Assembly: GCA_021770245.1 (NCBI GenBank)
Contig: JAETRI010000018.1
Location: forward strand, 1-53,658
DNA from: Lachnospiraceae bacterium
GTDB taxonomy: Bacteria; Bacillota; Clostridia; Lachnospirales; Lachnospiraceae
Length of the DNA: 53,658 nucleotides
Reading direction: 5' to 3'
A program made the translations under genes and the position numbers. The notes beneath the pieces are model-generated. The model saw only the letters and a program-made list of their open reading frames with translations, made no database searches and had not been told where the DNA came from. Positions within the stretch are counted from its first letter, which is position 1. Each line of letters opens with the position of its first letter. Below are positions 1 through 53,658 of the stretch, piece after piece.

Positions 1-109
1 ATGCGAGAGAGATCATAAGACCCCTTGAAGAGGACGAGGTAGATAGGCTGGAGGTGGAAGTACAGTAATGTATGGAGCAGACCAGTACTAATCGGTCGAA
101 GGCTTATCC
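1..109 (+). rRNA. 23S ribosomal RNA, 3' end (partial)
   Basis: The first ~109 bases match the conserved 3' end of bacterial 23S rRNA: the AAGACCCCTTGAAG motif, then ACCAGTACTAATCGGTCGA and GGCTTATCC. The gene is cut by the left edge of the window. No 5S rRNA follows before the tRNA cluster, so this rRNA operon ends in 23S-tRNA, or its 5S gene lies elsewhere. The exact mature 3' end is estimated. Confidence 0.93.
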
Positions 110-166
110 TGAGAGAAAGTTGCAAGGCGGGAAGGAAAGAAGGAAGAAGTTTTGAGTCAATGTTCG

Positions 167-195
167 GTTTTGAGGGTATATTCCTCAAAGCTTTT
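167..195 (+). terminator. Hairpin with short T run after 23S
   Basis: GTTTTGAGG (167-175) pairs with CCTCAAAGC (183-191) and is followed by TTTT. It may be a weak terminator or a 23S processing stem. The tRNA cluster starts only 21 bases later without an obvious promoter, so read-through into the tRNAs is likely. Confidence 0.5.
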
Positions 196-215
196 CATGA
201 TTAGTGGGAAGCTAC

Positions 216-289
216 GGCCTAGTGGCTCAGTTGGTTAGAGCGCCGCCCTGTCACGGCGGAGGTCGTCGGTTCGAGTCCGATCTGGGTCG
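216..289 (+). tRNA. tRNA-Asp (GTC)
   Basis: Full cloverleaf. The acceptor strand GGCCTAG pairs with CTGGGTC, the anticodon loop CTGTCAC carries GTC, and the T arm contains GGTTCGAGTCC. The 3' CCA is not encoded. It is the first of six tRNA genes. Confidence 0.95.
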
Positions 290-326
290 TTGATTCCGAA
301 TTACTTTCGGAATTACAATGTGATAA

Positions 327-399
327 GGGATCTTAGCTCAGCTGGGAGAGCATCTGCCTTACAAGCAGAGGGTCATAGGTTCGAGCCCTATAGGTCCCA
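327..399 (+). tRNA. tRNA-Val (TAC)
   Basis: Cloverleaf with acceptor GGGATCT/AGGTCCC, anticodon stem TCTGC/GCAGA around loop CTTACAA (anticodon TAC) and T loop TTCGAGC. No encoded CCA. Confidence 0.95.
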
Positions 400-430
400 T
401 TTATTATTGTCGGATAGCTATCAGGCGTAT

Positions 431-512
431 GGATGGGTTCCCGAGTGGCCAAAGGGGACAGACTGTAAATCTGCTGCAAATTGCTTCGGTGGTTCGAATC
501 CACCCCCATCCA
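431..512 (+). tRNA. tRNA-Tyr (GTA)
   Basis: Class II tRNA with a long variable arm (GCTGCAAATTGCTTCGGT region). Acceptor GGATGGG/CCCATCC, anticodon loop CTGTAAA (GTA). No encoded CCA. Confidence 0.94.
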
Positions 513-570
513 TTTTTTACAAAAAAATATTGCATGTAGCGCAGTAAAGGTGTTACAATATATACGTTGA

Positions 571-644
571 CGCGGGGTGGAGCAGTCTGGAAGCTCGTCG
601 GGCTCATAACCCGAAGGTCACAGGTTCAAATCCTGTCCCCGCTA
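571..644 (+). tRNA. Initiator tRNA-fMet (CAT)
   Basis: Anticodon loop CTCATAA sits on a stem with three consecutive G-C pairs (GGG/CCC), a hallmark of initiator tRNA. The acceptor CGCGGGG/CCCCGCT leaves C1 unpaired against U72, the non-Watson-Crick first pair expected of an initiator. No encoded CCA. Confidence 0.94.
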
Positions 645-651
645 CTCAAAT

Positions 652-724
<73 letters not shown>

Positions 725-756
725 TTTTTAATGCCCGAAAATGATTGCTGCATCGG

Positions 757-829
757 GGAGCACTAGCTCAGTCGGTAGAGCACCTGACTTTTAATCAGGT
801 TGTCGGGGGTTCGAATCCCCCGTGCTTCA
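757..829 (+). tRNA. tRNA-Lys (TTT)
   Basis: Acceptor GGAGCAC/GTGCTTC with one G-U pair, anticodon stem CTGA/TCAG around CTTTTAA (TTT), T arm GGGGGTTCGAATCCCC. No encoded CCA. Last gene of the cluster. Confidence 0.95.
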
Positions 830-854
830 TTATCACATGCAAAAACGGAGAAAG

Positions 855-897
855 GTTGTATCGAATTCGATAGGAATTCGGATACAGCTTTTTTTTA
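855..897 (+). terminator. Rho-independent terminator of rRNA/tRNA operon
   Basis: GTTGTATC-GAATTC pairs with GAATTC-GGATACAGC with one bulged base. The stem is followed directly by eight T residues. It closes the rRNA-tRNA unit before the next gene at 1008. Confidence 0.88.
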
Positions 898-1007
898 TTT
901 CGCTATTTTTCTTTTCCTCGATAAGTGTTAAAATAGAAAAGATGAAGCGAGGCCGAAAAGGAAAAAGGATTTTCGGACTTTCGCGAAAACGATAGGGAAT
1001 TTGGCAT

Positions 1008-2444
1008 ATGGATACTTATATGGCGGATGATGTACAAGACGGAAAAGAAAAGGAAAAGGCAGGATTTCCGTACCGGAAGGTATTGACTGCAGCGGGAATC
1101 ACGGTGGGGGCGACGGCCCTGATATACCTGGCAGGAGCTTTTTTCTTTGCAGGGCACTATTATTGGAGGACGGAGATTGACGGGAAGGATTACAGCTTCC
1201 GCTCCAGGGAGCAGGCGCGGGAGGAAATTCTTAACCCGTCCGTTACATATGAACTTCAGATCAAGGGAAGGGAAGAAATGGAGGATGTCATCACACCTTC
1301 CGAGCTGGGGATGATATACGTGTTTGACGATACTCTGGATCGGATGAATGCACGGATGAGCGGTATGAAATGGCCCATGATGCTGTTCGGACCGAGTGGG
1401 GGCGAGCTCCCCAGAACGGTAATCTATGATGAAAAGATGCTGGAGGAAAGGCTGCGTTCGTCGCCTTTTTTCCAGGAGACATATGTTCGTCTGCCGGAGG
1501 ATGCCCTAATCAGTCCTTATGTGAGCGGAGACGGATATTCTATTAAAGAAGATTACCCGGGCACGGTTCTGGACTTTGATTTGGTAAAAAAGGATGTGGA
1601 GAGCGCGTTAGATAAGCTCCAGGATACCCTGGATCTGACGGAAGGGACGTATTACAGCAATGCGAGTGTGAGAAGTGATAATCGGGCCTTAAACCGGGCG
1701 CTGGAGACGGCAAACCGTTATGTAAACGCCAGGATCACCTATCGTTGGAACGGAGAAACGGAGGTAGTGGACGGAGATCTGATCAGTAAGTGGGTGCGGA
1801 TCGAGGGTACGAAGGTGACCCTGGATGAAGAGGCCGTGAGGGAATACGTGAAAAAAATGGCCGGGAAACACGATACCTACGGCAGAGACCGAAATTTCAC
1901 GACCACCTCCGGGGAAACGATCCTGTTAAAAAGCGGAGGGTATGGCTGGTGGACGGATCGGGCCGGAGAGACGGAGGCATTGATCGCGTCCATTAAAAAG
2001 GGGGAGGAAGTTGAAAGGGAACCTCTTTATTTCCTGAAAGGCTATGCGGAAGGCGGGCCGGGGGAGGATATCGGCTCCTCCTATGTGGAAGCGGACATGG
2101 GAAAACAGCATCTGTATCTGTATGTGGACGGAAAACTGGTTTTGGAAAGCGATTTCGTATCCGGAAACATTGCCAGAGGAAGAGGAACGCCCGCAGGAGT
2201 GTTTGGGTTGACCTATAAGACAAGGGATACAACGCTGCGGGGGGCCGGATATGCCTCTCACGTGGATTATTGGATGCCCTTTAACGGAAATATCGGCATG
2301 CACGATGCTTCCTGGAGAAGGCAGTTTGGGGGCAGTATTTATCTTACGAACGGTTCCCACGGGTGTATTAATCTGCCGGTCGGTATAGCGAAGGAGATTT
2401 ACGGATATATGGAAAAGGGATTTCCGGTGATCTGTTATTATTAA
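1008..2444 (+). CDS. L,D-transpeptidase (YkuD) with peptidoglycan-binding domain
   Basis: A 478-residue membrane-anchored cell-wall enzyme expected to make 3-3 cross-links in peptidoglycan. A charged N-terminus is followed by one membrane segment (about residues 25-50). The middle (about 60-330) resembles the peptidoglycan-binding PG_binding_4 type, including a GYGWWTD motif, and the C-terminal YkuD domain starts near 355. The catalytic motif HGCINLP carries the nucleophile Cys at about 453, with upstream His in GMHDASW. Start ATG 1008 has AGGGA nine bases upstream; ATG 1020 is an alternative. It precedes an HD-domain gene by 16 bases and may be co-transcribed with it. Length is normal for this two-domain clostridial type. 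Confidence 0.9.
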   Translation: MDTYMADDVQDGKEKEKAGFPYRKVLTAAGITVGATALIYLAGAFFFAGHYYWRTEIDGKDYSFRSREQAREEILNPSVTYELQIKGREEMEDVITPSELGMIYVFDDTLDRMNARMSGMKWPMMLFGPSGGELPRTVIYDEKMLEERLRSSPFFQETYVRLPEDALISPYVSGDGYSIKEDYPGTVLDFDLVKKDVESALDKLQDTLDLTEGTYYSNASVRSDNRALNRALETANRYVNARITYRWNGETEVVDGDLISKWVRIEGTKVTLDEEAVREYVKKMAGKHDTYGRDRNFTTTSGETILLKSGGYGWWTDRAGETEALIASIKKGEEVEREPLYFLKGYAEGGPGEDIGSSYVEADMGKQHLYLYVDGKLVLESDFVSGNIARGRGTPAGVFGLTYKTRDTTLRGAGYASHVDYWMPFNGNIGMHDASWRRQFGGSIYLTNGSHGCINLPVGIAKEIYGYMEKGFPVICYY

Positions 2445-2460
2445 TCGGGAAAGGAAAAAA

Positions 2461-3012
2461 ATGTCCGTGTTGAACGAAAAGGTCGCAAAAAAACAGGAAC
2501 ACAGAAGACAAATCCTCCTCAGGATCCACAGGTACGGAAAGGATATTCTGAAATCCTCCAATTTTCAGGGGACCCGTACGGATATCCAGCATGGCACGGT
2601 TTCGGTTCACAGCCATTGCGTCAGTGTGGCAGGATGCAGCCTGGAAATTATGGAAAAGCTGGAGAAGCTGGGAATCAGGAGCGACGAGCGGGCGCTGGTG
2701 CGCGGCGCGCTTCTGCATGATTATTTTCTGTATGACTGGCACAGGCATACGGAATTCAAGGGAATCCGCAACCTGCACGGCTTTCGTCATCCGCAGATTG
2801 CCCTGGAAAATGCGAAACGGGAATACAGGCTTTCCCGGAAGGAGGAGGAGATCATAAAAAAACATATGTGGCCGCTCACTGCCGTTCCGCCGCAGTGCCG
2901 GGAGGCCTGGATCGTTACTGCGGCGGATAAATACTGTTCTCTGCTGGAAACCCTGCGTTTGAGAAACGGAAGCAGAAGGAGCGTTTTACTCAGGAGGGCG
3001 GATAACGGGTGA
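2461..3012 (+). CDS. HD-domain phosphohydrolase-like protein
   Basis: A 183-residue cytoplasmic protein with HD-superfamily metal-binding motifs: HSHC near residue 51, the LLHDYFLYD motif near residue 84, and downstream HGFRH and KKHMWPL histidines. The family hydrolyses phosphate esters or nucleotides; the substrate here cannot be read from sequence. ATG 2461 is preceded by AAAGGAA. The stop codon overlaps the GTG start of the next gene (GTGA), which indicates translational coupling to the decarboxylase-like gene. The C-terminus (from about 165) is basic and low in conservation cues. Confidence 0.82.
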   Translation: MSVLNEKVAKKQEHRRQILLRIHRYGKDILKSSNFQGTRTDIQHGTVSVHSHCVSVAGCSLEIMEKLEKLGIRSDERALVRGALLHDYFLYDWHRHTEFKGIRNLHGFRHPQIALENAKREYRLSRKEEEIIKKHMWPLTAVPPQCREAWIVTAADKYCSLLETLRLRNGSRRSVLLRRADNG

Positions 3013-4490
3013 GAAATCTGCTGGAGCGGCTGGAGGAATATTCCCTTTCCGACTATTATCCCTTTCATATGCCCGGGCATAAGCGAAATATGCCGCGGGA
3101 GATCGGCGTCCTAGAACGGGCTGCCTCCATGGATCTTACGGAAATAGAGGGATTTGACAATCTCCACCGTCCGGAGGGGATTTTGAGGGAGGCGAGGGAG
3201 AGAGCAGCGTCCGTATTCGGCGCGCAGGAAACCTTTTTCCTGGTAAACGGTTCCACGGCAGGCGTTCTGACAGCCCTTTCGGCGGCGGCAAGGCAGGGAA
3301 GCCGGGTGTTGGTAGCCAGGAATTGTCATTATAGCGTATACCATGCCATGTATCTGCGCCGGATGGAACCGGTGTATCTCTATCCGGGTGTGGTAAAAGG
3401 CTGGGGGATTGCAGACGCCATTCTGCCGCAGCAGGTGGAAGAAGCGCTCATGCATTATCCCGACACGGCGGCGGTGATCCTCACCTCTCCCACCTATGAC
3501 GGAGTGCTTTCGGATGTGGAAGCCGTCGCGGAGGCCGCGCATCAACGGGGCATCCCCCTGATTGTGGACGCGGCCCACGGCGCCCATCTGGGATTTGCCC
3601 GGGGGTGGCCGGAGAGCCCTGTCCGTCTGGGCGCAGACCTGGTAATACAGAGCCTGCATAAGACTCTTCCCGCTTTGACGCAGACCGCCCTTTTACATGT
3701 GAGCGGAGAGCGGGTGGACCGGGAAAGGCTCAGAAGGTTTGAGGAGATCTATCAGACCAGCAGCCCGTCCTATCTTTTGATGGGGAGTATAGATGCCTGT
3801 GTGCAGCTGATGCAGACAAAGGGAAGGCAGATCATGGAGGACTTTTCTCTCCGGCTGGATGAATTTCATGCCGGACTGTCCGGGCTCGAACGGATCGTTC
3901 TGTCCGGAAGGGAAATCCTGCGGCAGGGACGTATGAAAGATTTTGACCGGGGAAAACTTTTGATAGCGGAACGAAGCGGAAGGCTTCGTGGCGGTTTCCT
4001 CTATCAAGAGCTATTGGAGCGCTACCATTTACAGATGGAAATGGCCGGAGACAGCTATGTGACGGCCATCCTGACGCCCTGGGACAGGGAAGAGGGCCTG
4101 ATGCGTTTAAACGAGGCGTTGTGGGATCTGGACCGTCGTATTGCAAAGGGAAAGCTTCCTAAGACCGCCTGGACCGTCCGAAAAGGCGATTCACAGCCCT
4201 ATCCGGCCTTGGAACGGTCGATTCCTCTGTATGAGGCTCTGGAGGAGCCAGAGACGCTTTGCCCGCTTCGGGAGGCGGCAGGACGAAGCGCGGGAGGTTA
4301 CGTAAACCTGTACCCGCCGGGAATCCCCCTCGCGGTACCCGGGGAGATCCTGACGGAAGAGATGATAAAACGGCTGGTGGAATATGTCAGACAGGGTCTG
4401 AACGTACAGGGCCTGGTAAGGACAAGGGAAGGAAGACTTCTGATTCCGGTGCTTGCGCCGCAGGGAGGATTCCTCCGGAAACAGGAATGA
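3009..4490 (+). CDS. Orn/Lys/Arg decarboxylase family PLP enzyme
   Basis: A 493-residue fold-type I PLP enzyme of the biosynthetic arginine/lysine/ornithine decarboxylase group (YaaO/SpeA-like). Visible signatures are PFHMPGHKR near the N-terminus, NGSTAG (about 80-85) for phosphate binding, VDAAHGAH (about 186-193), and SLHKTLPALTQT with the Schiff-base Lys at about 218. The C-terminal wing domain (about 380-490) contains PPGIP. Start GTG 3009 overlaps the preceding stop. In Bacillus the equivalent gene (yaaO) sits upstream of the tmk-holB block; here pyk and glpK lie between. Whether it acts on arginine or lysine is not decidable from sequence alone. Confidence 0.88.
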   Translation: MRNLLERLEEYSLSDYYPFHMPGHKRNMPREIGVLERAASMDLTEIEGFDNLHRPEGILREARERAASVFGAQETFFLVNGSTAGVLTALSAAARQGSRVLVARNCHYSVYHAMYLRRMEPVYLYPGVVKGWGIADAILPQQVEEALMHYPDTAAVILTSPTYDGVLSDVEAVAEAAHQRGIPLIVDAAHGAHLGFARGWPESPVRLGADLVIQSLHKTLPALTQTALLHVSGERVDRERLRRFEEIYQTSSPSYLLMGSIDACVQLMQTKGRQIMEDFSLRLDEFHAGLSGLERIVLSGREILRQGRMKDFDRGKLLIAERSGRLRGGFLYQELLERYHLQMEMAGDSYVTAILTPWDREEGLMRLNEALWDLDRRIAKGKLPKTAWTVRKGDSQPYPALERSIPLYEALEEPETLCPLREAAGRSAGGYVNLYPPGIPLAVPGEILTEEMIKRLVEYVRQGLNVQGLVRTREGRLLIPVLAPQGGFLRKQE

Positions 4491-4498
4491 GAGGGAAT

Positions 4499-7472
<2,974 letters not shown>

Positions 7473-7587
7473 CGTTTTCCCGCGCACGGACGGGCGGCAC
7501 CTTATGGAAGCAGTCCCGCGGGCGAAGCCTGCGGGATGCAGGGGTATCAGATTGAAAATTCATATTTTTGATCTCTTTGATTTGATT

Positions 7588-7603
7588 GCCCGCTAAAGCG
7601 GGC
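7588..7603 (+). repeat. Family 1 hairpin in front of guanylate-kinase-like gene
   Basis: GCCCGC-TAAA-GCGGGC followed by AGACGGG and, eight bases after the hairpin's GACGGG, the start ATG 7617. This is the same hairpin-then-AGA pattern as at 25561, 40460, 44245 and 50744. Confidence 0.8.
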
Positions 7604-7616
7604 AGACGGGTATAAC

Positions 7617-8237
7617 ATGGGATTGATCTTTTATATTATGGGAAAAAGCTCTTCGGGAAAGGATACCCTCTATCGGGAACTGCTGGCCGGCGGAAAGTCG
7701 GGCCTGCGTACGCTGATCCCCTATACCACCCGCCCGATGAGGGCGGGAGAGGTAAACGGGAGGGAGTATTTTTTTACGGATGAAGAGGAACTCGCCCGTC
7801 TGAAAGCGGAGGGCCGGGTGATAGAAGAGCGGGTCTATCAGACATGGTATGGTCCCTGGCACTATTTTACCGTGGACGACGGAAGGATAGACTGGGACCG
7901 GGAGGACTGCCTGCTGACGGGAACCCTGGAATCCTTTCGCCGGGTGAGGGATTATTTCGGAAGGGACCGCGTGGTGCCGCTTTATATCGAACTGGACGAC
8001 GGAGAACGCCTGCAGCGCGCCCTGAACCGGGAACGCGCGCAGAAGGAGCCCAAATACGAGGAAATGTGCAGAAGGTTCCTGGCGGACGCGGAGGATTTCC
8101 GGGAGGAAAAAATCCGGGAAGCGGGTATTATGAGGCGCTTTCAAAACGATGACCTGGAGGAATGCTTAGAGCGGCTCAGAAGGTATATGGACGAAGAAAA
8201 GGAGAAGGGGGCGTGCAGCTATGGCAGGATTCGATGA
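7617..8237 (+). CDS. Guanylate kinase-like nucleoside monophosphate kinase
   Basis: A 206-residue P-loop kinase. The Walker A motif GKSSSGKDT is at about 9-17, followed by YTTRPMRAGEVNGREYFF, the guanylate-kinase signature for nucleotide binding. The segment corresponding to the GMP-binding loop (QTWYGPWHYF) differs from canonical Gmk, so substrate assignment is open. The gene occupies the place that thymidylate kinase holds in the Bacillus tmk-yaaQ-yaaR-holB block. It overlaps the holB start by 17 bases, so coupled expression is expected. It could be a paralogue of the housekeeping gmk with another role. Confidence 0.78.
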   Translation: MGLIFYIMGKSSSGKDTLYRELLAGGKSGLRTLIPYTTRPMRAGEVNGREYFFTDEEELARLKAEGRVIEERVYQTWYGPWHYFTVDDGRIDWDREDCLLTGTLESFRRVRDYFGRDRVVPLYIELDDGERLQRALNRERAQKEPKYEEMCRRFLADAEDFREEKIREAGIMRRFQNDDLEECLERLRRYMDEEKEKGACSYGRIR

Positions 8238-9210
8238 GATATACGGACAGGATGCGATCAAGGAATATCTGAGGAATGTGCTGCAGACAGGGAAGCTGCC
8301 CCATGCGTACATTATCAACGGGGAGAAGGATTCGGGCAAGGAGTTCATCGCCCGCCTCTTTGCCCGTACCCTGCAGTGTGAGAAACAGGGTATGGAGCCC
8401 TGCGGGGAATGTCATTCCTGCAGACAGGCGCTTTCCGGCAATCATCCGGACATTATCCGGGTGACCCATGAAAAGCCGGGGAGCATCGGCGTGGAGGATA
8501 TCAGGCGGCAGGTGAACAACGATATGGCGATTAAGCCCTATGCATCCCCCCACAAGATTTACATCATTAACGAGGGCGAGAAAATGACGCCGCAGGCGCA
8601 GAATGCCCTTTTAAAGACGCTGGAAGAACCGCCGGCCTACGGGATGATCCTGATCCTTACCACGGGCGTGGAGGCCCTGCTTCCCACCATCGTGAGCCGG
8701 TGCGTGGTGCTGGACATGAAACCGGTGCGAGACGACGTCGTCCGGAAATATCTGATGGAAGAACTCAAAACGCCGGACTACAGGGCAAACGTATGCGTGG
8801 CGTTTGCCAGGGGGAATATCGGACGGGCCAAGCTTTTGGCTTCCAGCGAAGATTTCGATAAGGTGAAAGAAGAAGCGGTAACGCTTTTAAAATATATCCA
8901 TGACATGGAAATAGCGGAAATCGTGGCGGCAATCAAGCATATCGGGGAATATAAACTGGACGTGACGGATTATCTGGATTTGATTTCCATCTGGTACCGA
9001 GACGTGCTGCTTTTTAAAGCCACAAATGATGCGAACCACTTGATTTTTAAAGAGGAAATAAAGTATATTAGAAAAGAAGCTGACAGGACAAGCTATGAAG
9101 GGATCGAATCGGTCTTAGACGCGCTGGAGAAGGCCAGGCTCAGGCTTGCATCCAACGTGAATTTTGACTTAACCATGCAGCTTCTGTGTCTGACAATCCG
9201 GGAAAACTAG
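8221..9210 (+). CDS. holB: DNA polymerase III subunit delta'
   Basis: A 329-residue clamp-loader subunit. The N-terminal AAA+ fold begins MAGFDEIYGQD, with PHAYIINGEKDSGKE as the P-loop region (about 27-41). A Cys-rich zinc module follows (CGECHSCRQ, about 61-69), then the SRC sensor motif (IVSRCVVLD) and the box with QNALLKTLEEPP. Its C-terminal domain is helical, as in HolB. It is cotranscribed with ricT 11 bases downstream, a conserved Firmicute order. Confidence 0.93.
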   Translation: MAGFDEIYGQDAIKEYLRNVLQTGKLPHAYIINGEKDSGKEFIARLFARTLQCEKQGMEPCGECHSCRQALSGNHPDIIRVTHEKPGSIGVEDIRRQVNNDMAIKPYASPHKIYIINEGEKMTPQAQNALLKTLEEPPAYGMILILTTGVEALLPTIVSRCVVLDMKPVRDDVVRKYLMEELKTPDYRANVCVAFARGNIGRAKLLASSEDFDKVKEEAVTLLKYIHDMEIAEIVAAIKHIGEYKLDVTDYLDLISIWYRDVLLFKATNDANHLIFKEEIKYIRKEADRTSYEGIESVLDALEKARLRLASNVNFDLTMQLLCLTIREN

Positions 9211-9221
9211 GAGGATGATAG

Positions 9222-10127
9222 ATGGTAAGAATAGTAGGAGTAAGATTCCGGACCGCGGGGAAAATATATTATTTTGACCCGGTCCGGTTCGAGATAAAGG
9301 GGGAAGATCATGTCATTGTGGAAACCGCCCGGGGGGTGGAGTACGGAACCGTGGTGGGCGGAATCCGGGAAGTGGACGAAAGTAAGGTGGTGCAGCCTTT
9401 AAAACCCATTCTGCGGATTGCCAACGAACGGGACGACGAGCAGGAAGCCGCCAATAAGCTGAAGGAAAAAGACGCCTTCCGTATCTGCCAGGAGAAGATC
9501 GCCAAACACAATCTGGAGATGAAGCTTATTGATGCGGAGTACACCTTCGATAATAACAAGGTTTTGTTTTACTTCACCGCGGACGGCCGGATCGACTTCC
9601 GGGAACTGGTGAAGGATCTGGCCGGCGTGTTCAAAACCAGGATCGAACTGCGGCAGATCGGGGTCCGGGACGAGACCAAGATTCTGGGAGGGATCGGGAT
9701 CTGCGGGCGCCAATTATGCTGCCACGGCCACCTGTCCGAATTCGTTCCCGTTTCGATTAAAATGGCAAAGGAACAGAACCTGTCGCTCAATCCCACCAAG
9801 ATTTCCGGCGTCTGCGGGCGCCTGATGTGCTGTCTGAAGCATGAGGAAGAAACCTATGAAGAACTCAACCGCCGTCTGCCGGGCATCGGGGACTATGTCA
9901 CCACGGACGACGGGCTGAAGGGGGAAGTATCCAGCGTGAACGTGCTGCGGCAGCTCGTGAAGGTAATCGTAAATGTGGACGACGAAAAGGAAATCCGGGA
10001 ATATCGCCTGGAGCAGCTGCGTTTTCGCAGAAAGCACGGAAAAAACAAGAAAAACGATGTGAGCGAGAAGGAACTTAAGGAACTGGAAAAGCTGGAGAAG
10101 CAGGATGCAAAATCCAAACTGGAATGA
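9222..10127 (+). CDS. ricT: PSP1-domain protein RicT (YaaT)
   Basis: A 301-residue member of the RicT/YaaT family, which in Bacillus forms the RicA-RicF-RicT complex that stimulates RNase Y mRNA processing and binds Fe-S clusters. Conserved cysteines are visible in GICGRQLCCHG (about 165-175) and CGRLMCC (about 199-205). A lysine/glutamate-rich tail forms the C-terminus. It has the ribosome site GGAGGATGATAG before ATG 9222. The end overlaps the next gene by 23 bases. Its place between holB and a YabB-type methyltransferase is the conserved context. Confidence 0.92.
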   Translation: MVRIVGVRFRTAGKIYYFDPVRFEIKGEDHVIVETARGVEYGTVVGGIREVDESKVVQPLKPILRIANERDDEQEAANKLKEKDAFRICQEKIAKHNLEMKLIDAEYTFDNNKVLFYFTADGRIDFRELVKDLAGVFKTRIELRQIGVRDETKILGGIGICGRQLCCHGHLSEFVPVSIKMAKEQNLSLNPTKISGVCGRLMCCLKHEEETYEELNRRLPGIGDYVTTDDGLKGEVSSVNVLRQLVKVIVNVDDEKEIREYRLEQLRFRRKHGKNKKNDVSEKELKELEKLEKQDAKSKLE

Positions 10128-10860
10128 GGCGGAATTAAAGGAAGGGGAACGGCTGGACGAACTGCAGAGGAACGGTTACGGGATTATTCAGGATCCCGGG
10201 CGGTTCTGCTTCGGTATGGATGCGGTGCTTCTGTCGGGTTTCGTGCGTATAAAGCCCGGGGAACGGGTGATGGATCTGGGGACGGGGACGGGAATCCTTC
10301 CCCTTCTGTTGGAAGCTAAAAGCGGGGCCTCCCATCTTACCGGCCTGGAAATCCAGCCGGAGAGCGCGGATATGGCTGCAAGAAGCGTGCGGCTGAACGG
10401 GCTGGAAGATAAGATCCGTATCGTGGAAGGGGATATCAGAGAAGCGGCAGACTTGTTTCCGGCCGCTTCTTTTGACGTAGTAACCTGTAATCCCCCCTAT
10501 ATGATAGGGGGCCATGGCCTGAAAAATCCGGACGCTCCCAAGGCGGTCGCCCGCCATGAGGTAAAATGTACCTTTCAAGACGTGGTACGCGCCGCATCCT
10601 GGCTGCTTCCGCCCGGCGGCGGCTTCTTTCTGGTGCATCGTCCCTTCCGCCTGGCGGAGATTATGGTGACGCTCTGCGGTGCCGCATTGGAGCCCAAACG
10701 GCTGAAGATGGTGCATGCTTATGCGGACAGGGAGCCGAGTATGGTGCTCCTGGAGGCCAGGAAAGGCGGCAGGAGCAGGCTGACGGTGGAAAAGCCGCTG
10801 ATTATTTACCGCGCCCCTTCCGTCTATACGGAGGAAATTTGCGATATTTATGGCTATTGA
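10105..10860 (+). CDS. tRNA1(Val) adenine-N6-methyltransferase-like (TrmN6/YabB)
   Basis: A 251-residue class I SAM-dependent methyltransferase. Motif I is VMDLGTGTGILPLLL, the acidic end of strand 2 lies in LEIQPES, and the catalytic NPPY motif for base amino-group methylation is present (TCNPPYM). This composition matches the TrmN6/YfiC/YabB family acting on A37 of tRNA-Val in enterobacteria; the target in Firmicutes is inferred. It starts inside the end of ricT and lies upstream of rsmI, as yabB precedes yabC in Bacillus. Confidence 0.87.
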   Translation: MQNPNWNEAELKEGERLDELQRNGYGIIQDPGRFCFGMDAVLLSGFVRIKPGERVMDLGTGTGILPLLLEAKSGASHLTGLEIQPESADMAARSVRLNGLEDKIRIVEGDIREAADLFPAASFDVVTCNPPYMIGGHGLKNPDAPKAVARHEVKCTFQDVVRAASWLLPPGGGFFLVHRPFRLAEIMVTLCGAALEPKRLKMVHAYADREPSMVLLEARKGGRSRLTVEKPLIIYRAPSVYTEEICDIYGY

Positions 10861-10949
10861 TCAGGTTCCTATTGATAATTCTCCATACATCAGTTATTAT
10901 CGTAGAGGGGTAAGCCCGAAGATAGTTTGCGAAAGGCGTGGTTATTAAC

Positions 10950-11807
10950 ATGGCGGGAACGCTCTATTTATGTGCAACGCCCATCGGGAATCTCAAGGAT
11001 ATGACGCCCCGGGCGGAAGAGACGCTGCGCGGAGTGGATCTGATCGCGGCGGAGGATACGCGCAACAGCCTGAAGCTGCTGAATTATTTTCAGATACACA
11101 CACCCATGACCAGTTATCATGAATATAATAAGGTGGAGAAAGCGCATGAGCTGGTCGGAAGGCTTCTGGCCGGAGAGGATATCGCCCTGATCACGGATGC
11201 GGGAACGCCGGCCATTTCCGATCCCGGCGAGGTCTTGGTCCGTATGTGTATGGAGGCCGGTGTCCCTGTCACGTCCCTTCCGGGCCCTTCGGCCTGCATT
11301 ACGGCCCTTACGCTGTCCGGCCTGTCCACCCGCCGGTTTTGCTTTGAAGGATTTCTTCCCTTTGAGGACAAAAAGGAGCTGGAGGCGGTCATGGAGGATC
11401 TGCGGGAGGAATCCCGGACGATTATTCTGTATGAAGCGCCCCACCGCCTGAAGAAAACGCTGTTGTGGCTGTATGAAGCGCTGGGGGACCGGAAAGTTAC
11501 GCTATGCCGGGAACTGACCAAAAAGTTCGAAACGGTTACGGCAACCACGCTGAACGATGCGCTGTCCTGGTATGAGGATAGGGCGCCGCGGGGAGAATAT
11601 GTACTGGTGCTGGAGGGCAGAAGCCATCGGGAGAAGGCACGTGAAAGGGAAGCGGCCTGGCAGAACATGTCCTTGAAGGAACATATGGGGTTCTACGAAG
11701 GGCAGGGCAGAGATCGGAAAGAGGCCATGCGTCTGGTGGCAAAGGACCGCGGGATCAGTAAGCGGGACGTGTATCAGGGCCTGCTCGAATTGTCAGAAAG
11801 AGATTGA
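10950..11807 (+). CDS. rsmI: 16S rRNA (cytidine-1402-2'-O)-methyltransferase
   Basis: A 285-residue tetrapyrrole-methylase-fold enzyme that 2'-O-methylates C1402 of 16S rRNA. Signatures are LYLCATPIGNLKDMTPRA at the N-terminus, AAEDTRNSLKLLN, TDAGTPAISDPG and SLPGPSA. ATG 10950 gives the typical N-terminus with GAAAGG 13 bases upstream; a GTG at 10938 is in frame but too close to that site. Its stop codon overlaps the -35 box of the acpP promoter. Confidence 0.94.
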   Translation: MAGTLYLCATPIGNLKDMTPRAEETLRGVDLIAAEDTRNSLKLLNYFQIHTPMTSYHEYNKVEKAHELVGRLLAGEDIALITDAGTPAISDPGEVLVRMCMEAGVPVTSLPGPSACITALTLSGLSTRRFCFEGFLPFEDKKELEAVMEDLREESRTIILYEAPHRLKKTLLWLYEALGDRKVTLCRELTKKFETVTATTLNDALSWYEDRAPRGEYVLVLEGRSHREKAREREAAWQNMSLKEHMGFYEGQGRDRKEAMRLVAKDRGISKRDVYQGLLELSERD

Positions 11808-11832
11808 CAAATAAAGACGCAGGGCATATGCT
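11804..11832 (+). promoter_or_regulatory. Promoter of acpP
   Basis: TTGACA (11804-11809), a 17-base spacer, then TATGCT (11827-11832). This is a near-consensus housekeeping promoter. It begins inside the last codons of rsmI and gives acpP its own strong transcription. Confidence 0.8.
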
Positions 11833-11883
11833 TTGTCTATCAAACAAAATCGAAACAAAAATAAAACAAAAGGAGACGGCAAG

Positions 11884-12117
11884 ATGTTAGAAAAAGTGAT
11901 TGCGATTATTCAGGAACAATTAAATCTGGAAGGTGTTTCCATCACGGAGGATTCTTCCTTTAAGGACGATCTGGGTGCGGATTCTCTGGATCTCTTTGAA
12001 CTGGTCATGGCTGTGGAGGAAGAGTACGGCGTGGAAATCCCTGCCGAGGACCTGGAAAAGCTGGTCACTGTGGGAGATGTCGTGGAATATTTAAAAGAGC
12101 AGGGAATCGAGGCCTGA
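11884..12117 (+). CDS. acpP: Acyl carrier protein
   Basis: A 77-residue acidic helical protein that carries acyl chains on phosphopantetheine in fatty-acid synthesis. The attachment site [11 protein letters not shown] is present with Ser34. AAGGAG lies eight bases before ATG 11884; the frame is open upstream but the extension is poly-Lys/Asn leader sequence, not protein-like. No other fab genes are adjacent, so it is expressed as a single gene from its own promoter and ends at the terminator at 12198. Confidence 0.96.
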
Positions 12118-12197
12118 GGAAATCTGCATGACAGAGCTTGCGAAAGGAAGGCAGGACGAAGGATTGGCAGCAGTGGGCGGTGTATGCATAAAAAAAG

Positions 12198-12248
12198 GAA
12201 GGTGTTTGGAAAAGTAAAACAAAGCTTTTCCGGCATCTTCTTTTTATT
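12198..12248 (+). terminator. Terminator after acpP
   Basis: GAAGGTG pairs with CATCTTC (one G-U pair) around an inner GGAAAAG/CTTTTCC stem, and is followed by a T-rich run (TTTTTATTTT). A clear rho-independent terminator. Confidence 0.85.
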
Positions 12249-12264
12249 TTGTGAAAAATAACGC

Positions 12265-12292
12265 TTGTCATTCCATGGTTTTATGTTAATAT
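12265..12292 (+). promoter_or_regulatory. Possible promoter of amino-acid ABC operon
   Basis: TTGTCA, 16 bases, then TAATAT (with TATTAT overlapping). Reasonable but not perfect spacing; about 55 bases before the binding-protein gene. Confidence 0.45.
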
Positions 12293-12348
12293 TATAGAAT
12301 AAATATTGTATAAATATACATAAACACGGCATACGTGAGGAGGAGATT

Positions 12349-13146
12349 ATGAAAAAGATTCTGGCAACGGCATTCATGGCCTGCATGGTGTTAGCAATGA
12401 CGGCATGCGGGGGAAGCAAGCAGGAAGAGACGGCGGCAGCGGTGAACGGCGTTGACGATCTTCCCGGAAAGACCATCGGCGTGCAGCTGGGTACAACGGG
12501 AGACATCTATGCGTCCGATTATGAGGAGGAGGGTTCCACCATCGAACGTTTCAACAAGGGAAACGATGCGGTACAGGCGCTTCTGCAGGGAAAGATCGAC
12601 TGCGTAATCATTGACGAACAGCCCGCAAAGGCTTTTGTGGCCAATACGGAGGGCCTGAAGATCCTGGAGGAGCCCTTTGCGGAGGAGGAATATGCCATCT
12701 GCATTTCCAAGGACAGGGCAGACCTGACCGCGGAAATCAATACGGCCCTGGCTCAGCTGAAGTCCGACGGCACGCTGGATGCCATTGTGGCCAATTACAT
12801 AGGAGACGATACCAAGGGAAAATCCCCTTATGAATCCCCGGCGGATGTGGACCGCTCCAAGGGGACGCTGATCATGGCCACAAACGCGTATTTCGAGCCC
12901 TATGAATATTATCAGGGAGAAAAGGTGGTAGGCATCGATGCGGATATGGCTCAGGCCGTATGTGACGTGCTGGGATATGAGCTGAAGATCGAAGATATGG
13001 AGTTCGATTCCATCATCAACGCGATCCAGTCCGGCAAGGCCGACATGGGCATAGCCGGGATGACCGTTACGGAAGACCGTCTGCAGAGCGTTGATTTCTC
13101 GGATTCCTATGCCTCGTCCAAGCAGGTTATCATCGTGAAGGAATAA
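12349..13146 (+). CDS. Amino-acid ABC transporter binding lipoprotein, circularly permuted
   Basis: A 265-residue extracellular lipoprotein of the SBP_bac_3 (glutamine/polar amino acid) family. Its signal peptide ends in MTAC with the lipidated Cys at 20. Domain order is swapped. The usual second part (VDDLPGKTIGVQLGTTGD to the end of lobe 1, about 35-151) comes first. The usual first part (TLIMATNAYFEPYE, GIDADMAQAV, AIQSGKADMGIAGMT, VDFSDSY) comes last, about 173-265. All elements of one complete binding protein are present once, so this is a circular permutation, not a truncated pair. SD GAGGAGG precedes ATG 12349. The permease and ATPase of the importer follow. Confidence 0.9.
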   Translation: MKKILATAFMACMVLAMTACGGSKQEETAAAVNGVDDLPGKTIGVQLGTTGDIYASDYEEEGSTIERFNKGNDAVQALLQGKIDCVIIDEQPAKAFVANTEGLKILEEPFAEEEYAICISKDRADLTAEINTALAQLKSDGTLDAIVANYIGDDTKGKSPYESPADVDRSKGTLIMATNAYFEPYEYYQGEKVVGIDADMAQAVCDVLGYELKIEDMEFDSIINAIQSGKADMGIAGMTVTEDRLQSVDFSDSYASSKQVIIVKE

Positions 13147-13203
13147 GGGTATGCGGCGGCCCCGGCTGCCGTGGCTATAACGGATGTATGGATGTGAAGG
13201 AAA

Positions 13204-13232
13204 GGCCCCGATTGCGCTCTTGGGGCTTTTTT
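13204..13232 (+). terminator. Intra-operon terminator after binding protein
   Basis: GCCCC-loop-GGGGC followed by six T residues. Lying between the binding-protein and permease genes, it probably lets only part of the transcription through, giving an excess of binding protein over membrane subunits. Confidence 0.75.
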
Positions 13233-13312
13233 CTTACCGATAGACGTTCGATGGTTCATAAGCCGGTCAGGCTGCCATGGGACCGATACACAGGAGGGGG
13301 ACAGGAGACGGG

Positions 13313-14065
13313 ATGCAGAAGTTTTGGGATGAGTTCTATCTGAATTTTGTAAAGGACGATCGTTGGAAATATTTAACGGGCGGCCTGCAGACCACGCTGG
13401 TGGTCACCTTCTTTGCGGTGATTCTGGGAATCGTGCTGGGATTTGTGGTGGCGATTATCCGTTCCAGTTCGGCAAAGAGCGGGATAAAGAAGCCTGTGGC
13501 CGCGAAGGGAAAGAGCGTCCCGGTCAGAAAGCTGGCCGGATATTATCTGTTTAAGGCGGTGGACCTGCTCTGCCAGGTCTATCTGACGGTGATACGCGGC
13601 ACGCCCACCATGATCCAGCTTCTGATCATGTATTATGTCATTTTCGGGAGCGTATCCGTCGATAAACGGGTGGTGGCGGTTCTGGCCTTTGGGATCAATT
13701 CGGGTGCGTATGTGGCGGAGATCGTCCGCTCCGGCATCATGGCCATCGATGCAGGGCAGTTTGAGGCAGGGCGGAGCCTTGGATTTGGTTATCCGGCAAC
13801 CATGTGGCATATTATCCTGCCGCAGGCGCTGAAAAACATCCTCCCTGCCCTGGGGAACGAAATCATCGTACTGTTGAAGGAAACCTCGATAAGCGGCTAT
13901 ATCGCCCTGACGGATTTAACCCACGGAGGAAATGTGATCAGGAGCCAGACCTATTCCGCATTCATGCCTCTGATCGCGGTGGCATGCGTCTATCTGGCAA
14001 TCGTGTCCCTGCTGGCGGCGGGGGTGGCCAGACTGGAAAGGAGGCTGAGGACCAGTGAGCGCTGA
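13313..14065 (+). CDS. Amino-acid ABC transporter permease
   Basis: A 250-residue inner-membrane subunit of the HisM/GlnP type. A first membrane helix ([19 protein letters not shown]) and four or so further helices are visible, with the EAA-loop motif [20 protein letters not shown] (about 162-181) that contacts the ATPase. ATG 13313 is chosen because AGGAG lies five bases upstream; ATG 13277 is in frame but without a site. A basic loop after helix 1 ([18 protein letters not shown]) is longer than usual. It overlaps the ATPase gene by 11 bases. Confidence 0.92.
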
Positions 14066-14798
14066 CGGACAGGTACTCTTTGAAATTAAGGATTTATGTA
14101 AATCCTTCGGCGGGACGGAGGTATTAAAACATATCAATACCACCATCCGCCAGGGAGAGGTGGTGGTGATCGTGGGGCCTTCCGGATCGGGAAAGTCCAC
14201 TTTCTTACGTTCTCTGAACCTGCTGGAGGAGCCCACGGCAGGGCAGATTCTTTTTGAGGGACAGGATATTACGGATCCCGGGACGAACATTAACAGGCAT
14301 CGAGAGCATATCGGGATGGTATTTCAGCACTTTAATCTGTTCCCTCATAAAACGATCCTGGAAAACATGACGCTGGCGCCCATACAGGTGCGTAAGTGCG
14401 GCAGAGGAGAAGCGGAAAAAGAGGCCATGGCGCTTTTGGAGCGGGTCGGCCTGTCGGAAAAGGCGAAGGCCTATCCGTCCCAGCTTTCCGGCGGACAGAA
14501 GCAGCGCATCGCCATTGTGCGTTCCCTGTGCATGCATCCGGATGTGATTCTATTCGACGAACCCACCAGCGCCCTGGATCCGGAAATGGTGGGCGAAGTG
14601 CTGAACGTTATGACCGATCTGGCTAAGGAAGGCATGACTATGGTGATCGTTACCCACGAGATGGGATTTGCGAAGGAAGTGGGAAGCAGGGTGCTTTTCA
14701 TGGACGACGGTTCGATCAAGGAAGAGAACAGCCCGAAGGAATTCTTCGATCACCCGAAGAATCCCAGACTGCAGGAGTTCCTTTCCAAGGTGATATAA
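14055..14798 (+). CDS. Amino-acid ABC transporter ATP-binding protein
   Basis: A 247-residue GlnQ/HisP-type ATPase. Walker A is GPSGSGKST, the Q-loop is [10 protein letters not shown], the signature is LSGGQKQR, Walker B is [12 protein letters not shown] and the H-loop lies in VTHEMGFA. Start GTG 14055 lies within the end of the permease gene. With the permease and the permuted lipoprotein it completes a polar amino-acid importer. Confidence 0.94.
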
Positions 14799-14803
14799 AT
14801 ATG

Positions 14804-14840
14804 GCAGGGCGGGGGGAAGGCATACATCACCCTGCCCTGC
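14804..14840 (+). terminator. Hairpin after ABC operon
   Basis: GCAGGGC (14804-14810) pairs with GCCCTGC (14834-14840), extended by G-C pairs inward. No T run follows, so termination is uncertain. It lies between convergent genes. Confidence 0.4.
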
Positions 14841-14872
14841 AGAGCCGGGCAGGGATATCGCAGAGGCCAGGG

Positions 14873-14899
14873 GCCGCAGAAGGCGCGGTGTGAAAGAGA
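14873..14899 (+). repeat. Degenerate family 1 element
   Basis: GCCGCAGAAGGCGCGG followed by TGTGAAAG resembles the family 1b core GCCGCAAAGGACGCGGC + ATGAAAGG seen at 40595 and 52024. No start codon follows on this strand, so it looks like a decayed copy between convergent genes. Confidence 0.4.
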
Positions 14900-14905
14900 G
14901 AGGGA

Positions 14906-15505
14906 TTATTGTTGATTCCCGGATTTGGCATCTGCCAGCCTCAGCCCGGAAATAATGGGTACGATCAGGATCCCGCAGAAAAAATTACTGACGCCGTGCA
15001 GGACATCCCAAGGCAGGCCGGCCAGGATCCAGGCGATCATGCCCCGGAAGCTCAGCCCGTAGAGCAGAGCTTGTGCCGGTGCGTAGAGGGTCCCGAAGAG
15101 AAAGCCGTGCAGGGCGCAGACCGTCATATAGACGAGGGGGCGTATCCGCAAAGGGATATGGGCCGGCAGGAGCATGACCGCACCCCACAGGACGGTCCAT
15201 ATATAGAGATAGGGAACCCACCAGGCGGCAAAGCCGGAAAAAATCCCGTTCAAAAGCACGTACAAATAAATGGGGAACAGGGCTTTTTTCCGGTACACCA
15301 CCGTAAAGGCTACGGTGAATACGCCCAGAAGATGGATGTTGGGTGCGATTTCCAGAAGCAGCTTGGAAGCGTACATCAGGGCGCCCAGCATGCCGAATAT
15401 GGCCATCTCCCGCACGGTGAGACGGCTGCCCTTCTTGGAAGCGGGGGGCGGAGCGGTCCGCTCCCCGGCATCCGTCTTATTTCTGCCCAATCCTTTGATT
15501 ATCAT
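14906..15505 (-). CDS. ECF transporter S component (likely cobalamin)
   Basis: A 199-residue membrane protein with about six hydrophobic helices. After a basic N-terminus it has REMAIFGMLGALMYASK and the loop motif PNIHLLG, both typical of ECF substrate-binding (S) subunits. It overlaps the upstream DUF4430 lipoprotein gene by four bases (ATGA) and lies in the same cobalamin-riboswitch operon, so vitamin B12 or a precursor is the inferred substrate (a CbrT/CblT-like role). No EcfA/EcfT genes are in the window; a shared energy module elsewhere would be needed. Confidence 0.8.
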   Translation of the reverse strand: MIIKGLGRNKTDAGERTAPPPASKKGSRLTVREMAIFGMLGALMYASKLLLEIAPNIHLLGVFTVAFTVVYRKKALFPIYLYVLLNGIFSGFAAWWVPYLYIWTVLWGAVMLLPAHIPLRIRPLVYMTVCALHGFLFGTLYAPAQALLYGLSFRGMIAWILAGLPWDVLHGVSNFFCGILIVPIISGLRLADAKSGNQQ

Positions 15506-15957
15506 TCCACTTTCAGGGAGTAGGTATCTCCCTGGTTAATAGGGGTGGAATCGACGCCCGTGGAGGCATATTCCCCGTTCACGTAAAAGGCCCAGTATAC
15601 GCCGTCCGTATCGTAGTCTGCGGTGATACCGTTCACCGTCTTAACATAGAGGCCGAATTCCCCCTCGTCTCCGGCAATCAGCCCCAGCTCCAGCAGGGCG
15701 GCCCCCACCGTTTCCTGATCGGTGTTGATGGTCAGCGCGGTTTCGTTTCCGTCCTTATCTACGATGGTAAGAGGAAACGAAACCGCACCCTGGCCCAGTT
15801 CGTCTCCGTCGCCGGCGACAGAAGCGGCCTCCTGCGTCGCCGGAGGATCCTCCTGCTTCGCCCCTTGGCTGCAGGCGGAGGTAAACAGCGCCGCAGCCAC
15901 GAACAGCGCCATGCAAGAGCGGATGGCAAAGTGTTTTTTGTCATGTTTTGTCTGCAT
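15502..15957 (-). CDS. DUF4430 lipoprotein, likely B12-binding
   Basis: A 151-residue secreted lipoprotein. The signal peptide ends LFTSAC with lipid Cys29, and an acidic linker follows. The DUF4430 domain (about 60-150) contains GAALLELGLI, GLYVKTVNGI and GVYWAFYVNGEYA. DUF4430 is related to the C-terminal domain of transcobalamin/intrinsic factor. With the riboswitch upstream and the ECF S gene downstream, the likely role is capture of cobalamin at the cell surface. ATG at 15957 is preceded (minus strand) by AAAGGAGATC; the frame upstream is riboswitch expression-platform sequence, not protein. Confidence 0.85.
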   Translation of the reverse strand: MQTKHDKKHFAIRSCMALFVAAALFTSACSQGAKQEDPPATQEAASVAGDGDELGQGAVSFPLTIVDKDGNETALTINTDQETVGAALLELGLIAGDEGEFGLYVKTVNGITADYDTDGVYWAFYVNGEYASTGVDSTPINQGDTYSLKVE

Positions 15958-16054
15958 TCTTTTGATCTCCTTTGCTTTTAATTGATAGAGACGGCTCGCG
16001 CGGCGAGTCGTCTTTTCCTCCCCAAACCGGCGCCCGCGGTCGAGACGGGAGGAG

Positions 16055-16248
16055 CGGGCTGTGCGGATATTTCGACTTGGCATTCGATCGGCCGGCCTTC
16101 TCGGAGCGGACTCCAATGGCTTTTCCCGTTTCGTGGCTTACGGTGTGACCGTCCGTAAAAAACGGACGGCTGATCAGGCGGATCGTCTTACTATGCCTTA
16201 CGGCGACGGGCTCGTACAGGATTTGCACCTGTTTCCCCGGGCAGCCCG
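16055..16248 (-). ncRNA. Cobalamin riboswitch
   Basis: On the minus strand the B12-box core is read as AGGTGCAAATCCTGTACG, then GAGCCCGTCGCCGTAA. Farther down come GTAAGCCAC...GGGAAAAGCC and the 3' landmark GCCAAGTCGAAATATCCGC. The order and spacing match the cobalamin riboswitch class. Between it and the gene is a hairpin AGACG-CTCGC/GCGAG-CGTCT without a T run plus a CTCCTCCC stretch that could pair with GGGGAGGA. Control may therefore act on translation rather than termination. It governs the DUF4430-ECF pair. Confidence 0.87.
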
Positions 16249-16254
16249 GTTTTT

Positions 16255-16284
16255 ATCATAATCTGATCAGGCGGTTTCTGTCAA
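16255..16284 (-). promoter_or_regulatory. Promoter of cobalamin riboswitch operon
   Basis: Minus strand: TTGACA (16284-16279), an 18-base spacer, TATGAT (16260-16255). Initiation would fall near 16248, immediately before the riboswitch aptamer. Confidence 0.8.
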
Positions 16285-16302
16285 CCGTTTCTTACTGCCA
16301 GC

Positions 16303-16349
16303 CAGGACAAACACATGAATGGCCCTGCGGCCCCTGTGCCCCGCCCGGA
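16303..16349 (-). repeat. Family 2 repeat copy
   Basis: Read on the minus strand: GGGGCCGCAGGGCCATTCAT then GTGTTTGTCCTG. Nearly identical to copies at 41603-41633, 49923-49975 and 53493-53533. It lies between the divergent riboswitch promoter and spmA. Confidence 0.8.
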
Positions 16350-16445
16350 GACGGAAGACGGGCGCGGGAGTTCTGATCGAAACGGGTTGGGAATAAGTTT
16401 AATTATGAATAAAAACGCGCCGGAGACGGCGGGACAGGAGACTGG

Positions 16446-17078
16446 ATGCTGAATATGATATGGGCGGCGATGATCGCCATCGGAGTGATTTATGGAGCAT
16501 TCACCGGAAACATCGAGGCCGTGGCAAACGGTGCGCTGGATGCGGCAGGAGAAGCGGTGCAGCTGTGTATTACCATGATCGGCGTGATGTCTGTATGGGT
16601 GGGTCTGATGGAGATCGCGCATAAGTCCGGGCTGATCGCGGCAATGACAAAGGGGATTCGGCCGTTTGTATCTTTTCTCTTTCCAAGGGTGCCTAAGGGC
16701 CATCCGGCAATTGAGTATATCTCTACCAATATAATCGCCAACGTTTTGGGACTTGGCTGGGCATGCACGCCGGCCGGATTGAAGGCGATGGAGGAGCTGG
16801 CGAAGCTGGAGGCGGAGAGAGGAAATCCGGCGTATTTAAGTGAAAGCAAAGGAACAGGTGGAAAGCCTGGCAGAGTTGCCAGTAATGAGATGTGCACGTT
16901 TCTAATACTGAATATTTCATCGCTGCAGTTAATACCCGTCAATATGATTGCCTACCGGCAGCAGTATGGCAGCGTGAATCCGGCGGGGATTATCGCGCCG
17001 GCAATTGTGGCCACGTTTATCAGTACTTTGACGGCGGTGGTGTATTGTAAGGGAAAGGACAGAAGGCGGAGAGCGTGA
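16446..17078 (+). CDS. spmA: Spore maturation protein A
   Basis: A 210-residue integral membrane protein of the nucleoside-recognition/gate domain family, needed in Bacillus with SpmB for spore core dehydration. Visible marks are an N-terminal helix MIWAAMIAIGVIYGAFTGN, the segment ISTNIIANVLGLGWACTPAG and SNEMCTFLILNISSLQLIP. AGGAG precedes ATG 16446 by seven bases. Its normal partner spmB is not adjacent but starts at 23426; the cassette discussed in the findings separates them. Confidence 0.93.
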   Translation: MLNMIWAAMIAIGVIYGAFTGNIEAVANGALDAAGEAVQLCITMIGVMSVWVGLMEIAHKSGLIAAMTKGIRPFVSFLFPRVPKGHPAIEYISTNIIANVLGLGWACTPAGLKAMEELAKLEAERGNPAYLSESKGTGGKPGRVASNEMCTFLILNISSLQLIPVNMIAYRQQYGSVNPAGIIAPAIVATFISTLTAVVYCKGKDRRRRA

Positions 17079-17098
17079 GGCTTGTTAGGGCAAGGCCC

Positions 17099-17179
17099 TG
17101 TTCTCCATTGAGGAGTTTTTCGCTGATCCGAAAAACGGAATTTTGGAGAACAAATAAACCACCTGCTATGCAGGCGGTT
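17099..17179 (+). repeat. Nested inverted repeats at the edge of the AT-rich island
   Basis: TGTTCTCCA (17099-17107) pairs with TGGAGAACA (17144-17152), and inside it GTTTTTCG (17115-17122) pairs with CGAAAAAC (17129-17136). A second hairpin, AACC-A-CCTGC/GCAGG-C-GGTT, occupies 17157-17179. Base composition changes sharply right after. They could be a terminator for spmA, a recombination site or the end of an inserted element. Confidence 0.7.
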
Positions 17180-17321
17180 AGAATTTACGATGATATATTA
17201 GTATCTTCTGAAAAATAAAATATTAAAATAAGTTTTATTGGATAAAAATACTTAAAATATATGATATTTATAATAAATAGAATACAATGAAAATATAAAA
17301 TTATTGATATAAGATATTATA

Positions 17322-17350
17322 TTGACACCTAATAAAGTATATTGTATGAT
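17322..17350 (+). promoter_or_regulatory. Promoter of the island's first gene
   Basis: TTGACA (17322-17327), 17-base spacer, TATGAT (17345-17350). Near-consensus. The predicted transcript begins near 17357, about 20 bases before the ATG at 17378. Confidence 0.82.
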
Positions 17351-17377
17351 TCAATAAAACTATTGGGGGAGAATGAA

Positions 17378-18358
17378 ATGGACTTTAATGATATTATAAA
17401 TGATTTTATTGAGAAATATCCGGATTATAAGAGTGATGTTATAAATTTCAGCGAATATGTAGAAAAGTATTGGGAAAATTCATTATCAGGGGATTCCCTT
17501 CGTATTTTGCTAAAAGGGATAGATGTTGATTTTATATTACAGAGCCTGATTTATAATGTGGAAACGATTAAAAGATACAAAAGCAAAACAAAAGCTAAGC
17601 GATATGCAACAGTAATCGGACAATTTTTCAATTACGTAAGAAAGACAACAGATATAGGGAACTCAGATTTATACGATGCAATTTCTTACAATCGCCTACG
17701 GGAAAATTCATATATGCAGCAAATGATGTCCTATATAGATAAGTGTGAGATGTTAGCGGGAATTGTTGAACAAGAGCCGTTGACATCTACGGAGGCTGAA
17801 AAAATGTTAAAGTGGGCAAATGAACAACTTACTGCACATGAATGGGAAGATACAACCAGTTTCAGAAAGGCAATGGCGGCCATTGGAATAAAGATGATGA
17901 TGCTTTACGGAATCACATATCGTGAATTAAGAAAAATGAAATGGAGTGACTATGACGAAATATATGCTTGTATTATGGTTAATGAATTCGAACTTCGTTT
18001 GCCGTTAAAATTATCTATTCAATTAAAGAATATGAGAAAATTTGTCTTTAATAGAAAAATAATAAATGATGAAAATTTGCTGTTTGCTGACTTTCATGGG
18101 GAATCTTGGAATGATATTACATCGTCTTCTGGTATACCTGATTATATGGGAGCATTGATAGGAATTACAAGCGTGACGAGTATTGTAAAATATGGTATAA
18201 GCCAACTTTTAAAGGCGGGTTTAAGCGATTCGGTAATAAAGAAGGTAACAGGAGCAAGTGAAAAACTCATTCAGGGCTGTTTGCTTCACGAGGATAATGA
18301 ATTAAAACAAATTATAAATACAAAGGTTCTTATGGCAGATTGGTATTATGAATTTTAA
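17378..18358 (+). CDS. Tyrosine-recombinase-like protein lacking catalytic residues
   Basis: A 326-residue protein with the layout of a phage integrase. It has a helical core-binding-like domain (about 60-110, TKAKRYATVIGQFFNYV), then a catalytic-like domain (about 135-310) with LTSTEAEKMLKWA, LYGITYRELRKMKWSDYD and a C-terminal segment ISQLLKAGLSDSVIKKV. Aligned by eye to the family, the first Arg is Thr180, the His/Arg of HxxR are Thr267 and Val270, the GH His is Ala293, and the nucleophile Tyr is Leu302. It is therefore probably inactive as a recombinase and may bind DNA or act as a regulator. ATG 17378 has GGGGGAG upstream; TTG 17342 overlaps the -10 box and is rejected. AT-rich, unlike flanking genes. 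Confidence 0.65.
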   Translation: MDFNDIINDFIEKYPDYKSDVINFSEYVEKYWENSLSGDSLRILLKGIDVDFILQSLIYNVETIKRYKSKTKAKRYATVIGQFFNYVRKTTDIGNSDLYDAISYNRLRENSYMQQMMSYIDKCEMLAGIVEQEPLTSTEAEKMLKWANEQLTAHEWEDTTSFRKAMAAIGIKMMMLYGITYRELRKMKWSDYDEIYACIMVNEFELRLPLKLSIQLKNMRKFVFNRKIINDENLLFADFHGESWNDITSSSGIPDYMGALIGITSVTSIVKYGISQLLKAGLSDSVIKKVTGASEKLIQGCLLHEDNELKQIINTKVLMADWYYEF

Positions 18359-18532
18359 TGCATTAAATGCCATATTTATAATGTTGATAAAAATAGAAAT
18401 TGTAATGAATGTACTAAAGTAATTATGAGAGTTGGAAAATATTAAGAAGTAGAAAGTTCGTGTCATTCACTTGGCATCAGTCAGATTAAAGACCATGGAG
18501 GAACATGGCTTGTGAGTAATGGGGTGATGAGA

Positions 18533-19879
18533 ATGCAAAAAATATGTATTATAAACAATGGACCAATAAAGAATTTTGAGATGGAGGTTGAGAAATTCAA
18601 TTTATTAATTGGGGAACAGGCAACGGGAAAGAGTACTATTGCCAAAAGTGTTTATTATTTTAAAACTATTAAAACGAAAATTATTGACTATTTAACACAA
18701 GTATATGATACAAATTCTTATAATAGTGTTTCACAAGAAAAAGTCTGGTTTGATAAGGCTATAAAATCTGAACTAAAGAATATTTTTATTAAGTTATTTG
18801 GATATAGCTGGGATTTAAATCCTGAATTTTATATGAAATATGATTATGCAGAAGACGTTTGGATACAGGTGAAATTGAAAAGAGGAGATAAAAACAAGCA
18901 GTATATAAGTGTAACCTATTCGCCAGAGCTGTTAAATTCAATTAAAAAGTTGCAAATAGAAATACGAGAAATGTATCATAACAATGAAGGGGTAATCAAA
19001 ACTAGTCTTGTGCTTACAAATGAAGAAAGAAAAAGAAATCATGAAATGATAGTCCATAAAGTTAATGAGATTTTTTGTGATAACAAGGAAACTTATTATA
19101 TTCCAGCAGGGAGAAGTCTCCTGACAGTAATGTCAAATAATCGTGCAATAATGAATAATGCTGGCAATCTGGATCTGATAACGGAAATGTTTATGATGCT
19201 GATTGACAGTGTTCGTAACAGTTTTGGAAATGGAGTGCGAAAGGCACATCTTCTTTATCCTGTAGAGAAAAGGCAGTTCGATGTTAAAAGTATTACGGAT
19301 TTTATTATAAACATTGAAAAGGGAGAGTATTTTTATAATGGGGGGAGAGAATTTCTAAAAATAGAAGAAGATACTGAGCATCCGGTGGCAATTAATTTTG
19401 CATCATCGGGGCAGCAGGAAATTTTGTGGCTTTTGAATTTTATGTATGTATTAATGTTGCGGGAAGAAGATGTATTTTTGATTATTGAAGAACCAGAAGC
19501 TCATATTTATCCATTGCTTCAGAAAAAGGTAATGGAGTTTATTACCTTATTTACCAACATGCAGGATAGTGGTGTATTTATCACAACACATAGTCCTTAT
19601 ATTCTTACGGTTGCCAATAATTTATATTATGCAGGTGTATTAGCAGAAGGTGGACAGGCTAAAGAGGTTTATAAAGTCTTAAATAAAAATTATATAATTA
19701 AAAAAGGAGAGCTTTCAGCTTATAAGTTGCTTACAAATAGTGTCTTTGAAAAACAGCATTATACTAAATTGTTGGATGAAGAAGAAAAGGAAATAGAATC
19801 AAATTTAATTGATGACGTATCTTCGCAGGTAAATGAGTTATACACTGCATTATATGGTATTGAATTGGATAAAAAGTAG
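18533..19879 (+). CDS. AAA15-type ATPase (OLD/RecF-like), candidate defence protein
   Basis: A 448-residue ABC-like ATPase. Walker A is GEQATGKST (27-35), a YYIPAGRS motif follows (188-195), the signature region is FASSGQQEILW (289-299), Walker B is VFLIIEEPEAHIYP (314-327) and the H-loop is TTHSPYI (351-357). No TOPRIM domain follows, unlike GajA or OLD nucleases. Such ATPases pair with a nuclease or toxin gene in defence systems (for example PtuA, AriA). The next gene, 10 bases on, supplies a nuclease-like fold. Start chosen at ATG 18533 because the family begins at this point; GTG 18512 and ATG 18527 are possible. AT-rich. Confidence 0.85.
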   Translation: MQKICIINNGPIKNFEMEVEKFNLLIGEQATGKSTIAKSVYYFKTIKTKIIDYLTQVYDTNSYNSVSQEKVWFDKAIKSELKNIFIKLFGYSWDLNPEFYMKYDYAEDVWIQVKLKRGDKNKQYISVTYSPELLNSIKKLQIEIREMYHNNEGVIKTSLVLTNEERKRNHEMIVHKVNEIFCDNKETYYIPAGRSLLTVMSNNRAIMNNAGNLDLITEMFMMLIDSVRNSFGNGVRKAHLLYPVEKRQFDVKSITDFIINIEKGEYFYNGGREFLKIEEDTEHPVAINFASSGQQEILWLLNFMYVLMLREEDVFLIIEEPEAHIYPLLQKKVMEFITLFTNMQDSGVFITTHSPYILTVANNLYYAGVLAEGGQAKEVYKVLNKNYIIKKGELSAYKLLTNSVFEKQHYTKLLDEEEKEIESNLIDDVSSQVNELYTALYGIELDKK

Positions 19880-19889
19880 GGATTAAAAT

Positions 19890-20546
19890 ATGGCAAAAAA
19901 CAAAGGGCAGAGGGAATCATTTATTACTAACTGGACAGAGGGGCAAAAATATGTGATTGACGATATTGAACATCAGAGTAAAGCATTGGTACCTATACAG
20001 ATTGATATAGGAAATTCAGTTGAAATTGTACAGGTGGATGGTGGTTTAATTACAGGCTTACCTGAAGGAGAGGTCATATGTGATAATCTGGTATATACAA
20101 TAAAAGATAGTAATATGGGATTAAATATTACTTGGATTATTGAGTTAAAAGGGACAAAAAATCCTAAAGAAGCAAAACATTCTATAAAACAGATTATAAG
20201 TAGTATACAATATTTTCAAGATCAGGTGGAATATCCGAAAGCATTCAAATATGTTAATAATAGAGACTATATATTTGCTGCCATTGCAGGCGCACCAGAT
20301 AAAACACTTCCGGTATTGAATAATGGGGATATAAAAGCGCTTTGTCAAAAGCTGATGGCGATTAGCATCAAAAGAAAAAGTGTGAAAGATATGTTTATGC
20401 TTTTTTGCTATATAAGACCAAATATTCAATGTAAAAAAGTAGAGGTAAGAGGGGATAAACCACCGTATAACATTTATTGTTATAAAAATCAGGGCGGATA
20501 CATACCATATCCTTCTGTGTTGATGAAGCTATTGGAGGATAAATAG
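19890..20546 (+). CDS. Unknown protein with PD-(D/E)XK-like motif
   Basis: A 218-residue protein not recognised as a named family. Residues 63-107 carry a pattern fitting a PD-(D/E)XK nuclease: Asp65 in VICDNLVY, then a strand IIELKG with Glu85-x-Lys87, followed by a helix with Gln101 and Gln107. It follows the AAA15 ATPase by 10 bases with AGGG upstream, so the two are surely co-expressed. In ATPase-effector defence pairs this position belongs to the effector, so DNA or RNA cleavage is a reasonable inference. A C-terminal Tyr/Pro-rich segment ends the protein. AT-rich. Confidence 0.6.
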   Translation: MAKNKGQRESFITNWTEGQKYVIDDIEHQSKALVPIQIDIGNSVEIVQVDGGLITGLPEGEVICDNLVYTIKDSNMGLNITWIIELKGTKNPKEAKHSIKQIISSIQYFQDQVEYPKAFKYVNNRDYIFAAIAGAPDKTLPVLNNGDIKALCQKLMAISIKRKSVKDMFMLFCYIRPNIQCKKVEVRGDKPPYNIYCYKNQGGYIPYPSVLMKLLEDK

Positions 20547-20731
20547 AATTATAGTTTGATGTATAGGTATATCATTATATGAATTGAGAATTAGATGTTA
20601 AAATATAGAAATTATGTAGTCATGAGGATAGACATGGATAAGGATGAATGCGCAATACAGATGCTGGATTCTTCGGGGCGGGTTTGGGGATAGGTTCTAC
20701 GATCATATTAAAATACAGGAGGAGGAAAGAT

Positions 20732-21490
20732 ATGGCAGTACGTACAAAGGGTAAGTGCAAATATTGCGGAAAGGAATACACGTTCAGCTATATGAACAGG
20801 CATCTGGCGGCTTGCGAAGAACGCCAGAAAAAATGCGCGGATGAGGCCGGCGGCAAAGAATGCGGATATTTTGAACTGGCTGTTTATCCTAAGTACACCA
20901 GAGACTACTGGCTGTACATAGAGGTAAAAGAGACAGCGACATTGAAGGATGTGGATCAGTTTTTGAGAGATATATGGGTAGAATGTTGTGAGCATTTGAG
21001 TGCGTTTACGATAGGCGGCATCAGCTATGAGGCTGTGCCGCAGGATGATTTTTTCTGGGGCGAACCCGCAAAAGGCATGAACTATAAATTGAAATCCGTG
21101 TTGGAAAAAGGAATGACTTTCGATTATGAATATGATTTCGGATCCACCACGGAACTTATGATAACGGTTGTAAATTATAGGATTAGGAACAGCAGGAAAG
21201 AGAAGTTAATCATCCTGTCCAGAAACAATCCGATGGAAATTCTGTGTGATGCATGCGGGAAGAAACCGGCGGCGTATGTGTGTACGGAATGCTTATACGA
21301 GGGAAGCGGGTATCTGTGTGAAGACTGTGCCAAGACTCACGAATGTGGAGAGGACATGCTTTTACCGGTCTGTAATTCACCACGGATGGGAGTCTGCGGC
21401 TATTGCGGAAGCGATATCTATCCGGATCAGTTTGTTCCGGATAGGGAGGATTGTAAAATCACACCGAAGGCTGCAGCCAAAAGAAAATAG
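20732..21490 (+). CDS. pRiA4b ORF-3-like protein with zinc-binding ends
   Basis: A 252-residue protein. An N-terminal zinc finger (Cys9-x2-Cys12-x11-His24-x3-Cys28) precedes a plasmid pRiA4b ORF-3-like domain (about 45-165), recognised by YEYDFGSTTELMITV. The C-terminal 80 residues hold many Cys/His pairs (CDACGK, CTECLY, CEDCAKTHEC, CGYCG), probably two more zinc sites. The function of the family is unknown; members often accompany mobile DNA. AGGAGGAGG lies ahead of ATG 20732. The 185 bases before it hold only a 19-codon ORF at 20635-20694. GC content is intermediate between the island and the host. Confidence 0.72.
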   Translation: MAVRTKGKCKYCGKEYTFSYMNRHLAACEERQKKCADEAGGKECGYFELAVYPKYTRDYWLYIEVKETATLKDVDQFLRDIWVECCEHLSAFTIGGISYEAVPQDDFFWGEPAKGMNYKLKSVLEKGMTFDYEYDFGSTTELMITVVNYRIRNSRKEKLIILSRNNPMEILCDACGKKPAAYVCTECLYEGSGYLCEDCAKTHECGEDMLLPVCNSPRMGVCGYCGSDIYPDQFVPDREDCKITPKAAAKRK

Positions 21491-21508
21491 AAAGGTATTA
21501 CTCGTAAG

Positions 21509-22513
21509 ATGGAAAAGAGACGGATCCTTCTCATTGGCACGGGAGGTACGATTGCCTCGGAAATGGGGGACAGCGGGCTGGAGCCGGAGCTGACAAGCAG
21601 GCAGCTGCTGCGATATGTTCCGGATATCTCCGGAATCTGTAAGGTGGACTGCGTACAGCTTTTTAGTTTGGACAGTACGAACATCCGCCCGGAACACTGG
21701 CTGCGTATTGCGAAGACGATACAGGAGTGTTATGGAAAGTACGACGGATTCGTGGTAAGCCATGGTACGGATACGATGGCATATACTGCGGCCGGCCTTA
21801 GTTATCTGATTCAGAACAGCATGAAACCGATTGTACTTACGGGAGCCCAGAAACCCATCGGATATGACACGACGGACAGTAAGCAGAATCTCAGAGACGC
21901 TTTTACGGTGGCCTCATCCGATATGTTTGGAGTGATGCTGGTCTTTAACGGTAAAATCATCATTGGAACCAGGGCCAGAAAGACGCACAGTAAAAGTTTT
22001 GAGGCTTTTTCCAGCATAAATTATCCGATTGTGGGGATGGTGCAGGACGGACGGATCATCCAATATATCAGACCGGAGAGAAGTGCGCCGGTCAGATTTT
22101 ATGAAGCGCTGGATCCCAAGGTGGCTTTGTTAAAGCTGGTACCGGGGATTGACTGCAAAGTTTCGGAATATCTTTTGGAACAAAGCAGTGCATTGATCAT
22201 TGAGAGCTTCGGCGTAGGCGGATTGCCGGTCTATGAAACAGGGAGCTTTTATGAACCGATAAAAAGGGGATTGGCTGCCGGCAAGACAGTGGTATTGACT
22301 ACGCAGGTGGAAAACGAGGGCAGCGATCTGTCCGTTTACCATGTGGGAAACAGTATCAAGCAGAATCTGCCGATATTGGAGGCTTATGACATGATAACCG
22401 AAGCGGTGGTGGCAAAATTGATGTGGATTTTGAGCATAACTACCGAGCGGGCGAAGGTGGCCGAACTGTTTTATACACCGGTTGCCTGCGATATTCTGTA
22501 TGCCTTTTCCTAA
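21509..22513 (+). CDS. ansA: L-asparaginase, type I
   Basis: A 334-residue cytoplasmic amidohydrolase converting L-asparagine to aspartate and ammonia. Both catalytic threonine motifs are present: LIGTGGTIASE near the N-terminus and VVSHGTDTMAYTA (about 83-95), with the Lys in TGAQKPIG. No signal peptide, so the cytoplasmic low-affinity type is likely. It starts 18 bases after the zinc-protein gene and may be co-transcribed with it. Confidence 0.93.
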   Translation: MEKRRILLIGTGGTIASEMGDSGLEPELTSRQLLRYVPDISGICKVDCVQLFSLDSTNIRPEHWLRIAKTIQECYGKYDGFVVSHGTDTMAYTAAGLSYLIQNSMKPIVLTGAQKPIGYDTTDSKQNLRDAFTVASSDMFGVMLVFNGKIIIGTRARKTHSKSFEAFSSINYPIVGMVQDGRIIQYIRPERSAPVRFYEALDPKVALLKLVPGIDCKVSEYLLEQSSALIIESFGVGGLPVYETGSFYEPIKRGLAAGKTVVLTTQVENEGSDLSVYHVGNSIKQNLPILEAYDMITEAVVAKLMWILSITTERAKVAELFYTPVACDILYAFS

Positions 22514-22645
22514 ACAGCTGCAATCTCTGCTTTTGTGGGGACGGTTCCGCTTTGTATGCAGGAATATTTTGCCGGACATAAAATGAGGTTATAAAAAATC
22601 GGACAGGATTGCCTATGCCAGACGCAGGAAGAAGGGGGAGGAACC

Positions 22646-23401
22646 ATGGACAAGCCCAGTATGATACTGTTTGATTACGGCGGAACGCTGCTCTATGAGC
22701 CGGGGGCCGATTTCCTAAACGGAGAACGGGAGGTGTTCCGGCATGTGGTCAGAAATCCCAGGAATCTCACGCCCGAGGAACTCAGCAGATTTGAAGGAAG
22801 CCTGTATGCCTCTAATGGCGCCTGCAGGGAGCTGGGCTACGAGGCGCACGAAATGCAGATGCTGCGGATGAAATATGAGTATAATGAAATAGAATTGGAT
22901 ATATCCTACGAGGAGGCGGAACGGATTCTGTGGAGCCATACTTCTCCCATGACGGAGAAGGCTCTGACTCCCTATGTGAGGCAGATGTTGTCTTTTCTGA
23001 AAGCGGAGGGAATACGCACCGGTGTGATAAGCAATATCGGCTGGTCCGGAAAAGCCCTGAGGGAACGGATTGACCGCCTCCTGCCGGATCATGCGTTTGA
23101 GTTTATCATCGCATCCAGCGAGTATGGAATACGCAAACCCAATCCCATGCTCTTCGAACTGGCTTTGAGAAAGGCCGGCCTGCCCGCGTCAGAGGTCTGG
23201 TACTGTGGAGATACCTTTGAAATGGATGTGGAGGGCGCCCACCGGGCGGGTATCTTTCCGGTTTATTATGTGGAGGTCCTGGAGAACGGGCCCGAACGGA
23301 CGCCTGCCGGTAAACGGGCGGATTATCCTTATCTAACGATCGGCAGCTGGAGGGAGCTGATCGGGCATATCGGGGGCGGGAAGAGCATATACATGTCTTA
23401 A
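22646..23401 (+). CDS. HAD-superfamily hydrolase
   Basis: A 251-residue Rossmann-like hydrolase. Motif I is LFDYGGTLL, motif II lies in GVISNIGWSG, motif III is the Lys in YGIRKPNPMLF and motif IV is WYCGDTFEMDVEGA. The residue two after the nucleophile Asp is Gly instead of the usual Asp acid/base, a variation seen in some HAD subgroups; activity may be altered. A helical cap sits between motifs I and II. GGGGGAGGAACC precedes the ATG. It is followed 24 bases later by spmB. Substrate unknown. Confidence 0.85.
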   Translation: MDKPSMILFDYGGTLLYEPGADFLNGEREVFRHVVRNPRNLTPEELSRFEGSLYASNGACRELGYEAHEMQMLRMKYEYNEIELDISYEEAERILWSHTSPMTEKALTPYVRQMLSFLKAEGIRTGVISNIGWSGKALRERIDRLLPDHAFEFIIASSEYGIRKPNPMLFELALRKAGLPASEVWYCGDTFEMDVEGAHRAGIFPVYYVEVLENGPERTPAGKRADYPYLTIGSWRELIGHIGGGKSIYMS

Positions 23402-23425
23402 TCCGAAACGTCGAGGCGGTCCGAG

Positions 23426-23959
23426 ATGACGAATGCCCTTGCGAATCTGTCCAATATCATCATTCCTGCGCTTATTTTCTATATCATAGGATACGGGATG
23501 ATTCACCACACGAACGTGTATGAGGATTTTGTGAAAGGCGCGGAGGACGGCTTCCGGACGGTCATCAACATTATGCCCACATTGATCGGGCTAATGATGG
23601 CCGTGGGGATCCTGCGCGCCTCGGGCTTCTTAACTTTTTTGGGAAATTTGTTGGGAACGCTCACGGAACCCCTGGGGCTGCCGGCCCCGGTGGTTCCGGT
23701 GATCATCGTCAAGCTTTTTTCCTCTTCGGCCGCCACGGGGCTGGTATTGGACATCTTTAAAAGGTATGGGACGGATTCTCTGATCGGGACGATGACTTCT
23801 ATTTTATTGTGTTGTACGGAGACCTGTTTCTATACGATGAGCGTGTACTTCATGGCAGCCAAGGTGACCAAGACCAGGTACACGCTCCCCGGGGCGCTTC
23901 TGTCCACCGCAGCAGGGGTGGCGGCCAGCATCCTTCTGGCCGGAATCATGGCTGGATGA
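23426..23959 (+). CDS. spmB: Spore maturation protein B
   Basis: A 177-residue membrane protein of the nucleoside-recognition domain family. Marks are IPALIFYIIGYGM, the segment GAEDGFRTVINIMPTLIGLM, and LFSSSAATGLVLDIFKRYGTDS. Partner of SpmA in spore core dehydration. Normally it directly follows spmA; here it begins 6.3 kb downstream. A convergent transporter gene ends 13 bases after it. Confidence 0.93.
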   Translation: MTNALANLSNIIIPALIFYIIGYGMIHHTNVYEDFVKGAEDGFRTVINIMPTLIGLMMAVGILRASGFLTFLGNLLGTLTEPLGLPAPVVPVIIVKLFSSSAATGLVLDIFKRYGTDSLIGTMTSILLCCTETCFYTMSVYFMAAKVTKTRYTLPGALLSTAAGVAASILLAGIMAG

Positions 23960-23972
23960 AGGGCCGCCGGAG

Positions 23973-25349
23973 TCACTTCGATGCAAATTTCTGAATATAT
24001 CCCATGACAAAGATGAACAGCACGATGGCGGGCAGCAGAAAGCTGACGTAAAACCGGGCCCACTTGGGGAACTTTACACCGGAACCGGCATCCGCCTCCG
24101 CGATAAACCGATCCCATCCCCATCCGTAACGGCTGGTGCAGAAAAGCAGGTATCCCAGGCTTCCCAAAGGCAGCAGGTTATTGGAGACAATGAAGTCCTC
24201 CAGATCCTGGATGGTGGAACCGGCTCCCAGGGGAGCGAAGGCTCCCCACAGATTAAAGCCCAGCACGCAGGGAAGGGATAGGAGGATGAGCGCGGCGAGA
24301 TTGACGCCCACCGCCTTTTTCCTTTGCCAGCCAAACAGATCTATGGAAAAACTGATGATATTTTCAAAGACTGCAATGATGGTGGACAAGGCGGCAAAGC
24401 TCATGAACAGGAAAAACAGCGTACCGAAGAGCCGTCCTCCGGCCATCTGATTGAAAATATTGGGCAGGGTTACGAATACCAGGCCGGGTCCCTCCCCGGG
24501 GTTCACCTGAAAAGCAAAGCAGGCCGGGAAGATGACCAATCCGGCCATGAAAGCCACCAGCGTGTCCAGGGCACAGATGCGGATGGACTCTCCGGTCAGA
24601 GTATGTTCTTTGGCAATATAGCTTCCGAAAATGGCCATGGCCCCGATCCCCAGGCTCAAGGTAAAGAATGCCTGTCCCATGGCGGCGAAAACCACTTCAA
24701 ACCAGCCGTATTCGGCGAATTTTCCGAAATCGGGAACCAGATAAAAAAGGAGGCCCTCCGCCGCACCCGGCAGGGTAATGCTGCGGATGCACAGGATAAG
24801 GAGGATGAGGAACAGGGAACCCATCATCACCTTGGTGATCCTCTCCACACCCTTCTGCAGGCCGAGGCTGCAGACCAGGAAGCCCAAAAACACGGTGACA
24901 ACCATCCAGAAAAGCATGGGGCCGGGTTTCGACAGGAGATCGTTGAAGACCCCGCCCACCTCATCCGGCGTGAGGCCTTTAAAATCCCCGCGCATGATTT
25001 TCCAAACATAGGCCAGCATCCAGCCGCCCACCGTGGTATAGAACATCATAAGAAGATAATTTCCCGCGATGGCGATAAGGGAAAGAAAGTGCCATTTACT
25101 TCCGGCCGGTTCCAGTACATGGAAGCTTCTGGCCGCGGAACGCTGGCTGGCCCGGCCCACGGAAAATTCCATGACCATGATGGGAAGGCCCAGTATGACC
25201 AGAAATAGAAGATAAACCAGCACGAAGGCGGCTCCGCCGTACTTGCCGGTGATATAGGGGAAGCGCCAGACATTGCCAAGCCCTACGGCGCAGCCGGCGG
25301 AGATCAGGATGAAGCCCAGCCGGGATGAAAAATTCTCTCTTTTTTCCAT
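23973..25349 (-). CDS. Sodium-dependent NSS-family transporter
   Basis: A 458-residue secondary transporter of the neurotransmitter:sodium symporter family (LeuT-like), importing an amino acid or amine with Na+. The TM1 signature AVGLGNVWRFPYITGKYGG is present near residue 20, and about 11-12 hydrophobic helices can be followed. The start ATG at 25349 is chosen because the family begins MEKRENFSSRLGF and GGAAGGATT is upstream; the longer frame runs into the repeat element at 25353-25415. The substrate is not evident. Confidence 0.92.
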   Translation of the reverse strand: MEKRENFSSRLGFILISAGCAVGLGNVWRFPYITGKYGGAAFVLVYLLFLVILGLPIMVMEFSVGRASQRSAARSFHVLEPAGSKWHFLSLIAIAGNYLLMMFYTTVGGWMLAYVWKIMRGDFKGLTPDEVGGVFNDLLSKPGPMLFWMVVTVFLGFLVCSLGLQKGVERITKVMMGSLFLILLILCIRSITLPGAAEGLLFYLVPDFGKFAEYGWFEVVFAAMGQAFFTLSLGIGAMAIFGSYIAKEHTLTGESIRICALDTLVAFMAGLVIFPACFAFQVNPGEGPGLVFVTLPNIFNQMAGGRLFGTLFFLFMSFAALSTIIAVFENIISFSIDLFGWQRKKAVGVNLAALILLSLPCVLGFNLWGAFAPLGAGSTIQDLEDFIVSNNLLPLGSLGYLLFCTSRYGWGWDRFIAEADAGSGVKFPKWARFYVSFLLPAIVLFIFVMGYIQKFASK

Positions 25350-25352
25350 AAT

Positions 25353-25415
25353 AATCCTTCCGTGCCGCGTCCTTCGCGGCAGCACATTTTGTGAATCAAT
25401 TTGGGCCGTCTGCGG
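25353..25415 (-). repeat. Family 1b element in front of NSS transporter
   Basis: Minus strand: GACGGCCCAAATTGATTCAC, a short link, then GCCGCGAAGGACGCGGC (25380-25364) and ACGGAAGGATTATT before the ATG. Same module order as 40530-40626, but without the middle GAAATCGC hairpin. The element's 3' end supplies the Shine-Dalgarno GGAAGGA. Confidence 0.8.
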
Positions 25416-25474
25416 CGTCTGCCGCAAAGGGGCCGGCCCCGGCAGAGCCGGCCGGGACGTGACGGCCCTTTTTC

Positions 25475-25503
25475 AGCTTATAAGAGAAAACGTTTTTCGT
25501 CAA
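25475..25503 (-). promoter_or_regulatory. Promoter of NSS transporter
   Basis: Minus strand: TTGACG (25503-25498), 17-base spacer, TAAGCT (25480-25475). Divergent from the Mrr-like gene's promoter. Confidence 0.6.
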
Positions 25504-25515
25504 TAGCCTTTTTTC

Positions 25516-25544
25516 TTGAGAAAGCCTCCGCCATGTGATAAGAT
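25516..25544 (+). promoter_or_regulatory. Promoter of Mrr-like gene
   Basis: TTGAGA (25516-25521), 17-base spacer, TAAGAT (25539-25544). The predicted transcript starts just before the family 1 hairpin at 25561. Confidence 0.7.
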
Positions 25545-25560
25545 AATTCGGTAAGACAAC

Positions 25561-25582
25561 GCCCGCTTAAGCGGGCAGGCGG
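25561..25582 (+). repeat. Family 1 hairpin in front of Mrr-like gene
   Basis: GCCCGC-TTAA-GCGGGC followed by AGGCGG and an ATG at 25585. That ATG opens a different frame from the Mrr-like gene, whose own site AGGTGAGG comes later, so this copy may create an upstream competing start. Confidence 0.8.
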
Positions 25583-25606
25583 ATATGAAACCAAATAGGT
25601 GTGAGG

Positions 25607-26077
25607 ATGGAAGGATTGTCGTTGGTACATGCGGCTCTGCTCGGCGGAGGCCTTCTCGCCATGGCGCTGACCGGATATCTGGCTTTCCGAAGCCGGAGGA
25701 AAAAGCGGGGAAGCGGCGAAATGGACGAGATGGAGGGGCATGAATTTGAATATTACTGCGCAAAGCTTCTGGAAGATGGCGGGTTTGACCAGGTGGAGGT
25801 AACCAAGAAAAGCGGCGATTACGGCGTGGATATCCTGGCGGAGAAGGACGGTGTTACCTATGCGATACAGTGCAAATGTTATCATTCTCCCATCGGTATT
25901 AAGGCGGTACAGGAAGCCTATGCGGGCCGGGATTATTACGACAGGATGGTGGGAGCGGTGATGACGAACCAGTATTTCACCTCCGCGGCGGCGGAGGCTG
26001 CCGGGAAGCTGAAGATCCTGCTGTGGGACCGGGACTATATGGAAAGCATGATGGAAGAGTCCGGACGGATGTTTTAA
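25607..26077 (+). CDS. Membrane-anchored Mrr-like restriction endonuclease-fold protein
   Basis: A 156-residue protein. One N-terminal membrane helix (about 5-26) is followed by a basic stretch (RSRRKKR) and an Mrr_cat-like domain of the PD-(D/E)XK fold (about 42-145). The catalytic pattern is visible as SGDYGVDILAEKDG...AIQCKCY (Asp, then Gln-x-Lys). Helix HEFEYYCAKLLEDGGF is typical of Mrr proteins. Mrr relatives cleave modified DNA, but single-helix membrane forms are widespread and mostly uncharacterised, so a defence role is only possible. Not linked to a methylase here. Confidence 0.85.
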   Translation: MEGLSLVHAALLGGGLLAMALTGYLAFRSRRKKRGSGEMDEMEGHEFEYYCAKLLEDGGFDQVEVTKKSGDYGVDILAEKDGVTYAIQCKCYHSPIGIKAVQEAYAGRDYYDRMVGAVMTNQYFTSAAAEAAGKLKILLWDRDYMESMMEESGRMF

Positions 26078-26180
26078 GAAGGAGATACAGACGCCGGCAG
26101 GATTCGAAGCAGGGTCTGCCGCAGGACGGCCGGGATTTTGGGGAAAAGGGATGGCATCGGCAGGAAAGGCGGAAAACGAT

Positions 26181-26882
26181 ATGGCTTTCGTGGAATTTAA
26201 AAAGGTGAAAAAAACCTACCATATGGGGGAAGTGGACATAGAAGCGCTACGGGACGTGAACTTCGAAATCGAGGAGGGGGAATTCTGTGTGATCGTGGGG
26301 GCCTCCGGCGCGGGAAAAACCACGATCCTGAACATTCTGGGAGGTATGGATACGCTGTCGGAAGGAAGGGTGATGCTGGACGGGAGGGAGATTTCTTCCT
26401 ATAATCAGAAGCAGCTTACCGCCTACCGGAGGTACGATATTGGATTCGTTTTTCAGTTTTATAACCTGATCCAAAACCTGACCACCCTGGAGAATGTGGA
26501 GCTGGCTTCCCAGATTTCCAGGGATCCTCTGGATGCGGCAGAGACGCTTCGGAAAGTGGGGCTTGGAGAACGGATGGGTAATTTCCCGGCGCAGCTGTCG
26601 GGCGGGGAACAGCAGCGGGTGGCCATCGCCCGGGCCCTGGCCAAGAATCCTAAGCTGCTGTTATGCGACGAGCCCACGGGAGCGCTGGATTACAACACGG
26701 GTAAAGCCGTTTTGAAGCTGCTGCAGGATACCTGCCGGGAAACGGGGATGACGGTAGTGGTGATTACTCACAACCAGGCGCTCACGGCCATGGCGGACCG
26801 GATTATCCGTGTGAAAAGCGGGACGGTGGGCGGCATGGAGCTGAATCGGGATATCGTACCGGTGGAAGAGATCGAATGGTAA
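26181..26882 (+). CDS. MacB/LolD-type ABC ATP-binding protein
   Basis: A 233-residue ATPase. Walker A is GASGAGKTT, the Q-loop lies in FVFQFYNLI, the signature is [15 protein letters not shown], Walker B is [12 protein letters not shown] and the H-loop is VITHN. This sequence type partners with FtsX-fold permeases; the partner follows 22 bases downstream. ATG 26181 (MAFVEFKKV) is preferred over an in-frame ATG at 26151, since GGAAAGGCGG lies upstream. The unit probably exports or extracts peptides, lipids or drugs. Confidence 0.92.
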
Positions 26883-26904
26883 TCGGCAACAGGAGAGCGC
26901 TGGC

Positions 26905-29900
26905 ATGAACACCATGGTCAAGACAACTTTAAGGGAAATACGGGAAAGCCTGGGGCGTTATATGGCGATTCTGGCCATTGTGGCGCTGGGGGTTGCCTTT
27001 TTTGTGGGATTGAAGGTGACGAAGCCGTCCATGCTGTTGTCCGGGAGCATCTATCTGGAGGAAAACAACCTGTATGACCTGCGCCTGCTGTCCACGGTAG
27101 GCTTCGGCGAAAAGGACGTGAAACGCCTGAACGGGGCGGAAGGGGTGGAGATCGCGGAGGGGGCGGTTTCCGCGGATTTCCTGGCCGTTGAGGAAGACGG
27201 TTCGGAAAGCGTGCTGCGCGCCCATTCCCTGCTATGGATCCAGAACCAGGTGGTGGTGAGAGCGGGAAGAAAACCGCAGGCGGCGGATGAATGTGTGGTG
27301 GACGGGATGGCCTTTGGGCGGGACGCCATCGGAACCACCATCCGGGTTTCCGAAAATAACGAGGAGGATGTGACCGACCTGCTGCGATATGAGGAATATC
27401 GGGTGGTGGGGATCTGTGACGCTTCTTATTATATCAATTATGAACGCGGAACCACGGCTTTGGGAAACGGACAGCTGAAAGGATTCGTCTACATCCCGCA
27501 GGAGGGATTTGATACCGATTATTATACGGAGGTTTTTATCCGGCTGAAGGAACGCTATCCGCTGTACAGCCAGGATTATGAAGATTATATTGAAGACGCC
27601 ATGGACTGGGCCGAACCTCTGTGCGCTGAACTGGCCGAGGGACGTTACGAAACCCTGCTGGAGGACGGAAGATGGCAGATTGAAGACGGGGAACGGGAAT
27701 TGGCCAGGCAGGAGGCGGAGGCCGAGGAGAGGTTTGCGGACGCCAGAAGGGAACTGACGGATGCGGAAGCCGAAATCGCGGATGCGGAAGCCGAGATCGC
27801 GGACGGCTGGGAAAAAATTGCGGAAGGCAGAGCCGAGATCGCGGAAAACAGGCCGGATTTGGAAGCTTCGCTTCGGGAACTGGAGGACGGCCGGACCGAG
27901 ATTGCGGACGGTCTGGATCAGATTGCGGATAAACGGACGGAGTTTTCCGATATGGAAGGTGAGGAGAAGGACGGCCTTTTGGGAGGGCTGAACTTGAAGG
28001 AGGCCCAGGTAAAGGGTAAGCAGGCCCAGGTGGAGGCAGGTCTGGCACAGGCCAATATGGGAAAGAGGCAGCTGCAGGCAGCGGAGGAGATGATCGCGCG
28101 CCAGGAAGAAAAGCTTCGGGATGCCGAGCAGGAGCTGGCAGATGCCCGGGAAGAGGTGGCGGACGGCTGGAAGGAGTATGAAGAGAACCGGCAGGAATTT
28201 CTGGAGGGGATCGCGGATGCCAGACAGGAGCTGGCGGACGCGAGGGAGGAATTGGAGGAGCTGGAGGAACCGGATACCTATGTGTTGGGAAGGGATGCCA
28301 ACATCGGGTATGCCTGTTATGAAAACGATTCGGATATTGTGGAAGAAATTGCGGATGTATTTCCCGTCTTTTTCTTCCTGGTGGCCGCTCTGGTATGCAT
28401 GACCACCATGGCGCGGATGGTGGAAGAACAGAGGACGCAGATCGGCGTGCTGAAGGCCCTGGGATACGGGAAAGGCGCGATCATAGGGAAGTACCTGTTC
28501 TATTCCGGAAGCGCCGCACTTCTGGGAGGCGTGATCGGTTTCCTGGCCGGTTCCACTATATTTCCGATGGTGATCTGGTCCGCCTATCGGATCATGTACC
28601 GGATAGGGGAGCTGAAGCTGGTCCTGTATTGGAAAACGGGACTGCTGGCTTTGCTGGCTGCGGCCTGCTGTTCCATGGGGACCACCCTGGCAACCTGCCG
28701 TTATGAGCTGGGCAGCGTGGCGGCCCAGCTCATGCGTCCGAGAGCGCCCAAAAGCGGGAAACGGATTTTCCTGGAACGCATCCCCTGGCTCTGGAACCGC
28801 ATGAAATTTTTAATGAAGGTTTCGGCCAGAAATATTTTTCGCTACAAACAGCGCTTTTTCATGATGGTTTTCGGGATCGGCGGATGCACGGGCCTTCTGC
28901 TCACAGGATTCGGAATAAAGGATTCCATCGGCAGCATTACCGTCCATCAGTATGAAGAGATCCAGCTAAATGACCTGAGCGCGCTTTTCGACAAGACATA
29001 CGACCGGACGGACACGGCTGAGTTTGAGCGATGCGCGTCGGAGTATACGCAGGGGTATACCGTCGTCTTTGAAGGCAGCGTGGATGTGGAAGGCAGTTTG
29101 GGGACGAAAAGCGCCACCCTGGTGATCCCCCGGCGGCCGGAGGAAATCGGCGCCTACCTGGATCTGCACACCGTCGGGAAGGAGCCTCTGGACTGGCCGC
29201 AGGCCGGTGAAGTGATTCTGACGGAAAAGCTGGCAAAGAAATGCGGCGCCACGGTGGGGGACCGGGTGACGTTGGAGGATGAGGATTACAATAAGCTGGA
29301 GGTGACCGTCTCCGGAATCTGCGAGAACTATATTTTCAATTATGCCTATCTTTCCCCGGACACCTGGAGAGAACAGGCAGGGGAAGAACCGGACTATAAA
29401 TGCGCCTATCTGAATGTGAATGAGGGAGAGGACACATATGCGGTTTCGGCCGCCTTTATGAACTGCCGGGGTGTGGCGTCCGTGACGGCCTATGAGGATA
29501 TGGAGACGCGTTTCGGCAGCATGATCCAGAGCCTGGATTATGTGGTGGCGCTGATCATCTTCTGCGCGGGCGCCCTGGCCTTCATCGTCCTGTATAATCT
29601 GACCAATATCAACATCACGGAACGGCTGCGGGAGATCGCAACCATCAAAGTCCTGGGATTCTACCGGAAGGAAACCGCTTCATACGTGTTTCGGGAGAAC
29701 AGGCTCCTCACGGCCATCGGCATTCTGGTGGGACTGATTATCGGTAAATACCTGCATCGCTTCGTGATGTACAAGATCGATGTGGAATCGGTCGCCTTTG
29801 ATGTGCATATTGCGCCGATGAGCGTGCTATACAGTATTGTGCTGACATTTGTGTTTGCAGGCTTCGTCAACCGGGTGATGAACCGAAAACTGGATGATAT

Positions 29901-29934
29901 TAACATGGCGGAATCCATGAAATCCATCGAATAA
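26905..29934 (+). CDS. Large FtsX-domain ABC transporter permease with coiled coil
   Basis: A 1009-residue permease. One N-terminal helix (about 20-40) leads into an extracellular MacB-like region. A long charged heptad/undecad-like segment rich in AEIADAEAEIADG repeats (about 262-455) is predicted as coiled coil. The first FtsX core has three helices (about 480-620), followed by a second extracellular region and a second FtsX core (about 860-990). Such large permeases with a coiled-coil insert are common in Firmicutes and often face the cell wall. Probably one operon with the ATPase before it and the MarR regulator after it. Confidence 0.9.
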   Translation: MNTMVKTTLREIRESLGRYMAILAIVALGVAFFVGLKVTKPSMLLSGSIYLEENNLYDLRLLSTVGFGEKDVKRLNGAEGVEIAEGAVSADFLAVEEDGSESVLRAHSLLWIQNQVVVRAGRKPQAADECVVDGMAFGRDAIGTTIRVSENNEEDVTDLLRYEEYRVVGICDASYYINYERGTTALGNGQLKGFVYIPQEGFDTDYYTEVFIRLKERYPLYSQDYEDYIEDAMDWAEPLCAELAEGRYETLLEDGRWQIEDGERELARQEAEAEERFADARRELTDAEAEIADAEAEIADGWEKIAEGRAEIAENRPDLEASLRELEDGRTEIADGLDQIADKRTEFSDMEGEEKDGLLGGLNLKEAQVKGKQAQVEAGLAQANMGKRQLQAAEEMIARQEEKLRDAEQELADAREEVADGWKEYEENRQEFLEGIADARQELADAREELEELEEPDTYVLGRDANIGYACYENDSDIVEEIADVFPVFFFLVAALVCMTTMARMVEEQRTQIGVLKALGYGKGAIIGKYLFYSGSAALLGGVIGFLAGSTIFPMVIWSAYRIMYRIGELKLVLYWKTGLLALLAAACCSMGTTLATCRYELGSVAAQLMRPRAPKSGKRIFLERIPWLWNRMKFLMKVSARNIFRYKQRFFMMVFGIGGCTGLLLTGFGIKDSIGSITVHQYEEIQLNDLSALFDKTYDRTDTAEFERCASEYTQGYTVVFEGSVDVEGSLGTKSATLVIPRRPEEIGAYLDLHTVGKEPLDWPQAGEVILTEKLAKKCGATVGDRVTLEDEDYNKLEVTVSGICENYIFNYAYLSPDTWREQAGEEPDYKCAYLNVNEGEDTYAVSAAFMNCRGVASVTAYEDMETRFGSMIQSLDYVVALIIFCAGALAFIVLYNLTNINITERLREIATIKVLGFYRKETASYVFRENRLLTAIGILVGLIIGKYLHRFVMYKIDVESVAFDVHIAPMSVLYSIVLTFVFAGFVNRVMNRKLDDINMAESMKSIE

Positions 29935-29950
29935 AAAGACGGCATTTTAT

Positions 29951-30436
29951 ATGGATGAAAACAGTGGAAAGAAGATTTGGGAGGGACTTGCGTTGGATAT
30001 CCATGAAACATTAAACGATCTGTTGGTGAATCTGTTCCGCAGTATCAATTCCATTGAAGAAAAGGCCGTCCGTGCCGGGGAATATAAGGATTTAACCACC
30101 AATGACATGCATGTGATTGAAGCGGTCGGATTGGGGGAACCAAAGAATATGACTTCGGTAGCCAGACAGCAGTCGGTTACCACGGGTACGCTCACCATTT
30201 CCATGAACAGTCTGGTGAAAAAGGGCTATGTAAAGAGGGAGCGCAGCGAAGAGGATCGGCGTGTGGTGCTGGTATCCCTGACGGAAAAGGGAAAGCGCGC
30301 CTACGGGCAGCATAAACGGTTCCACGACCGGCTGATCCGGGAAGTGGTAGACGGGCTCAACGGACAGGAGCAGGAGATCCTTCAGAGATCATTGTCAAAT
30401 CTGATGGGATATTTCCAGCGGCTTCAGGATAAATAG
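29951..30436 (+). CDS. MarR-family transcriptional regulator
   Basis: A 161-residue winged-helix regulator. The DNA-binding part (about 50-115) includes MTSVARQQSVTTGTLTISMN, the recognition helix region, and the wing RERSEEDRRVVLVSLTEKG. It starts 17 bases after the ABC permease gene, so it may control that exporter operon. It also resembles FabT-like MarR proteins, which regulate fatty-acid genes in Firmicutes; the target is not decidable here. Its last 80 bases overlap the convergent DUF885 gene. Confidence 0.9.
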   Translation: MDENSGKKIWEGLALDIHETLNDLLVNLFRSINSIEEKAVRAGEYKDLTTNDMHVIEAVGLGEPKNMTSVARQQSVTTGTLTISMNSLVKKGYVKRERSEEDRRVVLVSLTEKGKRAYGQHKRFHDRLIREVVDGLNGQEQEILQRSLSNLMGYFQRLQDK

Positions 30437-32366
30437 GATTTTCATCGAGCGCGGACATTCCGTCCGTTTCCCTGGCTTTCGCCGGGATGTTCCTGCGTTT
30501 GCCGGAGTCCGGCGCGGAAGGGGGAAGAGTCCCCTTCCCGGCCGTATCCTTCTCCTTTCCTTTTAGCAGTCGTTCCAGGTTCCCAAAGTCGGACGGACCT
30601 GCCTGGAGAAGGAAGGTATGGAAACGCAGCGGTGTGTATGCATCGCCCCACAGACCGCGTGCCTGCTCCTGCAGCGAAAGGATCTCCAGATATCCCAGAT
30701 AATATTTCAAATAAGTGGTGGGCTCCATGCGGATATAGTTGTAGATGGAAGCCGCCGTTTCCTGCTGGGTGATGCCAAGGGCGGAAAGGGAGCGGAAAAC
30801 GTCCTGACGGCCGGCGCCGTAGTAATGGATGGCCAGATCCAGCAGGCAGTAAAGGTTTACCTGGAGATTGCGTTCCAGGCGCGCGACCTGTACCAAAAGC
30901 AGGTCGTCTTCCGTGGCCCCGTTTTGCGCCAGCAGTTCGGCCGCATAATCGTAGGAGAGATTTTCCACATAATAGGCCCAGCCCTCCACATAGCCGCCAT
31001 AGGAAAGAACATGGCGGATGGGGTTATTGGTGGAAGCGTTTTCATATGACTGGCTGTAAACGGTCTGATATAAGTGGCCGGGATATCCTTCGTGTGCCAG
31101 GGTGGTATAAAGCTCCAGCCCCGGAGGTGTAGAAGCGTTGTTAATATAGATCACGTTATGTCCCAGATCATCCAGGGGCGGCGTTAAGTAAAAGGCCGGG
31201 CTCGTATATTCCTCCATAGAGGAATCCACCGTTTTGGTAGTACAGGTGAATGGGCCTTCCGGAAGCGCAGGTACGGCCGGAAAATCCGCCGAAATCCGTT
31301 CCTGCAGATCTGTCAGGATTTCTTGGGGCTCCTGCAGGGGAAAAGCAGGGAAGGAAAGGGACTGGGGTACCTGCCCGGTCTGTTCCCGATATCTGGCCAA
31401 AAGATCCTGTAATTGGGAAAGAAGGGATTGGAAGCTGGCGGAAAGCAGTTCGTTCACTTCCTCGGGCGTCCGTCCGGTCCCGGTATTCCTGCGCAGGAGA
31501 TAGGTGTAATAGGCGCTTCCTCCGGCTGCCTGGCAGACACTTCCCTCCAGACAGCCGGTATCGGAAAGAAGGAAAATGTCGTCTGCCAGGGCCACATAAG
31601 CCGGGGCAACGACGGTGCGCAGCAGCCTGTCATCCTCCGATATGAGAGCCTCCTTTTGGGAAGCGTCTATGATGCCGGAGGCGATCAATCCGTCCAGCCT
31701 TTCCGAGAAAGTGACCTGAAGAAAATGGCTGCCGTCCTCGAGCAGATCGGGATCCATGATCCGGTCACACTGTTTGACCACCGCCGCCGCGTCGGACTGT
31801 GACATGAACAGGCCTGCGGCGGCCTTTTCTTTTTCATATTGAGCCAGGCCTTCCAGGTAGGCCGGAACGCTTTCCAGAATATCCATGTAGTCCTCCAGAT
31901 CCTGTCCGGTACGGAAGGTATACTCGGCCAGCAGGATGAGAAGCTGCGTATGCATGCCGGAGGTGGGGGAGAGGGGCTCCTCAAAATATTCACATCTCGT
32001 CCCCGCCAATTCGTTTTCCAGATAGGGGATCAGGAGGGAGAGCGTATAGCGGTCATACCGGTTCAGCCGCCGGGGATTGATTTCCCGCAGGGCCGCCAGG
32101 AAATTTTCCAGTGCGGCTCCGGTCTCCCTCTGCCCGTCTGTCGTATAGACGGGCAGGAGGGCAGGACTGGGCGGATCGAGATAGGGGGAAGGGTCCGCCA
32201 GCGTATAGTGAAGGCTCAGACTGTCGCCGGACAGGGAGGAGGAGAAAAATTCCTCCGTGATCCGGTCGAAACGGCGGGCGTCTGCGGTGAGCAGGGTATA
32301 GAGAAAAAAGGCGGCAAAGATAAGGGCAGCCGCGGCCGGGAGCAAAAAGGGAAGTCGTTTTTTCAA
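30357..32366 (-). CDS. DUF885-family metallopeptidase-like membrane protein
   Basis: A 669-residue protein. An N-terminal helix (LPFLLPAAAALIFAAFFLYTLL) anchors it outside the membrane. The DUF885 domain contains TTLAHEGYPGHLYQ (zinc-binding HExxxH-type motif) and YVEGWAYYVE, with the Glu expected as third ligand. TTG 32366 is chosen: AGGAAAA lies upstream, and the longer ATG frame (from 32507) would translate the palindromic repeat at 32383-32437. A low-complexity C-terminal tail (about 60 residues) overlaps the MarR gene end. Substrate unknown; peptide hydrolysis is inferred. Confidence 0.85.
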   Translation of the reverse strand: MKKRLPFLLPAAAALIFAAFFLYTLLTADARRFDRITEEFFSSSLSGDSLSLHYTLADPSPYLDPPSPALLPVYTTDGQRETGAALENFLAALREINPRRLNRYDRYTLSLLIPYLENELAGTRCEYFEEPLSPTSGMHTQLLILLAEYTFRTGQDLEDYMDILESVPAYLEGLAQYEKEKAAAGLFMSQSDAAAVVKQCDRIMDPDLLEDGSHFLQVTFSERLDGLIASGIIDASQKEALISEDDRLLRTVVAPAYVALADDIFLLSDTGCLEGSVCQAAGGSAYYTYLLRRNTGTGRTPEEVNELLSASFQSLLSQLQDLLARYREQTGQVPQSLSFPAFPLQEPQEILTDLQERISADFPAVPALPEGPFTCTTKTVDSSMEEYTSPAFYLTPPLDDLGHNVIYINNASTPPGLELYTTLAHEGYPGHLYQTVYSQSYENASTNNPIRHVLSYGGYVEGWAYYVENLSYDYAAELLAQNGATEDDLLLVQVARLERNLQVNLYCLLDLAIHYYGAGRQDVFRSLSALGITQQETAASIYNYIRMEPTTYLKYYLGYLEILSLQEQARGLWGDAYTPLRFHTFLLQAGPSDFGNLERLLKGKEKDTAGKGTLPPSAPDSGKRRNIPAKARETDGMSALDENPIYPEAAGNIPSDLTMISEGSPAPVR

Positions 32367-32382
32367 TGTCGGTTTTCCTGCG

Positions 32383-32437
32383 GTAACAGTACGGCCACCC
32401 CGCAGCCTCTCAGCCGCCGGGGTGGCTGTATTGTTAC
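32383..32437 (-). repeat. Family 2-like hairpin in the DUF885 leader
   Basis: Arms of 19 bases, GTAACAGTACGGCCACCCC (32383-32401) and GGGGTGGCTGTATTGTTAC (32419-32437), match except at two positions. The GCCACCCC/GGGGTGGC core is shared with the element at 45224. It lies just upstream of the DUF885 start. Confidence 0.75.
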
Positions 32438-32525
32438 TTCCTGCGGTGAGTTTGTTATAGTCTATGAGGACGGCGCAGGATTCATGACCGGAGGGCGGGG
32501 GAGACATTGAAAATCAGGATATAAA

Positions 32526-32543
32526 TGTATTGATACAACTTAT
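32526..32543. promoter_or_regulatory. Possible AraR operator 1
   Basis: TGTATTGATACA is a palindrome with a 2-base centre, continuing into ATACAACTTAT, which recurs at 32649-32659. It sits just upstream of the araR promoter; the role as AraR site is inferred. Confidence 0.4.
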
Positions 32544-32574
32544 AAAAATGTATCGGGAATTAAGAGACCTTATC

Positions 32575-32603
32575 TTGACATGCCGGGAGAAAAAAGCTAT
32601 ATT
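32575..32603 (+). promoter_or_regulatory. Promoter of the ara operon
   Basis: TTGACA (32575-32580), 17-base spacer, TATATT (32598-32603). Near-consensus. The transcript would start near 32610, with a 255-base leader before the araR TTG. Confidence 0.82.
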
Positions 32604-32648
32604 GTAAATAGTAAAATAAACGGACAGTAATGAGAAAAACTAATAATA

Positions 32649-32659
32649 ATACAACTTAT
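32649..32659. promoter_or_regulatory. Possible AraR operator 2
   Basis: Second exact copy of ATACAACTTAT, 116 bases (about 11 helical turns) from the first and on the other side of the promoter. This spacing fits cooperative binding with DNA looping, as known for Bacillus AraR; here it is inference. Confidence 0.35.
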
Positions 32660-32769
32660 GGAAGAAAGAATACAACCGATAATAAGAAGCGGTTTTGAAA
32701 CGGGAGAAGATGTGGTCTTTCTCCGGCTGTATCCGGAGCAGAGGAGCGGCAAAGCTTTCTTGCATAGTA

Positions 32770-32855
32770 GTCCTTTCATGCCGCGTTCTTTGCGGCTGCG
32801 CGGTTCGAAATTTGCGGATATAATTTCACATCTGCGGTTCAGATTTGGAAGGGGG
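32770..32855 (-). repeat. Family 1b element in reverse orientation in the araR leader
   Basis: Minus strand: GCCGCAAAGAACGCGGC (32796-32780), then ATGAAAGGACTACT, matching the core and tail of the elements at 40595 and 52024. It points away from araR, and no gene follows it on the minus strand. In the plus transcript it forms the same hairpin within the leader. Confidence 0.75.
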
Positions 32856-32864
32856 GGGCGGAAT

Positions 32865-33941
32865 TTGGGAGAAAATGCGAAGTACCAAAAGATCGTAGAC
32901 TGGGTCCGCCGGCAGGTGGAGGAAGGAACGTATAAGCCCGGAGAGAAGCTGAAGTCAGAAAACGAGCTGTGCCGGATGTTCGGCCTCAGCAGGCAGACGG
33001 TCCGCCATGCCCTGGGTATTCTGGAGGAGGAAGGGATGGTGGTGCGGCGGCGGGGGAGCGGCACCTATATCGACGACGGCCGTTTTGCGGGAGCGGCGGG
33101 ACGGACGAGGATTGCGGTGGTGACCACTTATGTGGACAGCTATATTTTCCCTCGGACGATCCGGGGGATTGAAAACTATCTGTTTGAAAGGGGATACTCG
33201 GTACAAATCGCTTTTACCAGCAATCTCCTGGAGCGGGAACGGGTGATCCTAGAGGATCTGGCAGAGCGGGACGATGTGGCAGGCATCATCATAGAAGCCA
33301 CCAAAAGCGGGCTGCCCAATCCCAATCTTCCCCTGATCAAGCGTCTTTGCGAGCGAAACATACCGATTCTGTTCATCAACAGCTTCTATCCGCAGCTGAA
33401 ATTGCCCCATGTGACGCTGAACGACAGGCTGGCGGCCGAACTGGCGGTGAAGTATCTGGCCGACGCGGGACATCGCAGGATCGGCGCCCTGATGAAATTC
33501 GACGACGGACAGGGACATCTGCGGTATGCGGGTTATCTGGATACCTGCAGGAGGCTCGGCATTCCGGCAGGGGATGAAAGGATGGTCTGGCTGGATACGG
33601 AGGGGGAAGCCCATCTGAACGACTACCGGGATCGGATCCTGAGGAATTTCAAGGATTGTACGGCGGTTTTCTGTTATAACGATAAGCTGGCGATCCGGCT
33701 GGAGGCTCTTTTGAAGGAGGAGGGGATCGAGGTGCCGGAGGACCTCTCCCTGATCAGCATTGACGATTCGGAGCTGGCTCAGCTGGCGGACACCAGGCTC
33801 ACCAGCGTGCGCCACCCCACGGACAGGCTGGGAGAAAAGGCGGCGGAGAACCTTCTTTTAATGATAGAAAATAAAAATTTCGACGGAAACTATGAATTCG
33901 TCACGGAAATCGTGGAACGGGATTCTGTAAAAAAAATATAG
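32865..33941 (+). CDS. araR: Arabinose operon repressor AraR
   Basis: A 358-residue fusion of an N-terminal GntR-type winged helix (about 5-75, with KLKSENELCRMFGLSRQTVR) and a LacI/PBP-I effector-binding domain (from about 80), the AraR architecture. Position directly before araA-araB-araD supports L-arabinose as effector. TTG 32865 is taken as start because an A-A-G8-CGG tract lies five bases upstream and the longer ATG frame would translate the inverted repeat element. Expected to repress its own operon and to bind the ATACAACTTAT repeats. Confidence 0.88.
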   Translation: MGENAKYQKIVDWVRRQVEEGTYKPGEKLKSENELCRMFGLSRQTVRHALGILEEEGMVVRRRGSGTYIDDGRFAGAAGRTRIAVVTTYVDSYIFPRTIRGIENYLFERGYSVQIAFTSNLLERERVILEDLAERDDVAGIIIEATKSGLPNPNLPLIKRLCERNIPILFINSFYPQLKLPHVTLNDRLAAELAVKYLADAGHRRIGALMKFDDGQGHLRYAGYLDTCRRLGIPAGDERMVWLDTEGEAHLNDYRDRILRNFKDCTAVFCYNDKLAIRLEALLKEEGIEVPEDLSLISIDDSELAQLADTRLTSVRHPTDRLGEKAAENLLLMIENKNFDGNYEFVTEIVERDSVKKI

Positions 33942-33944
33942 CAG

Positions 33945-33959
33945 GCCGCAAAAAGCGGC
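33945..33959 (+). repeat. Family 1 hairpin in front of araA
   Basis: GCCGC-AAAAA-GCGGC followed by AGAAAGCGAGG and the araA start. The same hairpin-AGA-purine-rich pattern; here it spans the araR-araA gap immediately after the araR stop. Confidence 0.65.
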
Positions 33960-33975
33960 AGAAAGCGAGGCATCG

Positions 33976-35472
33976 ATGAAAACAGGAGCCGATTACAAGT
34001 TCTGGTTCGCCACCGGATCCCAGGATCTGTACGGGGACGAGTGCCTGAGAAAGGTGGCGGAGCATTCCGCAAAGATCGTGGAAGGGCTGAACGCATCGGG
34101 GAAGCTCCCCTTTGAAGTGGTTTTAAAACCCACCCTGATCGATCCGGCCAGCATCCGCCGGACGTTGAACGAGGCGAATGCGGCCGAGGACTGCGCCGGC
34201 GTGATCACCTGGATGCACACCTTTTCTCCGGCGAAGATGTGGATCCTGGGGCTGAAGGAGTACAGGAAGCCCCTGTGCCATCTGCATACCCAGTTCAACG
34301 AGGAAATCCCCTATGATACCATCGACATGGACTTCATGAACGAGAACCAGTCCGCACACGGCGACAGGGAATACGGCCATATTGTGAGCCGTATGGGGAT
34401 CGAGCGCAAGATCATCGTGGGGCATTGGGCCAGTCCGTCGGTTCAGGAGAAGCTCGGCGCCTGGATGAGGACGGCCGTAGGCATCATGGAATCTTCCCAT
34501 ATAAGGGTCTGCCGCATCGGCGATAACATGAATAATGTGGCAGTCACCGAAGGCGATAAGGTGGAAGCGGAAGTGAAGTTCGGATGGGAAGTGGACCATT
34601 ACTGTGTGAACGACGCCGTGGAATATGTGGATGCGGTGGCAGAAGGGGATGTGAATGCGCTGGTGGAGGAATACTACAGCAAATATCACATTCTCCTGGA
34701 GGGCAGGGATCCCGAAGAGTTCCGGGCACACGTGGCGGCCCAGGCCAGGATCGAAATCGGACTGGAAAGGTTTCTGGAGGAAGGCAATTATCAGGCTATC
34801 GTTACCCACTTCGGCATGTTGGGCGGCCTGAAACAGCTTCCCGGACTGGCTATCCAGAGGCTGATGGAAAAGGGTTACGGTTTCGGCGGAGAGGGGGACT
34901 GGAAGACGGCGGCCATGGTGCGCCTGATGAAGATTATGACCGCGGGGCTCCCGGACGCGAAGGGGACTTCCTTTATGGAGGACTATACCTATAACCTGGT
35001 TCCCGGGAAGGAAGGGATTCTGCAGGCGCATATGCTGGAGGTATGTCCCACGATCGCGGACGGGCCGGTTTCCATTAAGGTGCAGCCCCTGAGCATGGGA
35101 AACAGGGAGGATCCTGCCCGCCTGGTGTTCACCTCCAAGACAGGTCCTGCGGTGGCCACGTCCCTGATCGACCTGGGGAACCGTTTCCGCCTGATCATCA
35201 ATGCGGTGAACTGCAGGAAGTGCGAAAAGGAAATGCCCAAGCTTCCCGTAGCCACGGCCTTCTGGACGCCGGAACCTTCTCTGGAGGTGGGGGCCGAGGC
35301 CTGGATTCTGGCGGGCGGCGCGCATCATACGGCCTTTTCCTATGACCTTTCCGTTGAACAGATGGCGGACTGGGCGGATGCCATGGGAATCGAGAGCGTG
35401 ATCATCGATCGGGATACCACCATTCGGAGTCTGAAAAACGAACTGAGATGGAACAGTGTGGTTTACAGATAA
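33976..35472 (+). CDS. araA: L-arabinose isomerase
   Basis: A 498-residue Mn-dependent isomerase converting L-arabinose to L-ribulose. Signatures include KFWFATGSQDLYGDE at the N-terminus, HTFSPAKMWI, TQFNEEIPYDTIDMDFMN with the catalytic Glu region, GEGDWKTAAMVR and HMLEVCPTIA. Length is as in E. coli and Bacillus enzymes. Second gene of the ara operon; GCGAGG precedes ATG 33976. Confidence 0.97.
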   Translation: MKTGADYKFWFATGSQDLYGDECLRKVAEHSAKIVEGLNASGKLPFEVVLKPTLIDPASIRRTLNEANAAEDCAGVITWMHTFSPAKMWILGLKEYRKPLCHLHTQFNEEIPYDTIDMDFMNENQSAHGDREYGHIVSRMGIERKIIVGHWASPSVQEKLGAWMRTAVGIMESSHIRVCRIGDNMNNVAVTEGDKVEAEVKFGWEVDHYCVNDAVEYVDAVAEGDVNALVEEYYSKYHILLEGRDPEEFRAHVAAQARIEIGLERFLEEGNYQAIVTHFGMLGGLKQLPGLAIQRLMEKGYGFGGEGDWKTAAMVRLMKIMTAGLPDAKGTSFMEDYTYNLVPGKEGILQAHMLEVCPTIADGPVSIKVQPLSMGNREDPARLVFTSKTGPAVATSLIDLGNRFRLIINAVNCRKCEKEMPKLPVATAFWTPEPSLEVGAEAWILAGGAHHTAFSYDLSVEQMADWADAMGIESVIIDRDTTIRSLKNELRWNSVVYR

Positions 35473-35479
35473 TATGTGC

Positions 35480-35502
35480 GCGGGACGCGGCATGAAAGGA
35501 TT
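35480..35502 (+). repeat. Partial family 1b element in front of araB
   Basis: GCGCGGGACGCGGCATGAAAGGATTAAT precursor pieces: GGGACGCGGC then ATGAAAGG and TTAAT before ATG 35506. The right half of the family 1b core is intact while the left arm is altered. Confidence 0.6.
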
Positions 35503-35505
35503 AAT

Positions 35506-37101
35506 ATGGAAAATATCAGACAGATGATACAGGACGGCAGGACGGCCCTCGGTATTGAATTCGGTTCCACCAGGATCAAGGCCGTTCTGGTGGGGGAGGA
35601 CAATAAGCCCATCGCAGCGGGTAATCATGAATGGGAGAACCGTTTCGAAAACGGAATCTGGACCTACAGCCAGGAGGATATCTGGACAGGTCTCCAGGAC
35701 AGCTACGGCGAGATGGCGAAAGATGTGCAGGAGAAGTACGGAGTGACCCTTACCACGGTCGGGGCCATCGGGTTCAGCGCCATGATGCACGGTTATCTGC
35801 CCTTCGACGGGGCGGGAGAACTGCTGGTTCCCTTCCGTACCTGGAGAAATACGATCACGGAGGAGGCCGCCGCGAAGCTGACAGAGGCTTTCGGATTCAA
35901 TATTCCTCAGAGATGGAGCATCGCCCATCTCTACCAGGCCATCTTGAACCGGGAAGAGCATGTGAAACGGATCGCCTTTCTGACCACGCTGGAGGGATAT
36001 GTTCACTGGAAGCTGACCGGGAGAAAGGTGATCGGCATCGGGGAGGCGGCGGGCATGATGCCCATCGATCCCGGGACCAGGCATTACAGCAGGCATATGA
36101 TCGAGGCCTTTGAAGAGCTGACTGCAGGGGAAGATTTCTCCTGGAAGCTGATCGACATACTGCCTGAAATCCTGGTGGCGGGTGAAGAAGCAGGCCGCCT
36201 GACGCAGGAGGGAGCAAAGCTTCTGGACGTATCGGGGAATCTGCAGGCAGGAATCCCCCTCTGCCCGCCGGAGGGAGACGCGGGCACCGGTATGGTTGCC
36301 ACGAACAGCGTGGAGGTGCGGACCAGCAATGTGTCCGCAGGAACCAGCGTATTCGCCCAGGTGGTTTTAGAGGGAGGACTAAAGAAAGTGCATCCGGAGA
36401 TCGACATCGTGAGCACCCCCGACGGGAATCCGGTGGCCATGGTACACTGCAACAACTGTACTTCGGATCTGAACGCATGGATCAACCTGTTTGAGGAATT
36501 CACACAGGCTTTCGGAATGAAAGTGGATAAGAACGATCTGTACGGGACGCTGTACCGCAAAGCTCTGGAAGGAGATCCTGACTGCGGCGGCCTGCTTGCC
36601 TATAACTATTTCTCGGGAGAACATATCACCGGCTTTGAGGAAGGCCGTCCACTATTCGTGAGAAACCCGGAGAACCGTTTTAACCTGGCGAATTTCATGC
36701 GCGTCCATCTGCTCACCTCCCTCGGAGCGCTGAAAACCGGCCTGGATATCCTTCTGAAGGAGGAAGGGATCCGGATCGACCGGATGATCGGCCACGGGGG
36801 CCTGTTCAAAACCAAGGAGGTGGGACAGAAACTGATGGCGGCAGCGGTGAACACACCCGTGACGGTAATGGAGACCGCAGGAGAGGGCGGAGCCTGGGGA
36901 ATCGCGGTTCTGGCCTCCTATATGATCCGCAGACAAGAGAACGAAAGCCTGTCTTCTTTCCTGAACCGAGCGGTGTTCGCAGGACAGGAGGGTGTGGAGG
37001 TCGCCCCGCAGGAAAGGGATGTGGAAGGATTCAATACTTTTGTGAAACGGTATACTGCCGGCCTTGCCATCGAGAGGGCAGCGGTGGAAAACCTGATCTG
37101 A
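35506..37101 (+). CDS. araB: Ribulokinase (FGGY family)
   Basis: A 531-residue sugar kinase phosphorylating L-ribulose to L-ribulose 5-phosphate. Marks are [15 protein letters not shown] (phosphate loop), [37 protein letters not shown] and the C-terminal [14 protein letters not shown]. It is the short FGGY type common in Clostridia rather than the E. coli AraB type, but position between araA and araD makes the substrate clear. ATG 35506 follows AAAGGA; an ATG at 35476 lies in the repeat and would add ten residues not typical of the family. Confidence 0.93.
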
Positions 37102-37196
37102 GGACGCGGAGTCTGTCACGTGCAGCTTAGTGCCTGCGGCACGGCGTACTGCGTATGCATTCCGGACTGCAGGTTACGGAAAGGTAAGGGATTATT

Positions 37197-37895
37197 ATGT
37201 TGGAAGAATTAAAGAAAAGAGTATACGAAGCCAATATGCTTCTTCCCCAATACGGTCTTGTCACGTTTACCTGGGGAAACGTGAGCGAGATCGACCGGGA
37301 AAGCGGCCTGTTTGCCATTAAGCCCAGCGGCGTGGAGTATGATAAGCTTAGCTGGGAGGATATGGTGATCGTGGATTTGGAGGGCAGAAAGGTGGAAGGG
37401 AGATATAATCCTTCCTCGGATACGGCCACCCATGTGGAATTGTATAAGGCGTTTACCCAGGTGGGCGGGATTGTCCATACCCATTCCTCCTATGCCACAA
37501 GCTGGGCGCAGGCAGGACGTTCCATCCCGTGCTACGGAACCACTCATGCGGATTATATCTATAGGGAGGTGCCCTGCGTCAGATGCCTGACCAAGGAGGA
37601 AATAGCAGACGGATATGAGGAAAATACGGGCCATCTGATCGTAAACGAATTCATGGCCCTGGGAAAGGATCCGGTGGCCGTCCCGGCTGTGTTGTGTAAG
37701 AACCACGGCCCCTTTGCCTGGGGAAAGGATGCCCACGAGGCCGTCCACAACGCGGCGGTGCTGGAGGAGGTGGCGAAGATGGCCTACCGTACCGAGATGA
37801 TCCAGCCCCATGTCCAGCCCGCGCCAAGGGAACTGCAGGATAAACATTACTACAGGAAGCACGGTGCGAATGCCTACTATGGACAAAAAGGGTAA
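37197..37895 (+). CDS. araD: L-ribulose-5-phosphate 4-epimerase
   Basis: A 232-residue zinc enzyme of the class II aldolase fold converting L-ribulose 5-phosphate to D-xylulose 5-phosphate. Visible are TFTWGNVSEID, the KPSGVEYD phosphate site, SSDTATHVELYKAF and the zinc motif HTHSSYATSWAQ, plus the third-ligand region CKNHGPFAWG. Completes the arabinose route, feeding the transketolase genes that follow. A 95-base gap with small hairpins separates it from araB. Confidence 0.96.
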   Translation: MLEELKKRVYEANMLLPQYGLVTFTWGNVSEIDRESGLFAIKPSGVEYDKLSWEDMVIVDLEGRKVEGRYNPSSDTATHVELYKAFTQVGGIVHTHSSYATSWAQAGRSIPCYGTTHADYIYREVPCVRCLTKEEIADGYEENTGHLIVNEFMALGKDPVAVPAVLCKNHGPFAWGKDAHEAVHNAAVLEEVAKMAYRTEMIQPHVQPAPRELQDKHYYRKHGANAYYGQKG

Positions 37896-37911
37896 AATAG
37901 GATAGACTTAT

Positions 37912-37966
37912 TGTGGTCGTGCGGAACGCGCCTCGGGGTGCGTTCCGGCTTACCTTCAAAACCACA
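37912..37966 (+). other. Hairpin between araD and transketolase genes
   Basis: TGTGGT (37912-37917) pairs with ACCACA (37961-37966), enclosing GCGGAACGC/GCGTTCCGGC. No T run. It may stabilise or punctuate the transcript between the arabinose and pentose-phosphate segments. Confidence 0.55.
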
Positions 37967-37998
37967 GGCAAATCTTGAAAGCGTGGAGGAAAAACAGC

Positions 37999-38835
37999 AT
38001 GGAAAATCTGGAACTCGCCAAAATGGCGAATGAGATCCGTAAGGGGATCATTACGGGCGTGCACAGCGCAAAGGCAGGGCATCCCGGCGGATCTCTTTCG
38101 GCGGCGGATATATTTACCTATCTTTATTTTGAAGAAATGAACGTGAATCCGAAGGACCCCGAGGATCCGGACCGGGACCGTTTTGTGCTTTCCAAGGGCC
38201 ATACCGCGCCGGGGCTCTATTCGACTCTGGCTCACAGGGGGTATTTTCCGGTGGAAGATCTGACCACCCTGCGTAAACTGGGTTCCTACCTGCAGGGACA
38301 TCCCTGCAGACAGCATGTACCGGGTGTGGATATGTCCACGGGTTCCCTGGGCCAGGGTGTCTCCACAGCGGTGGGCATGGCTCTGGGCGGAAAGATGGAC
38401 GGAAAGGATTTCCGCGTCTATACCCTTTTGGGAGACGGCGAGATCGAAGAGGGACAGGTATGGGAGGCGGCCATGTTCGCGGGGTTCCATAAGCTGGACA
38501 ACCTGGTGGTAATCGTGGACAACAACGGCCTGCAGATTGACGGGCCGGTGGACCAGGTCTGTTCGCCCTATCCCATCGACAAGAAGTTTGAGGCATTTAA
38601 TTTCCATGTGATCAACGTGGACGCCCATGATTTTGACGCGCTTCGTGCGGCCTTTACCGAGGCGCGGGACACGAAGGGCATGCCCACCGCGATTGTGGCA
38701 CACAGCCTGAAGGGGAAGGGCGTTTCCTTCATGGAAGGACAGGTTTCCTGGCACGGAACAGCTCCCAATGACGAACAGTATGCGGTGGCCATGGCAGATT
38801 TGGAGAAAGTGGGTGAAGCGTTATGTCAGAAGTAA
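37999..38835 (+). CDS. Transketolase, N-terminal subunit
   Basis: A 278-residue thiamine-diphosphate-binding subunit. Signatures are GHPGGSLSAADIFTYLYF, SKGHTAPGLYSTLA and the TPP motif GDGEIEEGQVWEAA...DNN. With the next gene it forms a split transketolase moving two-carbon units between pentose and hexose phosphates. GGAGG precedes ATG 37999. Overlaps the C-terminal subunit gene by 13 bases. The split form is common in Clostridia. Confidence 0.95.
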   Translation: MENLELAKMANEIRKGIITGVHSAKAGHPGGSLSAADIFTYLYFEEMNVNPKDPEDPDRDRFVLSKGHTAPGLYSTLAHRGYFPVEDLTTLRKLGSYLQGHPCRQHVPGVDMSTGSLGQGVSTAVGMALGGKMDGKDFRVYTLLGDGEIEEGQVWEAAMFAGFHKLDNLVVIVDNNGLQIDGPVDQVCSPYPIDKKFEAFNFHVINVDAHDFDALRAAFTEARDTKGMPTAIVAHSLKGKGVSFMEGQVSWHGTAPNDEQYAVAMADLEKVGEALCQK

Positions 38836-39773
38836 AGAAAGTTACGAAGATCGCAACCAGGGAAGCTTACGGCAAAGCGCTGGCCGAATTCGGGGAAAAA
38901 TATGAAAATCTTGTGGTGCTGGATGCGGATCTGGCCAATGCCACCAAGACGAATACCTTCCAGAAGGCTTTTCCGGACAGACATATTGACTGCGGCATTG
39001 CGGAATGCGATATGATGGGGATCGCGGCAGGACTTTCCACCGTGGGAAAGATTCCCTTTGCCAGCTCCTTTGCCATGTTTGCCGCGGGCCGTGCCTATGA
39101 GCAGGTGCGCAATTCCATCGGCTATCCCCATCTGAACGTGAAAATCGGAGCCACCCATGCGGGAATTACCGTGGGCGAGGACGGCGCTTCCCATCAATGT
39201 CTGGAGGACATTGCGCTGATGCGCGTGATCCCCGGCATGGTGGTGATCAACCCAAGCGATGCGGTAGAAGCGCGGGAAGCAGTGCGTGCGGCGATCGAAT
39301 ATGAAGGTCCCGTATATCTGCGTTTCGGGCGTGCGGCCGTTCGGGTGATCAACGACAGGGAAGACTATCGGTTTGAAATGGGAAAGGGCGTGCTCCTGCG
39401 GGAGGGAAGCGACGTGACGATTGTCGCCACGGGTATCTGCGTATGCGAGGCTCTGGAGGCGGCGGAAAAGCTGGCAGCGGACGGGATCAGTGCGGAGGTG
39501 ATCAATATTCACACCATCAAGCCTCTGGATGAAGAATTGATCGTGCGCTCCGCGAAGAAAACCGGCCGGGTGGTGACGGCGGAGGAACATTCCGTTATCG
39601 GCGGCCTGGGCGGCGCTGTGTGTGAGGCGCTCTCCGAAAAGGCGCCCGTGCCCGTACTGCGCATCGGCATGAACGATATCTTTGGGGAATCCGGTTCCGC
39701 AGGCGCCCTCGTGGCGAAGTACGGCCTGGATGCGGAGGGTATTTACCGGAAGGTAAAGGAATTCATCAGATAA
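38823..39773 (+). CDS. Transketolase, C-terminal subunit
   Basis: A 316-residue subunit carrying the pyrimidine-binding and C-terminal domains. It starts MSEVKKVTKIATREAYGKAL. Typical segments are LDADLANATKT, IDCGIAECDMMGIAAGLS (with the conserved Glu), and THAGITVGEDGASHQ. The pair with the preceding gene completes transketolase in the arabinose operon, using xylulose 5-phosphate from AraD. Confidence 0.95.
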   Translation: MSEVKKVTKIATREAYGKALAEFGEKYENLVVLDADLANATKTNTFQKAFPDRHIDCGIAECDMMGIAAGLSTVGKIPFASSFAMFAAGRAYEQVRNSIGYPHLNVKIGATHAGITVGEDGASHQCLEDIALMRVIPGMVVINPSDAVEAREAVRAAIEYEGPVYLRFGRAAVRVINDREDYRFEMGKGVLLREGSDVTIVATGICVCEALEAAEKLAADGISAEVINIHTIKPLDEELIVRSAKKTGRVVTAEEHSVIGGLGGAVCEALSEKAPVPVLRIGMNDIFGESGSAGALVAKYGLDAEGIYRKVKEFIR

Positions 39774-39799
39774 AATCGACTGACTGGGAAAGGCTGCCA

Positions 39800-40453
39800 A
39801 TGAATATTTTATCGCCATCGATCCTGGCTGCGGACTGTGCCAGGCTGGGGGAACAAATCGACCTGGTGCGCAGAGCGGGCGCCGGGTATCTGCATATTGA
39901 TATCATGGACGGCATGTTTGTTCCGGCCATTTCCTTTGGCATGTGTGTGGTTTCTTCCCTGCGGAAAGCCACGGACATGGTGTTTGACGTGCATCTGATG
40001 GTGGAGGATCCGATCCGCTACGTGGACGAATTCGCGGCGGGCGGGGCGGATATCATCACGGTGCATCTGGAAGCGTGCCGGGATGTGGGGCAAACCCTGG
40101 ATCGGATCCGCAGCCTCGGGAAACGGGTGGGCCTGTCCATCAAGCCGGCCACTCCCGTTTCGGAGGCGGCGCCGTACCTGGACCGGATCGATATGCTGCT
40201 GGTCATGACGGTGGAACCCGGTTTCGGGGGCCAGAAGTATATTCGGGCATCCACCGGAAGGATCCGGGAGGCCCGCCGTCTGATAGAGGACAGAGGGCTG
40301 GATGTGGACGTGGAAGTGGACGGAGGCATTACGAAGGACAACCTGAGGGAAGTTCTGGAAGCCGGGGCCAATGTGATCGTGGCGGGCTCTGCGGTGTTCT
40401 CCGGGGATATTTCCCAAAATGTGCAGAGAATGACGGAGCTTATTCAATCATGA
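39800..40453 (+). CDS. rpe: Ribulose-phosphate 3-epimerase
   Basis: A 217-residue TIM-barrel enzyme interconverting ribulose 5-phosphate and xylulose 5-phosphate. Motifs are LSPSILAADCARL, HIDIMDGMFVPAISFG, VFDVHLMVEDP, VMTVEPGFGGQKY and VDVEVDGGIT. Its place after transketolase is consistent with a pentose-phosphate module in the ara operon. The stop codon lies within the start of the composite repeat at 40450. Confidence 0.96.
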   Translation: MNILSPSILAADCARLGEQIDLVRRAGAGYLHIDIMDGMFVPAISFGMCVVSSLRKATDMVFDVHLMVEDPIRYVDEFAAGGADIITVHLEACRDVGQTLDRIRSLGKRVGLSIKPATPVSEAAPYLDRIDMLLVMTVEPGFGGQKYIRASTGRIREARRLIEDRGLDVDVEVDGGITKDNLREVLEAGANVIVAGSAVFSGDISQNVQRMTELIQS

Positions 40454-40626
40454 ATTTACGCCCGCCGAGGCGGGCAGATGGGAGTTAGGTTGAAAAATAA
40501 GCCTGATGGCTTATTTTTCAACCGTAATTTGTGCCGCCGGCGGCCCAAATGGAATCACAGACGTGAAATCGCATACGAGATTTCATGTCGCGGTGCCGCA
40601 AAGGACGCGGCATGAAAGGGGTTATA
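40450..40626 (+). repeat. Composite family 1 repeat (hairpins in tandem)
   Basis: From rpe's stop to the next ATG, hairpins follow one another. In order they are GCCCGCC-GA-GGCGGGC (40460-40475), GGTTGAAAAATAAGCC-TGAT and its exact complement (40488-40523), GCCGCC/GGCGGC (about 40534-40546), GAAATCGC...GAGATTTC (about 40565-40584), and GCCGCAAAGGACGCGGC (40595-40611) followed by ATGAAAGGGG. The last two-thirds match the minus-strand region before the GNAT gene at 52009-52120. Confidence 0.85.
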
Positions 40627-41586
40627 ATGAAAATTGTCGTAACGCCTCCTTTTACCGAAAAACAGCGGGAGTTGATCAGGAATGCCGCAGGGGAAGGAGT
40701 GGAGCTCATCTTTTGTGAAAAGGGGCAGCTGACGGTAGACCTGCTTACGGAAACGGATGTTCTTCTGGGCAATCCCGAAAGTCCGGAGCAGATCAGTCTG
40801 GCGGGAAAACTCAAATGGCTGCAGCTAAACAATGCGGGAACGGAAGGGTACTGCGAGCCCGGGCTGCTTCCCGCAGGAGCGGTTCTGACCAACGCTACGG
40901 GCGCCTATGGCCTGGCCATTTCGGAACATATGATTGCATGCCTTTTTATGCTGCGCAAAAAACTGCATCTCTATTATGCCAACCAGATGGGACGCCTGTG
41001 GAAAGCGGAAGGGCATGTGGGGGTTGTGCGGGGAAGCACGGTTCTGGTAATCGGCCTGGGCGACATCGGAACCGCATTCGCGGGGAAAATGAAGGCGTTG
41101 GGCTGCTATGTGATCGGGGTGAAACGCCGTGTGGGCAGCAAACCGGAGGAAGTGGACGAATTATGGGGCATAGATGATCTGAACCGCCTCCTGCCCAGGG
41201 CCGATGTGGTGGCGATGAGCCTCCCGGGAAACGCATCCACCTATCATACCCTGAACCGGGAGCGCATCGCGCTCCTTAAGCAGGATGCGGTCGTGCTGAA
41301 TGTGGGCCGGGGTACGGCCCTCGATACGGATGCTCTGAGCGAGGCTCTGTATGCCGGCCGGATTGCCGGTGCTGCTCTGGATGTGACGGATCCGGAACCC
41401 CTTCCTGCGGATCATCCTCTGTGGGATGCTCCCGGCGCCTTGATCACGCCCCATATTTCCGGGGGATATTCGCTTCCGGAGACATTGGATCAGATTGCCG
41501 GGATTTTCGCGGAAAATCTCGGGCGTTATCTGCGGGGAGAAGAACTGCTGCATGTTGTGGATTTGGAAACGGGATACTGCAGGTAG
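40627..41586 (+). CDS. D-2-hydroxyacid dehydrogenase family protein
   Basis: A 319-residue NAD(P)-dependent reductase. The Rossmann motif is VLVIGLGDIGTAFAGKMKALG (about 140-160), followed by VGRGTALD (active Arg region) and PLWDAPGALITPHISGG, containing the catalytic His. Substrate not evident; hydroxypyruvate or glyoxylate reductases share the fold. ATG 40627 directly follows the composite repeat, whose AAAGGGG serves as ribosome site. It is the last gene of the ara run, though it may be transcribed separately. Confidence 0.9.
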   Translation: MKIVVTPPFTEKQRELIRNAAGEGVELIFCEKGQLTVDLLTETDVLLGNPESPEQISLAGKLKWLQLNNAGTEGYCEPGLLPAGAVLTNATGAYGLAISEHMIACLFMLRKKLHLYYANQMGRLWKAEGHVGVVRGSTVLVIGLGDIGTAFAGKMKALGCYVIGVKRRVGSKPEEVDELWGIDDLNRLLPRADVVAMSLPGNASTYHTLNRERIALLKQDAVVLNVGRGTALDTDALSEALYAGRIAGAALDVTDPEPLPADHPLWDAPGALITPHISGGYSLPETLDQIAGIFAENLGRYLRGEELLHVVDLETGYCR

Positions 41587-41593
41587 AGTTTCC

Positions 41594-41638
41594 GCGGGGA
41601 CGGGCAGGGGCCGCAGAGCCATTCATGCGTTTCCCTGT
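41594..41638 (+). repeat. Family 2 repeat after the dehydrogenase gene
   Basis: GGGGACGGGCAGGGGCCGCA, then GAGCCATTCATGCGTTTCCC. The same core as at 16303 (minus), 49923 and 53493. Eight bases after the stop codon. Confidence 0.8.
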
Positions 41639-41655
41639 TTTGCGAGACGTGAAAT

Positions 41656-41684
41656 TTGACAATCCCGGGAAGATGTGTTAATCT
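41656..41684 (+). promoter_or_regulatory. Promoter of the metG T-box leader
   Basis: TTGACA (41656-41661), 17-base spacer, TAATCT (41679-41684). The transcript would start near 41691, leaving a ~550-base leader before metG. Confidence 0.8.
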
Positions 41685-41739
41685 GAAATCACGTTTCGAC
41701 GAAACAGGAATATGTATGTTTTGTCATGCAAGCGTTATA

Positions 41740-42066
41740 TACGAAACGCGATGAGAAAGAGAGTACATTCGTGGAAGCTTTACAGAGAAGCCTTTATGTG
41801 ACAAGTCGGATCACACATGCTGAGAGGGGCGGGGGGAAACGGATGGAAAATGGCTTTTCGAGCAGCGCACCGAACCGTACCGGACGAGGGGCGGCAAGGC
41901 TGCGACAGGCGCCGCCTGTTATAGCGGCAGGGTATCTGGCCGGAGCGCGGCCGCGTACCTGCGAAGGCCCTGTCCGTGAGGACCGGGTGAAGAGAAGTGG
42001 TACCACGGGTTAACTGCCCGTCTTCTTGTTTTAACAAAAGCTTAAAGCAGGGAGACGGGCTTTTGT
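41740..42066 (+). ncRNA. T-box leader (methionine, upstream of metG)
   Basis: The T-box core GAAGTGGTACCACGGG is at about 41994-42009, with GTGGTACCACG standing for the tRNA 3'-end-binding bulge. Upstream, GATGAGAAAGAGAGTAC opens Stem I (from about 41750). Candidate methionine AUG specifier triplets are at 41843-41845 and 41850-41852. Downstream, GCCCGTCTT (42017-42025) pairs with AGACGGGC (about 42054-42061), followed by TTTTGTT, forming the terminator that competes with the antiterminator. Uncharged tRNA-Met is expected to let transcription reach metG. Confidence 0.87.
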
Positions 42067-42214
42067 TATTCGCCCGGGATGCGCTCCGCAGACCGGCGGC
42101 TTTTCTCTAAAAGGAGATTGTTTTTCCCTGCAGGATAAGGAGAAGAAAATCCGGGATTTGTACCGAGAAGCACGGAAACGTTACCTTAATACACAAAATC
42201 CCGCAGAACGAAGG

Positions 42215-42229
42215 GCCGCCTGTGGCGGC
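42215..42229 (+). repeat. Family 1 hairpin in front of metG
   Basis: GCCGCC-TGT-GGCGGC followed by AGAATGAGAGG and ATG 42245. The copy before glpK ends in the same GGCGGCAGAATG. Confidence 0.75.
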
Positions 42230-42244
42230 AGAATGAGAGGAAAC

Positions 42245-44215
42245 ATGGGAAAGGGAAAGTTTTACATGACCACCGCCATTGCCTATACCTCCGGGAAACC
42301 GCATATCGGCAACACCTACGAGGCGGTATTGGCGGACAGCATCGCGAGGTTTAAACGGAAAGAGGGCTATGAGGTGTTCTTTCAGACCGGGACGGACGAA
42401 CACGGCCAGAAGATCGAAATCAAAGCTGCGGATGCCGGAGTGACTCCCCAGGAGTATGTGGACAGGGTAGCCGGCGAAGTGAAACGGATCTGGGATCTGA
42501 TGGGGACGTCCTATGACAAGTTCATCCGCACCACGGATCCGGACCATATGGCCCAGGTACAGAAAATTTTTAAGAGGCTGTATAATCAGGGAGACATCTA
42601 TAAAGGGCATTATGAAGGGCTCTATTGTACGCCCTGCGAATCGTTCTGGACGCAGTCCCAGCTGGTGGACGGTAAATGTCCTGACTGCGGCGGCGAGGTA
42701 AAGCCGGCGAAGGAAGAGGCCTATTTTTTCAAAATGAGTAAATATGCGGACAGGCTGATCCGGCACATCAACGAGCATCCGGAGTTCATCCAGCCCGTTT
42801 CCCGGAAAAATGAGATGATGAACAATTTCCTGCTCCCCGGGCTGCAGGATCTGTGCGTATCCAGGACGTCCTTCAAATGGGGGATTCCGGTGGATTTTGA
42901 CGACAGGCATGTGGTCTACGTGTGGCTGGACGCCCTGACGAACTATATCACCGGTATCGGTTACGATGCGGAAGGAAACAGCACGCAGCAGTACGAAAAA
43001 CTATGGCCTGCCGACCTGCATCTGATCGGAAAAGACATCATCCGTTTCCATACGATCTATTGGCCGATCTTCCTGATGGCGCTGGGAGAGCCCTTGCCGA
43101 AGCGGATTTTCGGTCATCCATGGCTTCTGCAGGGGGACGGGAAGATGAGCAAGTCCAAGGGAAACGTAATGTATGCGGACGATCTCGTGAACCTGTTCGG
43201 CGTGGATGCGGTGCGTTATTTCGTGCTGCATGAGATGCCCTTTGAAAACGACGGGGTGATCAGTTGGGAACTGATCGTGGAACGGATCAATTCGGAGCTG
43301 GCAAATACGCTGGGCAACCTGGTGAACCGGACGATCTCCATGAGCAATAAGTATTTTGGCGGCATCGTGGAGGACAAGGGGACGGCCGAACCGGTGGACG
43401 AGGAGCTGAAAGCCGTTGTGACGGCGGCTTACGGGAAGGTCTGCGCCAGGATGGAGGAGCTTCGCGTGGCGGATGCCATGACGGAAATCTTTGCCCTGTT
43501 TAAGCGGTGCAATAAGTATATCGACGAGACCGAGCCCTGGGCCCTGGCAAAAGATGAGGCGAAGCGGGCCCGGCTGGCTACCGTGCTGTATAATCTGGTG
43601 GAGGGAATCACCATCGGAACTTCTCTGCTGGAGCCGTTTATGCCGGAAACAGCGGGCAAAATTGCGGCGCAGCTGAACGCATCGCTTCCCGGCTTTGAGG
43701 AATGCGGCAGTTTCGGACATTATCCCGGCAAAACGAAGGTCACGGACAAACCGGAGATCCTCTTCGCACGGCTGGATGTGAAGGAAGTGGTAGAAAAGGT
43801 GGATGCCCTGTTTGCTGCAGGAAAAGAGGAGCCGGATGCCAAAACCGGAAAGGCGCAGGAGGCGGAGGTGATCGATATTGAGAGGAAGCCGGAGATCACT
43901 TTTGACGATTTTGCCAAGCTGCAGTTCCAGGTGGGGGAAATCATCTCCTGTGAGGAAGTGAAGAAGTCCAAAAAACTTCTTTGCTCCAAGGTACGCGTGG
44001 GCAGCGAGGTGAAGCAGATCGTATCCGGCATCAAAGCGCATTACAGCGCCGAAGAAATGGTGGGAAAAAAGGTGATGGTGCTGGTGAATCTAAAGCCCGC
44101 CACCCTGGCAGGGATCCTGTCGGAAGGCATGCTGCTGTGCGCGGAGGATGCCCAGGGAAATCTGGCATTGGTGGCGCCGGAAAAAGAAATGCCCGCAGGA
44201 GCGGAAATCTGCTGA
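42245..44215 (+). CDS. metG: Methionyl-tRNA synthetase with C-terminal tRNA-binding domain
   Basis: A 656-residue class I synthetase. HIGH-type motif KPHIGNTYEAV is near residue 17, a zinc knuckle CTPC...CPDC is at about 127-150, and KMSKSKGNV is near 300. The C-terminal EMAP/Trbp111-like tRNA-binding domain (about 550-656) contains FDDFAKLQFQVGEI and SGIKAHYS. ATG 42245 (MGKGKFYMTTAIAYTSG) is preferred, with GAGAGGAAAC upstream; the open frame extends back to 42158 without a site. Controlled by the T-box leader. Confidence 0.96.
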   Translation: MGKGKFYMTTAIAYTSGKPHIGNTYEAVLADSIARFKRKEGYEVFFQTGTDEHGQKIEIKAADAGVTPQEYVDRVAGEVKRIWDLMGTSYDKFIRTTDPDHMAQVQKIFKRLYNQGDIYKGHYEGLYCTPCESFWTQSQLVDGKCPDCGGEVKPAKEEAYFFKMSKYADRLIRHINEHPEFIQPVSRKNEMMNNFLLPGLQDLCVSRTSFKWGIPVDFDDRHVVYVWLDALTNYITGIGYDAEGNSTQQYEKLWPADLHLIGKDIIRFHTIYWPIFLMALGEPLPKRIFGHPWLLQGDGKMSKSKGNVMYADDLVNLFGVDAVRYFVLHEMPFENDGVISWELIVERINSELANTLGNLVNRTISMSNKYFGGIVEDKGTAEPVDEELKAVVTAAYGKVCARMEELRVADAMTEIFALFKRCNKYIDETEPWALAKDEAKRARLATVLYNLVEGITIGTSLLEPFMPETAGKIAAQLNASLPGFEECGSFGHYPGKTKVTDKPEILFARLDVKEVVEKVDALFAAGKEEPDAKTGKAQEAEVIDIERKPEITFDDFAKLQFQVGEIISCEEVKKSKKLLCSKVRVGSEVKQIVSGIKAHYSAEEMVGKKVMVLVNLKPATLAGILSEGMLLCAEDAQGNLALVAPEKEMPAGAEIC

Positions 44216-44244
44216 CCGGGCAGAAAGATCTCCGTGATTTGCAC

Positions 44245-44260
44245 GCGCGCCGAAGCGCGC
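44245..44260 (+). repeat. Family 1 hairpin in front of alpha/beta hydrolase gene
   Basis: GCGCGC-CGAA-GCGCGC followed by AGATTGGAG, which acts as ribosome site for ATG 44276. The stem has changed to GCGCGC on both arms compared with GCCCGC copies, so pairing is preserved. Confidence 0.8.
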
Positions 44261-44275
44261 AGATTGGAGCCGTTT

Positions 44276-45205
44276 ATGGATAAGAAGGAATTTTATTACA
44301 ATTCCGCGGATGGACAGACCCGGATCCACGCGGTGGAGTGGATTCCGGAGGGAAAGCCCCGTTGTGTGCTGCAGATCGTACACGGTATGGCGGAATATGT
44401 GGACAGATATGACAGACTGGCCGTCAGCCTTACGCAAAAGGGGATTCTGGTGGCGGGAAACGACCATTTGGGACACGGGAAAAGCGTGGCGAAGGGAATG
44501 CCCTACGGGTTCTTTAGCAGTGAAAACGCGCCGGATAAGGTGGTGGAGGACGTGCACAGCCTGCGCCGGAAAATTCAGGAGGAGCATCCGGATATTCCCT
44601 ATTTGATTCTGGGGCACAGCATGGGTTCTTTCATCCTGAGAAATTACCTGTGCGTGTATGCACAAGGCCTGGCGGGTGCCATTATCATGGGCACAGGGAT
44701 GCAGCCCAGGAAGCTTCTGCGCTTTTCCCGGGGGCTGGTGCGCGTGCTCACCCTGCTGCAGGGAGAAAAGCACAAGAGCGGCCTGGTGAATATGCTGGCT
44801 TTCGGAAGCTACAACCGCAGGATCCCGCATCCCGTCTCGGCCATGGATTGGCTGTCCCGGGATGCGGCGGAGGTGGCAAAGTATAACCGGGATCCGCTCT
44901 GCGGTTTTACCTTTACGCTGGGCGGATTTGCCACGCTGTTTGCCCTGATCGACAGGCTCCATGAGAAAACGCGTCTGGCGGGTATGCCGAAGGAGCTCCC
45001 GATCCTGTTCATGGCGGGGCGTGAGGATCCGGTGGGGGATTATGGGAAAGCGGTGGAGAGCGTCTACCAGTCCTTCCGGAAACTGGGAATGCGGGAAGTA
45101 TCCCTGAAGCTGTACGAGAATGACAGGCATGAGCTGGTGAACGAGGCGGACCGGGAGCTGGTCTGGAAAGATATCTGCGAATGGGTGCTGCGTACGGCAG
45201 GCTGA
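44276..45205 (+). CDS. Alpha/beta hydrolase (monoacylglycerol lipase/lysophospholipase type)
   Basis: A 309-residue serine hydrolase. Marks are VLQIVHGMAEYVDRYDRLA (oxyanion region), GNDHLGHGKS, the nucleophile elbow LILGHSMGSF, an Asp in LFMAGREDPVGDYG and a His in YENDRHELVNE as the triad. No signal peptide, so cytoplasmic. Such enzymes hydrolyse monoacylglycerols or lysophospholipids; the substrate is inferred. It follows metG by 60 bases. Confidence 0.92.
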   Translation: MDKKEFYYNSADGQTRIHAVEWIPEGKPRCVLQIVHGMAEYVDRYDRLAVSLTQKGILVAGNDHLGHGKSVAKGMPYGFFSSENAPDKVVEDVHSLRRKIQEEHPDIPYLILGHSMGSFILRNYLCVYAQGLAGAIIMGTGMQPRKLLRFSRGLVRVLTLLQGEKHKSGLVNMLAFGSYNRRIPHPVSAMDWLSRDAAEVAKYNRDPLCGFTFTLGGFATLFALIDRLHEKTRLAGMPKELPILFMAGREDPVGDYGKAVESVYQSFRKLGMREVSLKLYENDRHELVNEADRELVWKDICEWVLRTAG

Positions 45206-45223
45206 AACATAACGGGTATCAGT

Positions 45224-45286
45224 TCAGCCACCCCGCAGGATCCTTCCCTGTGCGTCCCGGCGTCCGGGAGCCAGCGGGGTGGCTGA
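45224..45286 (+). repeat. Family 2 hairpin after alpha/beta hydrolase gene
   Basis: TCAGCCACCCCGC (45224-45236) is an exact inverted match to GCGGGGTGGCTGA (45274-45286). The inner CTGTGCGTCCCGGCGTCCGG is related, in reverse complement, to the element at 53454-53490. No T run follows, so it resembles an RNA-stabilising or bidirectional hairpin. Confidence 0.85.
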
Positions 45287-45325
45287 GCTTGCCCCATAAC
45301 GGAGCCTGTTTTATAAATATTTTAT

Positions 45326-45354
45326 TTGCATGTAGGTAAAGGGCGTAGTATGAT
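45326..45354 (+). promoter_or_regulatory. Promoter of the YesL-like gene
   Basis: TTGCAT (45326-45331), 17-base spacer, TATGAT (45349-45354). TATAAT occurs six bases further on. Confidence 0.65.
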
Positions 45355-45362
45355 AGCTATAA

Positions 45363-45412
45363 TGGCCGCGCGGTTTTTACAGTGAGGCGATCACTGTAGA
45401 ACGCAGCGGCCA
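45363..45412 (+). promoter_or_regulatory. Structured leader of the YesL-like gene
   Basis: TGGCCGC (45363-45369) pairs with GCGGCCA (45406-45412), and an inner ACAGTG (45379-45384) with CACTGT (45392-45397). It starts at the predicted transcription start. It could be an RNA switch element or an operator for a LacI-type regulator (the inner palindrome). Confidence 0.5.
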
Positions 45413-45437
45413 AATTTAGTGAAGCAGGAGATTACAA

Positions 45438-46157
45438 ATGGGAAGATTTTTTAACCTGGACAGTCCGCTCATGCAGTTTTTGTCCAAAATGGCCGATCTG
45501 ATGATTCTAAACGTCATTACCTTGCTGCTGTGTATCCCCATCATAACCGCGGGGGATGCGGTGTGCGCATTATATTATATGACCATCAAAATGGTAAAGG
45601 GGGAGGAATGCTATATTATAAGAGGGTATTTCAAATCCTTCAAGGATAATTTCCGGCAGGCCACCATCCTTTGGATAATCAGTATTTTACTGGGGCTCAT
45701 TCTGGCCGGCGATTTTCTGATTCTGCGAAACACCAGTTTTTCCTTCGGGGATGTGATGATGGTGCTGATCATGGTGGTGGCTATCATTTACCTTTTTACC
45801 ATGATTTACCTGTTCCCGGTCCTTTCCAGGTTTGAAAATTCGGTAAAAAATACGATAAAAAATTCTTTTTTGATGAGCGTTCTGAACCTGCCGAAAACCA
45901 TTCTTTTGTTTCTCATCAACCTGGCCCCGGTGGTGCTGCTTTTGGTGACCTTCCAGGCCATGCCCTTTTTGATTATGTTCGGGTTCTCCGTGCCCGCGTA
46001 CGTGTGCAGTATGCTCTTTGTGAAGATCTTCAAGCGGTTTGAGCCGGAGGAAGAGGAGACGGCTTCAGGGGAAGAACTGGAGACTCTTTCTTTTATCCGC
46101 GAGGAGGAAGAGGCGAAGAAAAAACAGCTTGAGCAGGGAAATGGTGAAAATGTATAG
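45438..46157 (+). CDS. DUF624/YesL-like membrane protein
   Basis: A 239-residue integral membrane protein with about five hydrophobic helices, beginning MGRFFNLDSPLMQFLSKMADLMILN, split here as a DUF624 N-terminus and the GDAVCALYYMTIKMV segment. YesL-family proteins are found next to sugar (often pectin or oligosaccharide) ABC transporter genes and are of unknown function. The C-terminal 35 residues are highly acidic (EEEETASGEE). It lies before msmK, in keeping with a carbohydrate context. GCAGGAG precedes ATG 45438. Confidence 0.82.
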   Translation: MGRFFNLDSPLMQFLSKMADLMILNVITLLLCIPIITAGDAVCALYYMTIKMVKGEECYIIRGYFKSFKDNFRQATILWIISILLGLILAGDFLILRNTSFSFGDVMMVLIMVVAIIYLFTMIYLFPVLSRFENSVKNTIKNSFLMSVLNLPKTILLFLINLAPVVLLLVTFQAMPFLIMFGFSVPAYVCSMLFVKIFKRFEPEEEETASGEELETLSFIREEEEAKKKQLEQGNGENV

Positions 46158-46260
46158 AAAAAAAGAATCGAGTTAGACAAGTTGACAGGGGCTAAATTCA
46201 GATTCTATTTTTCTTAGCAAAATTTACAGCAACGCGATAAATATTTGTGAATTAATGGTA

Positions 46261-46289
46261 TGGTCAAAAGTTTTTTTCTCGGTTATACT
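46261..46289 (+). promoter_or_regulatory. Possible promoter of msmK
   Basis: TGGTCA (46261-46266), 17-base spacer, TATACT (46284-46289). The -35 box is imperfect, but the position fits and the gene looks highly expressed. Confidence 0.5.
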
Positions 46290-46355
46290 TATTCCAGATT
46301 CAGTTGAGGTAAATAACTGTAAACACGAAAACTATATCAATCAGGGAGGCAAAAA

Positions 46356-47465
46356 ATGGCTAGTTTATCTTTAAAGAATATCTGCAAAGTGTATCCTAAT
46401 GGATTTGAAGCCGTTAAAGACTTCAATCTGGAAATCGCTGATAAAGAGTTCATCATCTTTGTAGGCCCGTCCGGATGTGGTAAGTCCACGACTCTGCGTA
46501 TGATTGCCGGTCTGGAAGATATTTCTTCCGGCGAACTGAAGATCGGTGACAGAGTGGTTAACGATGTGGAGCCCAAGGACAGAGATATTGCCATGGTATT
46601 CCAGAACTACGCTCTGTATCCTCATATGTCCGTATATGATAATATGGCTTTCGGCCTGAAGCTGAGAAAAGTGCCGAAGGATGAAATCGATAAGATGGTG
46701 AAGGAAGCGGCCAAGATCCTTGATTTAACTCCCCTTCTTGACAGAAAACCGAAGGCTCTGTCCGGCGGTCAGAGACAGCGTGTTGCCATGGGCCGTGCTA
46801 TCGTGCGTAACCCTAAGGTGTTCCTGATGGATGAGCCTCTGTCCAACCTGGATGCCAAGCTGCGTGTACAGATGCGTATCGAGATCGCAAAGCTGCATCA
46901 GAGACTGGGAACCACCATCATTTACGTAACCCATGACCAGACGGAGGCTATGACGCTGGGAACCAGGATCGTCGTTATGAAGGACGGCGTGATCCAGCAG
47001 GTAGATACCCCTCAGAATCTTTATGATAAGCCTCAGAACCTGTTCGTTGCGGGATTCATGGGATCTCCTCAGATGAACTTCCTGGATGCCGTGGTGGAAG
47101 CGAACGGAGACGTTGCCTCTCTGAAAGTTGCCGGCAAGTCCATTCCGCTGCCTCCGGCTAAATCCAAAAAGCTCATTGAGGGCGGCTACGTCGGAAAGAC
47201 CGTTACCTTTGGTATTCGTCCTGAAGATGTATATGATTCTCAGATGTTCATTGAGACGGCGAAGTGCGTATTCGAATCCAGCGTAAGGGTATACGAGCTG
47301 CTCGGTGCAGAAGTGTTCCTGTACTTTGATCTGGCTGAGTTCCCGATCACCGCGAGAGTGGATCCCCGCACCACCGCAAGACCTGGCGATACCGTGAAGT
47401 TTGCATTTGACGTGGAGAAGATTCACGTATTCAATAAAGAGACAGAGCAGGTTATCACCAACTAA
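46356..47465 (+). CDS. msmK: Carbohydrate ABC transporter ATP-binding protein (UgpC/MsmK type)
   Basis: A 369-residue ATPase. Walker A is GPSGCGKST, the Q-loop is VFQNYALYPHM, the signature is LSGGQRQRVAMGRAI, Walker B is VFLMDEPLSNLD and the H-loop is VTHDQTEAM. The C-terminal MalK-like OB/TOBE domains (about 240-369) contain FGIRPEDVYD. No permease or binding protein is adjacent, so it is probably the shared ATPase used by several sugar importers. Codon choice (many GGT, CGT, TCT) differs from the neighbours and suggests high expression. GGAGG precedes ATG 46356. Confidence 0.94.
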   Translation: MASLSLKNICKVYPNGFEAVKDFNLEIADKEFIIFVGPSGCGKSTTLRMIAGLEDISSGELKIGDRVVNDVEPKDRDIAMVFQNYALYPHMSVYDNMAFGLKLRKVPKDEIDKMVKEAAKILDLTPLLDRKPKALSGGQRQRVAMGRAIVRNPKVFLMDEPLSNLDAKLRVQMRIEIAKLHQRLGTTIIYVTHDQTEAMTLGTRIVVMKDGVIQQVDTPQNLYDKPQNLFVAGFMGSPQMNFLDAVVEANGDVASLKVAGKSIPLPPAKSKKLIEGGYVGKTVTFGIRPEDVYDSQMFIETAKCVFESSVRVYELLGAEVFLYFDLAEFPITARVDPRTTARPGDTVKFAFDVEKIHVFNKETEQVITN

Positions 47466-47482
47466 TCAGGGAAAGAATATGA

Positions 47483-47510
47483 GGGAAGATGCTTTGCATC
47501 TTCCCTTTTT
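47483..47510 (+). terminator. Terminator after msmK
   Basis: GGGAAGATG-CTTTG-CATCTTCCC followed by TTTTT. A perfect 9-bp stem. Confidence 0.92.
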
Positions 47511-47515
47511 CTGGC

Positions 47516-47544
47516 TTGCCAAATCTCCAAACTTGCTATATAGT
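47516..47544 (+). promoter_or_regulatory. Promoter of the PucR-type regulator
   Basis: TTGCCA (47516-47521), 17-base spacer, TATAGT (47539-47544). It starts just after the msmK terminator. Confidence 0.65.
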
Positions 47545-47575
47545 TAAAAAAAGACAGGAAAGGACGTGAGGAGAA

Positions 47576-48664
47576 ATGATTTCCAATCAGATCATGCAAA
47601 ACAGTATCGATGAGCTGCGGATGATTACAAAAGTAGAATTGGGTATTTACGACCTGGAAGGGCTGAAGGTAGCATCCACCACGGAGGACATCGATATTTC
47701 CAGAGACATCATTGAGAATTTCGCATCTTCACCGGCGGACAGCCAGGTGGTGGGAGGAAGGCATCTTCTGAAGATTCTGGACGAAGGGGAAGCGGCCTAC
47801 ATTCTGGTGGCACAGGGCCAGAACGAGGACGTATATATGGTGGGGAAGATCGCGGTCAGTTCTATTCAGAACCTGATCGTAGCCTATAAAGAGCGGTTTG
47901 ACCGCAACAGCTTTTTCCAGAATCTGATTTTGGATAATCTGCTCCTTGTGGATATATATAACCGGGCCCAGAAGCTTCATATCGAGGTGGAATGCCCGCG
48001 GATCGTTTATCTGATCGAAACCAGGCTGGAAAAAGATAACAGCGCCATGGAGATGCTTAAGAGCCTGTTCAGCAGCCAGAACGGCGATTATATTACTGCG
48101 GTGGATGAGAAGAATATTATCCTGATCAAGGCTTTGGATCGGCCTGACGACATGGAAACGGTGGAAAAAACTGCGGATATGATTGTGGACATGATGAACA
48201 GCGAAGCCATGCTGAATGTGTGCGTCGCCTACGGCACCATGGTGGGAGAGCTGCGGGAGGTTTCCAAGTCCTATAAGGAAGCCAAAATGGCCATGGATGT
48301 GGGGAAGATTTTCTATGCAGAGAAGAATGTGGTCGCCTATGACAGACTGGGAATCGGCCGTCTGATCTATCAGCTTCCTGTGAATCTGTGCAGGATTTTC
48401 ATTGATGAAATATTCGGAAGCAATGTGCCCTATGATATGGATGAGGAGACTTTGACAACGATTAATAAGTTCTTCGAGAATAACCTGAACGTGTCCGAGA
48501 CCTCAAGGCAGCTTTTTATCCACAGGAATACGCTTGTCTACAGGATTGAAAAGCTGCAGAAGAGCACGGGGCTGGATATCAGGGTATTTGACGATGCCCT
48601 GACCTTCAAGATCGCCCTGATGGTGGTTAATTATATGAAATATCTGGAAACAATCGATTATTAA
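47576..48664 (+). CDS. PucR/CdaR-type helix-turn-helix regulator
   Basis: A 362-residue regulator. The N-terminal half (about 10-100) resembles a diacid/sugar sensor region (ELGIYDLEGLKVASTTED), the middle is a GGDEF-like degenerate domain, and the C-terminal PucR HTH (about 300-355) contains NNLNVSETSRQLFIHRNTLVYRIEK, split by the recognition turn. It follows msmK, so it may control carbohydrate uptake; the effector is unknown. AGGACGTGAGG precedes ATG 47576. Confidence 0.85.
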   Translation: MISNQIMQNSIDELRMITKVELGIYDLEGLKVASTTEDIDISRDIIENFASSPADSQVVGGRHLLKILDEGEAAYILVAQGQNEDVYMVGKIAVSSIQNLIVAYKERFDRNSFFQNLILDNLLLVDIYNRAQKLHIEVECPRIVYLIETRLEKDNSAMEMLKSLFSSQNGDYITAVDEKNIILIKALDRPDDMETVEKTADMIVDMMNSEAMLNVCVAYGTMVGELREVSKSYKEAKMAMDVGKIFYAEKNVVAYDRLGIGRLIYQLPVNLCRIFIDEIFGSNVPYDMDEETLTTINKFFENNLNVSETSRQLFIHRNTLVYRIEKLQKSTGLDIRVFDDALTFKIALMVVNYMKYLETIDY

Positions 48665-48698
48665 GCGAAGATATTTTAATAAGACGTGTATATGAGGG

Positions 48699-48734
48699 AG
48701 AGGTCGCGGCAAAACAGGGCAGCGGCCTCTTAAT
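48699..48734 (+). terminator. Terminator-like hairpin after the regulator
   Basis: AGAGGTCGC (48699-48707) pairs with GCGGCCTCT (48722-48730) with one G-U pair; only a short TTAAT follows. Probably a weak terminator. Confidence 0.5.
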
Positions 48735-48820
48735 CGTGGCACATGTTTTCCGGGAAAGAAAAAAAGTTGTCATAGTACTGGAAGGAGGCGAATAGAATAG
48801 GGCTATAAGGAGGGACAGGC

Positions 48821-49831
48821 GTGTTCTATTATAGCAGACAGATTGTGTATCTTAATTTCATGGAGGCCGGACACAAGGTCAGAAATGCGGGCTTTCTGAA
48901 GCTGGAAGAGATGGAAGCCGCGGTGAAATGGAATATCCGAATAAAAGGCATGTATGAGGCGGAAAGCGGTTTCTATGAAATCCGCGACGAGACAGGCTCC
49001 CTGGTGGATAAGTTATTGTTGGAGCAGGGGGAGGGAAGCTATACCAGGCAGTTTGCGCGGGGAACCATGACCCGTGGGGGAAGGTCCTGGGAAGAAATTT
49101 GCGGGATAAGGATTACGCTGTCAGACGGCAGGGAACTGGAAGGACATTGGCGCCGTCCGGAGGATGTGTCCGGAGAAAAAGAGAGACGGGAGGAGGCGGG
49201 GCGGGCCGAAATACGGAGCCGGGAAGCAGCCGTCCGGGGTGAAAAACAAAGAGTGTTCAGCCGGGAAGAAGGAGAGAGAGCAGGCCGCCAAGGAGAGGCG
49301 CAAGGGATATCCGGCCGGGAAGAGGGGCAAAGGGCAGGCTGCCGGGAGGAAGCAGATGCGGTAAAACAGGCGGAAGTACTGGAGGCCGCCGGGATAGAGG
49401 ATAGGGCGCAGGGGCCCCTGAAGGATACCGACACGACAGGGGAAAAGGCTACGGATGCGCTTCCCTCCAGGGACGAGCTGTACGAGGATAAATGGGAACA
49501 ACTGCAGCATATGTACCGGACGGTACACCCTTTCGGAGACGACCGGGCCTTTCTGACCATTGCGCCAAAGGATTTCGTAATCCTGGAGAAGGGATTCCAG
49601 AAAATGGTACATAACAGCTTTCTCCTGCACGGATATTATAATTACAGACATATCATCCTGGGGAAAATTACGCACGGAGGGGAGGATGCTTTCTACCTGG
49701 GTGTTCCGGGCGTATACTATGACCGGGAAAAAATGGCGGCGGAAATGTTCGGTTTTGAGGCCTTTGAGGGAAAATATACGCCGGCAAAACAGGGAAGCTT
49801 CGGTTACTATATGAAACGGGTAAAGATATGA
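48821..49831 (+). CDS. Unknown protein, Lachnospiraceae type (DUF6128-like)
   Basis: A 336-residue cytoplasmic-looking protein without signal or membrane segments. Two conserved-looking parts, N-terminal (1-115, YYSRQIVYLNFMEAGHKVRNAG) cut by eye, and C-terminal (about 225-336, with WEQLQHMYRTVHPFGDD and GVPGVYYDREK), flank a charged low-complexity linker. The linker is rich in REEGERAGR/REEGQRAGC-like units (about 120-200). It resembles the DUF6128 family found in Lachnospiraceae, whose role is unknown. AAGGAGG lies before the GTG 48821 start. Transcribed alone; converges on the NrdG-type gene. Confidence 0.7.
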   Translation: MFYYSRQIVYLNFMEAGHKVRNAGFLKLEEMEAAVKWNIRIKGMYEAESGFYEIRDETGSLVDKLLLEQGEGSYTRQFARGTMTRGGRSWEEICGIRITLSDGRELEGHWRRPEDVSGEKERREEAGRAEIRSREAAVRGEKQRVFSREEGERAGRQGEAQGISGREEGQRAGCREEADAVKQAEVLEAAGIEDRAQGPLKDTDTTGEKATDALPSRDELYEDKWEQLQHMYRTVHPFGDDRAFLTIAPKDFVILEKGFQKMVHNSFLLHGYYNYRHIILGKITHGGEDAFYLGVPGVYYDREKMAAEMFGFEAFEGKYTPAKQGSFGYYMKRVKI

Positions 49832-49848
49832 GAAAAACGCACGTAAAA

Positions 49849-49975
49849 AGGAGAAACGCAAGAATGACCCTGCGGCCCCTACGCCACCCCTGCCCGTCCC
49901 CTCTGTGCTCATCACACGCCTCGGGGACGGGCAGGGGTGGCGCAGGGGCCGCAGGGCCATTCTTGCGTTTCTCCT
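49849..49975. repeat. 53-bp-arm inverted repeat built from family 2 elements
   Basis: The arms 49849-49901 and 49923-49975 are inverted copies matching at 51 of 53 positions around a 21-base loop. Each arm carries the family 2 core (GGGGCCGCAGGGCCATTC). Both mismatches are A-C in the plus transcript but G-U in the minus transcript, so the minus RNA (downstream of nrdG) can pair along its whole length. It lies between convergent genes and may serve as a two-way transcript end. Confidence 0.92.
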
Positions 49976-50035
49976 GGCACGTAATCCTGGTGCGGCCGGA
50001 TGAATGCCATGGCCTCAGGTTGGCTGCATTGGCGC

Positions 50036-50731
50036 TTAATCCACACCCCTTAGGCTTGCGTTGGGAAGATAGGCATGCAGGATATGCAGGAAATCCTCCA
50101 GTTCTTCCTTGCTAAAGGAATCATAGCCGGGAGACAGGACGCCTTCGCTATGGACATAGGACTGGAGAAAATAGGCCTCATCTCCCTCGAGCCATTGCCC
50201 GATCTGACGGAAATCTTCCGGCTCGTGCAGACCACGCACTGCCGTGGTGCGGAATTCATGGGGAAGCCCGCAGGTACGAAGGAAAAGGACGGATTTTTGT
50301 ATGCGTGCCATGTCCAATTCCCTGAGCCCTGCAGCCCGGACATAGTGGGCGGGAGAGGACTTAATATCCATGGCTATATAGTCAAGGAGCCTTTGCTCGT
50401 GGAGCACATGGAGGATTTCCGGATGATACCCGTTGGTATCCAGTTTGACGAGATACCCAAGGGCTTTCAATTTCTCCAGAAAGGAGAGAAGATCCGGCTG
50501 CAGAGTGGGTTCCCCTCCCGTAACGCAGACGCCAGTGAGAATCCCCCGCCTTTTTTCGAGAATCCGGATTACCTCTTCCTCGGGTATGGAAGGAAGGGAA
50601 CCGGAGTGCAGTACCAGGTCGCCGTTCTGACAAAAAGGACAGCGAAAATTGCATCCGCCCGTAAAAACGGTGGCGGCCACACGGCCGGGAAAATCCAAGA
50701 GAGTTGTTTTTTGAAAACCATATATCTTCAT
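50036..50731 (-). CDS. nrdG: Anaerobic ribonucleotide reductase activating protein (radical SAM)
   Basis: A 231-residue radical SAM protein. The [4Fe-4S] motif is GGCNFRCPFCQNGDL (CxxxCxxC, about 26-34), and the SAM-contact motif is CVTGGEPTLQ. It begins KIYGFQKTTLLDFPGRVAATVF, the typical NrdG2-type start. It installs a glycyl radical on class III ribonucleotide reductase; nrdD itself is not in the window, so another glycyl-radical partner is possible. The start (minus) follows AGGAAGG supplied by the family 1 hairpin at 50744. Confidence 0.87.
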   Translation of the reverse strand: MKIYGFQKTTLLDFPGRVAATVFTGGCNFRCPFCQNGDLVLHSGSLPSIPEEEVIRILEKRRGILTGVCVTGGEPTLQPDLLSFLEKLKALGYLVKLDTNGYHPEILHVLHEQRLLDYIAMDIKSSPAHYVRAAGLRELDMARIQKSVLFLRTCGLPHEFRTTAVRGLHEPEDFRQIGQWLEGDEAYFLQSYVHSEGVLSPGYDSFSKEELEDFLHILHAYLPNASLRGVD

Positions 50732-50743
50732 CTTAACCTTCCT

Positions 50744-50759
50744 GCCCGCTTCAGCGGGC
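50744..50759 (-). repeat. Family 1 hairpin in front of nrdG
   Basis: Minus strand: TGAATTTACGCCCGCTGAAG then CGGGCAGGAAGG, before the nrdG ATG. The flank TGAATTTACGCCCGC is identical to the left edge of the element after rpe (40451-40465). Confidence 0.82.
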
Positions 50760-50843
50760 GTAAATTCATGGTTGAAAATATCAATTCTGAAGCTTGAACC
50801 CTTCTGTGAGACGCGTCTTTTTTATCCGTTTCTGTATTTAAAT

Positions 50844-50872
50844 ATTATAGGCCGATATGGCCGGGCGGACAA
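50844..50872 (-). promoter_or_regulatory. Promoter of nrdG
   Basis: Minus strand: TTGTCC (50872-50867), 17-base spacer, TATAAT (50849-50844). Confidence 0.7.
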
Positions 50873-50928
50873 GCAGTGATTTACAACAAACGTCTGAACG
50901 CAGGGATATTCATGCGTCGGCGGAGTGA

Positions 50929-50957
50929 TTGAAATGGGCCGGTTGATATGGTAAATT
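50929..50957 (+). promoter_or_regulatory. Possible promoter of tadA
   Basis: TTGAAA (50929-50934), 17-base spacer, TAAATT (50952-50957). Confidence 0.5.
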
Positions 50958-50993
50958 AATATTACCTAGAGGAGAAGGGTATGGATATCGGAT

Positions 50994-51512
50994 ATGGAAA
51001 AGAAAGACGGGAATAGCTTGGAGAAGCTTCAGATCAAATATATGAAAGCGGCTCTGCGGCAGGCACGAAAGGCGTATGAACTGGGCGAAGTGCCTATCGG
51101 GTGTGTGATCGTTTTTGAAGGGAAAATCATCGGCCGGGGATACAACCGGAGAAATACGGATAAGAGTACGCTTTCACACGCCGAAATCACTGCAATCCGA
51201 AAGGCGAGTAAGAAGATGGGAGACTGGCGGCTGGAGGGGTGTACGCTATATGTTACCCTGGAGCCTTGTCAGATGTGTGCGGGAGCCATCGTGCAGGCGA
51301 GGATCCCGGAGGTGGTGATCGGCTGCATGAATCCGAAGGCGGGCTGTGCGGGCTCCATCCTGAACATTTTGGAGATGCCGGAGTTCAATCACCAGGTAAA
51401 GGTGACCAGGGGAATTCTGGAGGAGGAATGCAGCGGGATGCTGACCCTTTTTTTTAAAGAACTCAGGGTAAGGGTACGGGAGGAACGCAGAGAAAGGAAA
51501 AAGGGGGGCTGA
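50994..51512 (+). CDS. tadA: tRNA-specific adenosine deaminase
   Basis: A 172-residue zinc deaminase making inosine at the wobble position (A34) of tRNA-Arg(ACG). The active site is LSHAEI (His-Ala-Glu) and LEPCQMCAGAI (Cys pair). YMKAALRQARKAYELGEVP is the usual first helix region. The ribosome site GGAGAAGGG is about 14 bases before ATG 50994, and a closer ATG at 50981 opens an 11-codon ORF ending within tadA. This is a possible coupled leader or sign of a different start. The basic tail is longer than average. Confidence 0.93.
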   Translation: MEKKDGNSLEKLQIKYMKAALRQARKAYELGEVPIGCVIVFEGKIIGRGYNRRNTDKSTLSHAEITAIRKASKKMGDWRLEGCTLYVTLEPCQMCAGAIVQARIPEVVIGCMNPKAGCAGSILNILEMPEFNHQVKVTRGILEEECSGMLTLFFKELRVRVREERRERKKGG

Positions 51513-51579
51513 CAAACGCAGGAGCGGATCGAATATGCCGGTCCGCCGGGTACTCGGATCGGCTGCCCTGCAAACATAG

Positions 51580-52008
51580 CTATAATTCTTTGCGCATATA
51601 TCCGGGTTCCCATTCCACATATCCACGCCTGGGATAAAATTGTTTGGATTCAAAATACTCCTTTCCCCCAAGATGTACGATGGAATAGCGATAACCCGCC
51701 TTCTTCATATACTGTTCGGCCGTCTCAAGAAGCCCGGTTCCTATCCCCTGCCTTTTCAAGTTGTATTTGACATAAAGACGATGTACCTTTGCGGTATCCG
51801 GGGTGTATTTGCTGCAGCCAACACAGCCGATGATTCTGTCATCGCCGCTTACTGCCAGCCAAAACATATCGCCGGATAACAGATAATGTTTTGACACATC
51901 CAACAAATCCTCATTCAGATGCGGGATCCGGCCCAGAGCATTTTTGGCTTCAAGAACCATGAAAATCATGTCGTCTCTATATTTTTCATTGTATGGGATG
52001 ATTCTCAT
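51580..52008 (-). CDS. GNAT-family N-acetyltransferase
   Basis: A 142-residue acetyl-CoA-dependent acyltransferase. The acetyl-CoA-binding motif A is RLYVKYNLKRQGIGTGLLE, then AEQYMKKAGY. Substrate unknown. The start at 52008 (MRIIPYNEK) sits directly after the family 1b element, with AAAGGGG as ribosome site; an ATG five codons upstream belongs to the element itself (ATGAAAGGGGTT). Confidence 0.88.
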   Translation of the reverse strand: MRIIPYNEKYRDDMIFMVLEAKNALGRIPHLNEDLLDVSKHYLLSGDMFWLAVSGDDRIIGCVGCSKYTPDTAKVHRLYVKYNLKRQGIGTGLLETAEQYMKKAGYRYSIVHLGGKEYFESKQFYPRRGYVEWEPGYMRKEL

Positions 52009-52011
52009 TTT

Positions 52012-52140
52012 AACCCCTTTCATGCTGCGTCCTTTGCGGCAATCGCGATGAGAAATCGCGGATGCGATTTCTCATCTGCGATTCCATTTGGGCCGCCTGC
52101 GGCCCAAATGCCGGTTGAAAAAAGGAGAGTAAATCCTCTC
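52012..52140 (-). repeat. Composite family 1b repeat in front of the GNAT gene
   Basis: Minus strand, in order: a small hairpin GAGAG...CTCTC with seven T (52140-52117), TTTTCAACC, GGGCCGCAGGCGGCCC, AATGGAATCGCAGATGAGAA and ATCGC hairpins, then GCCGCAAAGGACGCAGC (52040-52024), ATGAAAGGGGTTAAA and the GNAT start. Near-identical in order and sequence to 40515-40626. The 5' hairpin with T run could end transcription early. Confidence 0.85.
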
Positions 52141-52385
52141 ACATCCTTTTCGGAAACTTTTCATGAATCGGAGATTCATGACCGCCATTCTCCCCTCGCC
52201 GAATGAGCCAGCGCATTCTTCTCGCTAACGCTCATTATATCATAAATTACGGTACAAAAAGACGGGATATGGAAAAGTGTCGAAAAAACTTTATAAATGA
52301 GCATCTTGCAGTAACTCTACGATTCATGGGTGTGAATTTGTAAAGACCTGTCCTATCATTTAGAAGAGAAGGGAGAGGCGTCGAT
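52141..52385. other. Intergenic region before the XRE-methyltransferase gene
   Basis: Gene-free. It contains the palindrome TGAATCGGAGATTCA (about 52163-52177) and an AATGAGC/GCTCATT inverted pair (about 52203-52237). No convincing promoter could be fixed. GAGAAGGGAGAGG precedes the next start. Confidence 0.5.
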
Positions 52386-53453
52386 ATGAATCAGGTTAAA
52401 ATAGGCAGATTTATTGCCGACATGAGGAAGCAGCAGAATTTCACCCAGCGTGAATTTGCCGCTGCTCTTGGCATTAGCGACAAGACTGTAAGCAAATGGG
52501 AATGCGGCAACGGAATGCCTGAATTGTCCTTTATGCAGCCTATTTGTGAAATTCTGAAGATCGACCTCAACGAATTGTTTGCGGGAGAAAAGCTCACCGA
52601 CGCTGACTATAAAGAGAAAGCGGAGGAAAATATAATAACTCTTGTGGAAGAGGCGGAAAGAATAAAAAAGAATATTGTCGGCGGTAAAGTCTTGGGTAAT
52701 GCGAATAATGTTGAAATGGATGTGCACGAGGCGCATAAAACAAATGCCGAGTTTTGGAGTACAATAGGCAGCGAATTCTTAGGGGCAACTGCTCTGCCGA
52801 ACTGGGGTGGCTTTTTTCCGTCAGAAGATAAGATAAATCTGCTTGGGGATTTATATGGCAGGAAGGTTCTTGAAATCGGTTGCGGAAACGGCCATTCATT
52901 GAAATACGCCGCAGACTTGGGAGCATCTGATTTGTGGGGATTAGATATATCCGTCAGTCAAATTGAACTTTCAGAACAATTTCTGAAAAAACATGGAATC
53001 CATGCAAAACTTATCTGCTTACCCATGGAAGACGAATGCGGGCTGCCGACGGAATACTTTGATCTGGTTTATTCGGTTTATGGAATCGGCTGGACAACCG
53101 ATTTAGACAAAACTTTTCAACAGATCCATTCCTATTTAAGGAAGGATGGAATATTTGTTTTCGGGTGGTCGCATCCAATTCATAAATGTGTGTCGGTCGA
53201 GAACGGAAGACTTATTTTCAGTAACTCCTATTTTAACGAGAATTGGTACCGGGCCGGCATGAGCAACAAAGAAATTATGTTGTCAAACCGCATGCTAAGT
53301 ACGTATATTAATGCTTTGGCTGAGAACGGATTCGTTATTGTAAAGCTTGTGGAAGAAACCGACAGAGAAAAGGCAATGGGGGCGGAGAATGACTTTGGAC
53401 GAAAAGCGTTAATGCTGCCTACGGTTTTTGCCATTAAAGCAAGAAAGGCGTAA
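52386..53453 (+). CDS. XRE-type HTH regulator fused to SAM-dependent methyltransferase
   Basis: A 355-residue two-domain protein. Residues 4-60 form an XRE/Cro helix-turn-helix (TQREFAAALGISDKTVSKWE). A charged linker (about 66-100) leads into a class I methyltransferase (about 115-355) with motif I VLEIGCGNGH (161-170), LDIS at the end of strand 2 and FDLVYSVYGIGW as motif IV. The two parts are usually separate genes. The fusion suggests DNA-targeted or self-regulated methyltransferase action, but the substrate is unknown. Base composition is lower in GC than the ara region, hinting at recent acquisition. Confidence 0.87.
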   Translation: MNQVKIGRFIADMRKQQNFTQREFAAALGISDKTVSKWECGNGMPELSFMQPICEILKIDLNELFAGEKLTDADYKEKAEENIITLVEEAERIKKNIVGGKVLGNANNVEMDVHEAHKTNAEFWSTIGSEFLGATALPNWGGFFPSEDKINLLGDLYGRKVLEIGCGNGHSLKYAADLGASDLWGLDISVSQIELSEQFLKKHGIHAKLICLPMEDECGLPTEYFDLVYSVYGIGWTTDLDKTFQQIHSYLRKDGIFVFGWSHPIHKCVSVENGRLIFSNSYFNENWYRAGMSNKEIMLSNRMLSTYINALAENGFVIVKLVEETDREKAMGAENDFGRKALMLPTVFAIKARKA

Positions 53454-53533
53454 CAGCCACCCTGCAGGTTCCCGGACGCCAGGGTGCACAGGGGTGGCGC
53501 AGGGGCCGCAGGGCCATTCATGCGTTTGTCCTG
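53454..53533 (+). repeat. Family 2 repeat after the XRE-methyltransferase gene
   Basis: CAGCCACCCTGCAGGTTCCC GGACGCC part, then GGGGTGGCGCAGGGGCCGCA and GGGCCATTCATGCGTTTGTC. It joins the CAGCCACC half seen at 45224 and the GGCCGCAGGGCCATTC half seen at 49923, starting at the stop codon. Confidence 0.85.
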
Positions 53534-53658
53534 AAAAAATTGCCCAGCTCTGACGCTTAAAAATTTTTCGCAAAAAAACCTCCCATTTTATGGGAAAATG
53601 CGGGATAATAGAAGTGACAAAACAAACTATTTCTTCGCACACCCATAAAAGAGAGGAG
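53534..53658 (+). other. Leader region of the next, off-window gene
   Basis: AT-rich sequence with the palindrome TCCCATTTTATGGGA (53581-53595). It ends in AGAGAGGAG, a strong ribosome site, so a forward gene probably starts just past the window edge. Confidence 0.55.

Follow-up and report, generated by a model that had tools for sequence, protein, structure and literature searches.

A stretch of Lachnospiraceae DNA raised the question of why short GC-rich hairpins, each followed by a Shine-Dalgarno (SD) sequence, should stand just before the start codons of genes with unrelated functions. The stretch analysed, called the window below (53,658 nucleotides; Lachnospiraceae bacterium, GCA_021770245.1, contig JAETRI010000018.1), is an entire contig of a draft genome (G000; 4,281,116 bases, 96.4% complete). 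An initial annotation listed 11 such places, assigned them to a single family, and proposed a mobile or duplicating 5' leader repeat that supplies or gates translation initiation. In this study, the places were checked in the sequence and compared across 13 species of the genus, mainly with the sister species G107. Both genomes are drafts, 96-97% complete, and their aligned pieces are mostly 81-90% identical. Gene starts were called with a home-made gene caller without annotation, and counts of called starts and genes below refer to these calls. The 40 stretches taken from G000 were mostly picked near one of the families (family A). We consider it probable that the places are hairpin-ribosome-binding-site (RBS) cassettes, i.e., several dispersed repeat families ending at the start codons of unrelated genes; that they are spreading repeats that carry an RBS is very likely.

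Several cassette families are present in the window, each with a GC hairpin, an SD, a spacer, and ATG (Table 1). All 11 listed places were examined, and the hairpin-RBS arrangement was confirmed and found to be larger than reported. Eight of them have a perfect stem of 5 bp or more. The stem ended 12-16 nt before the start codon in seven: the kinase at 7617, the sodium:neurotransmitter symporter (NSS), araA, the dehydrogenase, metG, the hydrolase, and nrdG. The eighth, at the Mrr-like gene, ends 24 nt before the called GTG at 25601; the ATG beside the hairpin (25585) is out of frame with that gene. The remaining three are weaker: glpK has a perfect stem of 4 bp, the araB copy is 5'-truncated (4 bp), and the GNAT place has no GC-sufficient perfect 4-bp stem and contains one mismatch. 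Within the interval 40450-40626, five palindromes (M1, M2, M3, M4, and M6) form a composite closed by AAAGGGG and a short spacer, directly followed by the start codon ATG of a 2-hydroxyacid dehydrogenase gene. M1, M7, and M6 do not have the form of intrinsic terminators (GC hairpin plus T run), their tails being purine-rich SDs; only the inner module M2 looks terminator-like. Rfam searches at gathering score reported only tRNA, rRNA, and cobalamin models in the whole window, with no match to a cassette, and no match at four loci.

Table 1. Cassettes and modules of the window (coordinates on the forward strand).
Feature	Position	Strand	Remarks
M1 unit, hairpin GCCCGC-CGAG-GCGGGC, tail AGATGGGAG	40451..40484	+	R1 match 36.8 bits
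Module M2, palindrome rich in AT (GGTTGAAAAATAAGCC/GGCTTATTTTTCAACC), resembling a terminator by eye	40488..40523	+	Also in other family A copies
Module M3, imperfect palindrome AATTTGTGCCGCCG/GCGGCCCAAAT	40526..40550	+	Sequence; repeat arms I1, I24
Module M4, imperfect palindrome GACGTGAAATCGC/GAGATTTCATGTC	40560..40589	+	Sequence
M6, family A terminal hairpin TGCCGC-AAAGGAC-GCGGCA	40594..40612	+	16-mer core at 68 genome places with at most one mismatch
Family A SD and spacer TGAAAGGGGTTATA	40613..40626	+	Abuts ATG 40627, 2-hydroxyacid dehydrogenase
Family A copy, 5'-truncated, between araA and araB	35484..35505	+	ATG 35506
Family A composite (M2 end, M3, M4, M6, SD) before GNAT gene	52009..52122	-	ATG 52008; repeats I1, I6
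Family A copy before NSS gene	25350..25391	-	ATG 25349
Family A copy, no start directly beside	32772..32807	-	265 nt upstream of minus-strand ORF starting at 32507
M1 cassette before alpha/beta hydrolase gene	44235..44275	+	ATG 44276; missing at the orthologous site of G107
M1 cassette before guanylate-kinase-like gene	7578..7616	+	ATG 7617
M7 cassette GCCGCC-TGT-GGCGGC, AGAATGAGAGGAAAC, before metG	42215..42244	+	ATG 42245
Hairpin GCCGC-AAAAA-GCGGC and SD tail before araA	33945..33975	+	ATG 33976
M1-like GCCCGC-TGAA-GCGGGC, tail AGGAAGGTTAAG, before radical SAM gene (nrdG initially)	50732..50771	-	ATG 50731; weak R1 match, E 0.063
M1-like hairpin upstream of Mrr-like ORF	25561..25582	+	Weak R1 match, E 0.45
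M7-like hairpin and SD before FGGY kinase gene (glpK initially)	5944..5975	+	ATG 5976

The single family originally proposed holds as a shared hairpin-SD plan; in sequence the copies fall into several unlike families (A, M1, M7, and M8). Family A follows the pattern GCCGC-nnnnnnn-GCGGC-ATGAAAGG and, in the window, includes the dehydrogenase, NSS, araB, and GNAT places and the copy at 32772-32807. M1 (TGATTTGnnTGCGCGCnAAAGCGCGCAGATGGGAG) includes the kinase, the hydrolase, and 40451-40484. M7 (GCCGCC-loop-GGCGGC-AGAATGnGAGGAAA) includes metG and probably glpK and araA; the glpK hairpin and the metG copy share the direct repeat D17. M8 (TATCGCAGGC-loop-GCCTGCGATATGCAGGGG) was found at five places in the G000 stretches and at one in G107. 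The stems GCCCGC, GCGCGC, and GCCGCC, cited initially as variants of one set, belong to M1 (the first two) and M7 (the last). A 20-mer of family A had five matches with up to three mismatches in the window vs. 0.02 in shuffled sequences, and its 16-mer core had 68 places in G000 with up to one mismatch vs. none for the reversed pattern. Family A copies are built from the same modules, some complete, others internally deleted or truncated at the 5' end, and most of them stop a few bases short of a start codon. Exact matches to the core in Prevotella contigs (4 of 12 stretches) were single, without the rest of the element, and were taken as chance. M1 was searched with R1, a covariance model of 35 positions that excludes the start codon and was trained on 30 start-adjacent copies with perfect stems; with 150 candidates scored per genome, at least 150 copies were found in G000 and 157 in G107. 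Recognized cassettes stand at 66 of the 582 starts in the G107 stretches. The genes that carry them are functionally unrelated in all ten cases tested, as had been stated initially.

Similarity between copies extends toward the start codon. ATG was used at 146 of 149 recognized element starts vs. 770 of 840 other starts. Spacer conservation, calculated from 11 to 83 sequences per family, was 1.19 bits in M7 and 0.88 and 1.30 bits in two forms of A vs. 0.06 bits at other starts; M1 spacers are weakly conserved (0.33 bits). Past the start codon conservation drops to 0.26-0.44 bits, compared with 0.13 bits at other starts. The sequence shows copies by the dozen to well over a hundred per family, in sense orientation and either at a start codon or upstream of one. 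Each family keeps its own sequence across the SD and, in the case of M7 and A, also across the spacer as far as the ATG. Cassettes can also stand one behind another, with the last at the start codon.

The positions of M1 were determined with R1 (E up to 0.01) in 22 G107 stretches, none chosen for M1, two chosen for family A and two for synteny; a start counted as adjacent when it opened an ORF of 60 codons or more and lay no farther than 25 nt away. Such a start was found for 42 of the 81 matches (35 at 5-6 nt), another 38 preceded a gene on the same strand by up to 400 nt, and a single match lay elsewhere. The blind subset of 18 stretches gave 39, 33, and 1 of 73, respectively, and a random intergenic control 18% at starts, 30% upstream, and 52% elsewhere. 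Only four of the 81 matches overlap a called same-strand gene: three lie 27-107 nt behind a called start, which may be miscalled, and the fourth covers the last bases of its gene. No match was antisense inside a gene (0/81). A called gene start lies directly beside only 33 of the 81. Among the 39 matches without an adjacent ORF start, 32 have another M1 match within 100 nt downstream, so that the matches are not independent; neighboring matches are mostly spaced 61-67 nt apart. In the G000 stretches M1 was at a start in 36 of 54 cases, upstream in 13, and away from any same-strand start in 5; the corresponding counts for family A were 35 of 50 (28 at 6-7 nt), 11, and 4, and all six family A matches in G107 were at starts. 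M7, searched by its tail alone, was at starts in 32 of 41 cases in G107 (26 of these exactly 4 nt from the start codon; of the matches not at starts, 4 lay inside genes and 5 upstream) and in 16 of 20 in G000. The bias toward start codons and the agreement in strand that were expected at the outset were both borne out, with 80 of the 81 G107 matches of M1 at or upstream of a same-strand gene; the strand- and start-blind insertion of a MITE was not seen in these matches.

A same-strand upstream neighbor is present at 34 of 37 M1 starts in G107 vs. 418 of 516 starts without a recognized cassette, a weak tendency toward operon positions. The TGA of M1 coincides with the stop codon of the upstream gene in only 2 of the 83 copies compared, vs. 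54 of 1056 TGA in the control, and this role was rejected. Tandem M1 arrays were observed in several G107 leaders (L192:6837-7068, L195:6454-6813, L198:8301-8536, L193:13502-13779, and L202:4768-5117), mostly with a period of 61-67 nt. Their units often end with GGGAGCAAGG or a similar sequence, followed by TTGAAA or a like word that resembles a start codon. A relay of mini-ORFs was rejected, since the lengths of the ORFs ending there vary.

Turnover of the cassettes between the sister species is high. Among the leaders listed from syntenic stretches of the 13 species, those of the same genes (araA, araB, and the gene at 37197) differ in most species. The araB leader is a truncated family A copy in G000, three tandem M1-like units in G107, and a composite resembling M2-M3-M4 in G201; the araA leader of G107 has the same stem as the window copy with a different loop. 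At 72 orthologous starts of G000 and G107, with the G000 side enriched for family A, a hairpin was present in neither species at 42, in one only at 18, and in both at 12. By eye, four of these 12 belong to the same family, six to different families, and two are ambiguous. A screen of 71 orthologous pairs left 10 after an indel filter, of which four are near-clean insertions or deletions; the other six are tandem-copy differences, messy, or not these elements. At L083 a 38-nt M1 unit stands between the old SD and the start. An M1 unit likewise separates the SD from the ATG at 44276 of the window; it is lacking in G107 and in the other congeners shown, and this is the only site at which insertion and deletion were polarized. 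At L087, 79 nt of family A lie between a stop codon and the native GGAGG, before the SD. The pair L097/L193 shares one M1 unit; in G107 alone it is followed by 229 nt, made up of more M1 units plus one M7 unit, that separate the old SD from the ATG. This pair is our best evidence for accretion at the start codon, and loss in G000 is the other possible reading. The junctions are thus not uniform, being before the SD at L087 and between SD and ATG at L083 and 44276; compared by eye at these four sites only, they differ by site and show no visible shared target duplication. The presence/absence sites and the insertion at orthologous positions uphold the initial description of dispersed, duplicating 5' leader repeats that carry an SD. 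As a separate observation, L087:1765-1856 has sub-threshold matches to several microRNA models on both strands, probably because of a long palindrome.

Parasitic repeats of MITE or BOX type could in principle produce this pattern by inserting anywhere, the bias toward starts resulting from selection and from an SD that rescues the gene. Their modular composites, tandem growth, high turnover between sisters, and lineage bursts would all be expected of such a parasite. However, neutral copies would then be expected, and only one of 81 M1 matches in G107 is neither at nor upstream of a same-strand gene, with none antisense in genes; in addition, a Y1 transposase is missing from both high-copy genomes, and no target duplication common to the four junctions could be seen. 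We consider this explanation unlikely, if still to be reckoned with.

In its most far-reaching form, put forward with somewhat less than even confidence, the cassette explanation would make the translation-initiation region (hairpin with SD and spacer) a novel genetic unit, selfish or shared, that moves between genes at start codons and needs no transposase; several competing families, present sporadically in other genera of Lachnospiraceae, would stack their units and renew and exchange the RBSs of about a tenth of a genome's genes. In the explanation that we prefer, cassettes would be copied from leader to leader by template switching or by short-homology gene conversion. The SD-spacer-ATG would serve as the right-hand homology that fixes orientation and position, and the palindromes would provoke the template switch. 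Such switching or conversion seems the likeliest route because the shared SD-spacer-ATG would give strand and position for free, and template switching is proposed tentatively; the alternative route would be a lost or unrecognized mobilizer. Once in place, the cassette would supply the SD, and the hairpin directly 5' of it may form a barrier, either shielding initiation from the sequence upstream or protecting a 5' end produced by processing. Replacement or insulation of initiation is rated at slightly less than even as the function.

The distribution of M1 was examined beyond the sister pair. R1 matches in other congeners numbered 20, 14, 11, 10, and 1, with zero in six, five of which are drafts of 77-89% completeness. 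In a family-wide sample (E up to 0.001, 27 candidates scored per genome), M1 was found in at least 12 of 250 genomes (11 of 249 genera, its own included), and in an order-wide sample in 4 of 295, all of them Lachnospiraceae. Ten loci from other genera were inspected: in eight, the end of the model is followed by a start codon at a distance of 4-7 nt, one has a start at 10 nt (a 67-codon ORF), and one has none. From these search counts, M1 is sporadic in the family and amplified in one sister pair. Two exact M1 patterns gave 0 matches in viral_contigs, where phage carriage was looked for. The congeners G208 and G201 apparently possess separate hairpin-RBS families in their leaders (L145, L148, L230, and L232), such as GCCGCC-loop-GGCGGC-AAATAAAAAGAGG in G208.

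The initial annotation noted that pairing is kept while bases change. This is true of M1: in 67 copies found through their flanks alone (no stem required, none dropped, and rows fetched with the model left out), 90.0% of the stem cells pair, and all six pairs show changes on both sides. Covariation was 0.331 vs. 0.173 in shuffles (0 of 500 as high) and at most 0.127 in slid controls; kinship of the copies can inflate the shuffle control and not the slide control. An alternative set of 69 rows, with four poorly pairing copies dropped and six model-fetched ones included, gave 94.2% pairing and a covariation of 0.342. Apart from this set, the orthologous pair L092/L218 keeps its stem with a change on both sides (GCCGTC/GACGGC vs. 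GCCGCC/GGCGGC). The initial statement does not extend to family A, whose stem is nearly invariant and whose covariation was not above shuffles (90 of 93 copies aligned, three poor ones left out).

A conserved stem next to an SD could also indicate a regulon, in which the hairpin is a protein site, a switch, or a thermometer that gates many SDs at once. The hairpin-SD geometry is fixed, and in 22 of 89 M1 copies the stretch that precedes TGA can pair with the SD at all five positions. M1 leaders are also more paired in a coarse window from -16 to -7, which includes stem bases (0.39 unpaired vs. 0.50 with shuffled upstream sequence and 0.47 in other genes). The two family A species both have CsrA, and the M6 loop often holds AGGA, which we take to be CsrA-like. 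However, CsrA was found in 5 of 13 congeners and does not track M1, being absent from G201 and G203, which have M1; the GGA of the loop is often lost, and the ten genes tested are unrelated. The CTCCC anti-SD stretch does not covary with the M1 SD (657 of 2000 shuffles as high), and SD bases in M1 leaders are not more buried than in controls (0.41 unpaired vs. 0.43 with shuffled upstream sequence; 41 starts, p 0.33). An SD-sequestering riboswitch or thermometer is not supported by the latter comparison, with the coarse window leaning the opposite way. A regulon is improbable on these data, and the initial suggestion that the element gates initiation finds no support in SD accessibility, which does not differ from that of controls with shuffled upstream sequence, or in CTCCC/SD covariation.

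Small palindromic elements with a fixed orientation to a short target resemble IS200/IS605 or REP logic. The cassettes might be mobilized in trans by a transposon, still autonomous or lost not long ago, with either an HUH/Y1 enzyme like that of REP or a reverse transcriptase, and their small palindromes, fixed orientation, and the variable 5' truncation and fixed 3' end of family A would fit. However, no Y1 transposase (PF01797, Y1_Tnp) was detected in the G000 and G107 drafts, RVT_1 had no match in G107 and three in G000, and the genomes with Y1 genes (G205, G203, and G201) have just 10-20 M1 matches. A transposon is distinctly improbable, and the initial word 'mobile', in the sense of a transposase, is unsupported by these searches for Y1 and RVT_1.

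Enrichment over chance was estimated by counting starts with a perfect stem of 6 bp or longer no more than 50 nt upstream, with dinucleotide shuffles as control. Such hairpins were present at 75 of 387 starts in G000 (shuffles, 7.4), a rate inflated because the stretches were mostly chosen near family A, and at 75 of 606 in G107 (shuffles, 8.5), where 42 stretches were used, two chosen for synteny, five including family A places, and the rest contig beginnings. Without the starts bearing a recognized family A core, the G000 count was 60 of 354 vs. 7.9; at least eight of the 60 are still family A copies, for which the caller had placed the start within the element itself. In congener stretches not chosen for hairpins, some of them near previously found matches, hairpins were present at 4 of 70 starts in G201 (shuffles, 0.9), 6 of 85 in G208 (0.6), 3 of 70 in G203 (0.2), and 5 of 80 in G210 (0.7). 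Other genera of Lachnospiraceae, mostly of lower GC, had 2 of 219 vs. 0.9 (20 genomes, 16 with called starts). Hairpins after stop codons are also frequent (56 of 587 in G107 and 51 of 362 in G000), as terminators would give, so that the raw count is weak evidence. The discriminating features are the peak 12-17 nt before the start together with the conserved SD tails and spacing. The absence of any repeat, with hairpins due to base composition or to ordinary terminators of the upstream gene, is compatible with a GC content of about 0.48-0.56 in the genus stretches and with the hairpins behind stop codons, but has a negligible probability given the G000 excess over dinucleotide shuffles and is excluded by the identity between copies, the conserved tails, the exact spacing, and the presence/absence sites.

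Interspersed repeats are commonly assumed to occupy harmless positions. REP/RAYT elements are dispersed palindromes in intergenic DNA; unlike them, the cassettes are placed at the next start codon, and the high-copy genomes are without Y1 transposase. In Firmicutes, 5' mRNA stabilizer hairpins such as those of the ermC and aprE leaders, which stand near the SD, could protect the transcript; these are single leaders, whereas the cassettes are a spreading repeat. In the sections cited here, BOX elements of Streptococcus pneumoniae are modular and palindromic, 67-637 bp long, with nested repeat families, and occur in related species; they have been suggested to be parasitic, with terminal inverted repeats and target duplications, and repeat over-representation between convergent genes is tabulated (PMC3049150). 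The cassettes resemble BOX in plan, as modular palindromes in many copies. They differ in being sense, at start codons, and with the SD inside; no SD is named in those sections as carried by BOX (PMC3049150). Prokaryotic MITEs, Correia/NEMIS, and ERIC are described as small interspersed transcript hairpins that can alter mRNA processing (PMC10969869, PMC2229807). The words 'ribosome', 'start codon', and 'Shine-Dalgarno' are absent from the main text of the 2024 MITE review (PMC10969869), and 'start codon' from the cited text of the 2007 review (PMC2229807); no position rule like that of the cassettes was found in these texts. Similar in position are the TAACTGA repeats of Beggiatoaceae, of which the cited sections describe 169 sets; most of the sets immediately precede putative start codons, mainly in forward orientation, with no pattern in gene function and no known mobilizer (PMC4679880). 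Those are 7-bp repeats with little SD character and no predicted stable stem (PMC4679880), unlike the 35-190 nt hairpins with their own SD described here. No description of such start-codon cassettes was found among the listed titles and opening abstract sentences of openly licensed papers on repeats, SD, and start codons.

Since the repeats bring an SD to the translation start, the expression of many genes could change by the insertion or exchange of one cassette. This raises the question of how copying specific to start codon and strand can occur without a known recombinase. The more than one hundred natural hairpin-RBS leaders are also a set in which the effect of an SD-adjacent hairpin could be measured.

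Some further features of the window were observed. M2, with an A-run, GC stem, and T-run at 40488-40523 and in family A copies, resembles a two-way terminator within a 5' leader and is a possible attenuator. A peptide encoded in the composite was rejected, since the M2 arms vary in length together and the frame is lost (by eye). Upstream of metG, at 41960-42070, a T-box-like GGTACCACGGG is followed by a terminator-like hairpin, by eye; Rfam reported no T-box there at gathering score. In G000 the M7 unit lies between this apparent T-box leader and the start codon; at the orthologous site of G107 there is no M7 unit and no such hairpin before the metG start. A cobalamin riboswitch was detected at 16160-16281 on the minus strand (Rfam, 34.8 bits). 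Another interspersed palindromic family, CAGGGGCCGCAGGGCCATTCATGCGTTTGTCCTG, occurs at 16301-16345, 41594-41644, 49842-49978, and 53489-53533; one copy is a 53-nt inverted repeat with 96% complementarity, and similar sequence is present in G107 leaders.
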